NCBI GenBank assembly: GCA_024644595.1 | Contig: JAHEHL010000003.1 | Location: 1-64,000, forward strand | Length of the DNA: 64,000 nucleotides | DNA from: Porticoccaceae bacterium | GTDB lineage: Bacteria; Pseudomonadota; Gammaproteobacteria; Pseudomonadales; Porticoccaceae | Direction of reading: 5' to 3' | Part shown: one piece after another, positions 1-64,000 of the stretch | Layout: the number at the start of each line of letters is the position of its first letter | How positions within the stretch are numbered: the first letter of the stretch is position 1 | Notes under the pieces: generated by a model | The model's database searches: none | Seen by the model: only the letters and a program-made list of their open reading frames with translations | Told to the model about the DNA's origin: nothing | Program-made: the position numbers and the translations under genes

Positions 1-707
1 CACCATCTACACCCAGCCCTGGTGGCAGCGGCGGCGGTTCATCAATGCCCTCTGCTCCATCTGGCGGCAGTGGGTCTGCTGGGGGCTCTTCATCCGCTGA
101 GGGCTCTTCATCCGCTGAGGGCTCTTCATCCGCTGAGGGCTCTTCATCCGGAGCTGAGGGCTCTCAATCCGCTGAGGGCTCTTCATCCGCTGAGGGCTCT
201 TCACCCAACGCTGACAGCGCTTCCACAGACAGCGGCGGTGCGGGTGAACCACCCGAAACCATTGAGCAACTCGATGATGCGCTGGATAGTTCGCTGGAGG
301 AATTTGACGATGCAGTCGCTGGCAACGGCAACAACGACAAACCCGCGCCAATTGATATTCTGAGTCCATCGGGTAGCAGCGGCGGCGTTGACAGCGACGA
401 ACCTCTATTTGAAGAGGCAGATGAAGGCTCGGCTGACCGCAGTGCCTCGATCGAAGAGCGCGCCGCAGAGGGTGCGCCCCCTAATGCAGAGGGCAGCGAA
501 GGGAGCGGTGCAGAGGGCGCTGCCAGTCAGAGTGCCAGCGCTCAAGAGGGCGATGGCGAGATTATTCCCATTCCCGAGGATATTGACGACGGTCAGGGTG
601 ATGATATTGTCCTGCGACAGATCCGCGATGCCGCCACTAAAGAGCGCGACCCGGTGTTGAGAGAAAAACTCTGGGATGAATACCGACGCATTAAAGGCCA
701 AGGTTAA
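1..707 (+). CDS. Repeat-rich acidic exported protein, 5' end missing
   Basis: The reading frame is open from the first bases, and the first in-frame ATG (45) has no ribosome binding site, so the true start lies left of the window. The visible part begins with a Pro/Gly/Ser-rich stretch, then an AEGSSS hexapeptide repeat, then a long acidic region. It ends in a more ordinary segment containing IIPIPEDIDD and a charged helical tail ending at KGQG. No enzymatic domain is recognisable. Composition and position at the head of an envelope gene cluster suggest an extracytoplasmic, intrinsically disordered protein; this is inference because the signal peptide is not visible. The small acidic protein at 5681-5992 ends in a similar FPIP motif. 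The exported-protein gene at 713 follows 5 bases later, so the two are probably co-transcribed. Confidence 0.7.
   Translation, partial: PSTPSPGGSGGGSSMPSAPSGGSGSAGGSSSAEGSSSAEGSSSAEGSSSGAEGSQSAEGSSSAEGSSPNADSASTDSGGAGEPPETIEQLDDALDSSLEEFDDAVAGNGNNDKPAPIDILSPSGSSGGVDSDEPLFEEADEGSADRSASIEERAAEGAPPNAEGSEGSGAEGAASQSASAQEGDGEIIPIPEDIDDGQGDDIVLRQIRDAATKERDPVLREKLWDEYRRIKGQG
78..206 (+). repeat. 18-bp in-frame tandem repeat encoding AEGSSS
   Basis: The unit gctgagggctcttcatcc occurs at 96, 114, 132, 153, 171 and 189, with a degenerate first copy at 78. A 3-base insertion (gga, 150-152) keeps the frame and breaks the array. Copies at 153 and 189 carry point changes. The unit is a multiple of 3, so copy-number changes would alter protein length without a frameshift. 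Confidence 0.9.
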
Positions 708-712
708 AACCG

Positions 713-1894
713 ATGCAGATAGTTAATTATTTAAAAAGCTCCACCATGGCACTGCTTCTGATGGCCGGCTCGGCCACGGCCGCTGTGGACAAAATAACCT
801 CATCGACCACGTTGCCGCTGGACATCCCTTCGCGCGCCTATCCGGTCGACACTCTGCTCGATGTCGGCATACCCACCTTAAACGATGGGCTTTATATGAC
901 CGATGACAACGACACCGTATTTCCCGAAGTGCGCTACGCCGAAGCGATCTATTTTTCCAATCAGCTTGGTAAAGTGCTCGAGAAAAGCGGCGCCTGGGGC
1001 GCCATACGGGTCACACCTAACAGCGACGTAATAATGGATCTCTATATCACCGGCACCATCTATCAGTCGGACGGCGAAACCATGGACCTGGAAATTGTCG
1101 CCACCGACAGCAGTGGCAAACAGTGGTTTAGCAATCGCTACAAACAAAGCACCGGCAAATATGCCTACGATCGACGTTTAAAAAGTCTCGGCGACCCGTT
1201 CCAGAACCTGTTTATTCGCATCGCCAATGACCTGCTCAAATACCGCGAAGCAATCAGCGATGAACGTGCTCAGGAACTGCGCACGATTTCCGAGCTGCGC
1301 TTTGCAAAAAAATTCTCCCCAGAGGCTTTCGACAGCTATATCAAGGAAGATCGAAATGGCATTTTAAGTATCTCTCGGTTGCCCGCAGAAAATGACAGCA
1401 TCCTGCAGCGGGTGCGCAAAATTCGCGAGCGCGACTATCTCTATGTCGACACCATGCAAGATTATTACGACGGCTTCTCACAACAGATGCATCTCGCCTA
1501 TCAGGACTTCCGACGCGCCTCATACGACTCAGTGGTGCGCGCCAGACAACTCAATCAACAGGGCACCAAGCAGATTATCGGCGGTATCGGCGCCATTCTC
1601 GCTGGCATCTATGGCCGCACCCAAGCGCGCAGCAATATTGCCGATGATGCCGGCACCGCTACCGCTGCCGTGGGCGGCTTTGTACTTAAAGCCGGGCTCG
1701 ACAAGAGACAAAAAGCCGCAGAAATTAATGAATCGGTAGCCGAGATGGGCTCCTCCCTGGAAGCAGAGATTGCACCCCAGGTCATAGAACTGGAAGACCG
1801 CACGGTGACACTCACCGGCACCGTGCAGGCACAGTACCAACAGTGGCAGGAACTGTTAGGCAAAATCTATCAACAGGAACGTGCAACACCCTGA
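713..1894 (+). CDS. Exported protein of the ExbB/VWA cluster, unknown function
   Basis: This 393-residue protein starts with a signal peptide (hydrophobic residues about 12-23, then an ATAA cleavage site before VDK), so it should be periplasmic or outer-membrane associated. Residues about 35-190 look like a mixed alpha/beta domain. The middle (about 195-290) is helical and charged. A Gly/Ala-rich segment (about 292-330, IIGGIGAILAGIYG) could be a membrane-inserting hairpin. The C-terminus (VIELEDRTVTLTGTV) could be a short beta domain. I do not recognise a named family. It starts 5 bases after the upstream acidic-protein gene and is followed 3 bases later by the TPR-protein gene, which supports one operon. 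A structural or assembly role in the envelope complex is inferred from context only. Confidence 0.75.
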   Translation: MQIVNYLKSSTMALLLMAGSATAAVDKITSSTTLPLDIPSRAYPVDTLLDVGIPTLNDGLYMTDDNDTVFPEVRYAEAIYFSNQLGKVLEKSGAWGAIRVTPNSDVIMDLYITGTIYQSDGETMDLEIVATDSSGKQWFSNRYKQSTGKYAYDRRLKSLGDPFQNLFIRIANDLLKYREAISDERAQELRTISELRFAKKFSPEAFDSYIKEDRNGILSISRLPAENDSILQRVRKIRERDYLYVDTMQDYYDGFSQQMHLAYQDFRRASYDSVVRARQLNQQGTKQIIGGIGAILAGIYGRTQARSNIADDAGTATAAVGGFVLKAGLDKRQKAAEINESVAEMGSSLEAEIAPQVIELEDRTVTLTGTVQAQYQQWQELLGKIYQQERATP

Positions 1895-1897
1895 TCT

Positions 1898-3367
1898 ATG
1901 AATAGTAATGTACCCAATCACACCACGGCAGCCGATGACAGACAGCCCGCTAATAAAAGTGGCCATAAGAGCGGCATGCAAAAAATAACTGTCGCCGTGC
2001 TGCTGTTGCTGGCCACAGCGGTGATCTTTGTGCTGCCCAATCTGGTCAGCGAACCCTGGATTGACGGCAGCGGGCCTTCACAACAGCCGGTGGCAAAGCC
2101 CGACTCGACACTGGTCAGCCCCTCCACCGCTGCACAGAAAACCAAATATCGCCAAGACGCCCAAACACTGCTGGCAGAGATTATTCAGCGCCGCGACCGG
2201 CTCAATCTCAGGCGGGTCGAACTGTGGGGTGAATTTGAATACCACCAGGCACAAAAAACCGTCGAACAGGGCGACCAGGAATACAGCTATGGCGACTACG
2301 GCAAATCTGTAGCCAGCTATCAACGTGCGCTGGATGGGCTTCGCGAATTGGAAGCCCGCGGCGAACAGCTGCTCGAAAAGGCTATAATCGACACCGGTGA
2401 AGCCATCTCAAACTCGGTCCTCAGCACCGCACTCAGCGCCAGCCAGCTGGCCTCAGCCATAGCACCAGACAATAAAACCGTACTCCACCTTGTCCAGCGA
2501 ACCGCCACGCTGCCCACTGTGATCGACGCGATGCAGCGCGGTAATCAGCAGCTGGCGTTACAGCGCTACGACCAGGCGGCTATCGCCTTTAGAGAGGCCA
2601 CCCTCGCGGATCCCGAGCATCAAAAAGCCGCGGCGGCACTGACATCAACCGAACAGCAAATCACCGAACAGCGCTTCCTCGGTCATATGAGCGACGGCTT
2701 TAAAGCGTTGGATAAAGATAACTTTGAGCTGGCGATTGCAGCATTTAATCGCGCAGCCACTGTCTATGCCGACAACCCCGCGGTGGAGCAAGCACTGGCC
2801 CAGGTAGAAACCCGACGTTCACAGCTCTGGGTCAGCAACAGCATTGCCCAGGCTGCCGAATTTGAGCAACAGGAACGGTGGCAGAAGGCGCTCGAAATCT
2901 ATCAGCAACTGCTGGCGACAGATGCAACACTCACCGACATCAAAGTTAAACTGATCCCAGTTTCTGTGCGCGCCGATCTCGACACACGGATCACAAAAGT
3001 ACTCAGCGACCCCCTGGCTCTCTCCGCCATCAGTCACTATCGCCATGGCCAGAAAGTTCTTCAAGACGCCACCGGTATTGCTAATCCGGGGCCCTTGCTG
3101 AGCCAGCAAATCACACAGCTGAATCACGCGCTCAAGGCCTCGCAGACGCCTATTGAAGTCACGCTTGTCTCCGATAGCAACACCGATGTCACTCTGTTTA
3201 AAGTTGCCAGACTCGGCAGCTTCGATAAAACCGCCGTATCACTCAAGCCCGGGCGCTATATTGTCGCCGGTTCACGTATGGGTTATCGCGATGTCAGAAT
3301 CGAGTTCACCCTCACAGACCAAGGTTTGGATGAACCTATCGCGGTGAGTTGCACAGAGCTGATCTAG
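1898..3367 (+). CDS. Membrane-anchored TPR-like protein with a PEGA-like C-terminus
   Basis: A protein of 489 residues with a short cytoplasmic N-terminus, one membrane helix (about 29-50) and a large periplasmic part. Residues about 70-370 are helical, with repeated Ala/Tyr/Leu spacing typical of tetratricopeptide repeats (for example around YDQAAIAFREATLADPEH and NFELAIAAFNRA). The last about 70 residues (IEVTLVSDSNTDVTLFKV through VSLKPGRYIVAGSRMGYRD) resemble a PEGA domain, a small beta fold found on surface and envelope proteins. TPR regions usually bind partner proteins, so a scaffold role in this cluster is reasonable inference. The gene lies 3 bases after the exported-protein gene at 713. 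Confidence 0.75.
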   Translation: MNSNVPNHTTAADDRQPANKSGHKSGMQKITVAVLLLLATAVIFVLPNLVSEPWIDGSGPSQQPVAKPDSTLVSPSTAAQKTKYRQDAQTLLAEIIQRRDRLNLRRVELWGEFEYHQAQKTVEQGDQEYSYGDYGKSVASYQRALDGLRELEARGEQLLEKAIIDTGEAISNSVLSTALSASQLASAIAPDNKTVLHLVQRTATLPTVIDAMQRGNQQLALQRYDQAAIAFREATLADPEHQKAAAALTSTEQQITEQRFLGHMSDGFKALDKDNFELAIAAFNRAATVYADNPAVEQALAQVETRRSQLWVSNSIAQAAEFEQQERWQKALEIYQQLLATDATLTDIKVKLIPVSVRADLDTRITKVLSDPLALSAISHYRHGQKVLQDATGIANPGPLLSQQITQLNHALKASQTPIEVTLVSDSNTDVTLFKVARLGSFDKTAVSLKPGRYIVAGSRMGYRDVRIEFTLTDQGLDEPIAVSCTELI

Positions 3368-3611
3368 TGTGGGGCCAAGCGTTTTAGAATAAGCGTTGTG
3401 AGTTTTAAGGCTTGAGAGCTGTTTCGCCAATCTACTGTCATATATGCTGTAAGCCATGACAGCAACCGTAGCCCAAGTGTTTTCACCCTGCTGTGAATAC
3501 AGTGCCATACTAACAATACAGCGCCATACTAAAGTGAATAGAAAATAAAAGTAGCCGCTAGAAGAGCAAACGACAGAGCATCAGAGACGACAATAAAAAA
3601 ATAGAATACTT
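3368..3611. other. 244-bp intergenic region with a tandem repeat
   Basis: The region separates the first three genes of the cluster from the PEGA/SUMF1 gene. It is AT-richer than its flanks and contains an imperfect 19-bp-period direct repeat (annotated separately). No convincing terminator hairpin was seen, so readthrough or a second promoter are both possible. Confidence 0.5.
3496..3532. repeat. Two tandem 18-bp copies, 19-bp period, upstream of the PEGA/SUMF1 gene
   Basis: Copies at 3496-3513 (aatacagtgccatactaa) and 3515-3532 (aatacagcgccatactaa) differ at one base. The near two-helical-turn period and the location 80-115 bases before the next start codon would suit a transcription-factor operator. 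Recent local duplication is an equal alternative. Confidence 0.6.
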
Positions 3612-5684
3612 ATGGTCAAAAGTAAAAACAGCGCCCCACTCTCAGCAACAGACTTTACGCCGCTGGAAGAAAAGTCGACAACCAGTCGCCGCGGCCCGTC
3701 GCCTGTCATATTGCTGACCACAGCATTCACGCTTTTTGCCATCGCCGTCATGCTATTTTTATTTGCTGCCCGGGCGGTTATCTTTCGTCTCGATCCCAAC
3801 AGCGCAACCGTGGATCTCGACGGCCTGGCATTTCATATTGGCGACAACTACCTGCTGCTAAAAGGCCGGCACCAAGTTCGCGCGCAGGCCCCGGGTTACT
3901 ACCCATTGGCGCAAACTATTGAAGTCAGCGGTGACACCACCCAGGAAATTGAAATGACTCTGCAGCCGCTGCCCGGCAATCTGTTGGTGCGCTCCAGTCT
4001 CGACGATATCCAGGTGCGCATTGACGACCAGGACGCCGGGCGCGTTCCCGGTACGCTCGAGGAAATCAGTCGTGGCGCCCACAAACTGGAATTTAGCAAA
4101 TACCGCTACTTCAACCTGCGGCAGCAAATCGAGATCGAAGGACTGGGCAAAACCCAAGCCATAGACATTGCCTTGCAGCCAGCCTGGGGTCAGATGGCCT
4201 TCACCACCACGCCAGCGGGAGCCGACTTATTTATCGACGACCGCCTGATTGGCCAGACACCGATCAGTGCCGAAGTTCTCGAGACCGGCAGCCAGCTAAC
4301 TCTGAAAGCGCCCGGTTACAAAACCTTGAAAAAACAGGTTACAGTCAAGGCCGGCAGCCAGGCCCAACACCCGCTGATTGAAATGATTGTCGCCGATGGT
4401 CAAGTCGTGATCAGCAGCACCCCCGCCGGTGCCAGTATCACTCTGGACCAACAGTTTCAGGGCACGACGCCACTTACCATTGATGTCTCGCCCTTTTCCC
4501 AACACAGGATTGATCTATTTCTTGAAGGTTACCTCAAAGCCAGCCGCTCACTGAGTGTCAAACCCGAGCAACAGACCAATTTGGCTGTCGACCTGCAACC
4601 CAATATTGGCAGCGTCCGCTTTAATATCACCCCTGCCGACGCCACCATTCTGGTCGATGGCAAAGCCTACGGCAGTGGCAGTCAGACCTTATCGCTAAAT
4701 GCCAAGCCGCACAGCATCAGTGTCACCAAGAGCGGCTATGAAACCAAATCCATGACCGTGACACCGCGCCCTGGTCATCAGCAAGCACTGAATATCGACC
4801 TGCTAACACTGCAACAAGCCTACTGGGCATCACGGCCGCCACTGATCAAAACCTCTCTCGGCAAAAGGTTGAAACTATTCCAGCCCAATGAGCAATTTAT
4901 ACTTGGTGCACCGCGGCGTCAGCCCGGCAGGCGCGCCAATGAAGCAGAACGCGCCGTGCGTCTTGAGCGACCGTTTTACCTTGCCACCCACGAAACCACC
5001 AATGCCGAGTTCAAGACCTGGAAAGATCAACACAGCTCCACCGCAATCAAAGGCCAAACCCTGGACATGCCCGACCAGCCCGTCGCCAGAGTGAGTTGGC
5101 AAGAGGCCGCGCTGTTCTGTAACTGGTTGAGTCGCAAAGAGGGATTGCCCGCGTTCTATATTGTCGAACAGGCACGGGTGACCGGCGTCAACTGGGACGC
5201 ACATGGCTACCGCTTGCCCACCGAAGCAGAATGGGCCTGGGCGGCAAAAATTGATCAACAATCGCGCAGTCAGATATTCCCCTGGAGCAATGACCTCTAT
5301 CCGCCACAGCAAGTCAGCGGTAACTATGCAGATGAAAGTGCCAACGGTTTCCTCGCTTTCACTTTGGCCAACTATAACGACCAGTACCCGGTCTCCGCCG
5401 TGGTTGGCAGCTTCCCCGCCAACAGCAAGGGACTCTTTGATATGGATGGCAATGTCGCCGAATGGGTCAATGACTTCTTTGACATTCGCCCCAACCGCGG
5501 CGACGCCGAGCTGGACCCCCACGGACCCGAACAGGGCACTCGATACGTGATCCGCGGTGCCAGCTGGGCGCTGGCCTCGCGCACCGAACTGCGCCTTAGC
5601 TATCGCGATTCTGGTACTGATGGGCGGATTGATTTAGGCTTTAGAATAGCCCGCTATGTCGATAAGCCTGGAGCAACCCTATGA
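3612..5684 (+). CDS. Membrane-anchored PEGA-repeat protein with a SUMF1 (FGE-sulfatase fold) domain
   Basis: 690 residues. A membrane helix at about 31-55 is followed by four or five PEGA-like beta modules (about 60-395; recurring patterns such as STPAGASITLDQQFQGTTPL and TPADATILVDGKAYG). A SUMF1/FGE-fold domain fills about 415-685, with the family landmarks PVARVSWQEAALFCNWLS, YRLPTEAEWAWAA, GNVAEWVNDFF, IRGASWA and GFRIAR. The paired catalytic cysteines of formylglycine-generating enzyme are absent (the equivalent region reads LSYRDSGTDG), so it is unlikely to be a Cys-to-formylglycine oxidase. SUMF1 folds also serve as binding or structural modules. The stop overlaps the next start by 4 bases (ATGA), so the two are translationally coupled. 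Expected location is periplasmic, anchored in the inner membrane. Confidence 0.88.
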   Translation: MVKSKNSAPLSATDFTPLEEKSTTSRRGPSPVILLTTAFTLFAIAVMLFLFAARAVIFRLDPNSATVDLDGLAFHIGDNYLLLKGRHQVRAQAPGYYPLAQTIEVSGDTTQEIEMTLQPLPGNLLVRSSLDDIQVRIDDQDAGRVPGTLEEISRGAHKLEFSKYRYFNLRQQIEIEGLGKTQAIDIALQPAWGQMAFTTTPAGADLFIDDRLIGQTPISAEVLETGSQLTLKAPGYKTLKKQVTVKAGSQAQHPLIEMIVADGQVVISSTPAGASITLDQQFQGTTPLTIDVSPFSQHRIDLFLEGYLKASRSLSVKPEQQTNLAVDLQPNIGSVRFNITPADATILVDGKAYGSGSQTLSLNAKPHSISVTKSGYETKSMTVTPRPGHQQALNIDLLTLQQAYWASRPPLIKTSLGKRLKLFQPNEQFILGAPRRQPGRRANEAERAVRLERPFYLATHETTNAEFKTWKDQHSSTAIKGQTLDMPDQPVARVSWQEAALFCNWLSRKEGLPAFYIVEQARVTGVNWDAHGYRLPTEAEWAWAAKIDQQSRSQIFPWSNDLYPPQQVSGNYADESANGFLAFTLANYNDQYPVSAVVGSFPANSKGLFDMDGNVAEWVNDFFDIRPNRGDAELDPHGPEQGTRYVIRGASWALASRTELRLSYRDSGTDGRIDLGFRIARYVDKPGATL

Positions 5685-5992
5685 TCAAGCCGCTGCGAAA
5701 ACTGACAAAATCCGAACTCTGCATCGCGCTGTTCGCTGCGCTGCTTTTGTCACCGCTACTATCGCCACCACTCTGGTCACAGGAAAGTGCTGAGGCCACA
5801 CCGGCCAATGCAGCAAGCGAGGCAGCGATGGATGGTCCCAAGGCTGTAGTAGATGCCGAAGACTATAATCCAGAGGATTCCGAGGGCTCAGAGGATAAAC
5901 AGCAAAGCGAAACTCTAGAATCCGGCGCAGACTTTAAACCCGACGAAGAGATCTCGGAAGATTTCCCCATCCCTCTTCCATCTGATATCTAA
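5681..5992 (+). CDS. Small acidic exported protein
   Basis: A protein of 103 residues with a basic N-terminus, a hydrophobic signal segment (about 14-30) and then a strongly acidic, low-complexity body rich in Glu, Asp and Ser, ending DFPIPLPSDI. No lipobox. It overlaps the PEGA/SUMF1 gene by 4 bases and is followed 36 bases later by the ExbB-like gene, which has its own AGGAGG-type ribosome binding site at about 6018. The C-terminal PIP-containing motif resembles that of the acidic protein at the left edge, suggesting a shared docking peptide. Function unknown. Confidence 0.7.
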   Translation: MIKPLRKLTKSELCIALFAALLLSPLLSPPLWSQESAEATPANAASEAAMDGPKAVVDAEDYNPEDSEGSEDKQQSETLESGADFKPDEEISEDFPIPLPSDI

Positions 5993-6028
5993 ACCGTTTA
6001 ATCGCAATACAGCCCTCAGGAGGCTGCA

Positions 6029-6823
6029 ATGAAAAGCCATACCAATGAAATGTTTTTCCAGTTGATCGCCCTGCTGCTCGCAGTGATTTTGGTGCATGCG
6101 GTATTTGTCACCGTGGTGCGACCCAACGCCGAGACCACCATTCGCCAGCACGCCGAGATGGCTGCCGCAGGTGAAGCCTATGAAGTGCCGCGCTCATTTT
6201 TTGTGGTAATTAAAGACTTCGAGCAAGAGGCCTGCTTTATTCTGATGTTCTGGTCACTGGCAATTATGGGCTACAAGACTCGCAGTGCTATCCGCGAACA
6301 GCGCATGTTCGCTACACCACTGATCAATATTGCCGAGGGCTCGAGGGTACTGCCCGAGGATGCCAGCCAGCTAGCAAGGCCACTGCAGTCACTCGCCGAA
6401 CCCCAGCGTTCGATGCTATTGCCCCGAGCTCTGCAGACCGCCCTGACTCGCTTTCAGGTCACCGACAGCGTGCAGTCGGCCACTGATGCCGTCAATGTCG
6501 TCTGCAACAATGAAAATGATCGCCTCGACTCAGAACTCTCCATGGTGCGTTATATCACCTGGGCCATTCCCTCGATCGGCTTTATCGGCACTGTGCGCGG
6601 TATTGGCGCCGCACTGGGCCAGGCCCATGAAGCGATGGAAGGCAACATCGCCGGCGTCACCAGCAGCCTCGGCGTGGCCTTTAACTCTACCTTTATCGCC
6701 CTCTTGATCAGCATGGTAGTGATGTTCTTTATGCACCAGCTACAGCTGATTCAAGAGCGCCTGGTGCTCGATTCACACGACTACTGTGAAAATAATTTAC
6801 TCCGTTTCCTCAAGGCCAAATAA
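6029..6823 (+). CDS. MotA/TolQ/ExbB family proton-channel subunit
   Basis: 264 residues with four predicted membrane helices (about 9-30, 68-84, 175-196 and 211-236) and a cytoplasmic loop of about 90 residues between the second and third. The third and fourth helices carry the family signature: IPSIGFIGTVRGIGAAL (Thr188 in the conserved GTV) followed by VTSSLGVAFNSTFIALLISM. In this family, pentamers of the A subunit conduct H+ or Na+ and drive a B-subunit dimer (MotB, ExbD, TolR). No canonical exbD, tolR or motB is nearby. The VWA genes downstream supply the only helices with a buried Asp, so they are the likely partners (inference). A good ribosome binding site (cAGGAGGctgca) precedes the ATG. 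Confidence 0.9.
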   Translation: MKSHTNEMFFQLIALLLAVILVHAVFVTVVRPNAETTIRQHAEMAAAGEAYEVPRSFFVVIKDFEQEACFILMFWSLAIMGYKTRSAIREQRMFATPLINIAEGSRVLPEDASQLARPLQSLAEPQRSMLLPRALQTALTRFQVTDSVQSATDAVNVVCNNENDRLDSELSMVRYITWAIPSIGFIGTVRGIGAALGQAHEAMEGNIAGVTSSLGVAFNSTFIALLISMVVMFFMHQLQLIQERLVLDSHDYCENNLLRFLKAK

Positions 6824-6826
6824 ATT

Positions 6827-8113
6827 GTGAGCACCGCCGTCCTCGAACTCAATGACCAAGCTTTGCTGATAAAAGCCAGCAGTGGCGAGGTCTATTCCGA
6901 GCCAGGCTTTGCGCTGCACACTGAGCAGGGAATTGTCAGCGGAATCGAGGCCCGCAATCAGGCCTGGCTGCAACCGCAAAATGTCTATCGCCAATATTGG
7001 CATCACCTCAGTCAAAACCCACTGCGCGGTAATCTGCGCTGGGCGCGACACCATGCCGATATCGCCTTTGCACAACTGAAAAGTCTGCTCGGCCATGCCG
7101 GCCAACCAGAAAAGCTCATAATCAGCGTCGGCGCCAATTTTGATGATCAACAGCTGTCACTGCTGCTGGGGCTATTGAGCGCCATCCCGACCGAGGTGAT
7201 CGCCGTGGTCGACAGCAGTCTCGCCGACTGCCTCAATCTGAGTGCCGACAAACAAAAGATTTTGCATATAGACCTGCATCTGCACCAGACAGTGGTCAGC
7301 CAGATCAACTGCTCCGGCAACAGCATCGAGGTTGCAGAGCAGCGCCTGCTTGGCGAACTAGGCGCGCTCTCGACTTACGCTCTGCTCGCCAATCATATAC
7401 GTGACAGACTGGTGGCAACCTTTCGCTACGATCCAATGCACTCGCCCCAGGAAGAGCAGGCAATCTACAACCTATTGCCGGAATGGATCCTGCGCGTTGG
7501 ACAGCAATCCGAGTGCCCTATCAGTATCCCCTCAGCAAATGGTGATCTCGCCCTGACACTGCACCGCCAAGAACTACTGGACCTGATGGCTCCGCGCCTG
7601 ACTGAGTTGTCGGCACTACTCCGTGAAATGTCTGACCACGCAATTCACTTTAGCCAACAGTCGCGAATACTCTCCGTGCTGACCGATAAACCGGATGCCT
7701 CACACCATCTTCAAAATACTCAAGGTGTGGATAACTGCCTGCATTTTATCAGCAGCCTAGTGGATGACAGCCAAGGTTTGCAGCGCATCACCAGCCTGCA
7801 GCAGATCGACGGCAACAGACCTCGCCCTGCCATTCAGGCTAATGGCCCCAGCACCGCCACACATCTACTCTACAAAGGCCAAGCCTGGCCTCTCAATCAG
7901 CCCCTCGGCATCCAGATCGACAACAGCCGTATCGCCATATCCAGCGCAGACACCAACCGAGCAAGCCTTGTGCTGATAGTAGAAAACCAGCAGCTGAAAG
8001 TTCTCCAGCAAACTGTCGACGCCGTCATCGAACTGCCGCCACAGGCACGTTGTGGCGAGAATATTATTATCAATGCCCAGCGTCTGGAATTGATCGAGGT
8101 GCGCAATGGCTAG
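6827..8113 (+). CDS. Divergent ASKHA (actin/Hsp70-like) protein of the ExbB/VWA cluster
   Basis: This 428-residue soluble protein starts at a GTG 3 bases after the ExbB-like stop. Residues 1-160 echo the ASKHA fold: an N-terminal VLELNDQALLIKASSG strand pair (phosphate-1-like), a KLIISVGANF strand followed by a helix and IAVVDSSLADCL (about 97-135), and ILHIDLHLHQTVV (about 145-157), which resembles a phosphate-2 strand. The canonical glycine-rich adenosine loop is hard to see, so nucleotide binding is unproven. The last about 85 residues are beta-rich and could be an FHA-like or other small beta domain (weak). It overlaps the next gene by 8 bases. It may be a cytoplasmic regulator or assembly factor for the membrane complex. 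This is a low-similarity reading. Confidence 0.6.
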   Translation: MSTAVLELNDQALLIKASSGEVYSEPGFALHTEQGIVSGIEARNQAWLQPQNVYRQYWHHLSQNPLRGNLRWARHHADIAFAQLKSLLGHAGQPEKLIISVGANFDDQQLSLLLGLLSAIPTEVIAVVDSSLADCLNLSADKQKILHIDLHLHQTVVSQINCSGNSIEVAEQRLLGELGALSTYALLANHIRDRLVATFRYDPMHSPQEEQAIYNLLPEWILRVGQQSECPISIPSANGDLALTLHRQELLDLMAPRLTELSALLREMSDHAIHFSQQSRILSVLTDKPDASHHLQNTQGVDNCLHFISSLVDDSQGLQRITSLQQIDGNRPRPAIQANGPSTATHLLYKGQAWPLNQPLGIQIDNSRIAISSADTNRASLVLIVENQQLKVLQQTVDAVIELPPQARCGENIIINAQRLELIEVRNG

Positions 8114-9164
8114 CAAGCGCCGCAATATTGCCTTCAGTCTCTCGTTTCTCGACATTATGGCCTGCGGCTTTGGTGCTGTGACCCTGCTGTTTTTAATCCT
8201 TCGCCACAACGCCACTGAAATCGAAACGCCCGACCCGCGACTGGCTTCAGAAGTTGAACTGCTGCAGGAAGATATCCGCCAGGCTGAATCGGAAAAGACC
8301 GAACTGCTGAACAGCCTCGAACAGTTACAGCTGGAACTGCTGACCACTCAAGGTGCATCAGAGCAAGTTATCACCGACCTGCAAGAGCAGGAACAGAGCA
8401 TCCAGTCCGATCCCAAAGACGATATAGCCAAACTTCGCCGCCAGGTCGAGCAGCTCGAAGAGCAGACCGCGATGATGGAAGAGGCCGACTTTGGTGACAA
8501 AGTGCGCGAATTTCTCGGCGACGGCAATCGTCAATACCTCACCGGCCTCAAACTTGGCGGTGAGCGGGTGATGATTCTGGTCGACGGTTCCGCCAGCATG
8601 CTTGCCGACACCGTGGTCAATGCCCTGCGGCGCAGGAATATGAGCGACAGTGATATCAAGCAATCACCCAAATGGCAGTGGACCCTGCGCACCGTCGAGT
8701 GGCTATTGGCGCAGCTGCCCCCCAGCAGCCGGTTTCAGGTCTACCTGTTTAACACCGCCGCCGAGCCTGCTCTGCAAGGGTCCGAAGGTGAATGGCTGGA
8801 TGCCGCCGACTCTCTGGAGTTGGAGCGTGTGATCAAAGGCCTGCGCGACTATTCACCGGGTTCTGGAACAAGCTTGATCAACGCCATCAACACCATTAAT
8901 ACCTTCGAAGACAAACCCGACAACCTGTTTTTGCTCACCGATGGCCTGCCCACCCAGGGCAAGTCGGCACCCAAAAAATATATGGTCAGCGGCACGCAGC
9001 GCCGCGAGTTTTTTGCCGACGCCATCGACAACCTGCCCCGGGGTATGCCGGTCAACAGTATTCTCTTCCCCATGGAAGGCGATCCGGAAGCGGCCGCCAT
9101 GTTCTGGCAACTCGGTGTCTCCACCCAGGGCGCCTTTATCGCACCCTCGAGGGACTGGCCATGA
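8106..9164 (+). CDS. VWA-domain protein with ExbD/MotB-like membrane helix (first of pair)
   Basis: 352 residues: a short basic N-terminus, one membrane helix (about 11-32) containing Asp16 in the motif SFLDIMACGFGA, a coiled coil (about 43-128) and a VWA domain (about 150-345). The VWA metal site (MIDAS) looks complete: DGSAS (Asp160), Thr255 in SGTS and Asp279 in LLTDG. A single N-terminal helix with a buried Asp is the hallmark of MotB, ExbD and TolR stators, but their usual peptidoglycan- or TonB-binding domain is replaced here by VWA, a metal-dependent protein-binding fold. It overlaps the ASKHA-like gene by 8 bases and the next VWA gene by 4 (ATGA). The VWA domain should lie in the periplasm. 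Confidence 0.88.
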   Translation: MASKRRNIAFSLSFLDIMACGFGAVTLLFLILRHNATEIETPDPRLASEVELLQEDIRQAESEKTELLNSLEQLQLELLTTQGASEQVITDLQEQEQSIQSDPKDDIAKLRRQVEQLEEQTAMMEEADFGDKVREFLGDGNRQYLTGLKLGGERVMILVDGSASMLADTVVNALRRRNMSDSDIKQSPKWQWTLRTVEWLLAQLPPSSRFQVYLFNTAAEPALQGSEGEWLDAADSLELERVIKGLRDYSPGSGTSLINAINTINTFEDKPDNLFLLTDGLPTQGKSAPKKYMVSGTQRREFFADAIDNLPRGMPVNSILFPMEGDPEAAAMFWQLGVSTQGAFIAPSRDWP

Positions 9165-10150
9165 AGCGCCAGCGCCGCGAACTTCCGGAAGCGAGCATCT
9201 CATTTCTCGACGTTATCAGCTGTGGCTTTGGCGCTATCGTGATGTTGCTGGTGATCGCGCGGGTCGGCGACCCTGCAGCACTGGAGGAAGCCGAGAACGC
9301 ACTGCGCGGCACAGTCAAAGAATTCCAGCAACGACTATTTGATGTGCGCGGTGAATCGGTGACCCTGAATGAACAACTCAAATCGCGCAAACAACAGCTC
9401 TCCGAACTCAATGAACGGGTTGCCCGGCTTAAAGCCAAACTCGCCAGCGTCGAAACGCAAGCCAAGAAGATGTCGCTGTCGCAGTCTCGTGAAAAAGAGC
9501 AGCTGCAACTGGTGATGCAGGTTCTCACCGAAGAGATGGAGCGCCTGATCGGCCCTGAATTCAAACAGCAGAATCAGCTGATTGGCGGCATTCCGGTAGA
9601 CAGCGAATATATTATTTTTGTTATCGACACCTCCGGCAGTATGCAGGTCGCCGCCTGGGAAAAAGTCCAAAAAGAGATGATCAATATTCTTGATATCTAC
9701 CCGGATGTGAAAGGACTGCAGGTGCTCAATGATATGGGCCAGTATATGTTTTCAGCCTATCGTGAACGCTGGATACCCGACAGCCCCGAGATGCGCGAGG
9801 ACATTATCAAGACATTGCGAACCTGGGCACCATTCAGTAACTCCAGCCCGGTCGAAGGCATCAATGCCGCGATTCAAACCTTCTACAAACCGGGGCGCAA
9901 AATCAGCATCTATACCCTTGGTGATGACTTTCAGGGGCGCTCGATTCGCGCTGTGGTCAAGGCTATCGACAACCTCAACCAGGCCCATCGCGGCACTGAC
10001 CGGTTGGTCCGCGTTCACGCCATCGGTTTTCCAGTGCAGTATTTGCGCGGCCGTGCACTCAGTCCGTCAGCAATTAAGTTTGCTGCGCTGATGCGAGAAC
10101 TCAGTTATAACAACGGAGGAACCTTTATCGGGTTAAGCAGCCTTAACTAA
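9161..10150 (+). CDS. VWA-domain protein with ExbD/MotB-like membrane helix (second of pair)
   Basis: 329 residues, built like the preceding protein. A basic N-terminus leads into a membrane helix (about 12-33) with Asp17 in SFLDVISCGFGA, almost identical to the motif upstream, then a coiled coil (about 39-135) and a VWA domain (about 147-325). The MIDAS has DTSGS (Asp156), and the third-ligand Asp lies in LGDDF. The usual Thr position reads as Ser (SNSSPVEG), so metal binding may be weaker. The two VWA proteins share topology and helix motif but are otherwise diverged, which fits an obligate heterodimer of B subunits around the ExbB-like channel (inference). Translationally coupled to the first VWA gene. 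Confidence 0.87.
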   Translation: MKRQRRELPEASISFLDVISCGFGAIVMLLVIARVGDPAALEEAENALRGTVKEFQQRLFDVRGESVTLNEQLKSRKQQLSELNERVARLKAKLASVETQAKKMSLSQSREKEQLQLVMQVLTEEMERLIGPEFKQQNQLIGGIPVDSEYIIFVIDTSGSMQVAAWEKVQKEMINILDIYPDVKGLQVLNDMGQYMFSAYRERWIPDSPEMREDIIKTLRTWAPFSNSSPVEGINAAIQTFYKPGRKISIYTLGDDFQGRSIRAVVKAIDNLNQAHRGTDRLVRVHAIGFPVQYLRGRALSPSAIKFAALMRELSYNNGGTFIGLSSLN

Positions 10151-10162
10151 AGGGATACGACT

Positions 10163-10777
10163 ATGCCAACAGCCAAAATAACGTTTTTCACAGCTCTGCT
10201 CGCACTGGTATTGATCTCCGGGTGCAGCTCATCGGCGCAGGTACAGGTGCAATCCCAATTCCCCCAGGTCATATCACAACCGAAACCGATTAATGGCGTC
10301 ATCGTCTTTAGTGAAGAGTTCCAGAACTACATCGCGACACCGTCCAAAAACACCACTATCGACCTCGGCGTAGCGCAGACCAACTTGTTGCGCAACGCCT
10401 TTAGCGGTCTGTTTGCCAATATCGAATTTGTCTCGTCCAGCGACCAGGTCAGTCTGGAAAATGCTCTGATCATTACCCCCTCGGTTACGGAAGTGCAAAT
10501 CTCCACACCCTCAGACACCTATCTGAATGTCTATGAAGTGTGGATCAAGTACAGCCTCGATATTGCCGATGCCGATGGCCAGCAGATCGACAGCTGGTTT
10601 ATGCCCGCCTATGGCAAAACGCCTAATTCCTTTATGCTGTCAAAATCCAACGCCATCGAAGAGGCTGCAATCATTGCCCTGCGCGATGCCGGCGCCAAGT
10701 TACTGCTCGACTTCTATCGCATTCCCAGCGTCTACAACTGGGTAATCGAAAAAGAAAAACAGGAGGCGCAAAAATGA
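10163..10777 (+). CDS. Lipoprotein of the ExbB/VWA cluster
   Basis: 204 residues with a type II signal peptide: hydrophobic core, then lipobox LISGC with lipidated Cys21 followed by SSS. No Asp at +2, so outer-membrane sorting by Lol is expected. The mature part alternates strands and helices (VIVFSEEFQNYI, then ALIITPSVTEVQIS, then IEEAAIIALRDAGAKLLLDF), a pattern often seen in small envelope lipoproteins. No named family recognised. It starts 12 bases after the second VWA gene and overlaps the next lipoprotein gene by 4 bases (ATGA). Confidence 0.75.
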   Translation: MPTAKITFFTALLALVLISGCSSSAQVQVQSQFPQVISQPKPINGVIVFSEEFQNYIATPSKNTTIDLGVAQTNLLRNAFSGLFANIEFVSSSDQVSLENALIITPSVTEVQISTPSDTYLNVYEVWIKYSLDIADADGQQIDSWFMPAYGKTPNSFMLSKSNAIEEAAIIALRDAGAKLLLDFYRIPSVYNWVIEKEKQEAQK

Positions 10778-11472
10778 ACTATTCAGCCATCCTCAGCGGT
10801 ACGCTGTTGATTGCCTTGATGCTTAGCGGCTGCGGCGCCACCACCACCATCGACGAATACCGCCCGACCACCAAAGCCATGCAAATTAACAGCGAGGAAT
10901 CGGTAGTCATTCTCGGCCGTCGCGATGCCGGACACTACGACACCGACCGCGAATTTATTGACTGTGTCGCCAAAAAAATGGAAGGCGCAGATATTCAGGT
11001 GCTGCCCGAGCGGCAATTTATCGACTCCATCTATCCCTGGTTTGAACCGCGCACCGCGCCCAAGGGCCTCAAGCGCTTAACCCGTTTGATGAAAAATCCA
11101 GCGATTAAAAAGCAAGTTCGCAACCAGAAACTGCGCTATCTGGTATGGATCGACGGTTCCACTAACACCCATGACAGGGGCGGTTCAATCAGCTGTGCAA
11201 TCGGACCCGGCGGCGGTGGCTGTTTTGGTTTTGCCCAGTGGGAAAAAAGCTCAATCTACGAAGCAATTGTTTGGGATCTGAGCGACCTCACAGAAAAGGG
11301 CCGCCTGCGTGTTGACTCAACCGGAACCTCCTATCTGCTCGGCGTCGTCGCGCCCATTCCGTTGCTGACGCCGGTTAAAAATGATGCCTGTACCAGCCTT
11401 GGCAAACAGCTAAAACAGTTTTTTAGCGTGGCAACAAATAGCGCTCAAAATAACAGCGACTCAAGTGACTAG
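10774..11472 (+). CDS. Second lipoprotein of the ExbB/VWA cluster
   Basis: 232 residues with a clear type II signal peptide and lipobox LSGC (Cys20), then GATTTIDEYRP. The mature domain contains SVVILGRRDAGHYD near its start and a Gly/Cys-rich segment (ISCAIGPGGGGCFGFAQW, about 130-150) whose two Cys could form a disulfide. No named family recognised. It is translationally coupled to the upstream lipoprotein gene, so the two products are probably made in similar amounts and may act as an outer-membrane pair. The M48 protease gene starts 18 bases after the stop. Confidence 0.75.
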   Translation: MNYSAILSGTLLIALMLSGCGATTTIDEYRPTTKAMQINSEESVVILGRRDAGHYDTDREFIDCVAKKMEGADIQVLPERQFIDSIYPWFEPRTAPKGLKRLTRLMKNPAIKKQVRNQKLRYLVWIDGSTNTHDRGGSISCAIGPGGGGCFGFAQWEKSSIYEAIVWDLSDLTEKGRLRVDSTGTSYLLGVVAPIPLLTPVKNDACTSLGKQLKQFFSVATNSAQNNSDSSD

Positions 11473-11490
11473 ACGGTAACCGACAGCTCT

Positions 11491-12927
11491 ATGGCCACTA
11501 TTCAGATTAACTCAATTAAGGATCAAATCCGCGCCTGGCTGCTGATACCGCTCTTGGTATTGCTGCCGACCGTCGAGGCTGTAGCAAAAACCACCGGCGA
11601 AGATATCTATAAACAGGTGCTCGAGAGCACCGCTATCTACGATGACCCGGAACTGGATAGCTATATCAGAAAGCTCGGCGAAGAGATTGTCGCCCAATCT
11701 GAAATGGCCGGCGAAAAATTTACCTTCACCCTGCTTGACTCACCCGACCTGAATGCCTTTGCCACCCGCGACAACTACATCTACGTCAACCGGGGACTAC
11801 TCAACTACGTCAGCAATGAAGCACAGCTGGTCTCGGTGCTGGCCCACGAAGTCGGTCACGTGACACGCAAACATGTCACCGGTCAGGAGGGCAAGGCAAC
11901 CGGCGCACAGGTACTTTCCGCCATTGCCGCAGTGCTCTCTGGCAGTGCCGACGTCTATGAAGCCGGCATGGCCTACGCCAACTCAATTATCCGCGGTCAC
12001 GGCCGGCGCAACGAACTCGAGGCCGATGAAGCCGGAGCTGAATATATGGCCAAGCTGGGTTACTCGCCAGATGAAATGATCAATATGCTGTCGATTATGA
12101 AAGATTATGAAATGCTGCAGAAAGATCGCGCCAAAGCCAGGGGCGCCAGCAACCAAACCTATCACGGCATCTTCTCGAGTCACCCGCGCAACGACTCGCG
12201 CCTGCGCACCGTGGTCAGCAAGGCGCAGACATTTCAGGCCGAGCAGCCACGGGATAACGGCGCCGCAATTTACCGCCAACTCACCGACGGCCTGATCTGG
12301 GGCGAGAACTTTCTGGCCAAGCAAAAGCAACCTCAACGCTACTCCGATATGACCATGCGTGTGCGCTTTGATTACCCCGACGGCTGGACCCAGACCAATG
12401 ACAGCACAACGCGCAGTTCCCGTGGCAGTCCCGAGGACAGCAGCGCCATATTGAGCATGACACCCATCGCCCGAACCAGCCAGACGCCGGAAGAGTATCT
12501 CTACAACTACCTTAAGGTCGCCAAGCTGGATCTCGGCAAAGCGATTTCTCCGGCCGGGCTAAAAGGCTTTACCGGCATATTGCCCGGCACCGAAGACCAA
12601 CCCCCCAGCCGAATCGCCGTCATTTATTACAAGCTCAACGCCTTCGTATTCAAAGGCGAGGTCGACGATCCAGATAAATTTGCCGAGACAGATAAACTGT
12701 TCTCCCAATCTATCGCCACGTTTCGGCCCATCTCCCAACGTGAGATCGATGGACAAAAACCGAAGCGCGTTCACTATGTCAAAGCCACCAACGCCACCAC
12801 CTTCGACAAACTCGGCAAGGCGCTCAAACTCCGCTCCTCAGAAGTCGACGACCTGCGTATAATCAATGGCCACTACCCCACCGGCGAACCCAGCGCCGGC
12901 GATTGGATCAAAATTTTTCGACAGTGA
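11491..12927 (+). CDS. M48-family zinc metalloprotease, BepA-like, with LysM-like C-terminus
   Basis: A 478-residue exported protein: signal peptide (about 13-32) and an M48 peptidase domain (about 35-240). It has the zinc motif HEVGH (His119, Glu120, His123) and the third-ligand segment NELEADEAG (Glu177). A middle domain (about 270-410) resembles the extra domain of other exported M48 proteases. The last about 50 residues (TFDKLGKALKLRSSEV through PTGEPSAGDWIKIF) look like a degenerate LysM module. Relatives such as BepA (YfgC) and LoiP work in periplasmic quality control of outer-membrane proteins. Here, beside two lipoprotein genes and a PPIase-like gene, maturation or quality control of the cluster's own products is a fair inference. 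Confidence 0.88.
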   Translation: MATIQINSIKDQIRAWLLIPLLVLLPTVEAVAKTTGEDIYKQVLESTAIYDDPELDSYIRKLGEEIVAQSEMAGEKFTFTLLDSPDLNAFATRDNYIYVNRGLLNYVSNEAQLVSVLAHEVGHVTRKHVTGQEGKATGAQVLSAIAAVLSGSADVYEAGMAYANSIIRGHGRRNELEADEAGAEYMAKLGYSPDEMINMLSIMKDYEMLQKDRAKARGASNQTYHGIFSSHPRNDSRLRTVVSKAQTFQAEQPRDNGAAIYRQLTDGLIWGENFLAKQKQPQRYSDMTMRVRFDYPDGWTQTNDSTTRSSRGSPEDSSAILSMTPIARTSQTPEEYLYNYLKVAKLDLGKAISPAGLKGFTGILPGTEDQPPSRIAVIYYKLNAFVFKGEVDDPDKFAETDKLFSQSIATFRPISQREIDGQKPKRVHYVKATNATTFDKLGKALKLRSSEVDDLRIINGHYPTGEPSAGDWIKIFRQ

Positions 12928-12934
12928 ACCGGCC

Positions 12935-13684
12935 ATGAAAAAAATCTCCTCAACACCCTTTTTGCGAGTGATTGCAATACTTTTTGCAATCGCTGCGCTG
13001 GTCATTGGTGGCATCTACTGGCTCGGCACACAATCGACCGCCGACCGCCAGACCGTGGCGCTGGATGCCTTGACCAACCCTGACAGCGATGCGCTGCAAA
13101 GGCGAATTAATCAACAGCTGTTTGGCGACGACCTCGTTGATGTAGAGGGGATTGGCGCCGATATCGACAACACTCTCGATCCCAACGCCATGCAGGCAAA
13201 GCTCGCTGGCCTCACTAAAAATGTGACCACCGAACGCGTTCCCACCGAGCAAGAATTGCGTCTCTTTTACGCGCTCAACAAAGACAACTACCGCAACCCA
13301 TCACTCTTCTGGCTCAGTGTCGAAACCTTTACCACAGCCCGCCACGGCGGGCAGGTATTTGAGAAAGCGCAACAGGCACTTGAGTCGGCACGTCAAGCAA
13401 CACTCGAGTCGGGAAGCAGCTCGGCTGTGCCTGAGGGCGATAGCCATGATCGCTACGCACGCATTTCCAGCACCGAGCTGGCGGAGCGATATGGACCCAG
13501 TTTTGTGGCTAGCCTGATGCAGGCAAGTGAAGAAAGCGCGGCCCTACCCTGCTGGCACGGGCCAATCAGCTCCCCACAGGGCGCTAACTTGGTATGTGTT
13601 CGAGAGGTGCTGTGGGGAGATTACCCGGCCCTTGTATCAATCAAAGACCAGGTTATTAACGATTGGCGGTTTTCGGTTAAATAA
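12935..13684 (+). CDS. Membrane-anchored parvulin-like (PpiC-type) peptidyl-prolyl isomerase
   Basis: The ATG at 12935 gives 249 residues with a good membrane anchor (about 10-31). An upstream in-frame extension to 12866 overlaps the protease gene and lacks signal features, so it is rejected. Residues about 105-240 follow the pattern of PpiC-like periplasmic proteins: PTEQELRLFYALNKDNYRNP (chaperone-like start), then SSTELAERYGPSFVASLM, CWHGPISSPQGANLVCVREV and a final helix. The WxGPxxSxxGxxLVxV pattern is typical of the parvulin rotamase core. Two Cys in the core could form a disulfide. It starts 7 bases after the M48 stop and is the last gene of the + strand cluster. Fold assignment is fairly sure; isomerase activity is not proven. 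Confidence 0.78.
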   Translation: MKKISSTPFLRVIAILFAIAALVIGGIYWLGTQSTADRQTVALDALTNPDSDALQRRINQQLFGDDLVDVEGIGADIDNTLDPNAMQAKLAGLTKNVTTERVPTEQELRLFYALNKDNYRNPSLFWLSVETFTTARHGGQVFEKAQQALESARQATLESGSSSAVPEGDSHDRYARISSTELAERYGPSFVASLMQASEESAALPCWHGPISSPQGANLVCVREVLWGDYPALVSIKDQVINDWRFSVK

Positions 13685-13703
13685 ACTCAGTGACCCAAGC
13701 GCT

Positions 13704-14471
13704 CTAGGCCATTAACTCGGCAAAGAACGTTTTCAGGCCAGGTGCGCCTTCATCCTTCCAGATTTTCAGCGCCGCAGTACCGACTATGGCGATATCGGCG
13801 TGGCCGCGCAAAAAATCGAGATCGCTTTTGCTGCTGATACCAAAGCCGACACCGATTGGCATATTGGTGTGTTGACGGCAGCGTTCGATCAACGCCAGAA
13901 CATCATCACCCATATTAGTTTTTGAACCGGTAACACCTTTGCGCGCCACGGCATACACCATGCCGCGACTGGCCAGACCAAGTTTCGCCAAGCGCTTATC
14001 ACTGCTGGTTGGAGTCATCAAAATAATCGGCTCAATGCCCGCCTCTTCGGAGAGACGGTGCAAATTAACCGCTTCCTCCACCGGCAAATCGGGGAGAATA
14101 TAACCCACGCCACCCGCTTCTTTAACACGCTCAACAAAGCGCTCTTCGCCCATCTTAAACGCGGTATTGTAATAGCCCATCATCAGCACTTTAAACGGGA
14201 AGCGCGCACTTACCTCGGCCATAAATTTAAAACACTGGTCAATGGTAGTGCCAGCCTTTAGCGACTCTTCGTTGGCGTGCACAAACAGCGGGCCATCGGC
14301 GCTCGGCTCGGAAAATGGAAACTGCAGCTCGACCAGATCGACACCGGCCTCAGCCATAATCTCCAGTTCCTGCATATTTTCTTCAAACGAGGGATAACCA
14401 CAGACCACATGCGCCATCACCAAAATATCTTTGCCGCGCTTGCGCTCAGCGATATAGCTTTGCAGACCCAT
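13704..14471 (-). CDS. trpA: Tryptophan synthase alpha chain
   Basis: 255 residues, slightly shorter than the usual about 268. It cleaves indole-3-glycerol phosphate to indole, which channels to TrpB. Catalytic positions are conserved: Glu48 in VELQFPFSEP, Asp59 in SADGP, the phosphate-binding KGVTG loop (about 178-182) and VGFGIS (208-213). The signature is divergent from enteric TrpA (QFPFSEPSADGP in place of GIPFSDPVADGP), suggesting a different TrpA subgroup. The start overlaps the trpB stop by one base, so the two are coupled. No trpF, trpC, trpD or trpE is adjacent, so the pathway is split. Convergent with the PPIase gene; the gap is only 19 bases. Confidence 0.93.
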   Translation of the reverse strand: MGLQSYIAERKRGKDILVMAHVVCGYPSFEENMQELEIMAEAGVDLVELQFPFSEPSADGPLFVHANEESLKAGTTIDQCFKFMAEVSARFPFKVLMMGYYNTAFKMGEERFVERVKEAGGVGYILPDLPVEEAVNLHRLSEEAGIEPIILMTPTSSDKRLAKLGLASRGMVYAVARKGVTGSKTNMGDDVLALIERCRQHTNMPIGVGFGISSKSDLDFLRGHADIAIVGTAALKIWKDEGAPGLKTFFAELMA

Positions 14472-15730
14472 TAACCTCTCTCCCTGCGATATTGATCAGC
14501 CTTGCCCTCGATAAAGCGCTTCCACTTGGAATCGTCCAGCGCATCGGCAATGGTAAAGATATCCTTATCGCCACGACCCGACATGTTGACCAGCACGATT
14601 TCATCTTTGGACATGGTTGCGGCTTCTTTTAATGCCACCACAAACCCATGAGTGCTCTCCAGAGCTGGAATCAAACCCTCGGTGCGCATCGTCAACTTCA
14701 GCGTCTCTTTTACCTCGGCATCGGTAGCAGCCTCGAAACGGACCTTGCCCTGATCATGCAAGTGGGCAAAGATCGGGTTGACACCAATATAGTCGAGACC
14801 GGCCGCAACCGAATGGGTCTCATTCATATTGCCTTCCTCATTTTGCAGGAAGTACGTTTTGTACCCTTGAGCCACACCGACGCTGGCATCGTCATAGGCC
14901 AGTCGCGCCGAGTGCATATACGAGCCGACACCCTCACCACCAGCTTCACAGCCGACCAGCTCAATATTGGGCTCATCAAAGAATCCCTGAAACAGACCCA
15001 TGGCGTTGGAACCGCCACCGACACAGGCATAAACCCGATTCGGTAAACGCCCGGTCTGAGCCAAGATCTGCTCGCGAGCTTCCATACCAATAATCGACTG
15101 GAACCAGCTCACCATCTCAGGAAACGGGTGCGGGCCACAGGCTGTCCCCAAAATATAGTGGGTGTCGGCCATATTGGTCACCCAGTCGCGCATGCACTCA
15201 TTCACCGCATCTTTCAATGTCTTCTGGCCATCTTCAACCGCGATCACTTCCGCCCCGAGATTTTCCATCCAGAACACATTGGGACGCTGGCGCGCGACAT
15301 CCACCGCACCCATATAAATCTTACAATCAAAACCAAACTTAGCCGCCATAGTCGCCGTGGCAAAGCCGTGCTGTCCGGCACCGGTTTCAGCGATTACACG
15401 CTTTTTGCCCAGACGCTTGGTTAACAGGCCCTGACCCATCACATTGTTAATCTTGTGCGAACCAGTGTGGTTGAGATCATCACGCTTAACATAAATCTGC
15501 GCGCCGCCCAGCTCACGACTGAGGTTCTCGAGATAGGTAACCGGAGTAGGTCGACCAGAATAGTTTTGCAGCAGCGCCACGTACTCCTGCCAGAATGTCG
15601 GGTCGGCTTTACATTCACGGAAGCATTCAAGCAGTTCCTCGATGGTCGCCTGCAGAATTTCCGGCAGAAAAACACCGCCATACTCTCCGTAGTAACCTTC
15701 ACGGCCGTCGGAGAAGTCAAAAATATCCAT
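14471..15730 (-). CDS. trpB: Tryptophan synthase beta chain
   Basis: It makes tryptophan from indole and serine with PLP. The chosen ATG (15730) follows a GAGG ribosome binding site 6 bases upstream and gives 419 residues. A TTG start at 15742 would add MRLF and is less likely. PLP-binding Lys93 sits in NHTGSHKINN. The family landmarks ETGAGQHG, ACVGGGSNAMG and NMSGRGDKD are all present. It is somewhat longer than enteric TrpB (397), with extra residues at both ends. It forms a two-gene unit with trpA. Confidence 0.95.
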   Translation of the reverse strand: MDIFDFSDGREGYYGEYGGVFLPEILQATIEELLECFRECKADPTFWQEYVALLQNYSGRPTPVTYLENLSRELGGAQIYVKRDDLNHTGSHKINNVMGQGLLTKRLGKKRVIAETGAGQHGFATATMAAKFGFDCKIYMGAVDVARQRPNVFWMENLGAEVIAVEDGQKTLKDAVNECMRDWVTNMADTHYILGTACGPHPFPEMVSWFQSIIGMEAREQILAQTGRLPNRVYACVGGGSNAMGLFQGFFDEPNIELVGCEAGGEGVGSYMHSARLAYDDASVGVAQGYKTYFLQNEEGNMNETHSVAAGLDYIGVNPIFAHLHDQGKVRFEAATDAEVKETLKLTMRTEGLIPALESTHGFVVALKEAATMSKDEIVLVNMSGRGDKDIFTIADALDDSKWKRFIEGKADQYRRERG

Positions 15731-16269
15731 GAAAAGCCTCAATAGATGGCGGTGACATCCCTTTCCGGGAGACCGCGTTTAGGTACATTTGCCAAGTTCC
15801 TGTAGTTTATCCAAGTCCCCGGATCGGCACAACGGTGACATAGGCTAACCGCCCGAACCGGACGGCGCTAAAAATTTTATACGGCGTGGGAGCAAGGCCG
15901 GTTTAGCTCAGTGCTGTGACCAATTTTGCGCCATCGGTCAGCGTTTTCAGTCACACCAGTCACGGTGCGGATTACAGCAATCTATCCACACCTTTTGCAC
16001 CCTATTAGCAAACCGAAAAATCACCTTTCGGACGAAAAAACACAATATGTAGTGTATTAATGCTTGCATGACACACCATGTAGGATAAACTGCGTGACGC
16101 TGTAAACGAGTTGCACCGGGCAAGTTTTAGTCAGAGCCAGGTATCAAAAACAAAAATTTACGCAGCGATTACTATTTTTCGCCGGTTTGCTTAACCGGAG
16201 CTAGCCCAGGCACATAGCCGGGACATTTGAAACCAAATTTAATACGCAACGAACAGAAAAGGTCAGTCA
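15731..16269. other. Divergent trpB / nrdJ intergenic region
   Basis: This 539-bp region carries the 5' leaders of trpBA (minus) and nrdJab (plus). It holds a tandem NrdR box and an overlapping promoter-like pair (TTGCAT at 16064, TAAACT at 16086). About 180 bases lie between that promoter and the nrdJ ATG, long enough for a structured leader. I searched by eye for a B12 box (cobalamin riboswitch) and found none. No ORF of interest. Confidence 0.55.
16040..16086 (+). promoter_or_regulatory. Tandem NrdR boxes upstream of nrdJab
   Basis: Box 1 (16040-16055, acacaatatgtagtgt) is a near-perfect match to the NrdR consensus acaCwAtATaTwGtgt. Box 2 (16071-16086, acacaccatgtaggat) is a weaker match. 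Their starts are 31 bases apart, the roughly three-helical-turn spacing known for NrdR sites. Box 2 lies between the candidate -35 and -10, so repression by dATP/ATP-bound NrdR is expected. Confidence 0.82.
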
Positions 16270-18423
16270 ATGAGCACCGCAACCAAACTAAAATCGGTCA
16301 AAGCCGTAGCCAAAACCCCCGAGATTAAATTCCAGGAAGCCTCTCTCGACATCTGGGATAAAAAATATCGCCTCAAAGATAAACAGGAACAACCTGTCGA
16401 TGCCGATATCAATGCAACCTATGCTCGCGTGGCCAAAGCGTTGTCGGATGTTGAAGATGAGTCACAGCGCGAAGAGTGGCAGGCACGTTTTGTTTGGGCG
16501 CTTAAGCACGGTGCTATTCCCGCCGGCCGCATTATCTCCAATGCTGGAGCGCAGGCTTACAAGCCCGCCACATCGACAATTAACTGTACGGTTTCCGGCA
16601 TTGTTCCCGACTCTATGCAAGGCATTCTCGAGCGCAATCTCGAAGCTGGCCTGACCCTCAAAGCCGGCTGCGGTATCGGTTATGAGTTCTCTACCCTGCG
16701 ACCCAAAGGTGCCTATGTCTCCGGTGCTGGCGCGTACACCTCAGGTCCGCTGTCGTTTATGGATATCTATGACAAGATGTGTTTCACCGTCTCCTCGGCC
16801 GGTGGCCGCCGCGGTGCTCAGATGGCGACCTTTGATGTCAGCCACCCGGACGTGTTTGACTTTGTGCGCGCCAAGCGTGAAGACGGTCGCCTGCGTCAGT
16901 TCAACCTGTCGCTGCTGATCACCGAAGAGTTTATTGAAGCCGTGCGCAACGATGGCAACTGGGACCTGACCTTCCCCGTGAGCGCCAAAGAAATTGAAGG
17001 CGGTCTCGATCTCAATGGCGACAATATTGTCTGGAAGCCTTTCCCAACCACTGAAAACTACCACAGCAACGACGAGGGCCTGGTGGCCTGCCGCATCTAT
17101 GAAACCGTTCGTGCACAAAAGCTCTGGAATGCCATTATGTCGTCGACCTACGACTACGCCGAACCAGGCTTTATCCTGATTGACCAGGTCAACAAAAATA
17201 ACAACAACTGGTTCTGCGAAGATATTCGCGCCACCAACCCCTGTGGCGAACAACCTCTGCCACCTTATGGCAGCTGTCTGCTCGGCTCGGTCAACCTGAC
17301 CAAGTTTGTGCGCAACCCGTTTACTCCAGAAGCTTACTTTGACTGGGACGAATACGCAGAAGTGGTTGGCGTCTTTACACGCATGCTCGACAACGTGGTT
17401 GAGATCAACGGCCTGCCACTCGAAGGTCAGCGCAGAGAGATTGAATACAAGCGTCGTCACGGCATGGGCTTCCTTGGCCTCGGCTCCACGATCACGATGT
17501 TGTGCATGAAGTACGGTGATCAGGACTCGCTCGAGTTTACCGAGCGCGTCGCTCAGGACATGGCCGTAGCCGGTCTTAAAGCAGGTGTTGACCTGGCCCG
17601 CGAAAAAGGCCCCGCGCCGATTATGGAAGACGACTTCGAAGTCACCGCAGCGATGATTTTCAAGCGTCCTGAGATGGCCGCAGACGGCATCAAAGTCGGC
17701 GACACCATCAAAGGTAAAGTACTACTCGGCAAATACAGCAACTATATGCGCAATGTTGCCAAGGTCGCACCAGAGCTAATCGACTCGATAATTGAAGAGG
17801 GCTGTCGTTTTAGCCACCATTCATCCATCGCACCGACGGGCACCATCTCCCTGTCACTGGCCAACAACGTCAGCAACGGTATCGAGCCAAGCTTTGCGCA
17901 CCACTACTCGCGCAACGTTATCCGCGAAGGGAAAAAGTCCAAGGAGAAAATCGATGTATTCTCCTACGAACTGCTTGCCTATCGCACGCTGATTAACGAA
18001 AAAGCCATGCCCTACGGTACCAGTGAAGAAGAGGCCCTGCCTGACTACTTCGTCAGCTCCGAAACCATTAAGCCAAAGGCACACGTCGACATTCAGGCCG
18101 CCGCACAGAAGTGGGTTGACTCTTCAATTTCGAAGACCATCAACGTGCCAACCGATTGCGACTACGAAGACTTTAAAGATATCTATCTCTATGCCGCAGA
18201 AAAAGGCTTGAAAGGCTGCACCACCTTCCGCTTCAACCCGGAAGCCTTCCAAGGCGTACTCGTCACAGAGAAAGATCTTGAAAACACCACTTACAAATTT
18301 ACATTGGAAGATGGTTCAACTGTTGAGTTTAAAGGCAACGAAGAAGTTGAGTACGACGGTGAAACGCACACCGCCGCCAACCTGTTTGATGCACTGAAAG
18401 AAGGTTACTACGGTAAATTCTGA
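16270..18423 (+). CDS. nrdJ: Class II (adenosylcobalamin-dependent) ribonucleotide reductase, large fragment
   Basis: 717 residues. It reduces ribonucleotides to deoxyribonucleotides using a B12-generated thiyl radical, so it works with or without oxygen. Landmarks: KAGCGIGYEFS, AGGRRGAQMATFDVSHPD, and the active-site segment TNPCGEQPLPPYGSC (about 317-331), followed by GSVNLTKFV. Like the Pseudomonas enzyme, this polypeptide lacks the Cys-rich reducing tail, which is encoded by the next gene (NrdJa/NrdJb split). A purine-rich stretch (aaaagg) precedes the ATG. Regulation by NrdR is predicted from the paired boxes upstream. Confidence 0.95.
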   Translation: MSTATKLKSVKAVAKTPEIKFQEASLDIWDKKYRLKDKQEQPVDADINATYARVAKALSDVEDESQREEWQARFVWALKHGAIPAGRIISNAGAQAYKPATSTINCTVSGIVPDSMQGILERNLEAGLTLKAGCGIGYEFSTLRPKGAYVSGAGAYTSGPLSFMDIYDKMCFTVSSAGGRRGAQMATFDVSHPDVFDFVRAKREDGRLRQFNLSLLITEEFIEAVRNDGNWDLTFPVSAKEIEGGLDLNGDNIVWKPFPTTENYHSNDEGLVACRIYETVRAQKLWNAIMSSTYDYAEPGFILIDQVNKNNNNWFCEDIRATNPCGEQPLPPYGSCLLGSVNLTKFVRNPFTPEAYFDWDEYAEVVGVFTRMLDNVVEINGLPLEGQRREIEYKRRHGMGFLGLGSTITMLCMKYGDQDSLEFTERVAQDMAVAGLKAGVDLAREKGPAPIMEDDFEVTAAMIFKRPEMAADGIKVGDTIKGKVLLGKYSNYMRNVAKVAPELIDSIIEEGCRFSHHSSIAPTGTISLSLANNVSNGIEPSFAHHYSRNVIREGKKSKEKIDVFSYELLAYRTLINEKAMPYGTSEEEALPDYFVSSETIKPKAHVDIQAAAQKWVDSSISKTINVPTDCDYEDFKDIYLYAAEKGLKGCTTFRFNPEAFQGVLVTEKDLENTTYKFTLEDGSTVEFKGNEEVEYDGETHTAANLFDALKEGYYGKF

Positions 18424-18462
18424 TCAACGTAACGCAACCCGTAGAATCTTGAGAGGACGGAA

Positions 18463-19146
18463 ATGACTAAGAAAATTGGACAAAAAATTGTTGGCTACAA
18501 AGTAGCTACTGAAGACGACGTAAAACCAGCCGTAAGCAAAGCACCGGAAAGCAACATTATCCAGATGCACGAAAAGGTCTCGCGGCCCGAAGCACTGGCT
18601 GGCAGCACCTATAAAATCAAGACCCCGATGTCAGACCATGCTCTGTATCTGACCATCAACGATATTATCTTGAACGAAGGTACCGACCACGAGCTGCGCC
18701 GCCCGTTTGAAGTGTTTATCAACTCCAAAAATATGGACCACTTCCAGTGGATCGTCGCCCTCACCCGCGTTATCTCGGCGGTGTTCCGCAAAGGTGGCGA
18801 CTGCACCTTCCTGGTAGAAGAGCTAAAAGCCGTATTCGATCCCCAGGGCGGCTACTTCAAGCCCGGCGGTAAGTTCATGCCATCTCTGGTTGCCGAGATC
18901 GGCTGGGCCATCGAAGATCATCTGCAAAAGATCGGCCTGCTGAAAAAGCCCGAAATCCCCGAGCACCAGCAGAAAATCATGGACGAAAAGCGCGCTGAGT
19001 TTGAAAGCGTAGTCGCCACACCAGATACCGGCGCCAGCGACTTCCCACCCACCGCCGAACTGTGCAAAAAGTGCAGCGTCAAAGCCACCATCCTAATGGA
19101 TGGCTGCATGACTTGCCTCAACTGCGGCGACTCAAAATGCGGTTAG
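18463..19146 (+). CDS. nrdJb: Class II ribonucleotide reductase, small C-terminal fragment (NrdJb)
   Basis: 227 residues, 39 bases after nrdJ with a GAGAGG ribosome binding site. It corresponds to the C-terminal part of full-length class II enzymes. A globular part (about 50-160) is followed by a linker and a Cys-rich tail with CKKC and CMTCLNCGDSKC motifs, which probably carry the redox-active cysteines that re-reduce the active site and may bind zinc. In Pseudomonas aeruginosa both NrdJa and NrdJb are needed for B12-dependent activity. A strong terminator follows 40 bases after the stop. Confidence 0.92.
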   Translation: MTKKIGQKIVGYKVATEDDVKPAVSKAPESNIIQMHEKVSRPEALAGSTYKIKTPMSDHALYLTINDIILNEGTDHELRRPFEVFINSKNMDHFQWIVALTRVISAVFRKGGDCTFLVEELKAVFDPQGGYFKPGGKFMPSLVAEIGWAIEDHLQKIGLLKKPEIPEHQQKIMDEKRAEFESVVATPDTGASDFPPTAELCKKCSVKATILMDGCMTCLNCGDSKCG

Positions 19147-19187
19147 AATTGGGTTAGAATTTAGTTAAATAGCAGTCAGCAGAAAAC

Positions 19188-19215
19188 AAAAAAGCGGCCA
19201 TCGGCCGCTTTTTTT
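19188..19215 (+). terminator. Rho-independent terminator of nrdJab
   Basis: A GCGGCC / GGCCGC stem, extended by flanking A and T runs, has a 3-base atc loop and is followed by seven T. It lies 42 bases after the nrdJb stop. Confidence 0.93.
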
Positions 19216-19254
19216 CTGTCTTAAATAATGCAGTAATCGATAGTGACAAAAAAA

Positions 19255-19298
19255 ACCCCTGCTGCAAAGGAGGGGGAGTGATACATATCAGCAGGGGT
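19255..19298. repeat. Inverted repeat with 10-bp perfect arms
   Basis: Arms acccctgctg (19255-19264) and cagcaggggt (19289-19298) flank a purine-rich 24-base loop containing aaaggaggggg. No T tract follows, so it is not a standard terminator. It may be an mRNA or small-RNA hairpin or a protein site. Confidence 0.6.
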
Positions 19299-19545
19299 CA
19301 CAAAAACTATCAAACAGCTAACGGATCATTGAGCAGTTATCCTACGTACTGACCAAGAATATTTATTCAACAATCAATAGCTACTTTTATAAGACTCCTC
19401 AGTGAGGAAAAACCCTACCCCTATTAAAAAGAAAAAATATCCATACCCTCACCCTATCAATCGAGAGCCCAACAGGCGTCTTTTAACCTCCTGATTTCGG
19501 GGCAGGCGGTGCCGACGACTAATGGTTCGGCGGCGTCTTAATATA

Positions 19546-19573
19546 AAAATCCCCATTCTCAATTGGGGATTTT
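19546..19573 (-). terminator. Terminator of the thioesterase gene
   Basis: A 10-bp stem (aaaatcccca / tggggatttt) with an 8-base loop. Read on the minus strand it ends in a TTTTT-containing AT tract, about 75 bases past the thioesterase stop. Confidence 0.75.
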
Positions 19574-19647
19574 AGCGTCAGCGAGCGGAAGCAGTTGCCC
19601 TTCAATATAAGCAGCGCCCTGCGCCATAGGAAAGTTTAACGAACACC

Positions 19648-20070
19648 TTATTCATCAACATCAATCCAGCGCGTCAGCATCTTTTGTTTAATCTGATCGG
19701 TTAACGGGATCGACTTACGCTTCACCAAATCAAAATAAATCAGCTTTGCCATCATCGTCGCTGCCGTTTCTCCGGTTAGCCGATTAGTCATCACGTAGCG
19801 TGCCGTAAATGAACTGTTTCCAATCTGGCTTATGCCGCCGTTAATCTCAATCAACTCCCCTGCCTTCATCTCACCAATATAATCGATGCTGTTGTGCACA
19901 TCGGCAAAGCCGCGGCCCTGCCAATCCGAACCCGTCGCAGACCACCCGGTGGCTTCATGCAACAGCTGATAACTGGCATCATCAAACATGCCCAGATAGT
20001 GGCGCGTGTTTAAATGCCCCATAACATCGCAGTGCCAAGGGTGGACTACGCCTTTGTACAAAAGATGCAT
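19648..20070 (-). CDS. Hotdog-fold acyl-CoA thioesterase
   Basis: 140 residues, the usual length for single hotdog-domain thioesterases of the 4-hydroxybenzoyl-CoA thioesterase/YbgC type. The N-terminal signature HPWHCDVMGHLNTRHYLGMF carries the catalytic Asp (CDVMGH) and the helix-start Asn typical of the family, followed by FDDASYQLL. The C-terminus holds the beta strands that dimerise. It should hydrolyse an acyl- or aryl-CoA in the cytoplasm; the substrate is unknown. It is monocistronic, with its own terminator downstream and a 308-bp leader region upstream. Confidence 0.85.
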   Translation of the reverse strand: MHLLYKGVVHPWHCDVMGHLNTRHYLGMFDDASYQLLHEATGWSATGSDWQGRGFADVHNSIDYIGEMKAGELIEINGGISQIGNSSFTARYVMTNRLTGETAATMMAKLIYFDLVKRKSIPLTDQIKQKMLTRWIDVDE

Positions 20071-20378
20071 TGGTTATTGCTCCCATTCAATATTGCCGTC
20101 AACGGCCAGTTTGTGTGCAGTATGTATTTGGCGGCAGCGGCAGACGCCGAAAAAAGTATAGCAGTTGCAATCTACGATGGTTGGATCCTTGAGTGCGCAC
20201 AAATCTATTTTAGAGGTCGCTTTTTTAGCAGCCAGCATATCAACCAACATACGTCCGCATGGATTATCCACCGTACTGACTGACTCAGTGGTAAGAGTAT
20301 AGTCATGCCCTGGGGCATGATTGTGGTTGGAGGTCCCTCCATGCTGTCATCCCCGGCGCGGTGGCGGAATCTCAAGCG
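20071..20378. other. Intergenic region with small palindromes
   Basis: 308 bp between two minus strand genes. It contains a near-perfect 18-bp palindrome (20303-20320; arms tcatgccc/gggcatga) about 58 bases past the permease stop and a nearby ggaggtccctcc element. These could form a weak terminator for the permease gene or be an operator for the thioesterase gene. The plus strand ORF over this area has no ribosome binding site and looks spurious. Confidence 0.45.
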
Positions 20379-21491
20379 TTAAACCTGATTTAGCAGATAA
20401 CCGATCATCAGCACCTGGGGGAGTGTAATCAGTGGCAGGAACAGCGCTATTTTCCAGGATTTGGTGGTGTCGCGAATGACCATTACTTCAGTGTAATCGG
20501 TGGCGACGCCGGCCATCAGGAAAGTGAAGCCGTTGCCGGGTGCGGCGGCGCGGGTAATGATGTCGGCGGCGATGGGAGTTGAGCCCTCTGAGCAGACTTC
20601 GATAATAGTGGCAGCGAGCAAGGTCAGAAACAGGCCTGCGACGGTGGGGCCAAAAAGGGTTTGGTAAGTATCGAATGGCACCAGCGCGCGGATGGCGGTG
20701 GCGAGCACGATACCGAAAAACAGCCAGCGAAAGACCATGCGGGAGTCGCGCAAGCCATCCCATAACAAGTCTACGAGTCCTTTGGGTGTGAAGCGGATCT
20801 GTTTGAGAGCAGCGCTGATCTGTGGCCAGAGTGGTACATTTTGGATGTTGCTGTTGCCGCTATTACTACCGTTATGACTATTAGGATTTCCGGGCAGCAC
20901 CTGACTCTCGACAAGGCGATCGAAGATAATCCCAGTAACAATACCAATCGCCATGGATAGACCAATAAAGGCCAATGTGTAGCCCCAGCCGATCAGGGTG
21001 ATCAAGACCACAGTAAGTGACAGTGAGTTCCAGGGGCTGGCAATCAAAAAAGCCATCAACTGGCCGATGCTGGCACCACGTTCATAGAGCTTGGTGCCGA
21101 CCATCAAGATGCCATGACTACAGAGATCGAGCAACACACCAGCGAAGGTGGCGCGCATCACACCTCTGACAGTGCCGCCCTGCCCCAGCGCTGACATCAC
21201 CAGTTCTCTCGGGATGCGCTCGAGCAGGCCAACAAAGACTACCGCCATCAGAAGGCCCCACCACATTTTGTCAATCAACTCATGGATACCAGAGCTGGCG
21301 GTGACCAGCCATTGCGGCAGCGCTGCAGCAGACGGTGCTGGACTGACAAACAATAAATGGGTCAGGTAACCAAGTGCAACCAGGCTGCCAGACACCCACA
21401 ACAGATAATCGGGACGCGTCGCTTTGACCGTGTCGCTTTCACAGCAGGAGGTGGTTGTTTTGGGTGCCGGCGGTGGGCAGCAATCGCTCAT
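20379..21491 (-). CDS. SO_0444-type Cu/Zn efflux permease (DUF318/ArsP-like)
   Basis: A polytopic membrane protein of 370 residues. The N-terminus is Cys-rich (DCCPPPAPKTTTSCCES), as in the SO_0444 family of proposed copper/zinc exporters, and probably binds metal. About eight or nine membrane helices follow, in two related halves; the second half contains EVCSEGSTPIAAD, matching the SHGILMVG-type region of the first. Members are usually next to an ArsR-type regulator gene, but none is here. The assignment rests on the Cys-rich head plus permease body; the exported substrate is not proven. Confidence 0.82.
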   Translation of the reverse strand: MSDCCPPPAPKTTTSCCESDTVKATRPDYLLWVSGSLVALGYLTHLLFVSPAPSAAALPQWLVTASSGIHELIDKMWWGLLMAVVFVGLLERIPRELVMSALGQGGTVRGVMRATFAGVLLDLCSHGILMVGTKLYERGASIGQLMAFLIASPWNSLSLTVVLITLIGWGYTLAFIGLSMAIGIVTGIIFDRLVESQVLPGNPNSHNGSNSGNSNIQNVPLWPQISAALKQIRFTPKGLVDLLWDGLRDSRMVFRWLFFGIVLATAIRALVPFDTYQTLFGPTVAGLFLTLLAATIIEVCSEGSTPIAADIITRAAAPGNGFTFLMAGVATDYTEVMVIRDTTKSWKIALFLPLITLPQVLMIGYLLNQV

Positions 21492-21821
21492 AGTGATAAT
21501 CCTGAAAAGTCCTTATTTAAGCTTACACTAAAGCACATTACTCAAATCAAGATTATCTGAATGCAATTATTGTCACGGTTTGGTTGTCCCAAAGCTTGCC
21601 AAACGAACTCTCAGGACATCGATGCATCGAATATGGCATCAAGACTGCAGACGATACCCAGTTATTTGATGCCGCTATTTTCAAGAAATCACTGCCTGAC
21701 AGCGTACTCCTCGAGTCTTGCTCCAAAACCTCCAACACCTATTTATCGGATGCCTAAATAACAACCGCTGACAAACCTGTTTTCATGGCTATAATAGGCC
21801 CTTATTGATAGCGTTTGAGAT
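21492..21821. other. Divergent promoter region, no gene seen
   Basis: 330 bp between the minus strand permease gene and the plus strand kinase gene. It is AT-rich near the permease start (ttatttaagcttacactaaag). Short ORFs on both strands lack ribosome binding sites and recognisable composition. No clear metal-responsive operator was identified. Confidence 0.4.
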
Positions 21822-23279
21822 GTGCCCAAATTGAACCTGATAAAGAAATGCTCTGCCCTGATGACGGTTTTGCTGTATAGCCAATTGGCTGCTGCGGATA
21901 TGTTTTGGTTTGTGCGCGAAGACAATGGCGATACCAACTGGCAGTATGTGGCGAATTTCTCGAGCGGCATTCTTATTATTGCACTATCGCTGACGATTAT
22001 TCGGTTGGCGTTTACGCGACGGACGGCACGACGCTACAACCATGAGCTTGAGGAGATTCGCGCGCAGCTCGAGGAGCGGGTTAAAGAGCGCACGGCGACC
22101 TTGGATGAAGCCAATAATATGCTGCAACAGAGCAATTCTGCTCTCGAGGAAGAAATTGCCGAGCACCGCGAGACAACTACGCTGTTGCGTCAGTCTGAGT
22201 CCTATATCACGAATATTTTGCGCTCGCTGCCGCTGATGTTGATTGGCCTGAATAAGAAAGGCGAGATCACCCAGTGGAACAGTCGCGCCGAGGAGACCAG
22301 TGGTTTGCCAGCGGATCGGGTGTTGGGCAAGGATCTGTGGGAGGCTTATCCAACTATTGCGGTGACGGCCGAGCAGATTCAGCAAGCTCAGGATGGCGAC
22401 AAGCTGCTGACCATTAAATACAGCCAGCGCGGTCAGTATCATTTTGATATCACTATTTATCCGCTGCACGATCAGCAGGAGACCGGTGTGGTGATTCTGA
22501 TCGACGATGTGACCCAGCGGGTCAAAAGCGAAAATATGTTAGTGCAGCGTGACAAAATGTCATCGATGGGAGAGATGGCCTCGGTGATGGCGCATGATAT
22601 GAATATTCCTCTGCAAGCGATTCTAAAAGATCTGCAGATGGTACGTCAGGACCTGACAGACGATCACATTGACCCGGTGGCGGTCAACGAGTTGCTTGAA
22701 GATGCTTTGATTCGCGGTCGTCAGGCGGCGTCGGTGATCGATAATCTGATCAACTTCTCCGACAGTGGTGCCGGTGAAAAACAATTGGCCGATGTCACCG
22801 CGGTGATGGACCACAGCATTGAGCTAGCGGCAGATGTGCTGTCGGTAACCAAAGGTCTGCGCTTTAAAGATGTCGCGATCAACCAGAACTATGCCGATGA
22901 GTTGCCACAGTTGCGCTGTCATGTGCCGGAACTGCAACAAATGTTTCTCAGTCTGTTCCGTTACTGCTGTCATGCTCTGGGCAAGATTGAAGATCCGGCG
23001 CACAGCCCGGCGATCAATATTGAGATCAGTGAGTTTTACGATGCGATCTGGGTGCGTGTGCAGCACAATGGCCGCGGCATGAGCAACGAAGAACAACAGC
23101 TTATCTTTGAGCCGTTTTTTGCCGGCAGTCATGCGGCCGCGGACGTTGCTGAAAATGATGCCAGCGAGCGACTGTCTTTTGTGCAGTTTATTGTCCAGGA
23201 TCAGCACCAGGGTCAAGTTGCAGTGACCTCGGACGTCAATATCGGCACCACCTTCCATATTCAGCTGCCAATACTCTAG
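21822..23279 (+). CDS. PAS sensor histidine kinase with degraded ATPase domain
   Basis: 485 residues from a GTG start (an ATG at 21861 is the alternative). Order: a signal-like hydrophobic N-terminus, a short periplasmic loop, a membrane helix (about 46-66), a coiled coil (72-122), a PAS domain (about 126-235, ITQWNSRAEETSGLPADRVLG) and a dimerisation domain with phospho-acceptor His258 in SVMAHDMNIPLQAIL. The catalytic ATPase region is abnormal: the N box reads LFRYCCHALG with no Asn, the G1 region reads VQHNGRGMSN with the DxG Asp lost, and the G2 glycines are replaced (ERLSFVQFIVQDQHQG). It may be a pseudokinase acting as phosphatase or sensor for another kinase. No response-regulator gene is adjacent. 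Confidence 0.8.
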   Translation: MPKLNLIKKCSALMTVLLYSQLAAADMFWFVREDNGDTNWQYVANFSSGILIIALSLTIIRLAFTRRTARRYNHELEEIRAQLEERVKERTATLDEANNMLQQSNSALEEEIAEHRETTTLLRQSESYITNILRSLPLMLIGLNKKGEITQWNSRAEETSGLPADRVLGKDLWEAYPTIAVTAEQIQQAQDGDKLLTIKYSQRGQYHFDITIYPLHDQQETGVVILIDDVTQRVKSENMLVQRDKMSSMGEMASVMAHDMNIPLQAILKDLQMVRQDLTDDHIDPVAVNELLEDALIRGRQAASVIDNLINFSDSGAGEKQLADVTAVMDHSIELAADVLSVTKGLRFKDVAINQNYADELPQLRCHVPELQQMFLSLFRYCCHALGKIEDPAHSPAINIEISEFYDAIWVRVQHNGRGMSNEEQQLIFEPFFAGSHAAADVAENDASERLSFVQFIVQDQHQGQVAVTSDVNIGTTFHIQLPIL

Positions 23280-23322
23280 ACCAACAGTTCAAAACCGGCA
23301 GCGACAGATCAGAGCCTTGTGA

Positions 23323-25842
23323 TCAAAGACTATTTAGCACCTGCAGCGGGGGTTGCGTGACCGCCTTGCGGCTGTAGGCAACGCCCAGTATTCCGACCAG
23401 CAAACCACCGACCAAAGGCCCAACCAACCACAGCCAGGGGTGCCAAACAAATTCCTGCTGGAACATAAAACGCTGCAGCATGGCCACCGCAAATTCGGCA
23501 CCCAGTGCTGCGAGCAGACCCGCCATCAGTCCCAGAGTACTGAACTCAACCCACTGCACACCAAGAATTAACCGCCTTGAGCTGCCCAGGGTGCGCAGAA
23601 TGGCACTCTCTTTAAGGCGCTCTTCCATCGACAGACTAACCGCGGCAAACATCACCAGGATGCCACAGCCGAGAATTAGCAAGGTCATCATTTCGAGCCC
23701 GCGAGTAACCTGCGAGACGATGGTGCGGATGCGGTCAATAATCTTGTCCAACTCGACCACTTGCAGGGTCGGATAGTGGCGCAACAGATCGTTGACCAGC
23801 AGTTTTTCCTCGGCGGGTACATATAGACTGGTCATATGGGTGCGCGGGTACTCTTCCAGATAGCCCTCGGGGAACAGGAAGTAAAAGTTGGGCGTCATGT
23901 TGTCCCAGTTGAGGCTGCGAGTGCTGGTGATCACCGCATCAAATTCAAGACCACCGACACTAAAACGAATTTTGTCACCCAGTTTTAATCCCAGCTCGGC
24001 GGCGATATCCACTTCCAGAGAAACCGGTGCCAGATTGCTGCTCTGAGAGTCGCTATTTTGAGAGTCGCTGTTCGAAGGCACACTGTCGTCCCACCACTGG
24101 CCGTCGACAATGCTGTTGCCTTCGGGCAGGTCGCGGGTCCAACTCAGATTAATTTCACGGCGCAGCGACTCATGACCCTCGGCAACCACGTCTTCGGGAG
24201 GCAGGTCTTTGAGTTGGGTGATGCGTCCGCGCACCATGGAATACCAACCAGCGGTTTCCAATTTGCGGTCATCGATCAACTGCTTGACGCCGTCCAGCTC
24301 ATAGGCCGCGACATTAACGATAAAATGATTGGGCGAATCATCGGCCAACTGCCAGCGCCACTCATCGATCAGAGAAGTGCGCACCACAACCATTATCATC
24401 AACAACGCGATAGCCCCGGAAAAGCCCACCATCTGAATCAGGCTGGGTTTTTTGCGTCGCCACAGATTGGAGAGTGCCAGCCGCCAGATACTACCCATCC
24501 AGTGACCATAGGTTTTACCGAGGCGCAGTAACAACAGGCCGACACCAATCGAGGAAGCGGCAGTGAGTGCAAAGCCGAGCAGAATCGCCAGCGCAAGTAT
24601 CACATTATTGCTGTACCAGACCAGCAACAGCGCCACTGCCAACACGCCGAGGAAACCGCGCACAATGGCATTGAAGGCTTTGATGGGCGTATCTCGACGT
24701 AGCACCGCAAGGGGCGATTGCGCCGGCAGATGCCAGAGTGCCGGCAGGGTAAAACCGGCCAAACACAGCATGCCGGTAGCCATTCCTGTAATCCAGGGGC
24801 GTGGTCCGGCGGTTGGCAGTGCGATGGGTAACCATTCACGCACGACGGAAATTAATAACTGATGAAAGCTCCACCCGACGAACAGACCAATCAGCGAGCC
24901 GATTGTGCCGAGTAGAATAATCTGTTGCAGATAGAGGCTGCGCACACGGCTAGCCGAGGTGCCCCAGCTTTTTAACAGCGCAACTTGCAAAATCTGACCG
25001 CTGGCAAAGTGGTGGCTGGCCAGTGCCAGAGCAATACCCGCCAACACCACACCAATGCTGCCGGCCAACAGCAGGAAGCGGCGACCGCGGTCCATGGTGC
25101 TGGCGATGCTGGCTTGGGCTTCATCGGGCGTAATCACTCGCTCATGGATGCTGAGTTGTTGTTTCAACCAATCAACATAGCTGGCAAAGCCTTCTCCGTC
25201 TGCCAGTAACAGTCGATAGGTAACCCGGCTGCCGGGCTGAATCACGCCGGCTTGATCGAGATCTTGCCAGTTCATCAAAATTCGTGCGCCGAGCATGGAC
25301 GAAAATGAACTGCCGCTGTCGGGTTCTTCAATTAATATCTGGCTGACTTTAAAGCTGCCATCACCGAGCTCGATAGCGTCGCCGAGCTCAATACTCAGCA
25401 ATGGCAACAGTCGAGAATCAACCCACAGCTCGCCAGGCGCGGGACCATAGCTGACTGATTCAATATCGGCTGCTTCGGTGGCAAAGGGTATCTGCGAACG
25501 CTTGAGTGTGCCGCGCAGGGGGTAACCGCTCTCCACCGCTTTGACTGAGGCCAGATGCATCTCGTCACCCTGATAGGTCATCGAGGCAAATGAAACCGTG
25601 CGGGCAGTGCGCACGCCCTCTTCGGCAGCGCGCTGCAGCCACTCAGGATTGGCCGGTTTGCTGCTGCGAATCACCAGGTCGGCAGCGAGAAATACACTTG
25701 ATTCCGAGACCAGAGCGCGTTCAACGCGCTCAGCCAGCAGCGCCACCGAGGTCACCACCGCCACGGCCAGCACCAGCGCAGCAAAAATTAGACCTAACTG
25801 CCCGCCGCGCCAACTGCGCCACAACATTTTCAGAGCCAACAT
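23323..25842 (-). CDS. ybbP: FtsX-like ABC transporter permease, YbbP family
   Basis: 839 residues with the MacB/FtsX architecture: an N-terminal membrane helix (about 13-35), a large periplasmic domain, three helices, a long central segment with more helices, a second periplasmic domain and a final three-helix FtsX bundle (about 715-835). It pairs with the ATPase encoded upstream, and the two genes overlap by one base (TGATG). The E. coli homologue lies beside tesA, as here. The exported substrate is unknown; a role with lipids or with envelope release of the esterase is inferred from conserved linkage. Confidence 0.9.
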   Translation of the reverse strand: MLALKMLWRSWRGGQLGLIFAALVLAVAVVTSVALLAERVERALVSESSVFLAADLVIRSSKPANPEWLQRAAEEGVRTARTVSFASMTYQGDEMHLASVKAVESGYPLRGTLKRSQIPFATEAADIESVSYGPAPGELWVDSRLLPLLSIELGDAIELGDGSFKVSQILIEEPDSGSSFSSMLGARILMNWQDLDQAGVIQPGSRVTYRLLLADGEGFASYVDWLKQQLSIHERVITPDEAQASIASTMDRGRRFLLLAGSIGVVLAGIALALASHHFASGQILQVALLKSWGTSASRVRSLYLQQIILLGTIGSLIGLFVGWSFHQLLISVVREWLPIALPTAGPRPWITGMATGMLCLAGFTLPALWHLPAQSPLAVLRRDTPIKAFNAIVRGFLGVLAVALLLVWYSNNVILALAILLGFALTAASSIGVGLLLLRLGKTYGHWMGSIWRLALSNLWRRKKPSLIQMVGFSGAIALLMIMVVVRTSLIDEWRWQLADDSPNHFIVNVAAYELDGVKQLIDDRKLETAGWYSMVRGRITQLKDLPPEDVVAEGHESLRREINLSWTRDLPEGNSIVDGQWWDDSVPSNSDSQNSDSQSSNLAPVSLEVDIAAELGLKLGDKIRFSVGGLEFDAVITSTRSLNWDNMTPNFYFLFPEGYLEEYPRTHMTSLYVPAEEKLLVNDLLRHYPTLQVVELDKIIDRIRTIVSQVTRGLEMMTLLILGCGILVMFAAVSLSMEERLKESAILRTLGSSRRLILGVQWVEFSTLGLMAGLLAALGAEFAVAMLQRFMFQQEFVWHPWLWLVGPLVGGLLVGILGVAYSRKAVTQPPLQVLNSL

Positions 25843-26534
25843 CAGGCGCCTCGCCCTGCGGTATTGGTGTTGGCGGCATCGAGCTGACGCCCACCTTGCA
25901 GCTCGAGGGTGCGACTGCAGCGTGCGGCAAGGGTTTTTTCATGGGTGACCAGTACCAGCGTGGTGCCCTCTTCTTCATTCAGCGCAAACAGCAGATCGTT
26001 AATTTTTCCGCCAGTGCCGGTATCCAAGTTGCCGGTCGGTTCGTCGGCAAACAAAATAGTCGGTCGGCAGGCAAAGGCTCGGGCCAGCGCCACACGTTGT
26101 TGTTCACCACCGGAAAGTTGACGCGGATAGTGGCCCACTCGCGCAGCAAGGCCGACTCGCTCGAGATAGTGTTCAGCTGTCCGCAAGGCATCGGCAACAC
26201 CCTGTAGCTCGAGCGGCAAGGCGACATTTTCCAGCGCGGTTAAACCGGGCAACAGGTGAAAGGATTGAAAAACAAAGCCAACATGACCGGCGCGCACCGC
26301 GGCACGGCCCTCTTCATCCATGGCGGTAATATCTTCACCGTTAATCGAGACACTGCCGGAGGATGGCAGGTCGAGTCCGGCGAGAATCCCCAACAGAGTG
26401 GATTTGCCGGAGCCGGATGCACCGACAATCGCCAATGTCTCGCCGTTTTGTACCGAGAGATTAATATTGTCGAGGATGCGCAGGGAGCCTTCCGAGGTTT
26501 CGACCTGCTTGCTGATCTGGTTTACTTCAATCAT
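25842..26534 (-). CDS. ybbA: ABC transporter ATP-binding protein, YbbA family
   Basis: 230 residues of the LolD/MacB class of ATPase. Walker A GASGSGKST, signature LSGGEQQR, Walker B ILFADEPTGNLD and the switch His in LVLVTHE are intact. It powers the YbbP permease, with which it overlaps by one base. The gene is divergent from tesA, separated by 176 bp, the classic ybbA/tesA arrangement. Confidence 0.94.
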   Translation of the reverse strand: MIEVNQISKQVETSEGSLRILDNINLSVQNGETLAIVGASGSGKSTLLGILAGLDLPSSGSVSINGEDITAMDEEGRAAVRAGHVGFVFQSFHLLPGLTALENVALPLELQGVADALRTAEHYLERVGLAARVGHYPRQLSGGEQQRVALARAFACRPTILFADEPTGNLDTGTGGKINDLLFALNEEEGTTLVLVTHEKTLAARCSRTLELQGGRQLDAANTNTAGRGA

Positions 26535-26710
26535 AAAAATTCGGCTCTTTTACACCAACGGGTTAATTTAAACGTAAGGGTATGACAGACTACTTGATTG
26601 GACTACATATGGTACGCAGAGTAAGCGGATTTGTATTCAGTGAAACAAACTTAACTGGCAACAACACTTTCTACTAACAAGAACACTTTTCAATAACAAG
26701 AACACACTCT

Positions 26711-27325
26711 ATGAAATTTATAACTGCGGGTCGCTATTATTTTTATGCTCTTTTACTCAGCTTGATGCTGATGGCTCAGGGCAGTGCCGCATCTACACTT
26801 TTGATTCTCGGCGATAGTCTTAGCGCAGGGTATGGTATCGATGCGGACAAGGGCTGGGTGAACTTGCTGCGCAGTGACCTCGACGGTCAACACCGAGTTA
26901 TCAACGCCAGTATTAGCGGCGATACTACCGGAAACGGCCTGGCGCGTCTGCCTGTGCTGTTAGAGAAGTTCAAACCCACTCATGTGCTGTTGGAGCTGGG
27001 TGGCAATGACGGTCTGCAGGGCCATCCGCTGTCACGTATGCGAAGCAATTTACAGCGCATGATTGCGCTATGCCGTGAATACAATGCACAACCGATTCTA
27101 TTTGGTATGCGTCTGCCGCCTAATTATGGCAAGCGCTACGCGGATACCTTTGCCGCGGTGTTTGAAGACCTCGCCGACAAGGAAAATCTGCCGCTGGTGC
27201 CCTTCCAGTTTGAACAACTGGTGGTGACCGAAGGGATGATTCAGCAGGATGGCATTCACCCCACCGAGCCAGCACAGCCGATTATTGCTGACGCGGTGTG
27301 GGCGGAAATCAAGGGCTTGCTTTAA
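26711..27325 (+). CDS. tesA: Periplasmic GDSL esterase / lysophospholipase TesA
   Basis: A protein of 204 residues with a signal peptide (hydrophobic about 11-26, cleavage after GSAA or similar). SGNH-hydrolase blocks are complete: GDSLSAGYG (nucleophile Ser), the block II Gly in ASISGDTTGNG, block III ELGGNDGL (Asn) and block V DGIHPTEP (Asp and His). The family acts as thioesterase I/protease I/lysophospholipase L1 in the periplasm. Its stop codon overlaps the end of the convergent msrB gene by 4 bases. Confidence 0.94.
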   Translation: MKFITAGRYYFYALLLSLMLMAQGSAASTLLILGDSLSAGYGIDADKGWVNLLRSDLDGQHRVINASISGDTTGNGLARLPVLLEKFKPTHVLLELGGNDGLQGHPLSRMRSNLQRMIALCREYNAQPILFGMRLPPNYGKRYADTFAAVFEDLADKENLPLVPFQFEQLVVTEGMIQQDGIHPTEPAQPIIADAVWAEIKGLL

Positions 27326-27816
27326 TTATCAGCCGGCACAAAGATTAGCGCTAAACCATTGTTGCACCAGCGTTGACCGGTCGGCGCTGGACCGTCATCA
27401 AAGACATGACCCTGATGACCACCGCAACGGGCGCAGTGATATTCGGTGCGCGGCCAGATCATGCTGAAATCGAGTTTGGTTTCAATATGCCCGGCTACGG
27501 TTTCAAAGAACGATGGCCAGCCGGTGCCGCTGTCATATTTCATCGCAGCGGTAAACAGCAACAGGTCGCAGCCAGCGCAGTGGTAGACGCCGTCGCCATA
27601 CTGCTTGTCGAGGGGACTGGAGCCTGCCGGCTCGGTGCCTTCATCACGCAGAATATAGTATTGCTCATCGCTCAGACGCTGGCGCCACTCGCTGTCGCTG
27701 AGATAGAGTTTTTCCAGTGCGCTGGCAATGGTGCTGATACCTGAGCCAAATAATGCTAGCGCGCTTAACGCACCGCCTTGCAACCAGTTGCGTCGAGTCA
27801 GCTGTTGTCGAGCCAT
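27322..27816 (-). CDS. msrB: Peptide-methionine (R)-S-oxide reductase, exported via Tat
   Basis: 164 residues. The N-terminus carries a twin-arginine type signal (TRRNWLQGG, then a hydrophobic stretch to about 33), so the enzyme should be periplasmic. The MsrB domain has both zinc pairs (Cys80/Cys83 in CAGC and Cys128/Cys131 in CARC) and catalytic Cys151 in QRWCNNGLAL. Cytoplasmic MsrB proteins lack this leader. Such exported forms repair oxidised methionines on envelope proteins. It ends against tesA with a 4-base overlap. Confidence 0.93.
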   Translation of the reverse strand: MARQQLTRRNWLQGGALSALALFGSGISTIASALEKLYLSDSEWRQRLSDEQYYILRDEGTEPAGSSPLDKQYGDGVYHCAGCDLLLFTAAMKYDSGTGWPSFFETVAGHIETKLDFSMIWPRTEYHCARCGGHQGHVFDDGPAPTGQRWCNNGLALIFVPADN

Positions 27817-27922
27817 GGCGTCCTCCTGATTATTGTGCCTGTCTTCCTGTTCTATACGAATAGCGGTCTGATTTAGCTTTCAGTTTAGCGCCTGCAACGT
27901 AGAACGCGCTAATTTATCCCTG

Positions 27923-28828
27923 TTAATTAACACCATCGGGGTGCGGGATCGCCTGCTTTTTCAGCAGTAACTTGAGTTGCGAGACCAACCCGCCAATCAG
28001 TATTAATGCACAGCCAATCATCTCAGGCGTGGTCAGGTATTCTTCCAGCAACCACCAGCCACCAATCGCGGCAAAGACAGCCTCGAAACTTAAAATAATC
28101 GCCGCATGGGACGCCGGCGCGGTGCGCATTGCCACCACTTGCAGAGAGAACGCCATGCCACTTGACAGCACACCGACATAGAGCAACGCCACAGCGGCTC
28201 GCAGGACTGCCTGCCAATCCCAAACTTCGGTCAGTAACATCACCACACCACTGATTGCAGAGGCGACCACAAACTGAATAAACATCAGTCGGTAAACCGA
28301 GATCTCATTGGCACGCCGGCCGGTGTAGATAACATGTAGCGCCCAGACCACAGAGCTGACCAAAACCAGCAGGTCGCCATAGAGAAATTCATCACCCTTT
28401 ATCTGGGCTAAAAAGTAGAGTCCCAGCAGTGACAGCATCACCCCCACCCAAGTCGGCCATTCGGTTTTATTGCCCAGCAGCAGTCCGATCAGCGGCACCA
28501 AAATAATGTAGACGCCGGTTAAAAAGCCCGCGCGGGCTACAGTCGTGTAGAGCAGGCCAGCCTGTTGCAACAGCATACCGACTGCCATCATCACTCCCAG
28601 CGCAACCGCCTTTTTGTCGACTGGCTGAATCTCCAGGACTTTTTTCGGTTTTTCCATCAGATACCAGATCGGGATAATGGCAATGGCGGCAATAACAAAG
28701 CGGCAGAAAACAAAGGTAACTGGCCCGATATGATCCATGCCAGTGCTTTGAAAGACAAACGCCAGCCCCCAGATAGCTGCTATCGCCACCAGTAATACAT
28801 CGGCGCGCAAATCGGCTTTAACACTCAT
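27923..28828 (-). CDS. EamA/DMT-superfamily transporter
   Basis: 301 residues with ten predicted membrane helices in two EamA repeats (about 10-140 and 150-285). Typical features are AAIWGLAFVF in the first helix and FEAVFAAIGGWWLLEEYLT in the ninth, which matches the family's EP-rich region. These carriers export metabolites or amino acids across the inner membrane; the substrate cannot be told. It is monocistronic, with 67 bases separating it from recJ upstream on the same strand. Confidence 0.88.
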   Translation of the reverse strand: MSVKADLRADVLLVAIAAIWGLAFVFQSTGMDHIGPVTFVFCRFVIAAIAIIPIWYLMEKPKKVLEIQPVDKKAVALGVMMAVGMLLQQAGLLYTTVARAGFLTGVYIILVPLIGLLLGNKTEWPTWVGVMLSLLGLYFLAQIKGDEFLYGDLLVLVSSVVWALHVIYTGRRANEISVYRLMFIQFVVASAISGVVMLLTEVWDWQAVLRAAVALLYVGVLSSGMAFSLQVVAMRTAPASHAAIILSFEAVFAAIGGWWLLEEYLTTPEMIGCALILIGGLVSQLKLLLKKQAIPHPDGVN

Positions 28829-28895
28829 AGTTTTTTCTTATCGTTATTGGTGAAGGATTTTTTATTATTCTGGTTTTGCGGGCCGACGCTCTCGA

Positions 28896-30626
28896 TCAAC
28901 AGGCCTGGATAAACTGAACCATTAATTGCAGCGTTTCTTGACCGCGGTATTCATTGATATCCAACCGGTAAACACAGCGCACTGTCTGCGCCTGGTCATT
29001 GGGCCACTCTTGTATATCAACGTTAAAGCAGATCGCATCAATATTACGCGTCGGTTCAGAGTGCGGCGCGAGCACCAACTTGAGGTGCTTTTCGCCGACG
29101 ATACGCTGTTGTTTGATCAGGAACAAGCCTTCAAAACAGGGCTCGGGAAACAGCTGCCCCCAGGGGCCACTGTCACGCAATAATTCCGCGGTGTGCATCG
29201 ACATTTCAGCGTTGTGCAGTTCGCCGTCGGTGACGAGTTTGGCCTGCAGATCATCGGCACTTAGAGACTGTTCCACCTGCTGCTGAAAGGCCTGCTCAAA
29301 CTGCGCTAATTTGTCTTCTTCAAGGCTTAACCCGGCGGCCATGGCGTGGCCACCAAACTTGCTGATCAGACCGGGATGACGCGCGGCGACAGCGTCCAAT
29401 GCATCACGGATATGCAATCCTGGAATCGAGCGCGATGAGCCTTTCAGTTGGCCATCGTCGGCGCGCGCAAAGGCAATTACCGGGCGATGAAATTTTTCTT
29501 TGATTCTCGATGCGAGCAATCCAACCACACCCTGATGCCATTCGGGCTGAAACAAACATAGCGCCGCCGGCACTTGGCCCTCGCTTGACAGGGGAATGGT
29601 TTCAACAATGGCCAATGCTTCGCGTTGCATATCCTGTTCGATTAGCTTGCGATCCTGGTTGAGTTCATCGAGCTCGCGGGCGGTGTCCAGCGCCTGTTGC
29701 GGGTTGTCGGTGAGCAAACACTGGATGCCGAGCGAGATATCATCGAGCCGACCAGCGGCATTTAGGCGTGGTCCGAGCGCAAAACCCAGATCTGTGGCGA
29801 CCAGCCGATGTGGTAATTTGCCGGCAATAGTCAGCAACGCTTTAATTCCCGGTCGACAGTGGCCAGCGCGAATACGCAACAGCCCCTGATGCACCAGCGC
29901 GCGGTTAATCTGGTCGAGCGGCACCACATCGGCAACCGTACCCAGAGCAACCAGATCCAGCCAGTTGGCCATATTCGGTTCGGTGATGCTGTTGTCGGCA
30001 AACCAGTTGCTGTCGCGCAGTTGGCCGCGCAGGGCACTTAGCAGGTAAAAGGCTACACCGACCCCGGCGAGATTTTTACTTGGGAACTGACAGTCGGGTT
30101 GATTGGGGTTTACGATCGCAGCGGCGGCAGGCAGGGTCGCTGCGGGCAAGTGGTGGTCAGTGACAATAACCTGCATACCCAGACCATTTGCGTGCGCCAC
30201 ACCGTCGATGCTGGAGATGCCGTTGTCGACAGTGATCAACAACTGCGGTTGGCGCTGAATAGCGAGATCGACAATTTCTGGGGTCAGGCCGTAGCCGTAA
30301 TCAAAGCGATTGGGCACCAAAAAGTCGACATGCTGATAACCCATAGCCCGCAGGGCCAGAATCATCAGGGCCGAACTGGTGGCACCATCGGCATCGAAGT
30401 CACCAATAATCAGAATACGCTGTTGTTCGACCAGCGCCTGGCGCAATATTGCCACCGCTTGATCGATGCCACGCATAGCATTGGGAGAAGGCAGGCAGGA
30501 GAGCTGACGTTGCAGCGCTGCCTGCTTGTGAATGCCACGGGCGAGAAAAATCCGCTGTAATAGCGGATCATAGGTCCCATCAAAATCACCGAGTTCGGGG
30601 TTAAATGCGCGCGCTTCAATTAGCAT
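28896..30626 (-). CDS. recJ: Single-stranded-DNA-specific exonuclease RecJ
   Basis: 576 residues, the normal RecJ length. DHH-superfamily motifs: IIGDFDADGATSSAL (motif I), ITVDNGIS (motif II), VTDHHLPA (the DHH motif) and KFGGHAMAAGLSL (DHHA1 domain), followed by an OB-fold C-terminus. It degrades single-stranded DNA 5' to 3' in recombination and mismatch repair. It is the last gene of a minus strand run beginning with bioB and lies 48 bases after the DUF3094 gene. Confidence 0.95.
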   Translation of the reverse strand: MLIEARAFNPELGDFDGTYDPLLQRIFLARGIHKQAALQRQLSCLPSPNAMRGIDQAVAILRQALVEQQRILIIGDFDADGATSSALMILALRAMGYQHVDFLVPNRFDYGYGLTPEIVDLAIQRQPQLLITVDNGISSIDGVAHANGLGMQVIVTDHHLPAATLPAAAAIVNPNQPDCQFPSKNLAGVGVAFYLLSALRGQLRDSNWFADNSITEPNMANWLDLVALGTVADVVPLDQINRALVHQGLLRIRAGHCRPGIKALLTIAGKLPHRLVATDLGFALGPRLNAAGRLDDISLGIQCLLTDNPQQALDTARELDELNQDRKLIEQDMQREALAIVETIPLSSEGQVPAALCLFQPEWHQGVVGLLASRIKEKFHRPVIAFARADDGQLKGSSRSIPGLHIRDALDAVAARHPGLISKFGGHAMAAGLSLEEDKLAQFEQAFQQQVEQSLSADDLQAKLVTDGELHNAEMSMHTAELLRDSGPWGQLFPEPCFEGLFLIKQQRIVGEKHLKLVLAPHSEPTRNIDAICFNVDIQEWPNDQAQTVRCVYRLDINEYRGQETLQLMVQFIQAC

Positions 30627-30674
30627 CGTAGATGGTGAATTCCTGACAGAGTCTGGCGACGCTGTAAATTGTGC

Positions 30675-30860
30675 TTAGATAAAACCGGAATTTTTACCGA
30701 TCAGCCAGCTGACGCCGCCGAGAATCGCGATCACAACCCAAAGCACTGCCAGCAGCACTAGGCCGCGAAACGGCTTGCGCTCGGTGCTGTTGTAGCCGCT
30801 GTTAATCACCGAGCGGACGCGCTCGAGATCTTCTTCGGATAATTTATTTTCTTCACTCAT
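30675..30860 (-). CDS. DUF3094 small membrane protein
   Basis: 61 residues: an acidic amphipathic N-terminus (LSEEDLERVRSVINSGYNS), then a single membrane helix (about 36-56) and a short GKNSGFI tail. This matches DUF3094, a small family of gammaproteobacterial single-pass proteins with no known function. It sits 25 bases after bioD and before recJ. Confidence 0.8.
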   Translation of the reverse strand: MSEENKLSEEDLERVRSVINSGYNSTERKPFRGLVLLAVLWVVIAILGGVSWLIGKNSGFI

Positions 30861-30885
30861 TAGGGTGCTCTCTCAATTATTCAGG

Positions 30886-31566
30886 TTATTGCGCCGGTAG
30901 TGTTAGAAACCTGGCCACCTGCTCCGGCGACGGGTTCTCCAACCTGGGCACTGTGCCCAAACAGGGCTCGGCAATTCGTTGCTTTAGTGTATCAATATTT
31001 TCCTCGAGACGCGGCATATCTGGATCGAGAATATTGGCTACCCATCCGGCTATCTGCAGTCCGTCGCGCAGGATCGCCTCGCGGGTCAACAGCGCGTGAT
31101 TGAGACAACCAAGGCGCATACCGACCACCATTATTACGGCGCAATTGAGTTCACGGGCCACATCGGCAAGTGTTTCCCGGGAATTAATTGGCACCCGCCA
31201 GCCACCCGCGCCTTCGACCAGTACCAGCTCGACGGGCAACAGCGATACACCGCGGCAGTAACCCACCAGGCGCGAGGCCGACAGCCTCACGCCAGCCTCG
31301 TCGGCCGCAATATGCGGAGCGATGGCCGGCTCAAGCGCGACCGGATTGACCTGTTGATAGGCGAGCTGATGAGTGGCTGCGGCCTGCAGTTGCAGTGCAT
31401 CGGTATTCGTCAGGCCGTCGGCACCCTGCTCGCACCCTGCCGCTACCGGTTTCACCGCAGCAGTGCGCAGGCCCTGTAGAGCGGCAGCTGCCAGTACCCC
31501 GCAAGCGATGACTGTTTTGCCAACATCCGTGTCAGTGCCGGTAATAAATAACCACTGTTTTGCCAT
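30886..31566 (-). CDS. bioD: Dethiobiotin synthetase
   Basis: 226 residues. It closes the ureido ring of dethiobiotin from DAPA, CO2 and ATP. The P-loop is FITGTDTDVGKT near residues 8-19. Other BioD landmarks are KPVAAGCE and EGAGGWRVPIN. It is the fourth gene of the bioB-bioF-bioHC-bioD operon, 27 bases after bioHC. Confidence 0.94.
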   Translation of the reverse strand: MAKQWLFITGTDTDVGKTVIACGVLAAAALQGLRTAAVKPVAAGCEQGADGLTNTDALQLQAAATHQLAYQQVNPVALEPAIAPHIAADEAGVRLSASRLVGYCRGVSLLPVELVLVEGAGGWRVPINSRETLADVARELNCAVIMVVGMRLGCLNHALLTREAILRDGLQIAGWVANILDPDMPRLEENIDTLKQRIAEPCLGTVPRLENPSPEQVARFLTLPAQ

Positions 31567-31593
31567 AATCCTGTTTCGCTGGTCCGTAAGATG

Positions 31594-33216
31594 CTATTTG
31601 ATGGCGCGAATAGAAATAATTTCCCAGCTCGCCGGTAAGCTGTGCGGCGCGACACGGAACTGTTCATAGGCCGCATAGAGCGCTTTTAACTGTTGCTTGC
31701 CGGTCAATGTGCTCTGTTTTCCGGCGTTGTTATTGTGAGCGCCAACCTGTTTCAGTTCCATCAATAATTCACGCACCGAGCGGTGCTGTTGCACGCGCTG
31801 TTCGCTCACTAACTCGAGATCGCAAAAGCCGGCCTGCTGCAATGCAGCTTGCCAATCACTCAGCGCATAAAACCGATTGACGTGTACCCGGTCGTCGACC
31901 TGTTGCCATGCGCTGCGCAGCTCGGTCAATGTCTGCGGGCCAGGAATCACAATACTGATCCGTCCGCCGGGCTTCAGCACCCGATAGAGTTCGGCGCTCA
32001 AACGCGGCAGGTTTTCGCACCATTGCAGAGCGAAGTTGGAAAAAATAAGCTCCTGGGACTGATTCTGCAGAGGCAGATCCTCGGCATCGCCACACAGCCA
32101 CTGGCCCTGTGGATTGTGCTCAGCAGCGTAGGCCAGCATCGCCGGTGACAGATCAATGCCGGTTATAGTCGCGTTCGGGAAACGCGCCTGAAGCTGACTA
32201 CAGTGATAACCCGTGCCACAGCCGAGATCTATCACCTTGGTAAGCTGCGCCGGAGATGTGAGTGTGGTGGCAGATATGGGCGTCGGTGTGGTAAAAAGTT
32301 TCGCGATAGCCTGTTCGCCGACCTGATGTTGTAACTGTGCGGCGCGATCATAGAGCGCTGCCGCACGGCCAAATGAGTCGGCGATTTTGGCTTTGTCGAG
32401 CGCGTAGTGATGGCGAGCGAGAAACTCGCTAATCAATTCACTTACCTTCTCCGGCTGCGAAAGCTGGGGCAGGTGTCCAGCCCCCTCAATAATATGACAA
32501 TCAATCAGACTGTTGAGTGCTGCAATGTTAGCGGCGCTGGCCGCGGGCACCAGCGCGTCATGGCGGCCAAACAATGCCAGGGTTGGACACTGCAATTGAC
32601 TCAGCGCGATACTGTTATCCATCTCGCCTAACAGACGCAGCAAGTGCTCACCGCTATCGCGATCGATCTCGACCTGCAAACTCCGCAGCGCGCGCATCAA
32701 TTGACGCTGTTGGCTATCGCCCTGCGCCTGCAGACCGACAAACCGCTTGAGGCAGCTGTTGTGGTCGTCACACCACGCCTCGATAAATTTGGCAAACTGT
32801 TGCGGATGCATAGCACTGACATACGCGTCATTGGCGGCAAAACACAGATTGCTGGACAGGGTTATCAAGCCTTCGACGCGCTGCGGATACCGCGCGGCAA
32901 AGCCGCTGGCAAGCATGCCGCCCAGTGATAGACCGATTAGATAGCAACGCGCTGGCAGTTGCTCCGCGAGCCATTGATGGAGTGCATTTTCACTGTAGTC
33001 GCTCAGCGGCGGCGATGAGCCAAAACCGGGCAAGTCGAGGGTCATAATATCCGCCGACTGCGATAGCCGCTGCGGCAGCGATTGCCAGATTTGACTGTCC
33101 ATACCCCAACCATGCAGCAATACCATCGGCCGGGCATAAAGCCGCACGCCAGTGCAAGGATAGTATTTAGCCGCGCAAGATGGATTGGACATCAGTGGGA
33201 CAACAGCGGCGTTCAT
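31594..33216 (-). CDS. bioHC: BioHC: fused pimeloyl-ACP methyl ester esterase and malonyl-ACP methyltransferase
   Basis: 540 residues joining two biotin enzymes that are usually separate. The N-terminal about 275 residues are an alpha/beta hydrolase like BioH (LLHGWGMDSQIW, nucleophile GLSLGG, acid in LFGRHDALVP, His in GAGHLPQL). The C-terminal about 260 residues are a SAM-dependent methyltransferase like BioC (KVIDLGCGTGYHCSQL, then LQWCENLPRLSAELYRVLKPGG). BioC methylates malonyl-ACP to start pimelate synthesis on the fatty-acid machinery; BioH removes the methyl at the end. The same fusion is described in Saccharophagus and Teredinibacter. It overlaps the bioF stop by 4 bases. A weakness of the fusion is that BioH must not act on early BioC products. 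Confidence 0.93.
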   Translation of the reverse strand: MNAAVVPLMSNPSCAAKYYPCTGVRLYARPMVLLHGWGMDSQIWQSLPQRLSQSADIMTLDLPGFGSSPPLSDYSENALHQWLAEQLPARCYLIGLSLGGMLASGFAARYPQRVEGLITLSSNLCFAANDAYVSAMHPQQFAKFIEAWCDDHNSCLKRFVGLQAQGDSQQRQLMRALRSLQVEIDRDSGEHLLRLLGEMDNSIALSQLQCPTLALFGRHDALVPAASAANIAALNSLIDCHIIEGAGHLPQLSQPEKVSELISEFLARHHYALDKAKIADSFGRAAALYDRAAQLQHQVGEQAIAKLFTTPTPISATTLTSPAQLTKVIDLGCGTGYHCSQLQARFPNATITGIDLSPAMLAYAAEHNPQGQWLCGDAEDLPLQNQSQELIFSNFALQWCENLPRLSAELYRVLKPGGRISIVIPGPQTLTELRSAWQQVDDRVHVNRFYALSDWQAALQQAGFCDLELVSEQRVQQHRSVRELLMELKQVGAHNNNAGKQSTLTGKQQLKALYAAYEQFRVAPHSLPASWEIISIRAIK

Positions 33217-34391
33217 TGGCCGCGACCGGGCAGATTGAGCTGATCCAGCGCGTCGATCAATTGATCAATCTGTTGTTCGCTGTGTTCCGCTGACAGTGTA
33301 ATGCGCAGTCTGCCGGTGCCGGCAGGTACCGTCGGTGGCCGAATCGCACCGACCATAAAACCGGCGTCACGCAACTGCTGGCCAGCCTCCATAACCGCGC
33401 GATCATTATTAATCAACAGCGGCTGAATCGGTGTATCGGATGGCGCTAACAACATCCCTATCTGCGCAGCACCACGGCGGAAATGCCCAATTAGATGGGT
33501 TAATTTTTCTCGCCGCCAGTTTTCCTCACGCACCAGTTTCAGGCTGGCGAGGGTGGCGGCGGCAATGGCCGGTGGCAGTGCGGTGGTATAAATATAGCTG
33601 CGGGAAAACTGGATCAGGGTTTCGATCAGGGCTTCACTGCCAGCGATAAACGCGCCAAACGTGCCAAAGCTCTTGCCGAGGGTGCCCATCAGTACCGGCA
33701 CTTGTTCGATGCTCAGATTGAGCTGCTCGACCAGACCGCCGCCGGTTGCACCGAGCACACCAAGGCCGTGCGCATCATCGACCATTAACCAGGCATCATA
33801 AGCCGCGGCTCGTTGACTGAGCTGTTGCAGCGGCGCAACATCGCCGTCCATGCTAAAGACGCCATCGGTGACAATCAGCTTGCGCGACGCACTGCTGTGT
33901 TCCAGACGTTGTTGTAAATGTTCGAGATCATTGTGTTTGTAACGCTGAAAATCGGCTTGAGAGAGACGCCCGCCGTCGAGGAGTGAGGCGTGATTGAGTT
34001 GGTCCTGGAGGATTAAATCACGGCGTCCGAGCAGCGCATTGATCGCCCCCAGGTTGGCCATATAGCCAGTCGAAAAAAGCAGTGCGCGCGGACGTCCAGT
34101 AAATTCGGCAAGCTGCTCTTCGAGTGCTTGATGGACGACTGAATGACCACTGATCAGATGAGATGCCCCACTGCCAGTGCCGTATTGATCGGCGGCTTGT
34201 TGCAGTGCGCGGCGAATATCGACGTGGCATGCAAGGCCGAGATAGTCATTGCTGCAAAAATTGAGCACGGCACGGCCATCCACCTGCAACGTTGGACCGC
34301 AGCCAGAGGCAATATTAACGCGGCTGCGGTAGAGGTGCTCGGCGCGACGCTGATCGAGTGCTGCTTGCAGAATGGCGTCCATAGAGCTCAT
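33213..34391 (-). CDS. bioF: 8-amino-7-oxononanoate synthase
   Basis: 392 residues; a PLP enzyme that condenses pimeloyl-ACP with alanine. Landmarks: NFCSNDYLGLA, GTGSGASHLISGH, DDAHGLGVLG and PLP-Lys in GTLGKSFGTFGAFIAG. It lies 8 bases after bioB and overlaps bioHC by 4 bases. Confidence 0.95.
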   Translation of the reverse strand: MSSMDAILQAALDQRRAEHLYRSRVNIASGCGPTLQVDGRAVLNFCSNDYLGLACHVDIRRALQQAADQYGTGSGASHLISGHSVVHQALEEQLAEFTGRPRALLFSTGYMANLGAINALLGRRDLILQDQLNHASLLDGGRLSQADFQRYKHNDLEHLQQRLEHSSASRKLIVTDGVFSMDGDVAPLQQLSQRAAAYDAWLMVDDAHGLGVLGATGGGLVEQLNLSIEQVPVLMGTLGKSFGTFGAFIAGSEALIETLIQFSRSYIYTTALPPAIAAATLASLKLVREENWRREKLTHLIGHFRRGAAQIGMLLAPSDTPIQPLLINNDRAVMEAGQQLRDAGFMVGAIRPPTVPAGTGRLRITLSAEHSEQQIDQLIDALDQLNLPGRGQ

Positions 34392-34399
34392 CAGGCACT

Positions 34400-35455
34400 C
34401 TAACCGGCGCGATAAAACTGGGCGTCAGTTTTCGCCTCGAGCAGCGTTTGATGTAACTCGGCTTCCTGTTCGGCGTTGGTTTTGTCTACTTGATAGGGCT
34501 CTGGCTCAATACCCAGGCGCTCAAATAATTGCATATCCGAGTTGGCCTTGGGGTTGGGCGTGGTCAGCAGTTTGTCGCAATAGAAAATCGAGTTGGCACC
34601 GGCCATAAAAGCCATCGCTTGCATCTGCTCGTTCATCTCCTCGCGACCGGCGGAGAGGCGGACATAGGATTTTGGCATCATTAAACGGGCCACAGCGATG
34701 GTGCGAATAAACTCGAATGGATCGAGGTCTTGCTCTTCCGCCAGCGGCGTGCCGGCTACTTTGACCAGCATGTTAATCGGCACGGATTCGGGGTGATGCG
34801 GCAGATTGGCCAGCTCCATCAATAACCCGGCGCGATCTTTCTGTTCTTCGCCCATGCCAACAATGCCGCCGGCGCACACTTTCATGCCCGCATTGCGGAC
34901 ATGGGAGAGGGTCTCAAGCCGATCTTGATAGGTTCTGGTGGTAATCACCTCGCCATAGAATTCCTTCGAGGTGTCGAGGTTGTGGTTGTAATAATCGAGT
35001 CCGGCATCAGCCAGATGATCAGCCTGTTTTTCCGAGAGCATGCCCAAGGTCATACAGGTCTCCAAACCCAAGGCTTTGACCTCGCGGATCATTTTCGTCA
35101 CTTTGGGAATATCGCGATCATGAGGCGAGCGCCAGGCTGCACCCATACAAAAGCGGCTTGAGCCGCTGGCCTTGGCGATTTTGGCCGCTTCGATCACGGC
35201 CTCTATTTCAAGCAGTTTTTCTTTTTCCAAGCCGGTGTCATAGCGCGCGCTCTGCGGGCAGTATTTGCAATCTTCGGGGCAGGCGCCAGTCTTGATCGAC
35301 AGCAAGGTACTGAGTTGCACCTGGTTGGGGTTAAAGTGACGGCGGTGCACGACCTGAGCGTTAAATAACAGATCGTTAAAGGGCTGTTTGAACAATGCCA
35401 AAACCTGTTCGCGCGTCCAGTCGTGACGAATTTGGCTCTCTTCCTGAGCTGACAT
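34400..35455 (-). CDS. bioB: Biotin synthase
   Basis: A radical-SAM enzyme that inserts sulfur into dethiobiotin. The ATG at 35455 ([13 protein letters not shown]) has an AGGGAGA ribosome binding site and gives 351 residues, the normal length. An upstream in-frame start at 35623 would run through the BirA operator and add 56 atypical residues, so it is rejected. The 4Fe-4S motif [13 protein letters not shown] and YYNHNLDTS are present. First gene of the biotin operon. Confidence 0.96.
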
Positions 35456-35510
35456 AGCGGGATCTCCCTGGTGGGTAAGTAGATCCGGCAATGATAAGGG
35501 CGCGGCCTTG

Positions 35511-35545
35511 ACTGTCAACCATAATTTTTTATTACGGTTGACAGT
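35511..35545 (-). promoter_or_regulatory. BirA-type biotin operator upstream of bioB
   Basis: Perfect inverted arms actgtcaacc (35511-35520) and ggttgacagt (35536-35545) are separated by a 15-base AT-rich spacer. Arm sequence and spacing match the known bioO form (TTGTAAACC, about 15 bases, GGTTTACAA, with variants). It lies 56 bases before the bioB ATG and would block the bio promoter when biotinyl-AMP-BirA is bound. Confidence 0.9.
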
Positions 35546-35612
35546 GGTAAGCAGGTACGGTTTGGAAGTCCTCTGTTGTGCTCGGGATAACAGAGCAGTG
35601 CACGGCAAACAG

Positions 35613-37733
35613 CTATAGCGCAAATACTCTTACTGGAACACCATTTAATGCGGCATTGCCACTGGCCTGATCGACCAACTTATTGTCGGTTAGATCATTA
35701 CAACTGACACCCTCTTGCTGAGATGCAATTTCCAGACTGACGCCTGTGCGCCGGTGTCCCCAGCCATGGGGCAGACTGACCACGCCGGGCATCACTTCGT
35801 CGCTCGACAAAACCTGTGTTTCGACTGCACCCACTCGCGACTCGATACGCACCTGAGCCTGGTCATGGAGTTGGCGTGCGGCCAGATCATCTGGATGCAT
35901 CAGCAACTGCCAGCGCGGTTTGCCTTTAACCAGACGGTGGGAGTTGTGCATCCAAGAATTGTTGCTGCGAATATGGCGGCGGCCAATCAGCAGTAACTGA
36001 TCTTTTTCAGTCGGCTCACCCATCTTCGCCAAGCGATCAATATCCTTCGATAAGTAGTCTGCCAGCAAATGAATTTTGCCGTCTTGAGTGCAGAGTCGCT
36101 CGGTCAGACTTGGCTGCAGTGGGCCAATGTCCAAGCCGTGGGGATGCTGTTTGATTTTATCGAGGCTCAGGGCAAGTTCGTGGCCAGCGTTTGCGCCATA
36201 GGGTCCGCGCTGGATACCCATATCGATCAGCTGGTCTGGCGGGGGCAACACTTTGATCTGCATACCTTTGCGGGCCGCAATCGCGAGGCCCAGTTGATTG
36301 AATATCTCCCAGTCGTGCTTGCTGTTGACGGGTGGCTGGAAAACCGCTTCATTAAAACGTGTAGTGTTGTGCACCGCGAGGCGATGAAAGGCAAGATCGT
36401 AATGATCGTGTTCCAGCGCACTGGTCGGGGGCAAGATGATGTCGGCATGCTGGGTGGTTTCATTGATATAAAAATCGATGCAAACCATAAAGTCGAGAGC
36501 ACTGAGCGCAGCGTCCATCTGCTGACCATTTGGTGCCGAGAGCACCGGGTTGCCGGCGGTAGTGATCAGGGCGCGGATCTGCCCTTCCCCTTCGGTGAGT
36601 ATCTCTTCGGCCATCACTGTGCTTGGTAGCTCGCCAGCAAATTCAGGCAGGCCACTGACGCGACTGTGGAAAGCGGCGAAGTGGCCGGCACCGGATTCGC
36701 CCGGTTTGATATAGCCAAATGCGGGAGATGGCAACAGCATGCCGCCGCGCACATCTAATGAGTGAGTGAGAATGTTAATGATCTGAATCGCCCACTGGCA
36801 AAGCGTACCAAAGACCTGCACCGAGACCCCCATGCGGCCATAGCAGACGGCACCTTCAATGGTGGCCATATCCCTGGCTAGCTGACGGACTTGCTCGGCG
36901 GCGATGCCGGTGCGTTGCTCGGCCAGCTCGGGCGTAAAAGGTTGACAGATTTCACCAATCTGGTCGAGTCCGACCAACAGCTCGGCCAAGTGACCAGTTG
37001 CAATCAGATCTTCTGCGAAGAGTGTGTGGATCATTGCCATTAACAGATAGGCATCAGTGCCCGGCCGGATAAACAGATGTTGGTCGGCAATTTCAGCGGT
37101 TTCCGAACGCCGTGGGTCGATGACAATAAAGCGGCCTCCGCGCTGCTGGATGGCCTTTAAGCGTTTCGGCACATCGGGCACGGTCATAATGCTGCCATTA
37201 GAGGCCAGCGGGTTGCCGCCGATAATCAGCATATACTGGGTATGGTCGATATCCGGTACCGGTATCAGCGACTGGTGGCCATACAGTGTGTACGAGGTCA
37301 GATGATGGGGTAGCTGGTCGAGACTGGTGGCGGAGAAATGCATTTTGCTCTGCACCGCTTTACGCAAAACGCTGGCATGAGTCATGCTGCCATAGTTGTG
37401 CACATTTGGGTTGCCAGCATAGAACGCGACGGAGTCGGCGCCGTGCTCTTGTTGGACTGCGACCAGTTTGTCGGCGACGCTTGCAAAGGCTTCTTCCCAG
37501 CTAATTTTTTCCCACCTATCGCCCACTCGCTTGACCGGCTCGCGCAGGCGGTCGGGGTCAGTGTAAATATCTTGCATGGCCGTGCCTTTGGGGCAGATAT
37601 AGCCACGACTGAGTGGATCTTGCTTGTCACCTTTAATCGACAGAACCTGGTCGCCCTGAGTTTTGATTTCAAGGCCGCAGATGGCTTCACAGAGGTTGCA
37701 GGCGCGATAGTGGGTTTTGATTTCAGCGGGCAT
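35613..37733 (-). CDS. Molybdopterin oxidoreductase (formate dehydrogenase / nitrate reductase superfamily)
   Basis: 706 residues with a 4Fe-4S site near the N-terminus (Cys12, Cys15, Cys19 and Cys47 in CNLCEAIC and YICPKG), a Mo-bis-MGD core ([48 protein letters not shown]) and a C-terminal molydopterin-dinucleotide-binding domain ending in [19 protein letters not shown]. No Tat signal, so it is cytoplasmic. No electron-transfer subunit genes are adjacent. Many such orphan enzymes have unknown substrates. It lies just upstream of the biotin operator in the same orientation. Confidence 0.88.
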
Positions 37734-37899
37734 CTTTACTCTCCGGTATTTGGTGCCGAACTTGTTGGAATATTTTTGACGTGGAGAACATAGTAACTGA
37801 TTGCTGGGAGTGCGGCTATTTGGTTGCGGGCGGAGCGTGTCATCGTGATCGAGGGACCTTGCCTAAAGAAATCCCTCGGCGGTGCGTGGGATGATATTT

Positions 37900-38619
37900 T
37901 CAAGTCTCGCGAGAGAGTGATGGCTCTGCCGGCAGCTGCCAGTCGATTGGGGGCTGATGATGCTGCTGGAGGTAATTATTGGTGGCTGAAAAGTGTTTGC
38001 AGCCAAAAAATCCTCGATATGCGGAGAGCGGCGATGGATGCACGGAGCTCAATACCAAGTGGCGAGAACGATCTATAAATGCGCCTTTTTTCTGTGCATA
38101 GCTGCCCCAGAGTAAAAAGACGAGGCCTTGACGCTGATCATTTAGCACCCGGATTGCCTGGTCGGTAAACTGCTCCCAGCCTTTGCCTTGATGGGCTCCG
38201 GCATTGCCCGCTTCCACTGTCAGGGTGGCATTGAGCAACAGTACTCCCTGTTGCGCCCAACTGCTCAGGCAGCCGTGGTTGGGTTGCACAATGCCCAGGT
38301 CGCTCTCCAGTTCTTTGTACATATTTGCCAATGACGGCGGTACTCTAATACCGGGCAAGACCGAAAAGCACAGGCCATGTGCTTGATGGGGACCATGGTA
38401 GGGGTCCTGGCCGAGAATCACGACCCGCACTTGATCGAAGGGAGTGCTGTCAAAGGCAGCGAACCACTGCGACCCCGGCGGGTAAATCACTTTTCCAGCG
38501 GCTCGCTGCTGCTGCAGGAATTCACGCAACCGTTTCATATAGGGTTGCTCAAATTGATCACCCAGGACCTCACACCAGCTGGGGTGCAATTTAATTTTTT
38601 CTCGATCGCCCATTTCCAT
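37900..38619 (-). CDS. ung: Uracil-DNA glycosylase, family 1
   Basis: 239 residues; it removes uracil from DNA. Motifs: the water-activating loop [20 protein letters not shown] (Asp72), [10 protein letters not shown] and the minor-groove loop [13 protein letters not shown]. An internal ATG gives a version two residues shorter (MGDREK). Divergent from the MATE gene with 66 bases between. Confidence 0.95.
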
Positions 38620-38685
38620 CTCGCAGTGCTGTTTCAGTTGAAAACTCCTACTTCCGAATGTCGCTGAATGTTACCATAGTCGTCC

Positions 38686-40029
38686 ATGCAACCTGTCTCC
38701 ACTCTCAATATCTGGCGCCTCACTTGGCCGACTATGGTCAGCAATATTCTGTATATGCTGATGGGTGTTGCCGTGCTAAAAATTGCCGGAACCATGGGCG
38801 CCGATGCGGTCGCTGCGGTAACTACTGGCCAGCGCCTCTATTTTGTTTTGCATGCGGTGATGATGGGGCTTTGCAGTGGCACCACTGCGATGGTCGGACG
38901 CTATTGGGGCGCGGGCGATAAAGAGAGGGCAGGACGTTTTGCCGCGCTCTCAGTTATTGTCTTTCTGGTCGATGGCATGCTGCTCTCGTGGCTTGCAATT
39001 CCCTTTCTCGATCATCTGGTTGGCATATTCGGCCTTACCAGCGAGGCCCATGCACTGGCGATTGAATTTACTTTTTGGACCGCACTCTATGCCCCGGCGC
39101 TGTTGGTGACGCTGGTTTTCAATATGTCATTTCGCGCGATCGGCAATGCCAAAATGCCGCTGTGGACGTCATTGATTGGCTGCACATCGAGTGTTGTTTT
39201 CGGCGCTGCTCTGACCTTTGGCTGGGCTGGGCTGCCGGAACTGGGGCTCGCGGGTCTGGCAGTGGGCAGCGGTATTGCTATGACCTTGACTATTGCAGCG
39301 TTTGTGTCGTTTTGGGCTCTCGGCTGGTGCGCATTCAAACCCTATAATCCGTTTCCCGGCTTTGTCACTAACGGCAAGAGATTAGTCGATATCGGTATGC
39401 CCGCCGCTTTTGAGCAGGCGTTTTTCCAAGGCGGGATGATTATTTTTATGGTGTTCCTCGCCAGCTATGGCAATGCGCCTTTTGCCGCCTATGGCATTGG
39501 CTTGTCAATTCTCGGGCTGATTATTGTCGTCGCAATCAGCTTTTCGATTTCTGCCGCGACGCTGGTCAGTCAGCATCTCGGCGCCGGTGACCTGCGCGGA
39601 GCCTATGATGCCGGATGGCGCACCATGCGCACCTGTGTCTATCTGATGCTGTGCAGCAGTCTGTTTTTGGCGTTTTATGCCGAGGAGATTGCCCGCTTTA
39701 TGATCGACGACCCGGAAGTAATCGGGCATATGATCGACCTCACTTATATTCTCTGCTTTAGCCTGCCATTTATGGGTATAGAGTTCAGCATGGCGGGTTC
39801 GCTTCGTGGTGCGGGTGATACACGTTTTCCAATGATGGTAACCATATCAAGCATTGTTCTGACACGAATACTGATCCCTCTGATCCTGGTTAAAATGGGC
39901 GCCGATGTATTTTGGCTCTACACTACTTCATTGATGGATTTTTCATTAAAGTCAGGTCTGAATATGTGGCGCTTTCGTAAGAAAGGCTGGCTCTACAACA
40001 AATCTTTTGTCAACAATCCAACGGGTTAA
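38686..40029 (+). CDS. MATE-family efflux transporter
   Basis: 447 residues with twelve predicted membrane helices in two bundles. N-terminal TLNIWRLTWPTMVSNILYML is the typical first MATE helix, and SGTTAMVGRYWGAGDKERAG and the second-half ATLVSQHLGAGDLRGAYDA match the repeated GAGD motif. MATE proteins export cationic drugs or metabolites using Na+ or H+ gradients. The gene is followed 8 bases later by the COX15 homologue. Confidence 0.92.
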   Translation: MQPVSTLNIWRLTWPTMVSNILYMLMGVAVLKIAGTMGADAVAAVTTGQRLYFVLHAVMMGLCSGTTAMVGRYWGAGDKERAGRFAALSVIVFLVDGMLLSWLAIPFLDHLVGIFGLTSEAHALAIEFTFWTALYAPALLVTLVFNMSFRAIGNAKMPLWTSLIGCTSSVVFGAALTFGWAGLPELGLAGLAVGSGIAMTLTIAAFVSFWALGWCAFKPYNPFPGFVTNGKRLVDIGMPAAFEQAFFQGGMIIFMVFLASYGNAPFAAYGIGLSILGLIIVVAISFSISAATLVSQHLGAGDLRGAYDAGWRTMRTCVYLMLCSSLFLAFYAEEIARFMIDDPEVIGHMIDLTYILCFSLPFMGIEFSMAGSLRGAGDTRFPMMVTISSIVLTRILIPLILVKMGADVFWLYTTSLMDFSLKSGLNMWRFRKKGWLYNKSFVNNPTG

Positions 40030-40037
40030 TTTTAACA

Positions 40038-41099
40038 ATGTCTCACACCAAACCAGCTCTGCTTCCAAATCGTCAATATGATCTTCAAATTGCCTACTGG
40101 CTGCTGGCCTGTGCCGCGGTTATCTTTGGCATGATTCTGCTCGGCGGTGTCACGCGCCTGACCAGCTCGGGTCTGTCTATGGTGGAATGGAAACCTCTGA
40201 TCGGGATTATCCCACCGCTCTCTGAAACAGACTGGCAGGAGATGTTCCTCAAATATCAACAGTTCCCGGAATATCAGAAAGTCAATCTGGGTATGACCTT
40301 GGAAGAGTTTAAGCCGATCTTTATGTATGAATATCTGCATCGCGTATTGGGCAGATTTATCGGCATTATTTTTGTCCTGCCGTTTCTGTTTTTCTATTTT
40401 ACCAAACGCATCAAGGCGGGTCTGACACCTAAACTTGTGCTGATGTTACTGCTTGGCGGCAGCCAAGGCTTGCTTGGCTGGTATATGGTAAAGAGCGGCC
40501 TGATCGATAACCCGCGAGTCAGTCAGTATCGACTCACTGCGCACTTGGGTACCGCGGTATTTATTTACGGCTTTATTTTATGGACTGCTTTTGGACTTCT
40601 GGTCAAACCCAAATCGCAGCACAGTGGGCTCAATACTTTTTCCTATGTTCTGAGCACGTTGATTTTCCTGATGATTCTCTCCGGTGGTCTGGTGGCAGGT
40701 ACCCATGCGGGGCATGCCTACGCCACCTGGCCGCTGATGGGCGACAGCTTTATTCCCGCCGGGCTCTACAGTTTGCAACCGGCCTGGCTTTCAGCATTTG
40801 AAGATATCACCACGATTCAGTTTAACCATCGCATGTTCGCCTATCTTATTGTGGTGTTGGTACTAACCTTTGCTTTCAAGGCACTGAAGAAAGATATCTC
40901 TAAACCGCTGAAGATCGCTGTGTGGGCACTGCTCGGCCTGCTCGCAATGCAGGTTACGCTGGGGATCAGCACCCTGCTGTTTTATGTTCCTGTTCCGGTT
41001 GCTGCCGCACACCAGGTTGGCGCTGTCGCGCTGTTGAGTGCGTCACTGTTCATTAGCCACTGGCTCTATGTGAGCAAGAACCTGGGCAATCAAGATTAA
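40038..41099 (+). CDS. COX15/CtaA family heme A synthase
   Basis: 353 residues with eight membrane helices. It is the long, COX15-type form (alphaproteobacterial and mitochondrial), recognised by [22 protein letters not shown] near the start. The four heme-ligand histidines lie in [29 protein letters not shown] and AAAHQVGA. The enzyme converts heme O to heme A for cytochrome aa3 oxidase. No cytochrome-oxidase or ctaB gene is nearby, so the gene is unlinked from its usual partners. Coupled to the MATE gene by an 8-base gap. Confidence 0.92.
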
Positions 41100-41133
41100 C
41101 CTTTTTAACCTTTTAAAACTTTGGAGTTTAACC

Positions 41134-41439
41134 ATGAAAATACTGTCTGTAACGATCCTTGCGGCCGCACTGTCTGTGGCGTCTTTTAGCGTATTTGCCG
41201 GCGACCCTGAAGCGGGCAAAGCGAAGTCACGTACCTGTGCCGGCTGTCACGGTGCAAACGGAATCAGCAACAGTCCAATGTGGCCTAATCTGGCCGGGCA
41301 GAAAGAAGCTTATCTGGCTGGTGCGTTGCAGATGTATAAAGATGGGCGTCGCGCCAATGCGATGATGGCGCCCATGGCCAAGGGGTTGTCTGATACCGAT
41401 ATCGCTAATCTCGCGGCTTACTATTCCAGCTTAAAGTAA
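41134..41439 (+). CDS. Small periplasmic class I cytochrome c (c553/c5-like)
   Basis: 101 residues with a signal peptide (cleavage after SVFA, giving GDPEAGK). It has one heme site CAGCH and an axial Met in the MMAPMAKGL segment. [10 protein letters not shown] and [13 protein letters not shown] are standard for this family. It probably shuttles electrons to a terminal oxidase. It follows the heme A synthase gene by 34 bases and is closed by a strong terminator. Confidence 0.93.
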
Positions 41440-41474
41440 TCGGCAACGTTGATCGCCCTGAAAAAGCACAGTAT

Positions 41475-41512
41475 AAAAAAGGATCCCTTGCCGACTGGCT
41501 GGGGTCCTTTTT
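41475..41512 (+). terminator. Rho-independent terminator after the cytochrome c gene
   Basis: Arms aaaaaggatccc and ggggtccttttt form a stem with about a 12-base loop, followed by T residues. Confidence 0.87.
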
Positions 41513-41550
41513 AGCATCTAAGAAAAGCGCAAAATATTAAAAACATCTCT

Positions 41551-41584
41551 GTTTGTTTTATTTAAAGCATGTATAGTGACATGC
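41551..41584 (+). promoter_or_regulatory. Probable promoter/operator of the ferredoxin reductase gene
   Basis: A TGTTTG-rich block (41550-41559) precedes the -10-like TATAGT (41572-41577). An inverted repeat GCATGT-N6-ACATGC (41567-41584) overlaps the -10, a position suited to a repressor. A similar TTGTTT...TATAGT arrangement occurs before the genes at 43555 and 55414. Confidence 0.5.
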
Positions 41585-41646
41585 AAATAATAGAAAGACT
41601 AAGTCAGTCCATCCACGACTGACTTGTTACAGGAGCTCCCCCGCCA

Positions 41647-42876
41647 ATGGCCGCAAAGTCCAGATGCATTATTATCGGCGCCAGTCATGCAGCAGCTCAG
41701 CTCGCTCCGACGTTACGCCAGCAGGGATGGACCGGTTCCATCTCGATGATTTCCAATGAATACTCCCTGCCCTATCATCGGCCACCTCTATCCAAAGATT
41801 ACCTGGCCGGTGCGAAAAATGCCGAGCAAATCCTCATTCGCCCTGCGGCGGTTTACAATAAATGCGGTGTAGGCATCACCATGGGCGTGACTGCGGCGAC
41901 CATTGATCGCCGCAACAAACAGTTGCAGCTCGAAGATGGCATGACCATGGACTACGACAAGTTGGTGCTGACCACTGGCGCCCGAGTGCGAAAAATTGAT
42001 ATTCCAGGTGTGGATTTAGATGGCGTATTTTATTTGCGCGATCTCAACGATGCCCAACAAATCAAACTGTCCACCGGCGCCAATAAACGCGCCGTCATCA
42101 TTGGCGGTGGTTATATTGGTCTCGAAACCGCTTCTGCACTGCGCAAGCTCGGCATGCAGGTCACCGTGCTCGAAGCCATGCCGCGTATTCTGCAGCGTGT
42201 CACTGCACCCGAGGTGGCCGCCTTTTACGCCCGCATTCACAAAGAAGAAGGCGTCGAGATTGTTGCCGATGTGCAAGCCATCAGCATCAGCGGCGACAAG
42301 CAGGTGGAATCGGTGCAGTGCCACAACGGCACTGAGTATAAAGCCGATCTCGTCATTATCGGCGTCGGCGTAATACCCAATACAGCACTTGCCGAACAGG
42401 CTGGCCTGACGATCGACAATGGCATAGTCGTGGATGAATACGCCCGCACCAGCGACGAAAATATTCTAGCCGCTGGCGACTGCACTTCCCATTACAATCC
42501 AATCTATCAGCGCCATCTGCGCCTCGAGTCGGTGCAAAATGCCCTCGACCAAGCCACAGTGGCGGCCAGTACGATTTGCGGAAATCTCAAGCCTTACTCA
42601 GCACTGCCTTGGTTCTGGTCTGATCAATATGATCTCAAACTGCAGATCGCTGGCCTCTCCCAAGGCTATACCGACGTGGTGGTACGCGGGGATATTGAGG
42701 GCAGTCGAAGTTTTGCAGCCTTTTATATGCGCGAGGGTAAATTATTGGCGGTAGATGCGGTCAATCGACCACAGGACTTTATGGTCGGCAAGCGACTTAT
42801 ATTGCAGGGCAATCAGATTGATCCAGGACAACTGGCAGATGACAACCTGCCGTTAAAAACCTTATTAGCCAGTTAA
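41647..42876 (+). CDS. FAD-dependent ferredoxin--NAD(P) reductase (putidaredoxin-reductase type)
   Basis: 409 residues, the normal length for the class. FAD site IIIGASHAAAQLAPTLRQ near the N-terminus, NAD(P) site AVIIGGGYIGLETASALRKL (about 150-170), second FAD motif EYARTSDENILAAGDCTSH and a C-terminal dimerisation domain. It passes electrons from NADH to the 2Fe-2S ferredoxin encoded next (47 bases downstream), and then to a P450 or Rieske oxygenase such as those in this island. Confidence 0.92.
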   Translation: MAAKSRCIIIGASHAAAQLAPTLRQQGWTGSISMISNEYSLPYHRPPLSKDYLAGAKNAEQILIRPAAVYNKCGVGITMGVTAATIDRRNKQLQLEDGMTMDYDKLVLTTGARVRKIDIPGVDLDGVFYLRDLNDAQQIKLSTGANKRAVIIGGGYIGLETASALRKLGMQVTVLEAMPRILQRVTAPEVAAFYARIHKEEGVEIVADVQAISISGDKQVESVQCHNGTEYKADLVIIGVGVIPNTALAEQAGLTIDNGIVVDEYARTSDENILAAGDCTSHYNPIYQRHLRLESVQNALDQATVAASTICGNLKPYSALPWFWSDQYDLKLQIAGLSQGYTDVVVRGDIEGSRSFAAFYMREGKLLAVDAVNRPQDFMVGKRLILQGNQIDPGQLADDNLPLKTLLAS

Positions 42877-42923
42877 CGATTACTTTTACGACTTTTTATA
42901 TTGCTTATTAGCGGAGTTCAGTT

Positions 42924-43244
42924 ATGCCCAGAGTCACTTACATCCAGGCCGATGGCCAAGCACAGGAAATCAATCTGGAGGCCGGCAGCAGCCTGATGCA
43001 AGGAGCCGTTGACAATATGATCGACGGCATTGTCGCCGAGTGCGGTGGCTCGTGTAGCTGCGCCACCTGCCACTGCTATATAGACGCGGATTGGGTCGAT
43101 AAAATCGAACCTGCCGGTGAGATGGAAACCGATTTGCTCGACTGTGTCAGTGAGCCTAAAGACAATAGTCGCCTTTCCTGCCAGATTAAGGTCACCGACA
43201 GCCTCGACGGTCTTGTAGTGCATTTACCAGCAACCCAATTTTAA
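42924..43244 (+). CDS. 2Fe-2S ferredoxin, adrenodoxin/putidaredoxin type
   Basis: 106 residues. The Cys ligands follow the adrenodoxin pattern (AECGGSCSCATCHCY, later LSCQIKV), which serves P450 systems, rather than the plant type. A strongly acidic helix (VDKIEPAGEMETDLLDCVSE) is the usual partner-docking site. With the reductase upstream it forms a complete electron-transfer chain. The P450 at 62527 is the clearest partner in view. Confidence 0.93.
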   Translation: MPRVTYIQADGQAQEINLEAGSSLMQGAVDNMIDGIVAECGGSCSCATCHCYIDADWVDKIEPAGEMETDLLDCVSEPKDNSRLSCQIKVTDSLDGLVVHLPATQF

Positions 43245-43554
43245 TGATTCCAATGTCCCAACCACAGAGCCCGGTCTCTTGCGGTTGGGATAACCTGTAA
43301 TACTTATCGCGTCCCCTTCACCTGTGATCTCGAACAACAGCGAGAGACCTCAGGAAGCGTTAGAAAGACTCCTTGCAACCTTACTCTGTCACGCCAATAG
43401 CCACTTGCAGAACAACCGCCCAAACCAAGATATACCCCTCGCCTAAAAGCATTGCAAAACCTGGCCGCAAAACCATCCAACTTGTTTGTTTTTTTTAAAC
43501 AGACGCGGTATAGTTTCCCAATCTCAATACTAATTATAAAAAAGGGGCACCTCT
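43245..43554. other. Intergenic region with a hairpin and a promoter
   Basis: 310 bp. A 35-base hairpin (43256-43290; arms tcccaaccac / gcggttggga, 9 of 10 pairs) follows the ferredoxin gene by 12 bases but lacks a T tract, so it may stabilise the mRNA or end transcription weakly. The right end carries the promoter-like element at 43486-43514. No gene seen. Confidence 0.5.
43486..43514 (+). promoter_or_regulatory. Probable promoter of the dehydrogenase-complex operon
   Basis: TTGTTT (43486-43491) and TATAGT (43509-43514) are separated by 17 bases. Upstream, tgttt (from 43484) and aaaca (from 43497) form a small inverted repeat around a T tract. The same TTGTTT...TATAGT form recurs before 41647 and 55414. 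Confidence 0.5.
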
Positions 43555-44526
43555 ATGCCATACAGCACCGAATTTCTGCTTTCAGCTTACCGTACGATGA
43601 AAACTATCCGTGAGTTCGAAGAGCGTTGCGTTAAAGAATTTGAAGGGGGCAATATCCCCGGATTTACCCATGTTTCCAATGGTCAAGAAGCCATCGCCGT
43701 AGCCGCCTGTATCGATCTCAGTGACAAAGATATTATCGGCAGCACCCACCGCGGTCACGGCCACTGCATCGCTAAAGGCTGCGACGTTGGCGGCATGATG
43801 AAAGAGATCATGGGGCGAGCCACCGGCCTCTGCAAAGGCAAGGGCGGCTCCATGCATATCGCCGATATCGACAAAGGCATGCTCGGTGCCAACGCCATTG
43901 TTGGCGGCGGTCCGCCACTGGTCAACGGTGCCGCTCTGGCAGCCAAGACGCTCGGCACTAAAAATGTCGCTCTGTCATTTAACGGTGACGGCAGCGCCAA
44001 TCAGGGCACCGTTTTTGAAGCCATGAATTTGGCCGTGGTGTTGAAATTACCGCATGTTTTTGTCTACGAAAACAATGGCTATGCTGAAGGTACTGCCGCC
44101 AACTATGGCGTGGGCTCAAACAGCCTAACCGATCGCAACGCCGGCTTTGGCATGCCTGCCGAGTGCGTTGACGGATTGGATTTCTTTGCCACCTATGAAG
44201 CACTAAAAACCGCCACTGAGCGCGCCCGAAATGGGGGTGGCCCAACGGCTATCGAAGCAATGTGTGTGCGCTTTGACGGCCACTTTATTGGTGATCCACA
44301 ACTCTATCGCGGAAAAGACGAAATCAAAAACGCGCGCAAGAATCAGGACTGCTTAAAGATATTCCGCGAGCGAGTCATTGCTGAAGGTTGGCTGAAAGCT
44401 GCGGAGATGAACGCCATCGATAAAGAGGTGATGGCTGAAATTGAAACCTCCGTTGTCGATGCCCTGGCGGCACCGCATCCAGATCCCGCCACGGACCTTA
44501 TGTCCGATGTCTACTGCTCATACTAA
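43555..44526 (+). CDS. Acetoin/pyruvate dehydrogenase-type E1 component, alpha subunit
   Basis: 323 residues. The TPP-binding motif GDGSANQG...NN is present (NGDGSANQGTVFEAMN then ENNGYAEG). HRGHGHCIAKG carries the conserved His, and GGSMHIAD is typical. The length and TPP region resemble AcoA-type E1 alpha rather than branched-chain E1. It starts the + strand operon E1 alpha, E1 beta, E2, E3. The 2-oxo-acid or diketone substrate is not determined by sequence; cleavage of an acyl group from a ring-opened intermediate is a reasonable alternative to acetoin. Confidence 0.9.
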   Translation: MPYSTEFLLSAYRTMKTIREFEERCVKEFEGGNIPGFTHVSNGQEAIAVAACIDLSDKDIIGSTHRGHGHCIAKGCDVGGMMKEIMGRATGLCKGKGGSMHIADIDKGMLGANAIVGGGPPLVNGAALAAKTLGTKNVALSFNGDGSANQGTVFEAMNLAVVLKLPHVFVYENNGYAEGTAANYGVGSNSLTDRNAGFGMPAECVDGLDFFATYEALKTATERARNGGGPTAIEAMCVRFDGHFIGDPQLYRGKDEIKNARKNQDCLKIFRERVIAEGWLKAAEMNAIDKEVMAEIETSVVDALAAPHPDPATDLMSDVYCSY

Positions 44527-44536
44527 GGATACTGAC

Positions 44537-45598
44537 ATGACGAATCATTCTAACAATCCCGCTATTGGCGGCAAGACGTCGATGAAGACGATCCGCGAAG
44601 CTATTAACGATGCGCTACGTGAAGAAATGCGCCGCGACCCAACCGTGATCATTCTCGGTGAGGAAGTCTCTGGTGGTGCCGGTTGCGACGGTGAAGACGA
44701 TGCCTACGGCGGCGTTTTTGGTGTCACCAAAGGCCTGATGCCTGAGTTTGGGCGCGAGCGCGTTATCGATACACCGATTAGTGAAGCAGCCATTATTGGC
44801 GCTGCTGCTGGCGCTGCCAACAATGGACTGCGCCCAGTTGCGGAACTGATGTTCTTCGACTTTATCGGCGTCTCCTTTGATCAGATCTTCAATCAGGCAG
44901 CCAAATTTCGCTATATGTTCGGTGGCAAGTCAAAGACCCCCATGGTTATTCGCGGCACTGTCGGTGGCGGTTGGCGGGCAGGCGCTCAGCACTCCAGCAT
45001 GCTCCATTCCATCGTCACTCATATCGCCGGCCTGAAAGTCGTTATGCCGGCCAACGCCTATGACGCCAAAGGCCTTATGGTGCAGGCAATTCGCGACGAT
45101 GATCCGGTTATCTTTCTAGAACACAAAGTCATGTATGACATTGCCTGTGAAGTGCCCGACGAACAGTACAGCATTCCCTTTGGCGAAGCGTCATTTCCGC
45201 GCCAAGGCAACGATGTCACCATCGTCGCGATTTCCAACATGGTCACCCATGCGATAACGGTTGCTGACATTCTCGCTGAAGAAGGTATTGGCTGTGATGT
45301 TATCGACCCACGCACAGTATCACCACTGGATCATGAAGCCATTCTTGAGAGCGTTGAAGTCACGGGTCGCCTGGTCATTATTGACGAGGGCAATCCGCGC
45401 TGCGGCTTGGCCACAGATATTGCTGGCATAGTTGCCGAGCACGGCTTCTACAGTCTCAAAGCGCCGATTCTCACCGTTACGGCACCGCACACACCAGTGC
45501 CATTTGCCCCTGAACTGGAAGATGCCTATCTGCCTAGCGCCGAGAAGTTGATGGTCGCCGTTCGGGAAGTACTTGCCGCGGGCCGATCGGGAGCATAG
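44537..45598 (+). CDS. Acetoin/pyruvate dehydrogenase-type E1 component, beta subunit
   Basis: 353 residues from the ATG at 44537. An earlier in-frame start (44441) overlaps E1 alpha and is rejected. Landmarks: VIILGEEVSGGAGCDGEDDA, RVIDTPISEAAIIGAAAGAA, GAQHSSMLH and IDPRTVSPLDHEAI. It forms the E1 heterotetramer with the upstream subunit, 10 bases away. Confidence 0.92.
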   Translation: MTNHSNNPAIGGKTSMKTIREAINDALREEMRRDPTVIILGEEVSGGAGCDGEDDAYGGVFGVTKGLMPEFGRERVIDTPISEAAIIGAAAGAANNGLRPVAELMFFDFIGVSFDQIFNQAAKFRYMFGGKSKTPMVIRGTVGGGWRAGAQHSSMLHSIVTHIAGLKVVMPANAYDAKGLMVQAIRDDDPVIFLEHKVMYDIACEVPDEQYSIPFGEASFPRQGNDVTIVAISNMVTHAITVADILAEEGIGCDVIDPRTVSPLDHEAILESVEVTGRLVIIDEGNPRCGLATDIAGIVAEHGFYSLKAPILTVTAPHTPVPFAPELEDAYLPSAEKLMVAVREVLAAGRSGA

Positions 45599-45600
45599 TT

Positions 45601-47082
45601 ATGACAACAGAAATCAAGCCGATCAATATGCCCAAGTGGGGCATGGAGATGTCTGAAGGTGATATCAACGCCTGGTATTTCGCTGTCGGCGATAAGGTTA
45701 ATGCTGGCGATGATCTAGTTGATATAGAAACCAGCAAGATTATCAATACCGTCACCGCATCCAGCAGCGGAATTCTCAGGGCAATTATCGGTGCTCAGGG
45801 CGAAACCCATGCCGTTGGCGCACTGCTTGGTGTTATCGCCAGCGCGGAGACTAGCGACGCTGACATAGAGACGTTTATTGCGCTACATACCAATGCCGCA
45901 CCCAAGTCTGAGCCTGAAGCAGCTCCTGAAGTAGTCTTGACTGAAGCAGCACCTGCGCCTATTGCAGCACCGCAGGTGTCCAGTAGCGCGAGTAAACTGG
46001 CCGAAGGTCAAGACGACAGTCTTGTCGCCGCATCACCCGTCGCGCGCCGTCTGGCCGCGGAATACGCCGTTAACCTGAACAATATTACAGGTACTGGTCG
46101 TCATGGCCGTGTCTCGAAGGGCGATCTCGAAGCCGCTGTCGTTGCAGCCGGCGGCCGTCTAATCGGCAATACCAGTAACACCAAGGGTTCAGGTGTAGCT
46201 CAATACGGCGATGACAGCCATGTCAAAGCCACGCCAGTTGCCCGCCGCCTAGCGACTCAGCTTGGTATTAACCTGCTCGAATGTCGCGTCAGCGGCGATC
46301 GCGGTCGGGTCTGCAAAGCGGATGTCGACGCCGTCGCGGCACTGAAACAAATACCGCTGGCACAAACAGATAGCAGAGCCACAGCCGGCACCGGCAACAC
46401 TGCCGTTGAGTCTCAGTCGATCAGCGGCATGCGCAAAACCATAGCCGCACGACTGCAGTCATCGAAGCAAACCGCACCCCATTTTCGTGTCCATATAGAC
46501 GCGGAAATCGATGCCCTGCTTGAGGTGCGCGAGCAGATTAATCACAGCAACAGCGACGCCAAAGTGTCAGTCAATGACTTTATCGTTAAAGCCTGTGCCA
46601 GTGCCCTGATGAAGGTCCCTGCGTTGAATGTTCAATTCGACGGCGAACAACTGAGCTATTTTAGCAATGCCGATATCTCGGTTGCCGTAGCCATAGATGA
46701 TGGCTTGATTACGCCCATAGTCACCGGCGCCAATCACAAAGGCCTGGCCGACATTTCCAATACCATTCGCGATCTGGCCACCAGAGCCAAGCTCGGTCGA
46801 CTCAAACCAGACGAATTTCAGGGTGGCAGTTTCTGTATTTCCAACCTCGGTATGTATGGCATCAAGCAGTTTGACGCCATTATCAACCCGCCTCAGGGCG
46901 CTATTTTGGCTGTCGGTACCGGTGAGCAGCGCCCTGTGGTCAAAGACGGGACGCTGGCAGTAGCAACGGTTATGAGCCTCTGTTTATCCAGTGATCATCG
47001 CATTATCGATGGTGCGGTTGCGGCGCAATTTATGTCTGTTCTCAAAGGTTATTTAGAGCAGCCGGCCACCATGCTAGGTTAA
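45601..47082 (+). CDS. Dihydrolipoamide acyltransferase (E2) with two subunit-binding domains
   Basis: 493 residues. An N-terminal lipoyl domain (1-80; lipoyl Lys46 in DIETSK) is followed by an Ala/Pro/Glu linker, two peripheral subunit-binding domains (about 143-180, ASPVARRLAAEY...GTGRHGRVSKGDL; and about 208-245, ATPVARRLATQL...SGDRGRVCKADV) and the acyltransferase core (about 270-493, with the catalytic DHRIIDG). Normal bacterial E2 proteins have one subunit-binding domain. It follows E1 beta after 2 bases. Confidence 0.92.
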   Translation: MTTEIKPINMPKWGMEMSEGDINAWYFAVGDKVNAGDDLVDIETSKIINTVTASSSGILRAIIGAQGETHAVGALLGVIASAETSDADIETFIALHTNAAPKSEPEAAPEVVLTEAAPAPIAAPQVSSSASKLAEGQDDSLVAASPVARRLAAEYAVNLNNITGTGRHGRVSKGDLEAAVVAAGGRLIGNTSNTKGSGVAQYGDDSHVKATPVARRLATQLGINLLECRVSGDRGRVCKADVDAVAALKQIPLAQTDSRATAGTGNTAVESQSISGMRKTIAARLQSSKQTAPHFRVHIDAEIDALLEVREQINHSNSDAKVSVNDFIVKACASALMKVPALNVQFDGEQLSYFSNADISVAVAIDDGLITPIVTGANHKGLADISNTIRDLATRAKLGRLKPDEFQGGSFCISNLGMYGIKQFDAIINPPQGAILAVGTGEQRPVVKDGTLAVATVMSLCLSSDHRIIDGAVAAQFMSVLKGYLEQPATMLG

Positions 47083-47097
47083 TGGAGCAACCATAAA

Positions 47098-48495
47098 TTG
47101 ACTACGCAACAATTTGACTTAATGGTCGTAGGCGGCGGTCCCGGCGGCTATGTGGCCGCTATTCGCGCCGCTCAACTGGGTTTCAAAACCGCTCTGGTGG
47201 AGAAACAGCACCTGGGTGGCGTGTGCCTAAACTGGGGCTGTATTCCCACCAAGGCACTGCTCCGCGGCGCCGATATCGCGCATACATTGAAGGAAGCAGA
47301 GCGCTTCGGTTTTACCTTCGACAACCTCAGCTTTGACATCAAAAAGCTAGTTCAGCACAGTCGTTCAGTGGCCGGTAAGCTTACCCAGGGCGTGGCGTAT
47401 CTGATGCAAAAAAATGGTGTCACCGTGATTGATGGCACCGCCAGTCTGGCCGACAAGTGCCTACTGGACGTCGATCACAACGGTACTATCACCCAATACA
47501 GAGCCACCCATATTATTCTCGCTACCGGTGCCCGAGCGCGAAATCTACCGAGTATCAAAATCGATGGCGACTCTGTCTGGGGCGCCCGCGAAGCCATGAC
47601 TCCAACCGCTCTGCCGCGCACGCTTCTAGTGATTGGCGCTGGTGCAATCGGTGTCGAATTTGCCAGCCTCTACAATGATCTCGGCACGGATGTAACGCTT
47701 GTTGAAGTGGAAAATCGCATCACCCCCGCTGAGGACAGTGATATCTCGGCCCTCGCCGAAAAAGCCTTTAAGCAGCGCGGTATCAAAGTGTTGACCAACA
47801 GCATTGTTCAGTCCCTGGATAACTCGGGTGCGAACACAGTTGCGCTGATTAGCGGATCCGAGGGCCAACAACATCTTGAATTCGATCAGGTGATTCTCGC
47901 CGTCGGTATTACCGGCAATATTGAGAACATGGGCCTTGAACGCTTAAACGTCGCCAGCCAACGCGGTTTCCTGCAAACCGATGGCTTTGGCAAAACCAAT
48001 CTCGCCGGCCTCTATGCTATAGGCGACGTTGCAGGTCCACCCTGGCTAGCCCACAAGGCCAGTCACGAAGCGGTTATCTGCGTTGAGAAAATTGCCGGCG
48101 TCGAGGGTGTTAAACCACTGAATAAAGATCAGATTCCGGGCTGTACCTACTGCCGGCCACAGATTGCCAGTGTCGGTCTCACCGAAGCCCAGGCCAAAGC
48201 CGCCGGACACAGTATTCGTGTCGGGCGCTTTAACCTCAATGCTAACGGCAAAGCCCTGGCCATCAATGAAGCTGAAGGACTGGTTAAAACCGTCTTCGAC
48301 GAGCATTCCGGTGAGTTACTCGGCGCCCATATGATTGGCCCTGAAGTCACTGAACAGATTCAGGGCTTCGGCATAGCACAGCAACTTGAAGCCACTGAAC
48401 ATGAACTGGCCCAGAGTATTTTTGCCCACCCCACCGTGTCTGAAAGCATGCATGAAGCTGTTCTCGACAGTCTCGGCATCGCACTACATCAGTAG
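47098..48495 (+). CDS. Dihydrolipoamide dehydrogenase (E3)
   Basis: 465 residues from a TTG start 15 bases after E2. FAD site VVGGGPGGYVAAIRAAQLG, redox disulfide GGVCLNWGCIPTKA, NAD site VIGAGAIGVEFASLYNDLG and the active-site base in AHPTVSESMHEA. It reoxidises the E2 lipoyl groups with NAD. It completes the complex encoded by the four preceding genes; the main cellular lpd is presumably elsewhere. Confidence 0.94.
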   Translation: MTTQQFDLMVVGGGPGGYVAAIRAAQLGFKTALVEKQHLGGVCLNWGCIPTKALLRGADIAHTLKEAERFGFTFDNLSFDIKKLVQHSRSVAGKLTQGVAYLMQKNGVTVIDGTASLADKCLLDVDHNGTITQYRATHIILATGARARNLPSIKIDGDSVWGAREAMTPTALPRTLLVIGAGAIGVEFASLYNDLGTDVTLVEVENRITPAEDSDISALAEKAFKQRGIKVLTNSIVQSLDNSGANTVALISGSEGQQHLEFDQVILAVGITGNIENMGLERLNVASQRGFLQTDGFGKTNLAGLYAIGDVAGPPWLAHKASHEAVICVEKIAGVEGVKPLNKDQIPGCTYCRPQIASVGLTEAQAKAAGHSIRVGRFNLNANGKALAINEAEGLVKTVFDEHSGELLGAHMIGPEVTEQIQGFGIAQQLEATEHELAQSIFAHPTVSESMHEAVLDSLGIALHQ

Positions 48496-48504
48496 AGTTT
48501 ATCT

Positions 48505-48936
48505 ATGAGCAATCAATTACCCATCCATGAAGGCCTTTTTACCTGGCCCTCGACCAAGCCACAGCTCTTGGGCAGCCGTTGCGTAAACTGTGCAGAAACC
48601 GCTTTTCCAGCCCAGCCTGACTGTCGCAACTGTGGCTCTCGCGAGACCAACATTGTTGAACTAGGTGATCGCGGCACGCTGTGGACCTGGACCATTCAGA
48701 CCTTTATGCCCAAAGCCCCCTACCACAGCGACGAGACCGCAGAGACCTTTAAGCCCTACGGTGTAGGTTATGTCGAAATGCCCGGTGGCGTCCGTGTCGA
48801 GTCGCGCCTGCTGCCCAGCAAGCCTGACGAGTTAAAGATCGGCATGCCCATGCAGCTCGAAATTATTCCCTTTCGCACAAACCATACAGGCGACCAAATA
48901 ATGACCTTTCGTTTTAGCCCAGTGGCGGAGGCATAG
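48505..48936 (+). CDS. DUF35 zinc-ribbon / OB-fold protein
   Basis: 143 residues with an N-terminal zinc ribbon (SRCVNCAETAFPAQPDCRNCGS, four Cys) and a C-terminal OB-fold (about 55-140; WTWTIQTFMPKAPY...YGVGYVEMPGGVRVES). These proteins partner thiolase-like enzymes, as in archaeal HMG-CoA synthesis or the ChsH2-Ltp2 aldolase pair of steroid side-chain degradation. The next gene is such a thiolase-like protein, 3 bases downstream. Confidence 0.9.
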   Translation: MSNQLPIHEGLFTWPSTKPQLLGSRCVNCAETAFPAQPDCRNCGSRETNIVELGDRGTLWTWTIQTFMPKAPYHSDETAETFKPYGVGYVEMPGGVRVESRLLPSKPDELKIGMPMQLEIIPFRTNHTGDQIMTFRFSPVAEA

Positions 48937-48939
48937 AGC

Positions 48940-50082
48940 ATGGATGTAGCCATTATCGGTATAGGACTCCATCGCTTTGGTCGCTCCCCGGATATGTCCG
49001 GCATGCAACAAGGGGCTTCCGCCGTTCGCGCAGCCCTAGCCGATGCCGGACTCTCCTGGTCAGATATGCAATTTGCCTACGGTGGCAGCCAGGATGCCGG
49101 CAATGCCGATACGCTGGTTAACGAGCTGGGACTGACCGGCCTGCAATTTACCAATATCTGGAATGGTTGCGCCACCGGTGGCAGTTCACTGCACGCCGCG
49201 TACAGTGCGATAAAATCTGGCGAATACGATGTCGGCGTAGTGGTGGGTTTTGATAAACATCCACGGGGTGCCTTTAACCCCAAACCGGCAGACTGGGGTA
49301 TCGACGAATGGTATGGCGAAACCGGCATGATGCTGACGACCCAGTTCTTCGCGCTGAAAACCCAACGTTATATGCACGAACATGGGATCACTGAAGAATC
49401 CTTGATTCGCGTATCGGAAAAAGCTTTTAAGAATGGCTCGCTGACACCCACAGCCTGGCGCCAGCAAGCACTGAGCTACGACGAAATCGCCAACTCAGCC
49501 ATGATCAGCGACCCGCTGCGAAAATTTATGTTCTGCAGCCCCGCCGAAGGAGGCGCCGCACTGATTATCTGTAATGCCGACAAAGCGCACCTCTACAGCA
49601 GCAAACCGCTATTCCTAAAAACTGCCGTCGTGCGCACCCGCCACTACGGCAGCTTCGAAGTCTTTGCCCCCTCTCAGGCCATGAAAGTGGCAGATGCGCC
49701 CACGGTGACCGCATCCAAGGCAGCCTTTGAGCTTGCTGGAATCGGCCCCGAAGATATCGACGTCATGCAGCTGCAAGACACCGACAGCGGCACCGAAATC
49801 ATCCATATGGCCGAGAATGGTTTCTGCGAACACGGCGAGCAAGAAAAACTATTGCGCGAAGGGGCCACCGACATCAACGGCTCTATGCCAATCAATACCG
49901 ACGGCGGCTGTCTCGCCAATGGCGAACCTGTGGGCGCATCAGGGCTGCGCCAAGTCTACGAAATCTGTGTGCAGTTGCGCGGCGAAGGTGGCGCGCGACA
50001 GGTGCCAAATAATCCCAAGGTCGGTTACACCCATGTCTATGGTGCCCCCGGCCTCAGTGGCGTCAACATCATTAGTAAATAA
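48940..50082 (+). CDS. Thiolase-like protein (SCP-x/Ltp2-type), possible retro-aldolase or thiolase
   Basis: 380 residues with the thiolase fold. The N-terminal half contains IWNGCATGGSSLH (Cys77 at the usual nucleophile position). In the second half the canonical GHP motif is replaced by GEP (about 328-330, ANGEPVGASG), and the final active-site Cys region reads YTHVYGAPGLSG with no Cys. True thiolases need that His and Cys, so the chemistry may be different. Related Ltp2 proteins, partnered by DUF35 subunits, cleave by retro-aldol reaction. The pair may cleave a side chain from a ring compound. Confidence 0.82.
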   Translation: MDVAIIGIGLHRFGRSPDMSGMQQGASAVRAALADAGLSWSDMQFAYGGSQDAGNADTLVNELGLTGLQFTNIWNGCATGGSSLHAAYSAIKSGEYDVGVVVGFDKHPRGAFNPKPADWGIDEWYGETGMMLTTQFFALKTQRYMHEHGITEESLIRVSEKAFKNGSLTPTAWRQQALSYDEIANSAMISDPLRKFMFCSPAEGGAALIICNADKAHLYSSKPLFLKTAVVRTRHYGSFEVFAPSQAMKVADAPTVTASKAAFELAGIGPEDIDVMQLQDTDSGTEIIHMAENGFCEHGEQEKLLREGATDINGSMPINTDGGCLANGEPVGASGLRQVYEICVQLRGEGGARQVPNNPKVGYTHVYGAPGLSGVNIISK

Positions 50083-50108
50083 TTAGAAAAATAAGCAGGA
50101 GTTTGTCC

Positions 50109-51491
50109 ATGACCGATTTAATCAACGTAAAGCAGCAGGGCGACGAGCGCTGCGAAGGCATTAGCTACCAAGATCTCCTCAATGAGGAAACCATTGAAGT
50201 CCCGGCCTACTTACGCGAAAACACCAACCCCTACATGGGTGATGACGACATCAGTGTCGATCGTTGGATCTCCCGCGACTTTCACGAGCAAGAGAAAGCA
50301 AAGCTGTGGCCCAAAGTTTGGCAGATGACCTGTCGCGAAGAAGATATTCCCGAAGTCGGCGACCACCATATATATGAGATCGTCGACCAATCGATTATTG
50401 TTACCCGCACCGGCGAAAATGAATTTAAAGGCTTTATCAATTCCTGCCTGCACCGCGGCCGCATCCTCCGCGACTGCGACGGCCATGCCGAAGAATTTGT
50501 CTGCCCCTTCCACGGCGCAACCTGGGATCTTAACGGCGAGTTTAAAGGTATCCCCTGCAAATGGGACTTTAACCATCTAGATGAAAAAGATATGAGCCTG
50601 CCACAGGTGCAAATTGGTACCTGGGGTGGCTTTATCTTTATAAACTTTGATGAGAACTGTGTGCCCCTGGAAGACTACCTCAACCCGCTGCCAGATCATT
50701 TTTCACGCTTCCCACTACACGACTACTACAAAGGCGCCCATGTTCAGCGCGTTGTTCAATGCAACTGGAAAGTCGGTGCCGAAGCCTTTATGGAGTCATT
50801 CCATACCCTCGAAACCCACAGCGAAATTCTGACCTTTACCGGCGACGCCAATTCCCAGTACGACACCTTTGGCGATCATATCAGCCGCTCTGTCACGCCA
50901 ATGGGTATAGCCAGCCCCCACCTGCCAAACGTCACTGAAGCAGAAACCATGCGCGATATTCTTGAACTCTCCGGACGCATGGCAACCGACAGCGCCGAGG
51001 GTCACGAAATGCCCGAGGGACTCACCGCACGGACCTATGTAGCCGAGACCAACCGTGAAATGTTCAGCGAAATTATCGGCGAGTCACTGGATCACGCCAC
51101 TCAGTCCGAACTGGAGGATGCGATACTTTATATGCTGTTTCCCAACACTCAGGTGTGGACTGGCTACCATGGCAATATTGTCTATCGCTTCCTGCCTAAC
51201 GGTGACGACCATAATAGCTGCATCTTCGAAACCATGATTCTGATGCGCTATCCAAAGGGCACAAAAAAACCAGATCCGGCAGAGAAAAATATCTTACGTC
51301 CAGATCAGGCCTTTAGTGAAGCCCCGGAAATAGGTGGCCTCGGTCCAGTATTTGATCAGGATGACAGCAATATGGCCGCTGTACAAAAGGGCATGATTGC
51401 CTCGAAAAAAGGCGCCGTCAGTCTAGCCAGTTACCAGGAGAGCCGCATTCGTCACCTGCACCAAAGCATTGACAAGTACCTAAAAGCCTAA
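50109..51491 (+). CDS. Rieske non-heme iron oxygenase, alpha subunit
   Basis: 460 residues from ATG 50109, chosen because AGGAG lies 8 bases upstream; the TTG at 50103 is too close to that site. The Rieske 2Fe-2S site is CLHRGRILRDCDGH...CPFHGATW (about 114-140). The mononuclear iron site is NWKVGAEAFMESFHTLETH (two His plus a nearby acid). It hydroxylates an aromatic or alicyclic substrate with O2. No small beta subunit gene follows, as in alpha-only oxygenases. A Rieske ferredoxin gene lies 105 bases downstream. Confidence 0.9.
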   Translation: MTDLINVKQQGDERCEGISYQDLLNEETIEVPAYLRENTNPYMGDDDISVDRWISRDFHEQEKAKLWPKVWQMTCREEDIPEVGDHHIYEIVDQSIIVTRTGENEFKGFINSCLHRGRILRDCDGHAEEFVCPFHGATWDLNGEFKGIPCKWDFNHLDEKDMSLPQVQIGTWGGFIFINFDENCVPLEDYLNPLPDHFSRFPLHDYYKGAHVQRVVQCNWKVGAEAFMESFHTLETHSEILTFTGDANSQYDTFGDHISRSVTPMGIASPHLPNVTEAETMRDILELSGRMATDSAEGHEMPEGLTARTYVAETNREMFSEIIGESLDHATQSELEDAILYMLFPNTQVWTGYHGNIVYRFLPNGDDHNSCIFETMILMRYPKGTKKPDPAEKNILRPDQAFSEAPEIGGLGPVFDQDDSNMAAVQKGMIASKKGAVSLASYQESRIRHLHQSIDKYLKA

Positions 51492-51596
51492 TGGCGTTTA
51501 CTGCCGGGTATCAGATTATCTGAACCCGGCATTTCTTTGTCCCTGTGCCAGTAATCCTTAACCGCTTTGACCTTTTCAGACAGACTCGAGACCTCT

Positions 51597-51911
51597 ATGA
51601 CCACCACAGACTCATTAATTGCCGCCATCGACATCACCGACAACCGCAGTGTAGCTGTCAGTCTAGAGGGGAAGAATATTCTTATCTGCAAGGCCAACGG
51701 GGAATATTACGCCGTGGACAATCAGTGTACTCATCAGCGCACGGAACTCACCAAAGGTCGTATCAGAAACTGTTATCTCTCCTGCCCACTCCACGGCGTG
51801 CGCTTTGATCTGCGCACGGGAAAACCCCTGGGAGAACTCACCAGAGTGGCGCTTAAAACCTATCCTGTCAGTGTCGCCGACGATGGCAACCTACACCTAG
51901 AATTGGATTAA
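51597..51911 (+). CDS. Rieske-type 2Fe-2S ferredoxin
   Basis: 104 residues from the ATG at 51597. A TTG start 30 bases earlier is in frame but less likely. The cluster motif is CTHQRTELTKG...CPLHGVRFD (Cys-His and Cys-His pairs). It is the size of the ferredoxin component of ring-hydroxylating dioxygenases such as BphF and probably feeds the oxygenase upstream. The ribosome binding site is weak. Two bases separate its stop from the next gene. Confidence 0.9.
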   Translation: MTTTDSLIAAIDITDNRSVAVSLEGKNILICKANGEYYAVDNQCTHQRTELTKGRIRNCYLSCPLHGVRFDLRTGKPLGELTRVALKTYPVSVADDGNLHLELD

Positions 51912-51913
51912 TC

Positions 51914-52936
51914 ATGAAAACCAATCGCCAAGTTGTGCTTGCCTCTTATGTCACCGATGCCGCTAAACCAGAAAACTTTGCCCTATCCGAAGGTCCTGTT
52001 CCAGAGGTGGAAGAAGGACAATTTCTATTGCGAAACCGGTATTTCTCAATGGAGCCGGCGATCCGCGGCTGGGTTGATGGTAAAGCCAACTACTTCGAAC
52101 CCATCCCCATCGGTGGTGTGATACGCGGCCCCTCTGTGGGACAGGTGATCAAATCCCGCAACGCAGACTTTGCCGAAGGCGAATTTGTCTACGCCCTCAA
52201 TCAGTGGGAAGACTATTCAATCTGCGACAGCGACGCCATCCTGCTGGAAAAGCTCACACCAGAGGCGGGTATACCGCTCTCCTATTATGTTGGCTCCCTC
52301 GGCGGTGCCGGCGCCACGGCCTATATCGGGCTGCGAGAAGTGGGACTAATTCAAGCTGGCCAAACCGTCGTCGTCAGTGCCGCAGCAGGCGCCACCGGCA
52401 GCATGGCCGGGCAGATCGCTAGACTCTGTGGCTGCAAGGTCATTGGCATTGTCGGCAGTGATGACAAGGCCGAGTTGATTATTGAACAGTTCGGCTTTGA
52501 TGCCGCGGTCAACTACAAAACCGACGATGTTACCGCCGCCGTGATGGCCATTGCCCCCGATGGCGTGGATATCTATTTCGACAATGTTGGCGGGCCGGTG
52601 CTCAATGCCATGCTCAAAACCATGAAGGTTTATGGGCGTATTGTCGCCTGCGGAATGATCTCCGATTACAACCGCACAGATAACCCCAACCCGATTACCA
52701 ATCTCTGGGAGATGGTCTCGCGACAGCTAACCATGCAGGGATTCTTGCTGCCCACCTATCAGGCTAAGGTCCCTGCGGCCATGGCCCAGCTGGAGGAGTG
52801 GATTCGAGCGGACAAGATTACCGTGATAGAAAATATTACTGAAGGATTCGCCAATACGCCCAAGGCGTTTTGTGAGCTGATGTCGGGGAAGACGGTGGGT
52901 AAGGCGTTGGTTAAGATTGATGGGCTGGATGATTAA
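51914..52936 (+). CDS. Zinc-free MDR oxidoreductase, NADP-dependent (first of three paralogues)
   Basis: 340 residues of the prostaglandin-reductase/CurA branch of the medium-chain dehydrogenase superfamily. YFSMEPAIRGWVDGK near residue 45 is the family substrate-loop signature. The cofactor site is VSAAAGATGSMAGQIARLCG (about 155-175), and IYFDNVGGPVLNAML is characteristic. These enzymes reduce the C=C double bond of enones. Likely role: reduction of an unsaturated intermediate of the island's pathway. Convergent with the GFA gene. Confidence 0.9.
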   Translation: MKTNRQVVLASYVTDAAKPENFALSEGPVPEVEEGQFLLRNRYFSMEPAIRGWVDGKANYFEPIPIGGVIRGPSVGQVIKSRNADFAEGEFVYALNQWEDYSICDSDAILLEKLTPEAGIPLSYYVGSLGGAGATAYIGLREVGLIQAGQTVVVSAAAGATGSMAGQIARLCGCKVIGIVGSDDKAELIIEQFGFDAAVNYKTDDVTAAVMAIAPDGVDIYFDNVGGPVLNAMLKTMKVYGRIVACGMISDYNRTDNPNPITNLWEMVSRQLTMQGFLLPTYQAKVPAAMAQLEEWIRADKITVIENITEGFANTPKAFCELMSGKTVGKALVKIDGLDD

Positions 52937-52957
52937 TAGAGACCATTGGCTCGATTA

Positions 52958-53377
52958 TCACTCTCGCTCTAACTGGACCTGATCTTCAGCCAGGGTAAGC
53001 CAGCAGTGCTTGCGCTCTGTCCAGACATGAACAGATGGCACCAGATCAGCAACCTCATCCAACGTGCCAGCCTTAATAAAAATCAGCCCCATTTGCGGTG
53101 CCTGTTCAGTATCCGTTATCACCGGCGATCCACAGTTGCCGCAGAAGCGACGAAAGACAGTTTGGCCACTAGTGCCTTTATCTTCGAAGGTTTGTAATTC
53201 GCCTTCTATGTGCAAACTATCTCTTGGAAAAAACGCCACAACGGAGAACGCCGAGCCCGCCTGCTTTTGACAGTTGCGACAGTGGCAAACCACAGTTTCA
53301 ACTGGTTTGGCTGGCACGGTGTAGCGCACCTGACCACAAAGACAACCGCCCTGCCGAGTTTTCTCATTCATGTTCAA
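52958..53377 (-). CDS. GFA-family (glutathione-dependent formaldehyde-activating-like) protein
   Basis: 139 residues with the family's zinc-binding Cys pattern: QGGCLCGQVRY, VCHCRNCQKQAGSAFSVV and FRRFCGNCGSPVI. Members bind zinc; the described reaction is formation of S-hydroxymethylglutathione, but many have unknown roles. Same strand as the SDR gene that precedes it by 19 bases, so the two may be co-transcribed. Confidence 0.88.
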   Translation of the reverse strand: MNMNEKTRQGGCLCGQVRYTVPAKPVETVVCHCRNCQKQAGSAFSVVAFFPRDSLHIEGELQTFEDKGTSGQTVFRRFCGNCGSPVITDTEQAPQMGLIFIKAGTLDEVADLVPSVHVWTERKHCWLTLAEDQVQLERE

Positions 53378-53396
53378 GTTCCCGCTAAAAAATAGC

Positions 53397-54173
53397 TTAA
53401 TTAAGAGCTAGCGCGCCGTCGACAGTGAAGGCTGAACCGGTCACAAAGGAGGCCTCGTCGCTGGCCAAATACACTGCCATGGCAGCCACATCTTCCGGTT
53501 GGCCGATGCGCCCAATAGGGTGCAGTGCTCTGTAGCTGTCCATCAATGCGTCGCCATCTTCTACCTGACTCATCACTTTCTTGAGCATGTCGGTTTCGAT
53601 GACGCCGGGATTGATCGAGTTGACATTGATACCATAGCCGCTCACTGCGCAATGCAGAGCGACGGATTTGGTCATCATATCCACCCCCGCTTTTGAGGCG
53701 TTGTAGGCGACCAATTCGGGTTTGGCCTTTACCGCAGAGACAGAGGCCATATTGATAATCGAGCCGCCGAAGCTTTCGACTGAGTTGCTCTTGATTAACT
53801 TGATCGCCCCCTGGCAACCGAGGAAACAGCTGCGCAGGTTGATGGCCATGGTTTTATCCCAGGTTTCGAGGTCCAGGTCTTCAATGGTGCCCATCAGGGT
53901 GACGCCGGCGACATTGACCATAATATCGAGTCCGCCGAAGTATTGTTCGGCATAGGCAAAGACGTCATCCCACTGACTGGCTAGGGAGACGTCGTGCCTA
54001 ACAAACTGGGAGTTATCGCCCAATCTCTGGGCGGCGCTGGTGCCGCCTTGGGCGTCGATGTCGGTGATAATGACTCGGGCACCTTCGGCGATAAAGCGCT
54101 TGGCGATGCCGTAACCAATACCGGTGGCGCCCCCTGTGACTATGGCGCGTTTGCCTGCTAGCTTTTCTGACAT
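53397..54173 (-). CDS. Short-chain dehydrogenase/reductase
   Basis: 258 residues. Classical SDR motifs: TGGATGIGYGIAKRF (cofactor), NVAGVT, catalytic Ser in MASVSAVKA, Tyr and Lys in YNASKAGVDM, and the INPGVIETDM segment. Oxidises or reduces an alcohol or ketone. The first part of a minus strand operon with the MDR gene upstream (41 bases between) and the GFA gene downstream. Confidence 0.93.
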   Translation of the reverse strand: MSEKLAGKRAIVTGGATGIGYGIAKRFIAEGARVIITDIDAQGGTSAAQRLGDNSQFVRHDVSLASQWDDVFAYAEQYFGGLDIMVNVAGVTLMGTIEDLDLETWDKTMAINLRSCFLGCQGAIKLIKSNSVESFGGSIINMASVSAVKAKPELVAYNASKAGVDMMTKSVALHCAVSGYGINVNSINPGVIETDMLKKVMSQVEDGDALMDSYRALHPIGRIGQPEDVAAMAVYLASDEASFVTGSAFTVDGALALN

Positions 54174-54214
54174 AGCCTCACCTCCTTAGGTATAAGAGCC
54201 TAAATCTATTTAAC

Positions 54215-55225
54215 TTAAACCTTGAGCATCAACTTACCTTTATTACTGCCATCAAACAGCTTGTGAAATGCGGTCAATGTGTTGTCAAAACCATCGACGA
54301 TTTCATATTTAAACTGCAGCTTATCTTCGGTGAGTAATTCGGCAATGGCAGCTGCGCCAGCTTCAAACTCGGGGAAATAGTTGCTGATTAGAAAGCCCTG
54401 AACCGTGGCGCTTTTCGCCAGAATCTGCCACCAGTTATAGGGCCCGGGCACGGGCTCTGAGGCGTTGTAGCTGGAGATCGATCCACAGAAGACGATGCGT
54501 GCATTGCTGTTAATATTTAACAGTGCGGCATCGAGTATTTCGCCGCCGACATTATCAAAGTACACATCTACGCCATCGGGACAGGCTGCGCTAATCGCGG
54601 CATTGAGATTGCCCTGTTCGGTTTTGTAATTGATCGCGGCATCAAAACCCAGATCATCAGTTAACCACTGACATTTCTCATCAGTACCGGCCAGGCCGAC
54701 TACACGGCAACCCATATTTTTTGCCAGCTGGCCACCCAGCGAGCCAACCGCACCTGCTGCCGCACTCATCAATAAGGTATCTCCCGGCTTTAACTGCGCG
54801 GCATCGGTAATACCAAAGTAGGCGGTCAGGCCAACGGCACCAAAGGCACTTAAATAGTAGTGTAACGGGAACTGATTGTTCTCCGGCACCTTGGTCAGAA
54901 AGTAGCCGTCAGAGACGCTGTACTGCTCCCAGCCGTTGAGACCATAGACTAAATCGCCAGCAGCAAAGTCTGGGTGTTTACTCTCAACCACAGTACCCAC
55001 AGTTGAACTGCGAATAACATCGCCCAGTTCGATGGGGGGCATATAACTCGGTTCGTCGCTCATCCAGCCTCGAATGGCGGGATCCAGCGAGAAGTATTCG
55101 TTTTTAATCAGCAACTGGCCATCGGCTAAACCGTCAACCTCAACTGTGCGAACCTTGACGTCGCTGTCCGTTGTCGCGCCGACGGGGCGCTGATGGAGGT
55201 AGTACTGCTTGTAGTTGATTGACAT
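54215..55225 (-). CDS. Zinc-free MDR oxidoreductase, NADP-dependent (second paralogue)
   Basis: 336 residues from ATG 55225, which has an AGGAAA ribosome binding site; the upstream extension to 55285 would add 20 unrelated residues. It shares the layout of the protein at 51914: YFSLDPAIRGWMSDE, MSAAAGAVGSLGGQLAKNMG, VYFDNVGGEILDAAL. It probably reduces a different unsaturated intermediate. Divergent from the SnoaL-like gene at 55414 across a shared 188-bp control region. Confidence 0.9.
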   Translation of the reverse strand: MSINYKQYYLHQRPVGATTDSDVKVRTVEVDGLADGQLLIKNEYFSLDPAIRGWMSDEPSYMPPIELGDVIRSSTVGTVVESKHPDFAAGDLVYGLNGWEQYSVSDGYFLTKVPENNQFPLHYYLSAFGAVGLTAYFGITDAAQLKPGDTLLMSAAAGAVGSLGGQLAKNMGCRVVGLAGTDEKCQWLTDDLGFDAAINYKTEQGNLNAAISAACPDGVDVYFDNVGGEILDAALLNINSNARIVFCGSISSYNASEPVPGPYNWWQILAKSATVQGFLISNYFPEFEAGAAAIAELLTEDKLQFKYEIVDGFDNTLTAFHKLFDGSNKGKLMLKV

Positions 55226-55345
55226 GGTGTTTCCTATTGTTGTTCTAATTAATCGGCTGTCGACTCTGCAGGTTATCGCAGCCACAGGTTAAGGCCGAAA
55301 TCTGTCTTTCAAGGTACCCGTTTAGAAATAAAAAATCAACTGAGA

Positions 55346-55375
55346 TTGTTTTTTTGACATGCTCTAATGTATAGT
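55346..55375 (+). promoter_or_regulatory. Probable promoter of the SnoaL/ABM operon
   Basis: TTGTTT (55346-55351) and TATAGT (55370-55375) with 18 bases between; an overlapping TTGACA (55354-55359) contains the half-site ACATGC seen in the repeat at 41567. It lies in the divergent region between the MDR gene and the first SnoaL-like gene. Confidence 0.45.
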
Positions 55376-55413
55376 CTTTGTCGTCAACCAATAACAATTA
55401 TAAGGGTAATATC

Positions 55414-55827
55414 ATGGCTTTCTCAGGACCAATCGAAGACCGTCTCGCCATTCGTGAACTGATGGATATCTATGCCGACGCAGTCAATCAGCGCGACGCT
55501 GAACTCTGGAGTTCTACCTGGGCTGAGGGCTCTAGCTGGAAACTGCCGGTTATTCCCGGAATGGAAAATGTCACCGGCAAAGAGAACATTGTCGCCGCTT
55601 GGAATGCTGGTATGGCGATGTTTCCATTTATCTTTATGTCGATTTCGGTGGGTGATATTCAAGTCGATGGCGACACTGCGACAGCGCGGGCGTATACCAC
55701 TGAAGTGGGCATAACGACCGATGGCACAGAAATCCGACCCAGAGGTCAGTATGACGACAAGTTGATCAAGGTTGATGGTGAGTGGTTATTTATAGAGCGT
55801 ATCTTTAATTCACTTTACGGTGAATAA
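55414..55827 (+). CDS. SnoaL-like / NTF2-fold protein (first)
   Basis: 137 residues from ATG 55414 (aaggg upstream). The sequence IEDRLAIRELMDIYADAVNQRDAELWSSTWAEG-type start, then DGDTATARAYTTEVG and a KVDGEWLFIERIF end, is typical of the SnoaL-like branch of NTF2-fold proteins. Members are isomerases, dehydratases or hydroxylase helpers that act on ring compounds. Substrate unknown. It heads a run of three + strand genes. Confidence 0.85.
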   Translation: MAFSGPIEDRLAIRELMDIYADAVNQRDAELWSSTWAEGSSWKLPVIPGMENVTGKENIVAAWNAGMAMFPFIFMSISVGDIQVDGDTATARAYTTEVGITTDGTEIRPRGQYDDKLIKVDGEWLFIERIFNSLYGE

Positions 55828-55882
55828 AGCGCTCTGAATAAACGCCGCGGCGATTAGTATTAAAAACAAGAGAAAAACCGAT

Positions 55883-56227
55883 ATGACTGTTCTTATTAAC
55901 GGCACCGTCAATTTCAACCCCGATGATGCGATAAAAGTGCTGCGCGAAACCGCACAACTAATGATCGATACCCGCAGCCAAAAAGGATGTCGTCACTATG
56001 TCTGGAGTCTTGATCCAGCAGTGCCCGGACGCATCTATGTGCACGAGAACTGGGAGTCCAGCGAGCACCTTGCCGCTCATCTGGCCAGTGCCTTTTACAC
56101 TGATATGCTAGCCCTGCTCTATCAGTATGAAATACACGACACAGATATTCTCAAATACCGTATTGATCTCGCCGAGCCGGTCTATGACGACACTGGCACG
56201 CCTCGGGCCGATTTCTTTACTGGCTGA
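55883..56227 (+). CDS. ABM-fold (antibiotic biosynthesis monooxygenase-like) protein (first)
   Basis: 114 residues. The dimeric alpha+beta barrel pattern is visible in ETAQLMIDTRSQKGCRHYVWSL, IYVHENWESSEHLAAHLAS and the final YRIDLAEPV. This family contains cofactor-free quinol monooxygenases (YgiN, ActVA-Orf6). It lies 55 bases after the SnoaL-like gene and 24 before the next one. Confidence 0.85.
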   Translation: MTVLINGTVNFNPDDAIKVLRETAQLMIDTRSQKGCRHYVWSLDPAVPGRIYVHENWESSEHLAAHLASAFYTDMLALLYQYEIHDTDILKYRIDLAEPVYDDTGTPRADFFTG

Positions 56228-56251
56228 GCCCGCTTAAAAAAGAGACTCACC

Positions 56252-56683
56252 ATGCCCAGTTTAGAGCAACGTATTCAGAACATTGAAGACCGCCAGGCAC
56301 TGCAGGAGCTGGTTAGCAGCTATCTGATTGCACTGGACAATGCAGCCGATATAGAGCAGGTTCTCTGCTGCTTCAGCGAAGACGCTGTATTCGATATGAC
56401 GGCATTAGACTATCCGACCTTTAAAGGCATGACCGCACTGCGCGAGCTATTTACCGGCGCCTTTGCCAGCATGAACCACAGCGCCCATTACGCGACCAAT
56501 TTTAAAATTGATTCGCTTGAAGAAAATAGCGCTTCAGCGCGGACCCATGCGATGGGTATGGGCATTCCACTAGAAGGTGGCTCAGTACTGTTTTATGTTC
56601 AGTACCATTTAGAATTTCAACGCATTAACCAGCGATGGAAAATGAGCTCTCTGCGCGGCGAACCATTGATGCCTGCCGCCTGA
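56252..56683 (+). CDS. SnoaL-like / NTF2-fold protein (second)
   Basis: 143 residues; RIQNIEDRQALQELVSSYLI, ALDNAADIEQVLCCFSEDAV and FDMTALDYPTFKGMTALREL follow the SnoaL-like pattern. The ending YHLEFQRINQRWKMSSL is standard. Only modestly similar to the first copy, so it probably handles another step. It ends convergent with the esterase gene, 9 bases apart. Confidence 0.85.
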   Translation: MPSLEQRIQNIEDRQALQELVSSYLIALDNAADIEQVLCCFSEDAVFDMTALDYPTFKGMTALRELFTGAFASMNHSAHYATNFKIDSLEENSASARTHAMGMGIPLEGGSVLFYVQYHLEFQRINQRWKMSSLRGEPLMPAA

Positions 56684-56692
56684 TTGCCTTCA

Positions 56693-57619
56693 TTAGTTGC
56701 CATGGGCCCTGCGCAGCGACCTCACGGCATGATCAACCCCTTCTCGCGCCGCTTCAATAATGCCCGCCTGAGAAAAGAAGCCGTGAACCAATCCATCAAA
56801 GCGCCGCACCTCCACTGCCACACCTGCATCCTTTAAGCGCTCAGCATAGGCTTCACCCTCATCGCGCAGGGGATCAAACTCTGCGGTCATCACCAGGGCC
56901 GGCGGTAATCCCGACAGATCTTCCGCGATTATAGGGCTGGCTAGAGGATCCGCACGCAGCGCGAGATCTGGGCAGTAATGGTCCCAGAACCAGCTCATCA
57001 TGGTTCGCGATAGCAAATAGCCATTGGCATTGTCGCGGTAAGATGTACTCTCCATCGTCGCATCGGTCACCGGATAAATCAGCAGCTGCATTGCTATAGC
57101 AGGACCATTGCGATCTCGCGCCATCAGCGCCACTGCCGCAGCCAGATTGCCGCCGGCAGAATCACCGCCCACACTCACAGGGCCACCCAGTCCACCCAGC
57201 AGATCTTCGTTAGCTGTAGCCCAGCAGAGAGCGGCATAACAGTCTTCTGGTGCGGCAGGAAATATATGTTCTGGGGCCAGACGATAGTCCACTGCCACCA
57301 CAATACACTCGGCACCGAGGCAAATTTCACGACAGTCGCGATCATGGGTATCGAGATCACCGATTACCCAACCGCCACCATGAAAGTGCAGATGCACCGG
57401 GGCAGGTGCCGCGCTGGGACGGTAAATACGCACCGGGATAGCGCCGTCCGGCCCGTCTATCATAAGGTTCTCAACGCTGTGCACCACAATCTCAGGTAGC
57501 TCCGGCTGCATCATGCGATACATGGCGCGGCTCTCAGCAATCGCCATTTCATTTAATTCAGGCCCACCCTCAGCAGCTATCTGGGCCAAAATGGCGGCGG
57601 TGACGGATTCCAATGGCAT
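56693..57619 (-). CDS. Alpha/beta hydrolase, hormone-sensitive-lipase family esterase
   Basis: 308 residues of the HSL (family IV) esterases. HFHGGGWVIGD forms the oxyanion hole, GGDSAGGNLA holds the nucleophile Ser, TAEFDPLRDEGEAYAERL the acid and LVHGFFSQAG the His. It hydrolyses a short or medium acyl ester or lactone, perhaps one formed by a Baeyer-Villiger or ring-cleavage step. Followed on the same strand by a strong terminator of the upstream gene. Confidence 0.92.
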   Translation of the reverse strand: MPLESVTAAILAQIAAEGGPELNEMAIAESRAMYRMMQPELPEIVVHSVENLMIDGPDGAIPVRIYRPSAAPAPVHLHFHGGGWVIGDLDTHDRDCREICLGAECIVVAVDYRLAPEHIFPAAPEDCYAALCWATANEDLLGGLGGPVSVGGDSAGGNLAAAVALMARDRNGPAIAMQLLIYPVTDATMESTSYRDNANGYLLSRTMMSWFWDHYCPDLALRADPLASPIIAEDLSGLPPALVMTAEFDPLRDEGEAYAERLKDAGVAVEVRRFDGLVHGFFSQAGIIEAAREGVDHAVRSLRRAHGN

Positions 57620-57685
57620 CGTTTTATCCTTTTTTTATTTTTATTTTTATTTTGACAACACCCAAAAGAAGCGTAATTGCCACTA

Positions 57686-57724
57686 CGCTAAAACCCTCCG
57701 CACAGAATACGGAGGGTTTTAGCG
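57686..57724 (-). terminator. Strong terminator between two minus strand genes
   Basis: A perfect 15-bp stem (cgctaaaaccctccg and its complement) closes a 9-base loop. Its A-rich and T-rich flanks make it usable in both directions, but the gene ending 70 bases away is the minus strand MDR gene. Confidence 0.9.
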
Positions 57725-57793
57725 CCAACAAGAAAGTCGGGGGGATACCTTCTCGCTAGAATGAGCGCGATTAATGCGTCGCGCAATAAAGCC

Positions 57794-58810
57794 TTAGAGT
57801 TTAACCAAACACTTGCCCATGCTATTGCCATCGAGCATATCGATAAACGCCTGCCCTGAGGATTCGATACCATGAGATATGTTCACCGGACTGACCAAGG
57901 TACCAGCCTTGAGCATGGCAGTAATATAATCCAGCGCCTCCGGATAGCGCGCCACGTAGTCCGAGAACATAAAGCCTTCGGCTTTGGCTCGCTTAGTGAT
58001 CAGCTCCCACATATTGGCAACACTTTCGTGGCCGCCCTCGCGCTCGTATTGAGACACTGCACCGCATAGCACCACTCGGGCATTTTCGGCCAGATGGCCG
58101 AGCATGGTGCCGAGCATCGGGCCGCCGACATTATCAAACACAATATCAGCACCTTCGGGGGCAACTGCAAGCAGTTGATCATCCAGAGACTCGCCAGATT
58201 TGTAGTCGATAACCCGGTCATAGCCGAGGGTGTCCTGGAGCCAAGCGCACTTGGTCGGGCCACCGGCAATGCCGATAGTGCGGCAGCCTTCAGCCTTGGC
58301 CATCTGTCCAGCAAGACAACCAATGCCTCCGGCAGCGGCATTGATCACAAAGACATCACCGCTTTTGGGCGCGCCTATATCCATCAGCCCAAAATAAGCG
58401 GTCATGCCTGAGGGACCGAGGCTGGCAAGATATTCATAGGGTTCAATATCGGGATCAAGGTCGAGGATAGCCATAAAGTCAGTGCCATCATCAATGCTGT
58501 ATTGTTCCCAAGAGGTTCGGCCCATCACCGTACTACCCACTGGGTAGTCGCCGTGACGAGACTCAATAATGGTGCCCATAATAATACTCTGCACCGGTTC
58601 GCCCAGTGGCATAGAGGCCAGGTAGTTGTCACCGGAACCCTCGTTCATCCACTGCCGAAAACCGGCATCCATAGAGAGGTACGTGTTCTGAATCAGGAAC
58701 TGACCCTCTTTCAGACTGGCCAGTGGCTGTGTATCGACCTCAAAATCCGCTGCGACTAAATGTTCAGCTGGCCTGCGTGCTAGCAGCACACGAGTGTTCA
58801 TCTGCGTCAT
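57794..58810 (-). CDS. Zinc-free MDR oxidoreductase, NADP-dependent (third paralogue)
   Basis: 338 residues, the third copy in this island. YLSMDAGFRQWMNEG replaces the usual DPAIRGW substrate loop, which suggests a different substrate from the other two. Cofactor site INAAAGGIGCLAGQMAKAEG and IVFDNVGGPMLGTML are conserved. Divergent from the operon at 59075 across a control region with two strong palindromes. Confidence 0.9.
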   Translation of the reverse strand: MTQMNTRVLLARRPAEHLVAADFEVDTQPLASLKEGQFLIQNTYLSMDAGFRQWMNEGSGDNYLASMPLGEPVQSIIMGTIIESRHGDYPVGSTVMGRTSWEQYSIDDGTDFMAILDLDPDIEPYEYLASLGPSGMTAYFGLMDIGAPKSGDVFVINAAAGGIGCLAGQMAKAEGCRTIGIAGGPTKCAWLQDTLGYDRVIDYKSGESLDDQLLAVAPEGADIVFDNVGGPMLGTMLGHLAENARVVLCGAVSQYEREGGHESVANMWELITKRAKAEGFMFSDYVARYPEALDYITAMLKAGTLVSPVNISHGIESSGQAFIDMLDGNSMGKCLVKL

Positions 58811-58879
58811 ATATCTGTACCTATTATTAGTTATGCTGGCAGCTCAATAGAAGAACCGCTATCAGATTTGACTCTTATG

Positions 58880-58904
58880 TTACCTGAGGGAATCCCGCAG
58901 GTAA
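58880..58904. promoter_or_regulatory. 25-bp near-perfect palindrome, probable operator
   Basis: Arms ttacctg and caggtaa flank a gggaatccc core. Eleven of twelve symmetric pairs match around a single central base. It lies about 27 bases upstream of the -35 of the promoter at 58931, so it could bind a dimeric regulator controlling both divergent genes. Confidence 0.7.
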
Positions 58905-58908
58905 ATAA

Positions 58909-58920
58909 CAAACATGTTTG
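58909..58920. promoter_or_regulatory. 12-bp perfect palindrome CAAACATGTTTG
   Basis: A perfect palindrome placed 5 bases past the 25-bp palindrome and 10 bases before the -35. Its TGTTTG half resembles the T-rich blocks before the genes at 41647 and 43555. Confidence 0.55.
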
Positions 58921-58930
58921 ATGGTTTTTA

Positions 58931-58959
58931 TTGACTGCCTGTTGAGGCCAAAGTACTAT
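58931..58959 (+). promoter_or_regulatory. Sigma-70 promoter of the SnoaL/SRPBCC/ABM/Rieske/ThuA operon
   Basis: TTGACT (58931-58936) and TACTAT (58954-58959) with exactly 17 bases between. Predicted start near 58966, about 110 bases before the first ATG. Confidence 0.72.
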
Positions 58960-59074
58960 AAGTTGAATAACAAGTGACATCCGTCACGTCAAATGGTGAC
59001 ATAAATTCCGCCGACGCTCAGCCTTTTTTAGCCCCAGACTGACCTTGGCATCAATCCTATAACGGAGGCCGTAA

Positions 59075-59515
59075 ATGACAACTCAAGAGCCACAAAATTT
59101 TGCTGACCACCTGGAAATTCAACAGGTAATCAACCTTTATGCCTCAGCGATCGACAAACATCAGTGGTCAGCTCTGGACGGCGTATTTACCGATGATGCC
59201 GTGGCCAATTTTATTGGTATAGGTGTTTTTGAGGGTCGTCAGGCCATTGCCGATCTGATCGCCAGCGTGCTCACACAGTGCTCTGCAACGCAGCACCTGC
59301 TCGGCAATATCAATATCGTTGTCAGTGGCGACACCGCAACAGCCACCTGCTACCTCTCGGCACTGCATGTTGGCCTCGGCGATTACGCTGCCGAAACCCT
59401 GACGGTATGGGGTGAGTACAGTGATGAACTGGTGCGCACCGCGAATGGGTGGCGCATTGCCCACCGCACATTGACATCACTGCACGCAACAGGCGATATT
59501 GGTCTCAACGGGTAG
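59075..59515 (+). CDS. SnoaL-like / NTF2-fold protein (third)
   Basis: 146 residues with a ggag ribosome binding site before the ATG. HLEIQQVINLYASAIDKHQW, then DGVFTDDAVANFIGIGVFEG and a WRIAHRTLTSLHATGD end are typical of the bile-acid dehydratase/SnoaL group. First gene of the operon ending at 62443. Confidence 0.87.
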   Translation: MTTQEPQNFADHLEIQQVINLYASAIDKHQWSALDGVFTDDAVANFIGIGVFEGRQAIADLIASVLTQCSATQHLLGNINIVVSGDTATATCYLSALHVGLGDYAAETLTVWGEYSDELVRTANGWRIAHRTLTSLHATGDIGLNG

Positions 59516-59598
59516 TGCCAACAGTCGCATAAGAACTGTTCTATCTGTTAATCGCTGCAGCTGCCAATATAACGATAATAAATAGCGAGAACCTGAAC

Positions 59599-60036
59599 AT
59601 GGTAAATCTCCACTCTCATCACGATATCAGCGCGCCCAGAGATACTATCTGGGGACTGCTGATGGACTTTGGCAATATCCAAGCCTGGTGGCCAGCCAAC
59701 GCACCCATAGATATTGAACGGGTGGAATTAGAGGGCAGCGGCGTGGGCATGATCCGACATATTTACAATGTCGGTTTTGAGGGTGCCGTCAGCGAACGAC
59801 TCGACTCTCTCGACCAGGAAAACTATACCCTGCAGCTCTCGATAGTCGGCGCCCGACCCGCAGGACTTCTGCACTATCAGGCAACGGGCAAGCTAACCGA
59901 ACTCGACAATGGTGGCTGCCGACTCACCTATGATTCAGAATTTCTCGCTGAAGAAGGCCGCGAAGACGAAGCCAAAGCATTTCTATTGGGCGCCTATGAG
60001 CTCATGTATTTAGGCTTTGACGGCGTGGCCGCCTAA
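59599..60036 (+). CDS. SRPBCC (START/polyketide cyclase-like) protein
   Basis: 145 residues. SHHDISAPRDTIWGLLMDFG near the start, NIQAWWPANAPIDIERVE and VGMIRHIYNVGFEGAVSERL match the SRPBCC fold, a deep hydrophobic cavity that binds lipids or ring compounds (cyclases, aromatases, carriers). Lies between the SnoaL-like and ABM genes; both gaps are short. Catalytic residues cannot be assigned. Confidence 0.85.
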   Translation: MVNLHSHHDISAPRDTIWGLLMDFGNIQAWWPANAPIDIERVELEGSGVGMIRHIYNVGFEGAVSERLDSLDQENYTLQLSIVGARPAGLLHYQATGKLTELDNGGCRLTYDSEFLAEEGREDEAKAFLLGAYELMYLGFDGVAA

Positions 60037-60079
60037 ACCGAATCGATCTTTATCAACATACATTATCAAGGAGTTAACC

Positions 60080-60394
60080 ATGTTAGCTATTTCGGCAAGA
60101 ATTGAACTAGCCCCTAAAGACGCCGCCGCCTATGCCGCCGCCGCACAAAAAATCATCGCTGAAACTCATGCCGAACCAGGATGCCAACGCTATGCCATCG
60201 CGGTGGACGTGAGCGACTCCAACGTCATCTGGATCTCTGAGCAATGGGAAAGTGAAAGCGCGCTGATGGCCCACTTGGCCATGCCCCATATTGTTGAATT
60301 TATGGCCTTCTGTGGCACTGTCGAGATCACCTCGATGGACGTTGTTAAATATGATGTATCAGCCGCTGGTCCACTAATACTTCCCGAGAGTTGA
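60080..60394 (+). CDS. ABM-fold (antibiotic biosynthesis monooxygenase-like) protein (second)
   Basis: 104 residues from ATG 60080, which follows AAGGAG 6 bases upstream. An extension to 60017 overlaps the SRPBCC gene and is rejected. The dimeric alpha+beta barrel pattern includes AAAQKIIAETHAEPGCQRYAI-like helix and strand, ISEQWESESALMAHLAMPH. Paralogue of the gene at 55883. Confidence 0.87.
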   Translation: MLAISARIELAPKDAAAYAAAAQKIIAETHAEPGCQRYAIAVDVSDSNVIWISEQWESESALMAHLAMPHIVEFMAFCGTVEITSMDVVKYDVSAAGPLILPES

Positions 60395-60443
60395 GCGCTG
60401 AATCAGTCGGCCATTGAGCAAGAGGATTTTAGGAGAGATAAGC

Positions 60444-61640
60444 ATGACTATTACAGAAAATTATAACCGTATCGTCGCGCGCATTATTGATGACGTAGAC
60501 AACAACACAACAGATCAAGCCTCAAGCACATTGTCTGTACCCTCGAAAAACTATACCGACGCCGATATCTGGCAGCAGGAAATGGACCTTATCTTTAAGA
60601 AGGTTCCTGTTTTTGTGGCACTGACCGCAGAGCTGCCCAATGCTGGCGACTATAAAACCTTCCAGTTTCTCGACAAGCCGCTACTTATCACACGCTTAAA
60701 AGACGGCACCGCGCGGGTCATGCTCAATGCCTGTTCCCATCGCGCCATGACGGTGGCCAACGAACCCTGCGGCAATAAGTCGCGCTTTACCTGCCCTTAT
60801 CACGGCTGGATGTACAGCAATGACGGTGTGCTGCGCGGTGTTGCCGACCAAGCGAAATTTGGTGATTTTGACAAGCAGGCTAATGGCTTAACCCAGCTCC
60901 CGGTCTACGAGCGTGGCGGTATGATTTTTACTGTACTTGAGTCAGGTGAAGACGAGGTCGATTTCGACGGCTTTTTGGGTGGCATAATGGAAGATATTGG
61001 CCGCCTGGGTATGGAAAACTGGCATTTCTGTGGTCAGCGCAAAATTGATGGTGCCAACTGGAAAGTTGCCTATGACGGCTATTTAGAAGGCTACCATTTT
61101 GCTGCCGCCCACCCAGACACCATCGCTGAGCGCACCTATTCCAATGTTATGGAATTTGCCGCCTACGGCCCCCACACATTGATCTGCTTCCCGCATCTGG
61201 CGATCAAAGAAAATCTCGCCGACGTGGCTCCAGAGGATTATCACAAACACGAAAACAATGGCTATGACTGGATCCGCACATTGTTCCCCAATATCTCATT
61301 ATTTGTGGCACCGGAAATTACGCTAGTCAGCCAAATTATTCCCGGTCCATTGCCCAATCAGAACACCACCTATATCAACTTTATTCACCCGACCAAGCCA
61401 GCAGGAGAAGATACCGAACTGCAGGGCATGATGGACTTCTTCCAGGAAGTGGTGGATGTGGAGGACTATCAGGTCGGTCTGAAGATTCAAAAAGGCCTTG
61501 AGTCTAATGCGCATGCCAATGTTACCTTCGGTCGAAATGAAGCGGGCAATCAGCTGTTTCATCGCTGGGTTGAATGGTATCTGGCTCAGGACCCTTCAGC
61601 GCCAAAACCTCAACTTGATAACAACCAAGGTGACTCATGA
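60444..61640 (+). CDS. Rieske non-heme iron oxygenase, alpha subunit (second)
   Basis: 398 residues from ATG 60444 (AGGAGA at 60431). The Rieske site is CSHRAMTVANEPCGNKSRF then CPYHGWMY, and the iron site lies in NWKVAYDGYLEGYHFAAAHP. Shorter and clearly distinct from the oxygenase at 50109, so a second hydroxylation step or substrate. Its stop overlaps the ThuA-like gene by 4 bases. Confidence 0.9.
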   Translation: MTITENYNRIVARIIDDVDNNTTDQASSTLSVPSKNYTDADIWQQEMDLIFKKVPVFVALTAELPNAGDYKTFQFLDKPLLITRLKDGTARVMLNACSHRAMTVANEPCGNKSRFTCPYHGWMYSNDGVLRGVADQAKFGDFDKQANGLTQLPVYERGGMIFTVLESGEDEVDFDGFLGGIMEDIGRLGMENWHFCGQRKIDGANWKVAYDGYLEGYHFAAAHPDTIAERTYSNVMEFAAYGPHTLICFPHLAIKENLADVAPEDYHKHENNGYDWIRTLFPNISLFVAPEITLVSQIIPGPLPNQNTTYINFIHPTKPAGEDTELQGMMDFFQEVVDVEDYQVGLKIQKGLESNAHANVTFGRNEAGNQLFHRWVEWYLAQDPSAPKPQLDNNQGDS

Positions 61641-62443
61641 GTATTCACGAAAACCGTGCAGGCCGAATCAATTGTTTATTAATCGCCGGCGGTGTCTGGC
61701 ATGACATTGACCATGCGCGGCTAGAGTTATTGAAACTGCTCTCCGAAGATGAGCGTTTTCGGGTCCGCGTTTTTGAAGACTATGAAAATATTCAAGCCAT
61801 CGAAGAAGCGGATTTTATTGTCAGCTATACCTGCAATGTTGTGCCCTCTCTCGGCGCTCAGGAAGCCCTTAAAGCCTGGGTTGAAAACGGCGGTCGCTGG
61901 TATGCCCTGCACGGTACTAATTCGATTATTCGACTGATGTCCAGCGGGCTCTATGGCACGCCAGACTGGGCGCCCCTGTTTGTCGAGACCCTGGGCTCCA
62001 TGTTCCGCTCACATCCACCCATTGCCCCTTACACCGTATCCGTTGCCGATCCAGATCATCCTTTGGTGCAGGGCATTGAACCCTTTGAGTCGGACGATGA
62101 ACTCTACTTGATGAAAACCTATGGCGACCTGCACGTTATCTTGGACGCCGAATTCGGCGGCAAGGCAGAAGGCTTTGAGGAAGATGAATGGGAACATGCC
62201 CGTCACCCCGTGTTTTATACGCATAAAGTTGGCGCAGGGGAGGTCCTCTATTTAACTCTGGGTCACTGTCGTCACCATCATGATATGCAGCCTATGATGG
62301 ACTTCTGGCCCACTATGGATCGCGGCTCATGGGACTTGCCAGTGTTTTATCAACTGTTGAGACGGGGTATTCAGTGGGCGATTGAGCCTATGGATAAAAC
62401 GACAGCTGATGCCTTGGCGAAAGCCCGCGCTGCTGTTGAGTGA
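61637..62443 (+). CDS. ThuA-like protein (glutamine-amidotransferase-like fold)
   Basis: 268 residues. CLLIAGGVWHDIDHARLELL, ADFIVSYTCNV, NGGRWYALHGTNSII and VGAGEVLYLTLGHCRHHHDM match the ThuA family, described in trehalose uptake and sugar oxidation loci. ThuA-like proteins are also linked to oxidoreductases of unknown substrate. Here it is translationally coupled to a Rieske oxygenase, an unusual partner. Last gene of the operon. Confidence 0.86.
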   Translation: MSIHENRAGRINCLLIAGGVWHDIDHARLELLKLLSEDERFRVRVFEDYENIQAIEEADFIVSYTCNVVPSLGAQEALKAWVENGGRWYALHGTNSIIRLMSSGLYGTPDWAPLFVETLGSMFRSHPPIAPYTVSVADPDHPLVQGIEPFESDDELYLMKTYGDLHVILDAEFGGKAEGFEEDEWEHARHPVFYTHKVGAGEVLYLTLGHCRHHHDMQPMMDFWPTMDRGSWDLPVFYQLLRRGIQWAIEPMDKTTADALAKARAAVE

Positions 62444-62472
62444 TTGGTAGACTTGCCCCGTTAGAGTTGGCA

Positions 62473-62514
62473 GGCATTAAAAAAGGGACAGTCAAATGTC
62501 CCTTTTTTAATGCC
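62473..62514. terminator. Bidirectional terminator between ThuA-like and P450 genes
   Basis: A perfect 18-bp stem (ggcattaaaaaagggaca and its complement) with a 6-base loop between convergent genes; A and T runs serve both strands. Confidence 0.93.
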
Positions 62515-62526
62515 TCAAAGTTGCTA

Positions 62527-63726
62527 TTACCAGCGCAGTTTTAACTCGTTGACCACACCGACGATACCGCTGCTAAAGCTAACGGGACTGCTTTCATCAA
62601 CCTGAAAATCAGGAATCCGTTTCAGCCATTCTTCTATCGCGATACGCAACTCAACCCGCGCCAAGTTTTTCCCCGGACAGGTATGTGCGCCGCGACCAAA
62701 GGTCAGACTATTGCCCTGCTTGCGCTCAAATTCCACATCTACCGCATTGGGTGTAAAGCTATTATCCATGCCCGCCAGAGGCGTTGGTGCCGCGATCATA
62801 TCGCCAGCCTTTAACTGCACACCGTGAAACGTCATGTCTTCGGTCACTTCACGGGCCACTGTTACCAATGGGAAACGTCGTAAAATCTCTTCCACCGCAT
62901 CCGCAACACTGACCTCGCCCTGCGATATCTGGCGGCGATGCGACTCACTTCGAGCCAAAAATAAAAACACAAAACCGAGCAGATTAACCACCGTATCGAC
63001 ACCAGCAATAAATACCTGAATGGAGAGTTTGATCGCCTCTTCCCGAGTCAAGCGACGGCCATTGGTTTCCGTATTAATCATGCGGCTTAGCATATCCGTG
63101 CCGCCTTGGCCCATACGTTGATCGACATAGGGAGCAATATAATCTTTCAAATTTTGCAGAGCATCGGCAAAGCTGATGCTGCCATCGGGACGAATTAATT
63201 GGTCGGTCCAATACTTGGTTTGCGGAATATCATCTTCCGGCAGATCCATCATCGAGAGAAACACCCTTATTGGCAGAATGTCGGCAAAGTCACGGGTAAA
63301 ATTACATTCGCCTTTTTCCACAAAATCATCGATCAGCGAGGTCACAATCGTGCGGATATCATCACCCATGGCATTGACTGAAGCCGGTGCCATGGTGTGA
63401 TTTAACGTCTTGCGGTAAAAATGGTGTTCTGGGGGATCTATGGTCGTGGGCAGCAAACCATGATCGGCACTATGGCTCTTGGGAAGAATAATACTGCGAC
63501 TGGAAAACCGGCTGTAATCGGTGAGCACCTCTTCGATAATCGACGAACGTGTCGGCAGCCAATGGCCCTCATTGGCCGGCGTCCAGACCAAAGGACAGGA
63601 GTCGTCCTCTTGCAACAGAGTTGCCCAGGCCCGATGAAAATCATCATCCAAACCAGGCGGGGTATAAATATTAAAATCTCTGATTAAATGTTTCGGAATA
63701 TGCCCTGGAACCACTGCATTACTCAT
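62527..63726 (-). CDS. Cytochrome P450
   Basis: 399 residues, the usual size of soluble bacterial class I P450s. Heme-Cys motif FGRGAHTCPGKNLARVE, K-helix EEILRRF (ExxR) and I-helix FIAGVDTVVNLLG with the acid-Thr pair. It needs a ferredoxin and reductase, which the genes at 42924 and 41647 could supply. It probably hydroxylates a terpene, steroid or fatty-acid-like substrate. The next gene (SDR) starts upstream on the same strand with 3 bases between. Confidence 0.94.
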   Translation of the reverse strand: MSNAVVPGHIPKHLIRDFNIYTPPGLDDDFHRAWATLLQEDDSCPLVWTPANEGHWLPTRSSIIEEVLTDYSRFSSRSIILPKSHSADHGLLPTTIDPPEHHFYRKTLNHTMAPASVNAMGDDIRTIVTSLIDDFVEKGECNFTRDFADILPIRVFLSMMDLPEDDIPQTKYWTDQLIRPDGSISFADALQNLKDYIAPYVDQRMGQGGTDMLSRMINTETNGRRLTREEAIKLSIQVFIAGVDTVVNLLGFVFLFLARSESHRRQISQGEVSVADAVEEILRRFPLVTVAREVTEDMTFHGVQLKAGDMIAAPTPLAGMDNSFTPNAVDVEFERKQGNSLTFGRGAHTCPGKNLARVELRIAIEEWLKRIPDFQVDESSPVSFSSGIVGVVNELKLRW

Positions 63727-63729
63727 GAT

Positions 63730-64000
63730 CTATCCCAGGCGGATCGAGTGGGCCGCATCTGCTGTTACAACCGAACCACTCATATAACTTGCCGCTTTAC
63801 TGGCCAGTAGCAAGATAGCACCGTCGAGTTCAGAGAGAGCACCTGCTCGTCCTAGAGGAAGATTGGCGAGATCAGCCTGGCCTGCTGGGGTCTCGTAATA
63901 ATCTGCCACCATATCGGTATAGAGAAAACCGGGTGCCAGCGCATTGACGCGAATATCGTGCTCGGCCAGCTCGTGGCCCATAACACTAGTAAGCTGATTG
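63730..64000 (-). CDS. Short-chain dehydrogenase/reductase, N-terminal part outside window
   Basis: The frame stays open to the right edge (NQLTSVMGHELAEHDIRVNA), so the visible about 90 residues are the C-terminal part of an SDR. NALAPGFLYTDM is the conserved segment after the YxxxK helix; GAILLLASKAASYMSGSV and the last 15 residues match the SDR end. Likely co-transcribed with the P450 gene and perhaps oxidises its alcohol product. Confidence 0.88.
   Translation of the reverse strand, partial: NQLTSVMGHELAEHDIRVNALAPGFLYTDMVADYYETPAGQADLANLPLGRAGALSELDGAILLLASKAASYMSGSVVTADAAHSIRLG

Follow-up and report, generated by a model that had tools for sequence, protein, structure and literature searches.

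A proposed proton-driven 5:2 motor with paired VWA proteins, envelope parts and a candidate cytoplasmic clamp in a Porticoccaceae operon

Motors of the 5:2 kind drive flagella, nutrient import, division and gliding. The locus considered here, positions 6029-10150 of a 64,000-nucleotide stretch of a Porticoccaceae contig (the whole of which we call the window), raises the question of whether such a motor could be built with VWA proteins in the place of ExbD or TolR, and of which further parts would belong to it. A preliminary description of the locus recognized three genes, encoding a MotA/TolQ/ExbB-family channel and two VWA proteins. All three stand, but a fourth gene at 6827-8113 had been overlooked, as had the wider operon around them. 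The genes run from near the contig edge in the following order:

g1, 45..707, + strand: acidic, repeat-rich protein near the contig start (ORF call)
g2, 713..1894, + strand: envelope protein with a signal peptide by eye (ORF, family consensus)
g3, 1898..3367, + strand: short cytoplasmic tail, one membrane helix (by eye), TPR repeats (TPR_2, E 1.6e-6)
g4, 3612..5684, + strand: cytoplasmic tail, one membrane helix, five PEGA repeats, FGE/SUMF1-fold domain (Pfam)
g5, 5681..5992, + strand: small, secreted or membrane protein, poorly conserved (ORF)
Channel, 6029..6823, + strand: A subunit, TolQ/ExbB family (PF01618)
Hsp70-like, 6827..8113, + strand: predicted Hsp70-fold protein of 428 aa, degenerate ATP motifs, FHA-like C-terminus
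VWA1, 8106..9164, + strand: N-terminal membrane helix with Asp16, coiled coil, VWA domain, C-terminal ..WP
VWA2, 9161..10150, + strand: N-terminal membrane helix with Asp17, coiled coil 38-130, predicted VWA fold 147-329
lp1, 10163..10777, + strand: probable lipoprotein, lipobox by eye (ORF)
lp2, 10774..11472, + strand: probable lipoprotein, lipobox by eye (ORF)
M48, 11491..12927, + strand: M48 family metalloprotease (Peptidase_M48, E 2.8e-32)

Membrane helices and lipoboxes were assigned by eye throughout, with no prediction tool. The outermost members of the run are the least uniform. It is possible that g1 is the first gene of the operon; a longer homologue lies upstream of g2 in many loci, although low complexity may drive such matches, and one homologue only gives a weak Pfam match to DUF6381 (E 0.013). 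A blastp match to g5 was found in 7 of 31 loci. Pfam assigns lp1 and lp2 to no family, and their position is conserved in many loci, with both missing from some lineages, while the M48 metalloprotease often closes the cluster as its last gene. After the M48 gene in the window, and overlapping its end, 12866-13684 encodes a PPIC-type rotamase-like protein, a weak assignment (E 0.00057, below the cut-off).

The channel matches PF01618 at 51.2 bits against a cut-off of 22.9, which bears out its earlier assignment and places it in the MotA/TolQ/ExbB family that supplies the A subunit of 5:2 rotary motors. In an alignment to TolQ (8odt; E 0.0044), T188 and T221 stand opposite TolQ T145 and T178, residue numbers that we take to be the threonine ring positions, and neither threonine varies in any of the 140 distinct sequences. 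As judged from its sequence, the channel appears to have four membrane helices, the number found in MotA. In known motors the threonine ring encloses an Asp (PMC12204202). His23 (window 6095-6097), in membrane helix 1 of the channel, is conserved as His in 134 of the 136 distinct sequences without a gap at this position, and is possibly an ion-path or docking residue.

VWA1 and VWA2 open, after a short basic stretch, with SFLDIMACGFGA and SFLDVISCGFGA, respectively, so that the matching N-terminal helices and conserved Asp noted previously are plainly there. The Asp lies near the cytoplasmic end of the helix; it is present in 156 of 156 distinct VWA2 sequences, and in VWA1 at 156 of 160 loci when the reading frame is followed past mis-called starts, the remaining four being fragments. 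Profile comparison shows the two helices to be homologous (E 7e-23), whereas the VWA domains have diverged. Sequence searches with VWA2 against Pfam and PDB profiles returned mostly coiled-coil matches, the VWA domain being nearly invisible to profiles; its fold was settled by the predicted structure, for which the lists of fold matches were filled by VWA domains. The further suggestion that these are adhesion modules has conserved MIDAS residues and nothing more in its favor. VWA1 ends in Trp-Pro (window 9156-9161), invariant in 153 of 153 distinct sequences, which looks like a docking tail.

If the VWA proteins serve as partners of the channel, then their genes should travel together. We collected 162 loci with a match to VWA2, and counted vwa1 where at least 1300 bp was available upstream, and the channel gene (exbB) where at least 3300 bp was. 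By these counts 155 of 156 loci carry vwa1 and 139 of 140 carry the channel; in L270, the sole locus without it, the channel is on another contig of the same genome, and in two relatives of L270 it follows VWA2. VWA genes regularly occurring without the channel gene, named in the preliminary description as the observation that would speak against it, were thus not encountered. As the loci were collected via VWA2, this direction is well tested, and the reverse only in ten genomes: of nine checked that had no VWA2 match, eight gave no channel match either at E 0.001, and in the ninth the channel lies 1.2 kb from where the contig ends; the tenth (G905) has the channel together with a VWA match that is partial and sits at a contig edge. 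The envelope genes are similarly constant among the first 132 loci, with g4 in 105/106, g3 in 100/100 and g2 in 93/93 of those with enough flank. Some loci represent one genome drawn from two collections (e.g., L038 and L093), and the number of loci is hence not a number of species; duplicates were removed before counting for tails and proteins, but not for loci.

A profile search of the window's genome finds four genes of the ExbD family (PF02472), all on other contigs and none on that of the window, such that the operon contains no ExbD gene. Three of the four adjoin channel genes of their own; the fourth (contig 4, 498237) has no PF01618 match nearby. Together, the co-occurrence of VWA and channel genes, the location of ExbD off the contig, the conserved Asp and the invariant T188 and T221 provide good support for the proposal that the VWA proteins are B subunits that work like ExbD. 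Membership of the ExbD family, as judged from the sequences, is not supported. The Pfam scan of VWA1 and VWA2 gave no PF02472 match, and homology by profile comparison was rejected as a signal too weak and not specific, since hhalign of the helices against those of ExbD (30 rows, of which one, L207, has no proper ExbD N-terminus) scored 22% for VWA2 and 3% for VWA1, against 50% for an unrelated control, the helices of g3 and g4.

Among the putative envelope parts, g4 is the most readily classified, with Pfam matches to PEGA (E 9.6e-53) and FGE-sulfatase (E 7.9e-36); its best NCBIfam match is GldK (E 3.1e-23), at 82.7 bits where the GldK cut-off is 350 bits. It does not have the active site of an FGE/SUMF1 enzyme: the catalytic Cys, which we presume to follow the RGGSW motif, occurs in 0 of 91 readable regions from 128 distinct sequences, the other 37 having no readable motif. 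The family consensus of g2 contains a lipobox-like LAGC, and the Pfam scan placed g2 in no family. Membership of the T6SS TagQRST group was considered and rejected, because the match of g2 to TagQ hardly stands out from noise (2 of 25 members; best E 0.029); TagQRST remains a functional parallel only.

Some loci hint at regulation. The N-terminus of g3 is a Ser/Thr protein kinase domain in L233 (11771-14239; E 5.1e-41) and L234 (11653-14082; E 3.9e-29), and L268 has a g3 of similar length to these two. In L233, L234, and L237 the start of g4 looks like an FHA domain, a call that Pfam did not make. In the divergent L240 (G233), 2723-7351 holds a row of genes on one strand: first that of the channel, then one for an FHA protein, one for a PP2C phosphatase, the only VWA gene (helix SALDLFASAMGA) and one for a trypsin/FHA protein; this cluster could be a simpler, homodimeric cousin. 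The kinase-fused g3, together with the FHA and PP2C genes of L240, suggests that relatives of the motor may be under Ser/Thr phosphorylation control.

The gene overlooked at 6827-8113 encodes a protein whose predicted structure has the fold of the Hsp70 nucleotide-binding domain, with a match list covering residues 1-319. LHLHQ and SQQSR stand opposite LGGGT and GGQTR of DnaK, and the glycine-rich phosphate and adenosine motifs of Hsp70 are accordingly missing, the first phosphate loop being outside the alignment; the C-terminal tail reads as FHA-like. This gene is usual but not universal in the loci, which allows its presence to be compared with the cytoplasmic tail of g4, where the window has the candidate docking motif LSATDFTP. 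A pattern of medium stringency, [ILV]x[PAS]xx[FY]xP, matches 83 of the 90 distinct g4 tails that occur with the Hsp70-like gene and 0 of the 12 without it. The corresponding counts are 63/90 and 0/12 for a stricter pattern, for which shuffled tails predict 0.7/90, and 86/90 and 5/12 for a looser one, which was dropped on account of those five matches. Tails beginning at a contig edge were excluded, and the patterns were derived from the same loci on which they were first counted. In loci fetched later, the strict pattern occurs in 4/6 g4 tails with the gene and the medium pattern in 3/6, against 0/13 without the gene for each, many of these 13 loci belonging to lineages already sampled. In g3 tails the motif is rarer (strict pattern 23/83 with the gene and 0/12 without; 1/6 and 0/12 in later loci). 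On a tree of 144 loci (138 distinct; the 162 minus 18 with weak or missing pieces), presence of the Hsp70-like gene changes four times. In the four independent pairs that this affords, the motif follows the gene in a mean of 3.1, never does the opposite, and shows no difference in 0.9 (median p 0.25); with four pairs only, the association cannot reach significance. By analogy, the link between motif and gene suggests a clamp resembling that of PilM and PilN, in which actin-like PilM grips the PilN N-terminus (PMC5285504).

Our preferred reading, to which we assign a probability of roughly three in four, is that the operon specifies a 5:2 motor like MotAB, ExbBD and TolQR, powered by protons and equipped with VWA arms, envelope parts and a cytoplasmic clamp. 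We infer that five channel proteins (6029-6823) would form a ring, with one VWA1 and one VWA2 helix in its pore and the proton-accepting Asp of each facing the threonine ring, such that proton flow would turn the VWA1/VWA2 pair. A coiled coil of approximately 90 residues (some 14 nm if straight) would put the VWA heads in the periplasm, where they would probably meet the PEGA stalk and non-enzymatic FGE-fold head of g4, the TPR repeats of g3, and g2. On the cytoplasmic side, the probable role of the Hsp70-fold/FHA-like protein is to clamp the g4 tail, and perhaps the g3 tail as well, in the manner of PilM with PilN. That the machine delivers force to the outer membrane is a guess. We propose tentatively, and with slightly more doubt than belief, that the disarmed Hsp70/FHA-like protein grips the motif in the stalk tail and so holds the VWA rotor to the PEGA-FGE stalk, with a TPR-fused kinase controlling this link in some lineages. 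If true, then an Hsp70-like grip on the stalk would give a 5:2 motor a cytoplasmic clutch of a new type.

Other arrangements of the same parts are conceivable. Each VWA protein might homodimerize in a channel ring of its own (5:2:0 and 5:0:2) with no heterodimer formed, and the single VWA gene of L240 makes a dimer from one gene possible in a relative. It also removes the word obligate from the obligate heterodimer first proposed, of which the near-constant pairing of vwa1 with vwa2 is the part that holds. The same question is stated as open for AglQ/AglS, two MotB homologues with one channel (PMC9389320). We nevertheless consider separate homodimers rather unlikely, on the circumstantial grounds that vwa1 accompanies vwa2 in 155/156 loci, that the two genes overlap by four bases in the window, and that the VWA domains have diverged but not the helices. 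Placing the VWA proteins outside the pore, as side-bound transducers like TolA or TonB with the real ExbD/TolR partner encoded elsewhere, would fit both the ExbD gene at contig 4, 498237, which has no PF01618 match nearby, and another vWA family of that type, with tolR-like genes adjacent (PMC12204202). This we regard as highly improbable, given the conserved Asp near the cytoplasmic end, the lack in the VWA helices of a His as in the SHLS motif, and the very tight adjacency and pairing of the genes.

Alternatively, the cluster may be a sensor akin to TagQRST-PpkA, whose VWA, FGE and FHA-like components would report proton flow or envelope stress to a kinase. An FGE-like fold is a feature of TagR and a VWA domain of PpkA, and the kinase fused to g3 in L233/L234, with the PP2C and FHA genes in L240, could be accommodated in such a scheme. 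In that system the outer-membrane lipoprotein TagQ recruits periplasmic TagR, activating the phosphorylation pathway (PMC6657622). But sensing needs no motor channel, no kinase gene was seen in the window's operon, and the TagQ match of g2 is near noise, all of which make a sensor improbable relative to the 5:2 motor with VWA arms.

Within the window's own family of marine bacteria almost every genome carries the VWA2 gene: 57 of 61 sampled genomes match, one of them partially. Matches extend to 33 of 145 genomes in the order (31 full-length, and two weak coiled-coil matches), to 44 of 369 in the class at E 0.001 (28 with E < 1e-80), and to 19 of 398 in the phylum (16 with E < 1e-70, including 13 of one family outside the class). 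Among the best 80 of at least 582 relatives from a scan of named genome contigs, the titles are those of gammaproteobacteria, such as Porticoccaceae, SAR92, Microbulbifer, Halieaceae, Colwellia, Bowmanella and Pseudoalteromonas; no sequence was identified as Idiomarina. One record titled as a Klebsiella pneumoniae MAG (L124) has the operon, with a VWA2 52% identical to that of the window, and we suspect a mislabeled bin. In G105, a second, diverged paralogous cluster (L067; channel 33%, VWA1 27%, and VWA2 34% identical) occurs beside the main one. An anti-phage, Zorya-like reading, prompted by a weak PADLOC match to ZorA (E 0.0035; the rest is apparent coiled-coil noise), was rejected in view of the presence of VWA2 in nearly all genomes of the family.

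The core idea, that VWA proteins are motor B subunits, was put forward earlier as a hypothesis, in Mol Biol Evol 2025 (PMC12204202). In that paper, which started from an Idiomarina query, membrane-tethered vWA proteins, mostly in heterologous pairs, are tightly linked to tolQ homologues without tolR/exbD and have a conserved Asp in the helix, and the pair is modeled by AlphaFold 3 within a TolQ-like pentamer. Its main text makes no mention of PEGA, FGE, or Hsp70. Our literature search for the wider operon, based on titles and the starts of abstracts, and with preprints and most subscription journals outside its scope, returned no other description and no reported function; g2, the membrane-anchored TPR protein, the PEGA/FGE stalk, the Hsp70-like protein and the tail motif are the elements that we have not found described. 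Although the proposed motor is of a known 5:2 kind, interest remains in the wider machine, which can now be listed, in the gene that had been missed, and in the clamp motif, which is testable. With these parts and a named motif for the candidate clamp, the published structural guess becomes testable in culturable marine bacteria.

Compared with the TPH-vWA/TolQ-like motors of PMC12204202, the core is no different as far as can be tested: a tolQ-like gene co-occurs tightly (139/140 loci), the vWA proteins form heterologous pairs with a helix Asp (vwa1 in 155/156 loci), and no tolR or exbD is adjacent, the last from the window's genome only; the difference lies in PEGA, FGE and Hsp70, which are absent from that text. 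With ExbBD, TolQR, and MotAB the proposed motor shares the channel family, the threonine ring, and a single N-terminal helix with Asp, but its B partner is a coiled coil with a VWA domain in place of an ExbD/TolR or OmpA-like domain, its two partners are unlike, and its channel appears to have four helices where TolQ has three. The GldKLMN system of type IX secretion also combines a motor gene with an FGE-fold envelope protein, and of all NCBIfam families GldK matches g4 best; g4 nonetheless falls far below the GldK cut-off, and the channel described here belongs to the TolQ family, which is not clearly so for GldL (PMC9389320). PilM-PilN of type IVa pili likewise pairs a cytoplasmic protein whose fold is of the actin/Hsp70 class with a short tail motif in a membrane protein of the same operon, whereas the protein described here has a predicted fold closest to Hsp70, an FHA-like domain and a different motif as its candidate binding partner.
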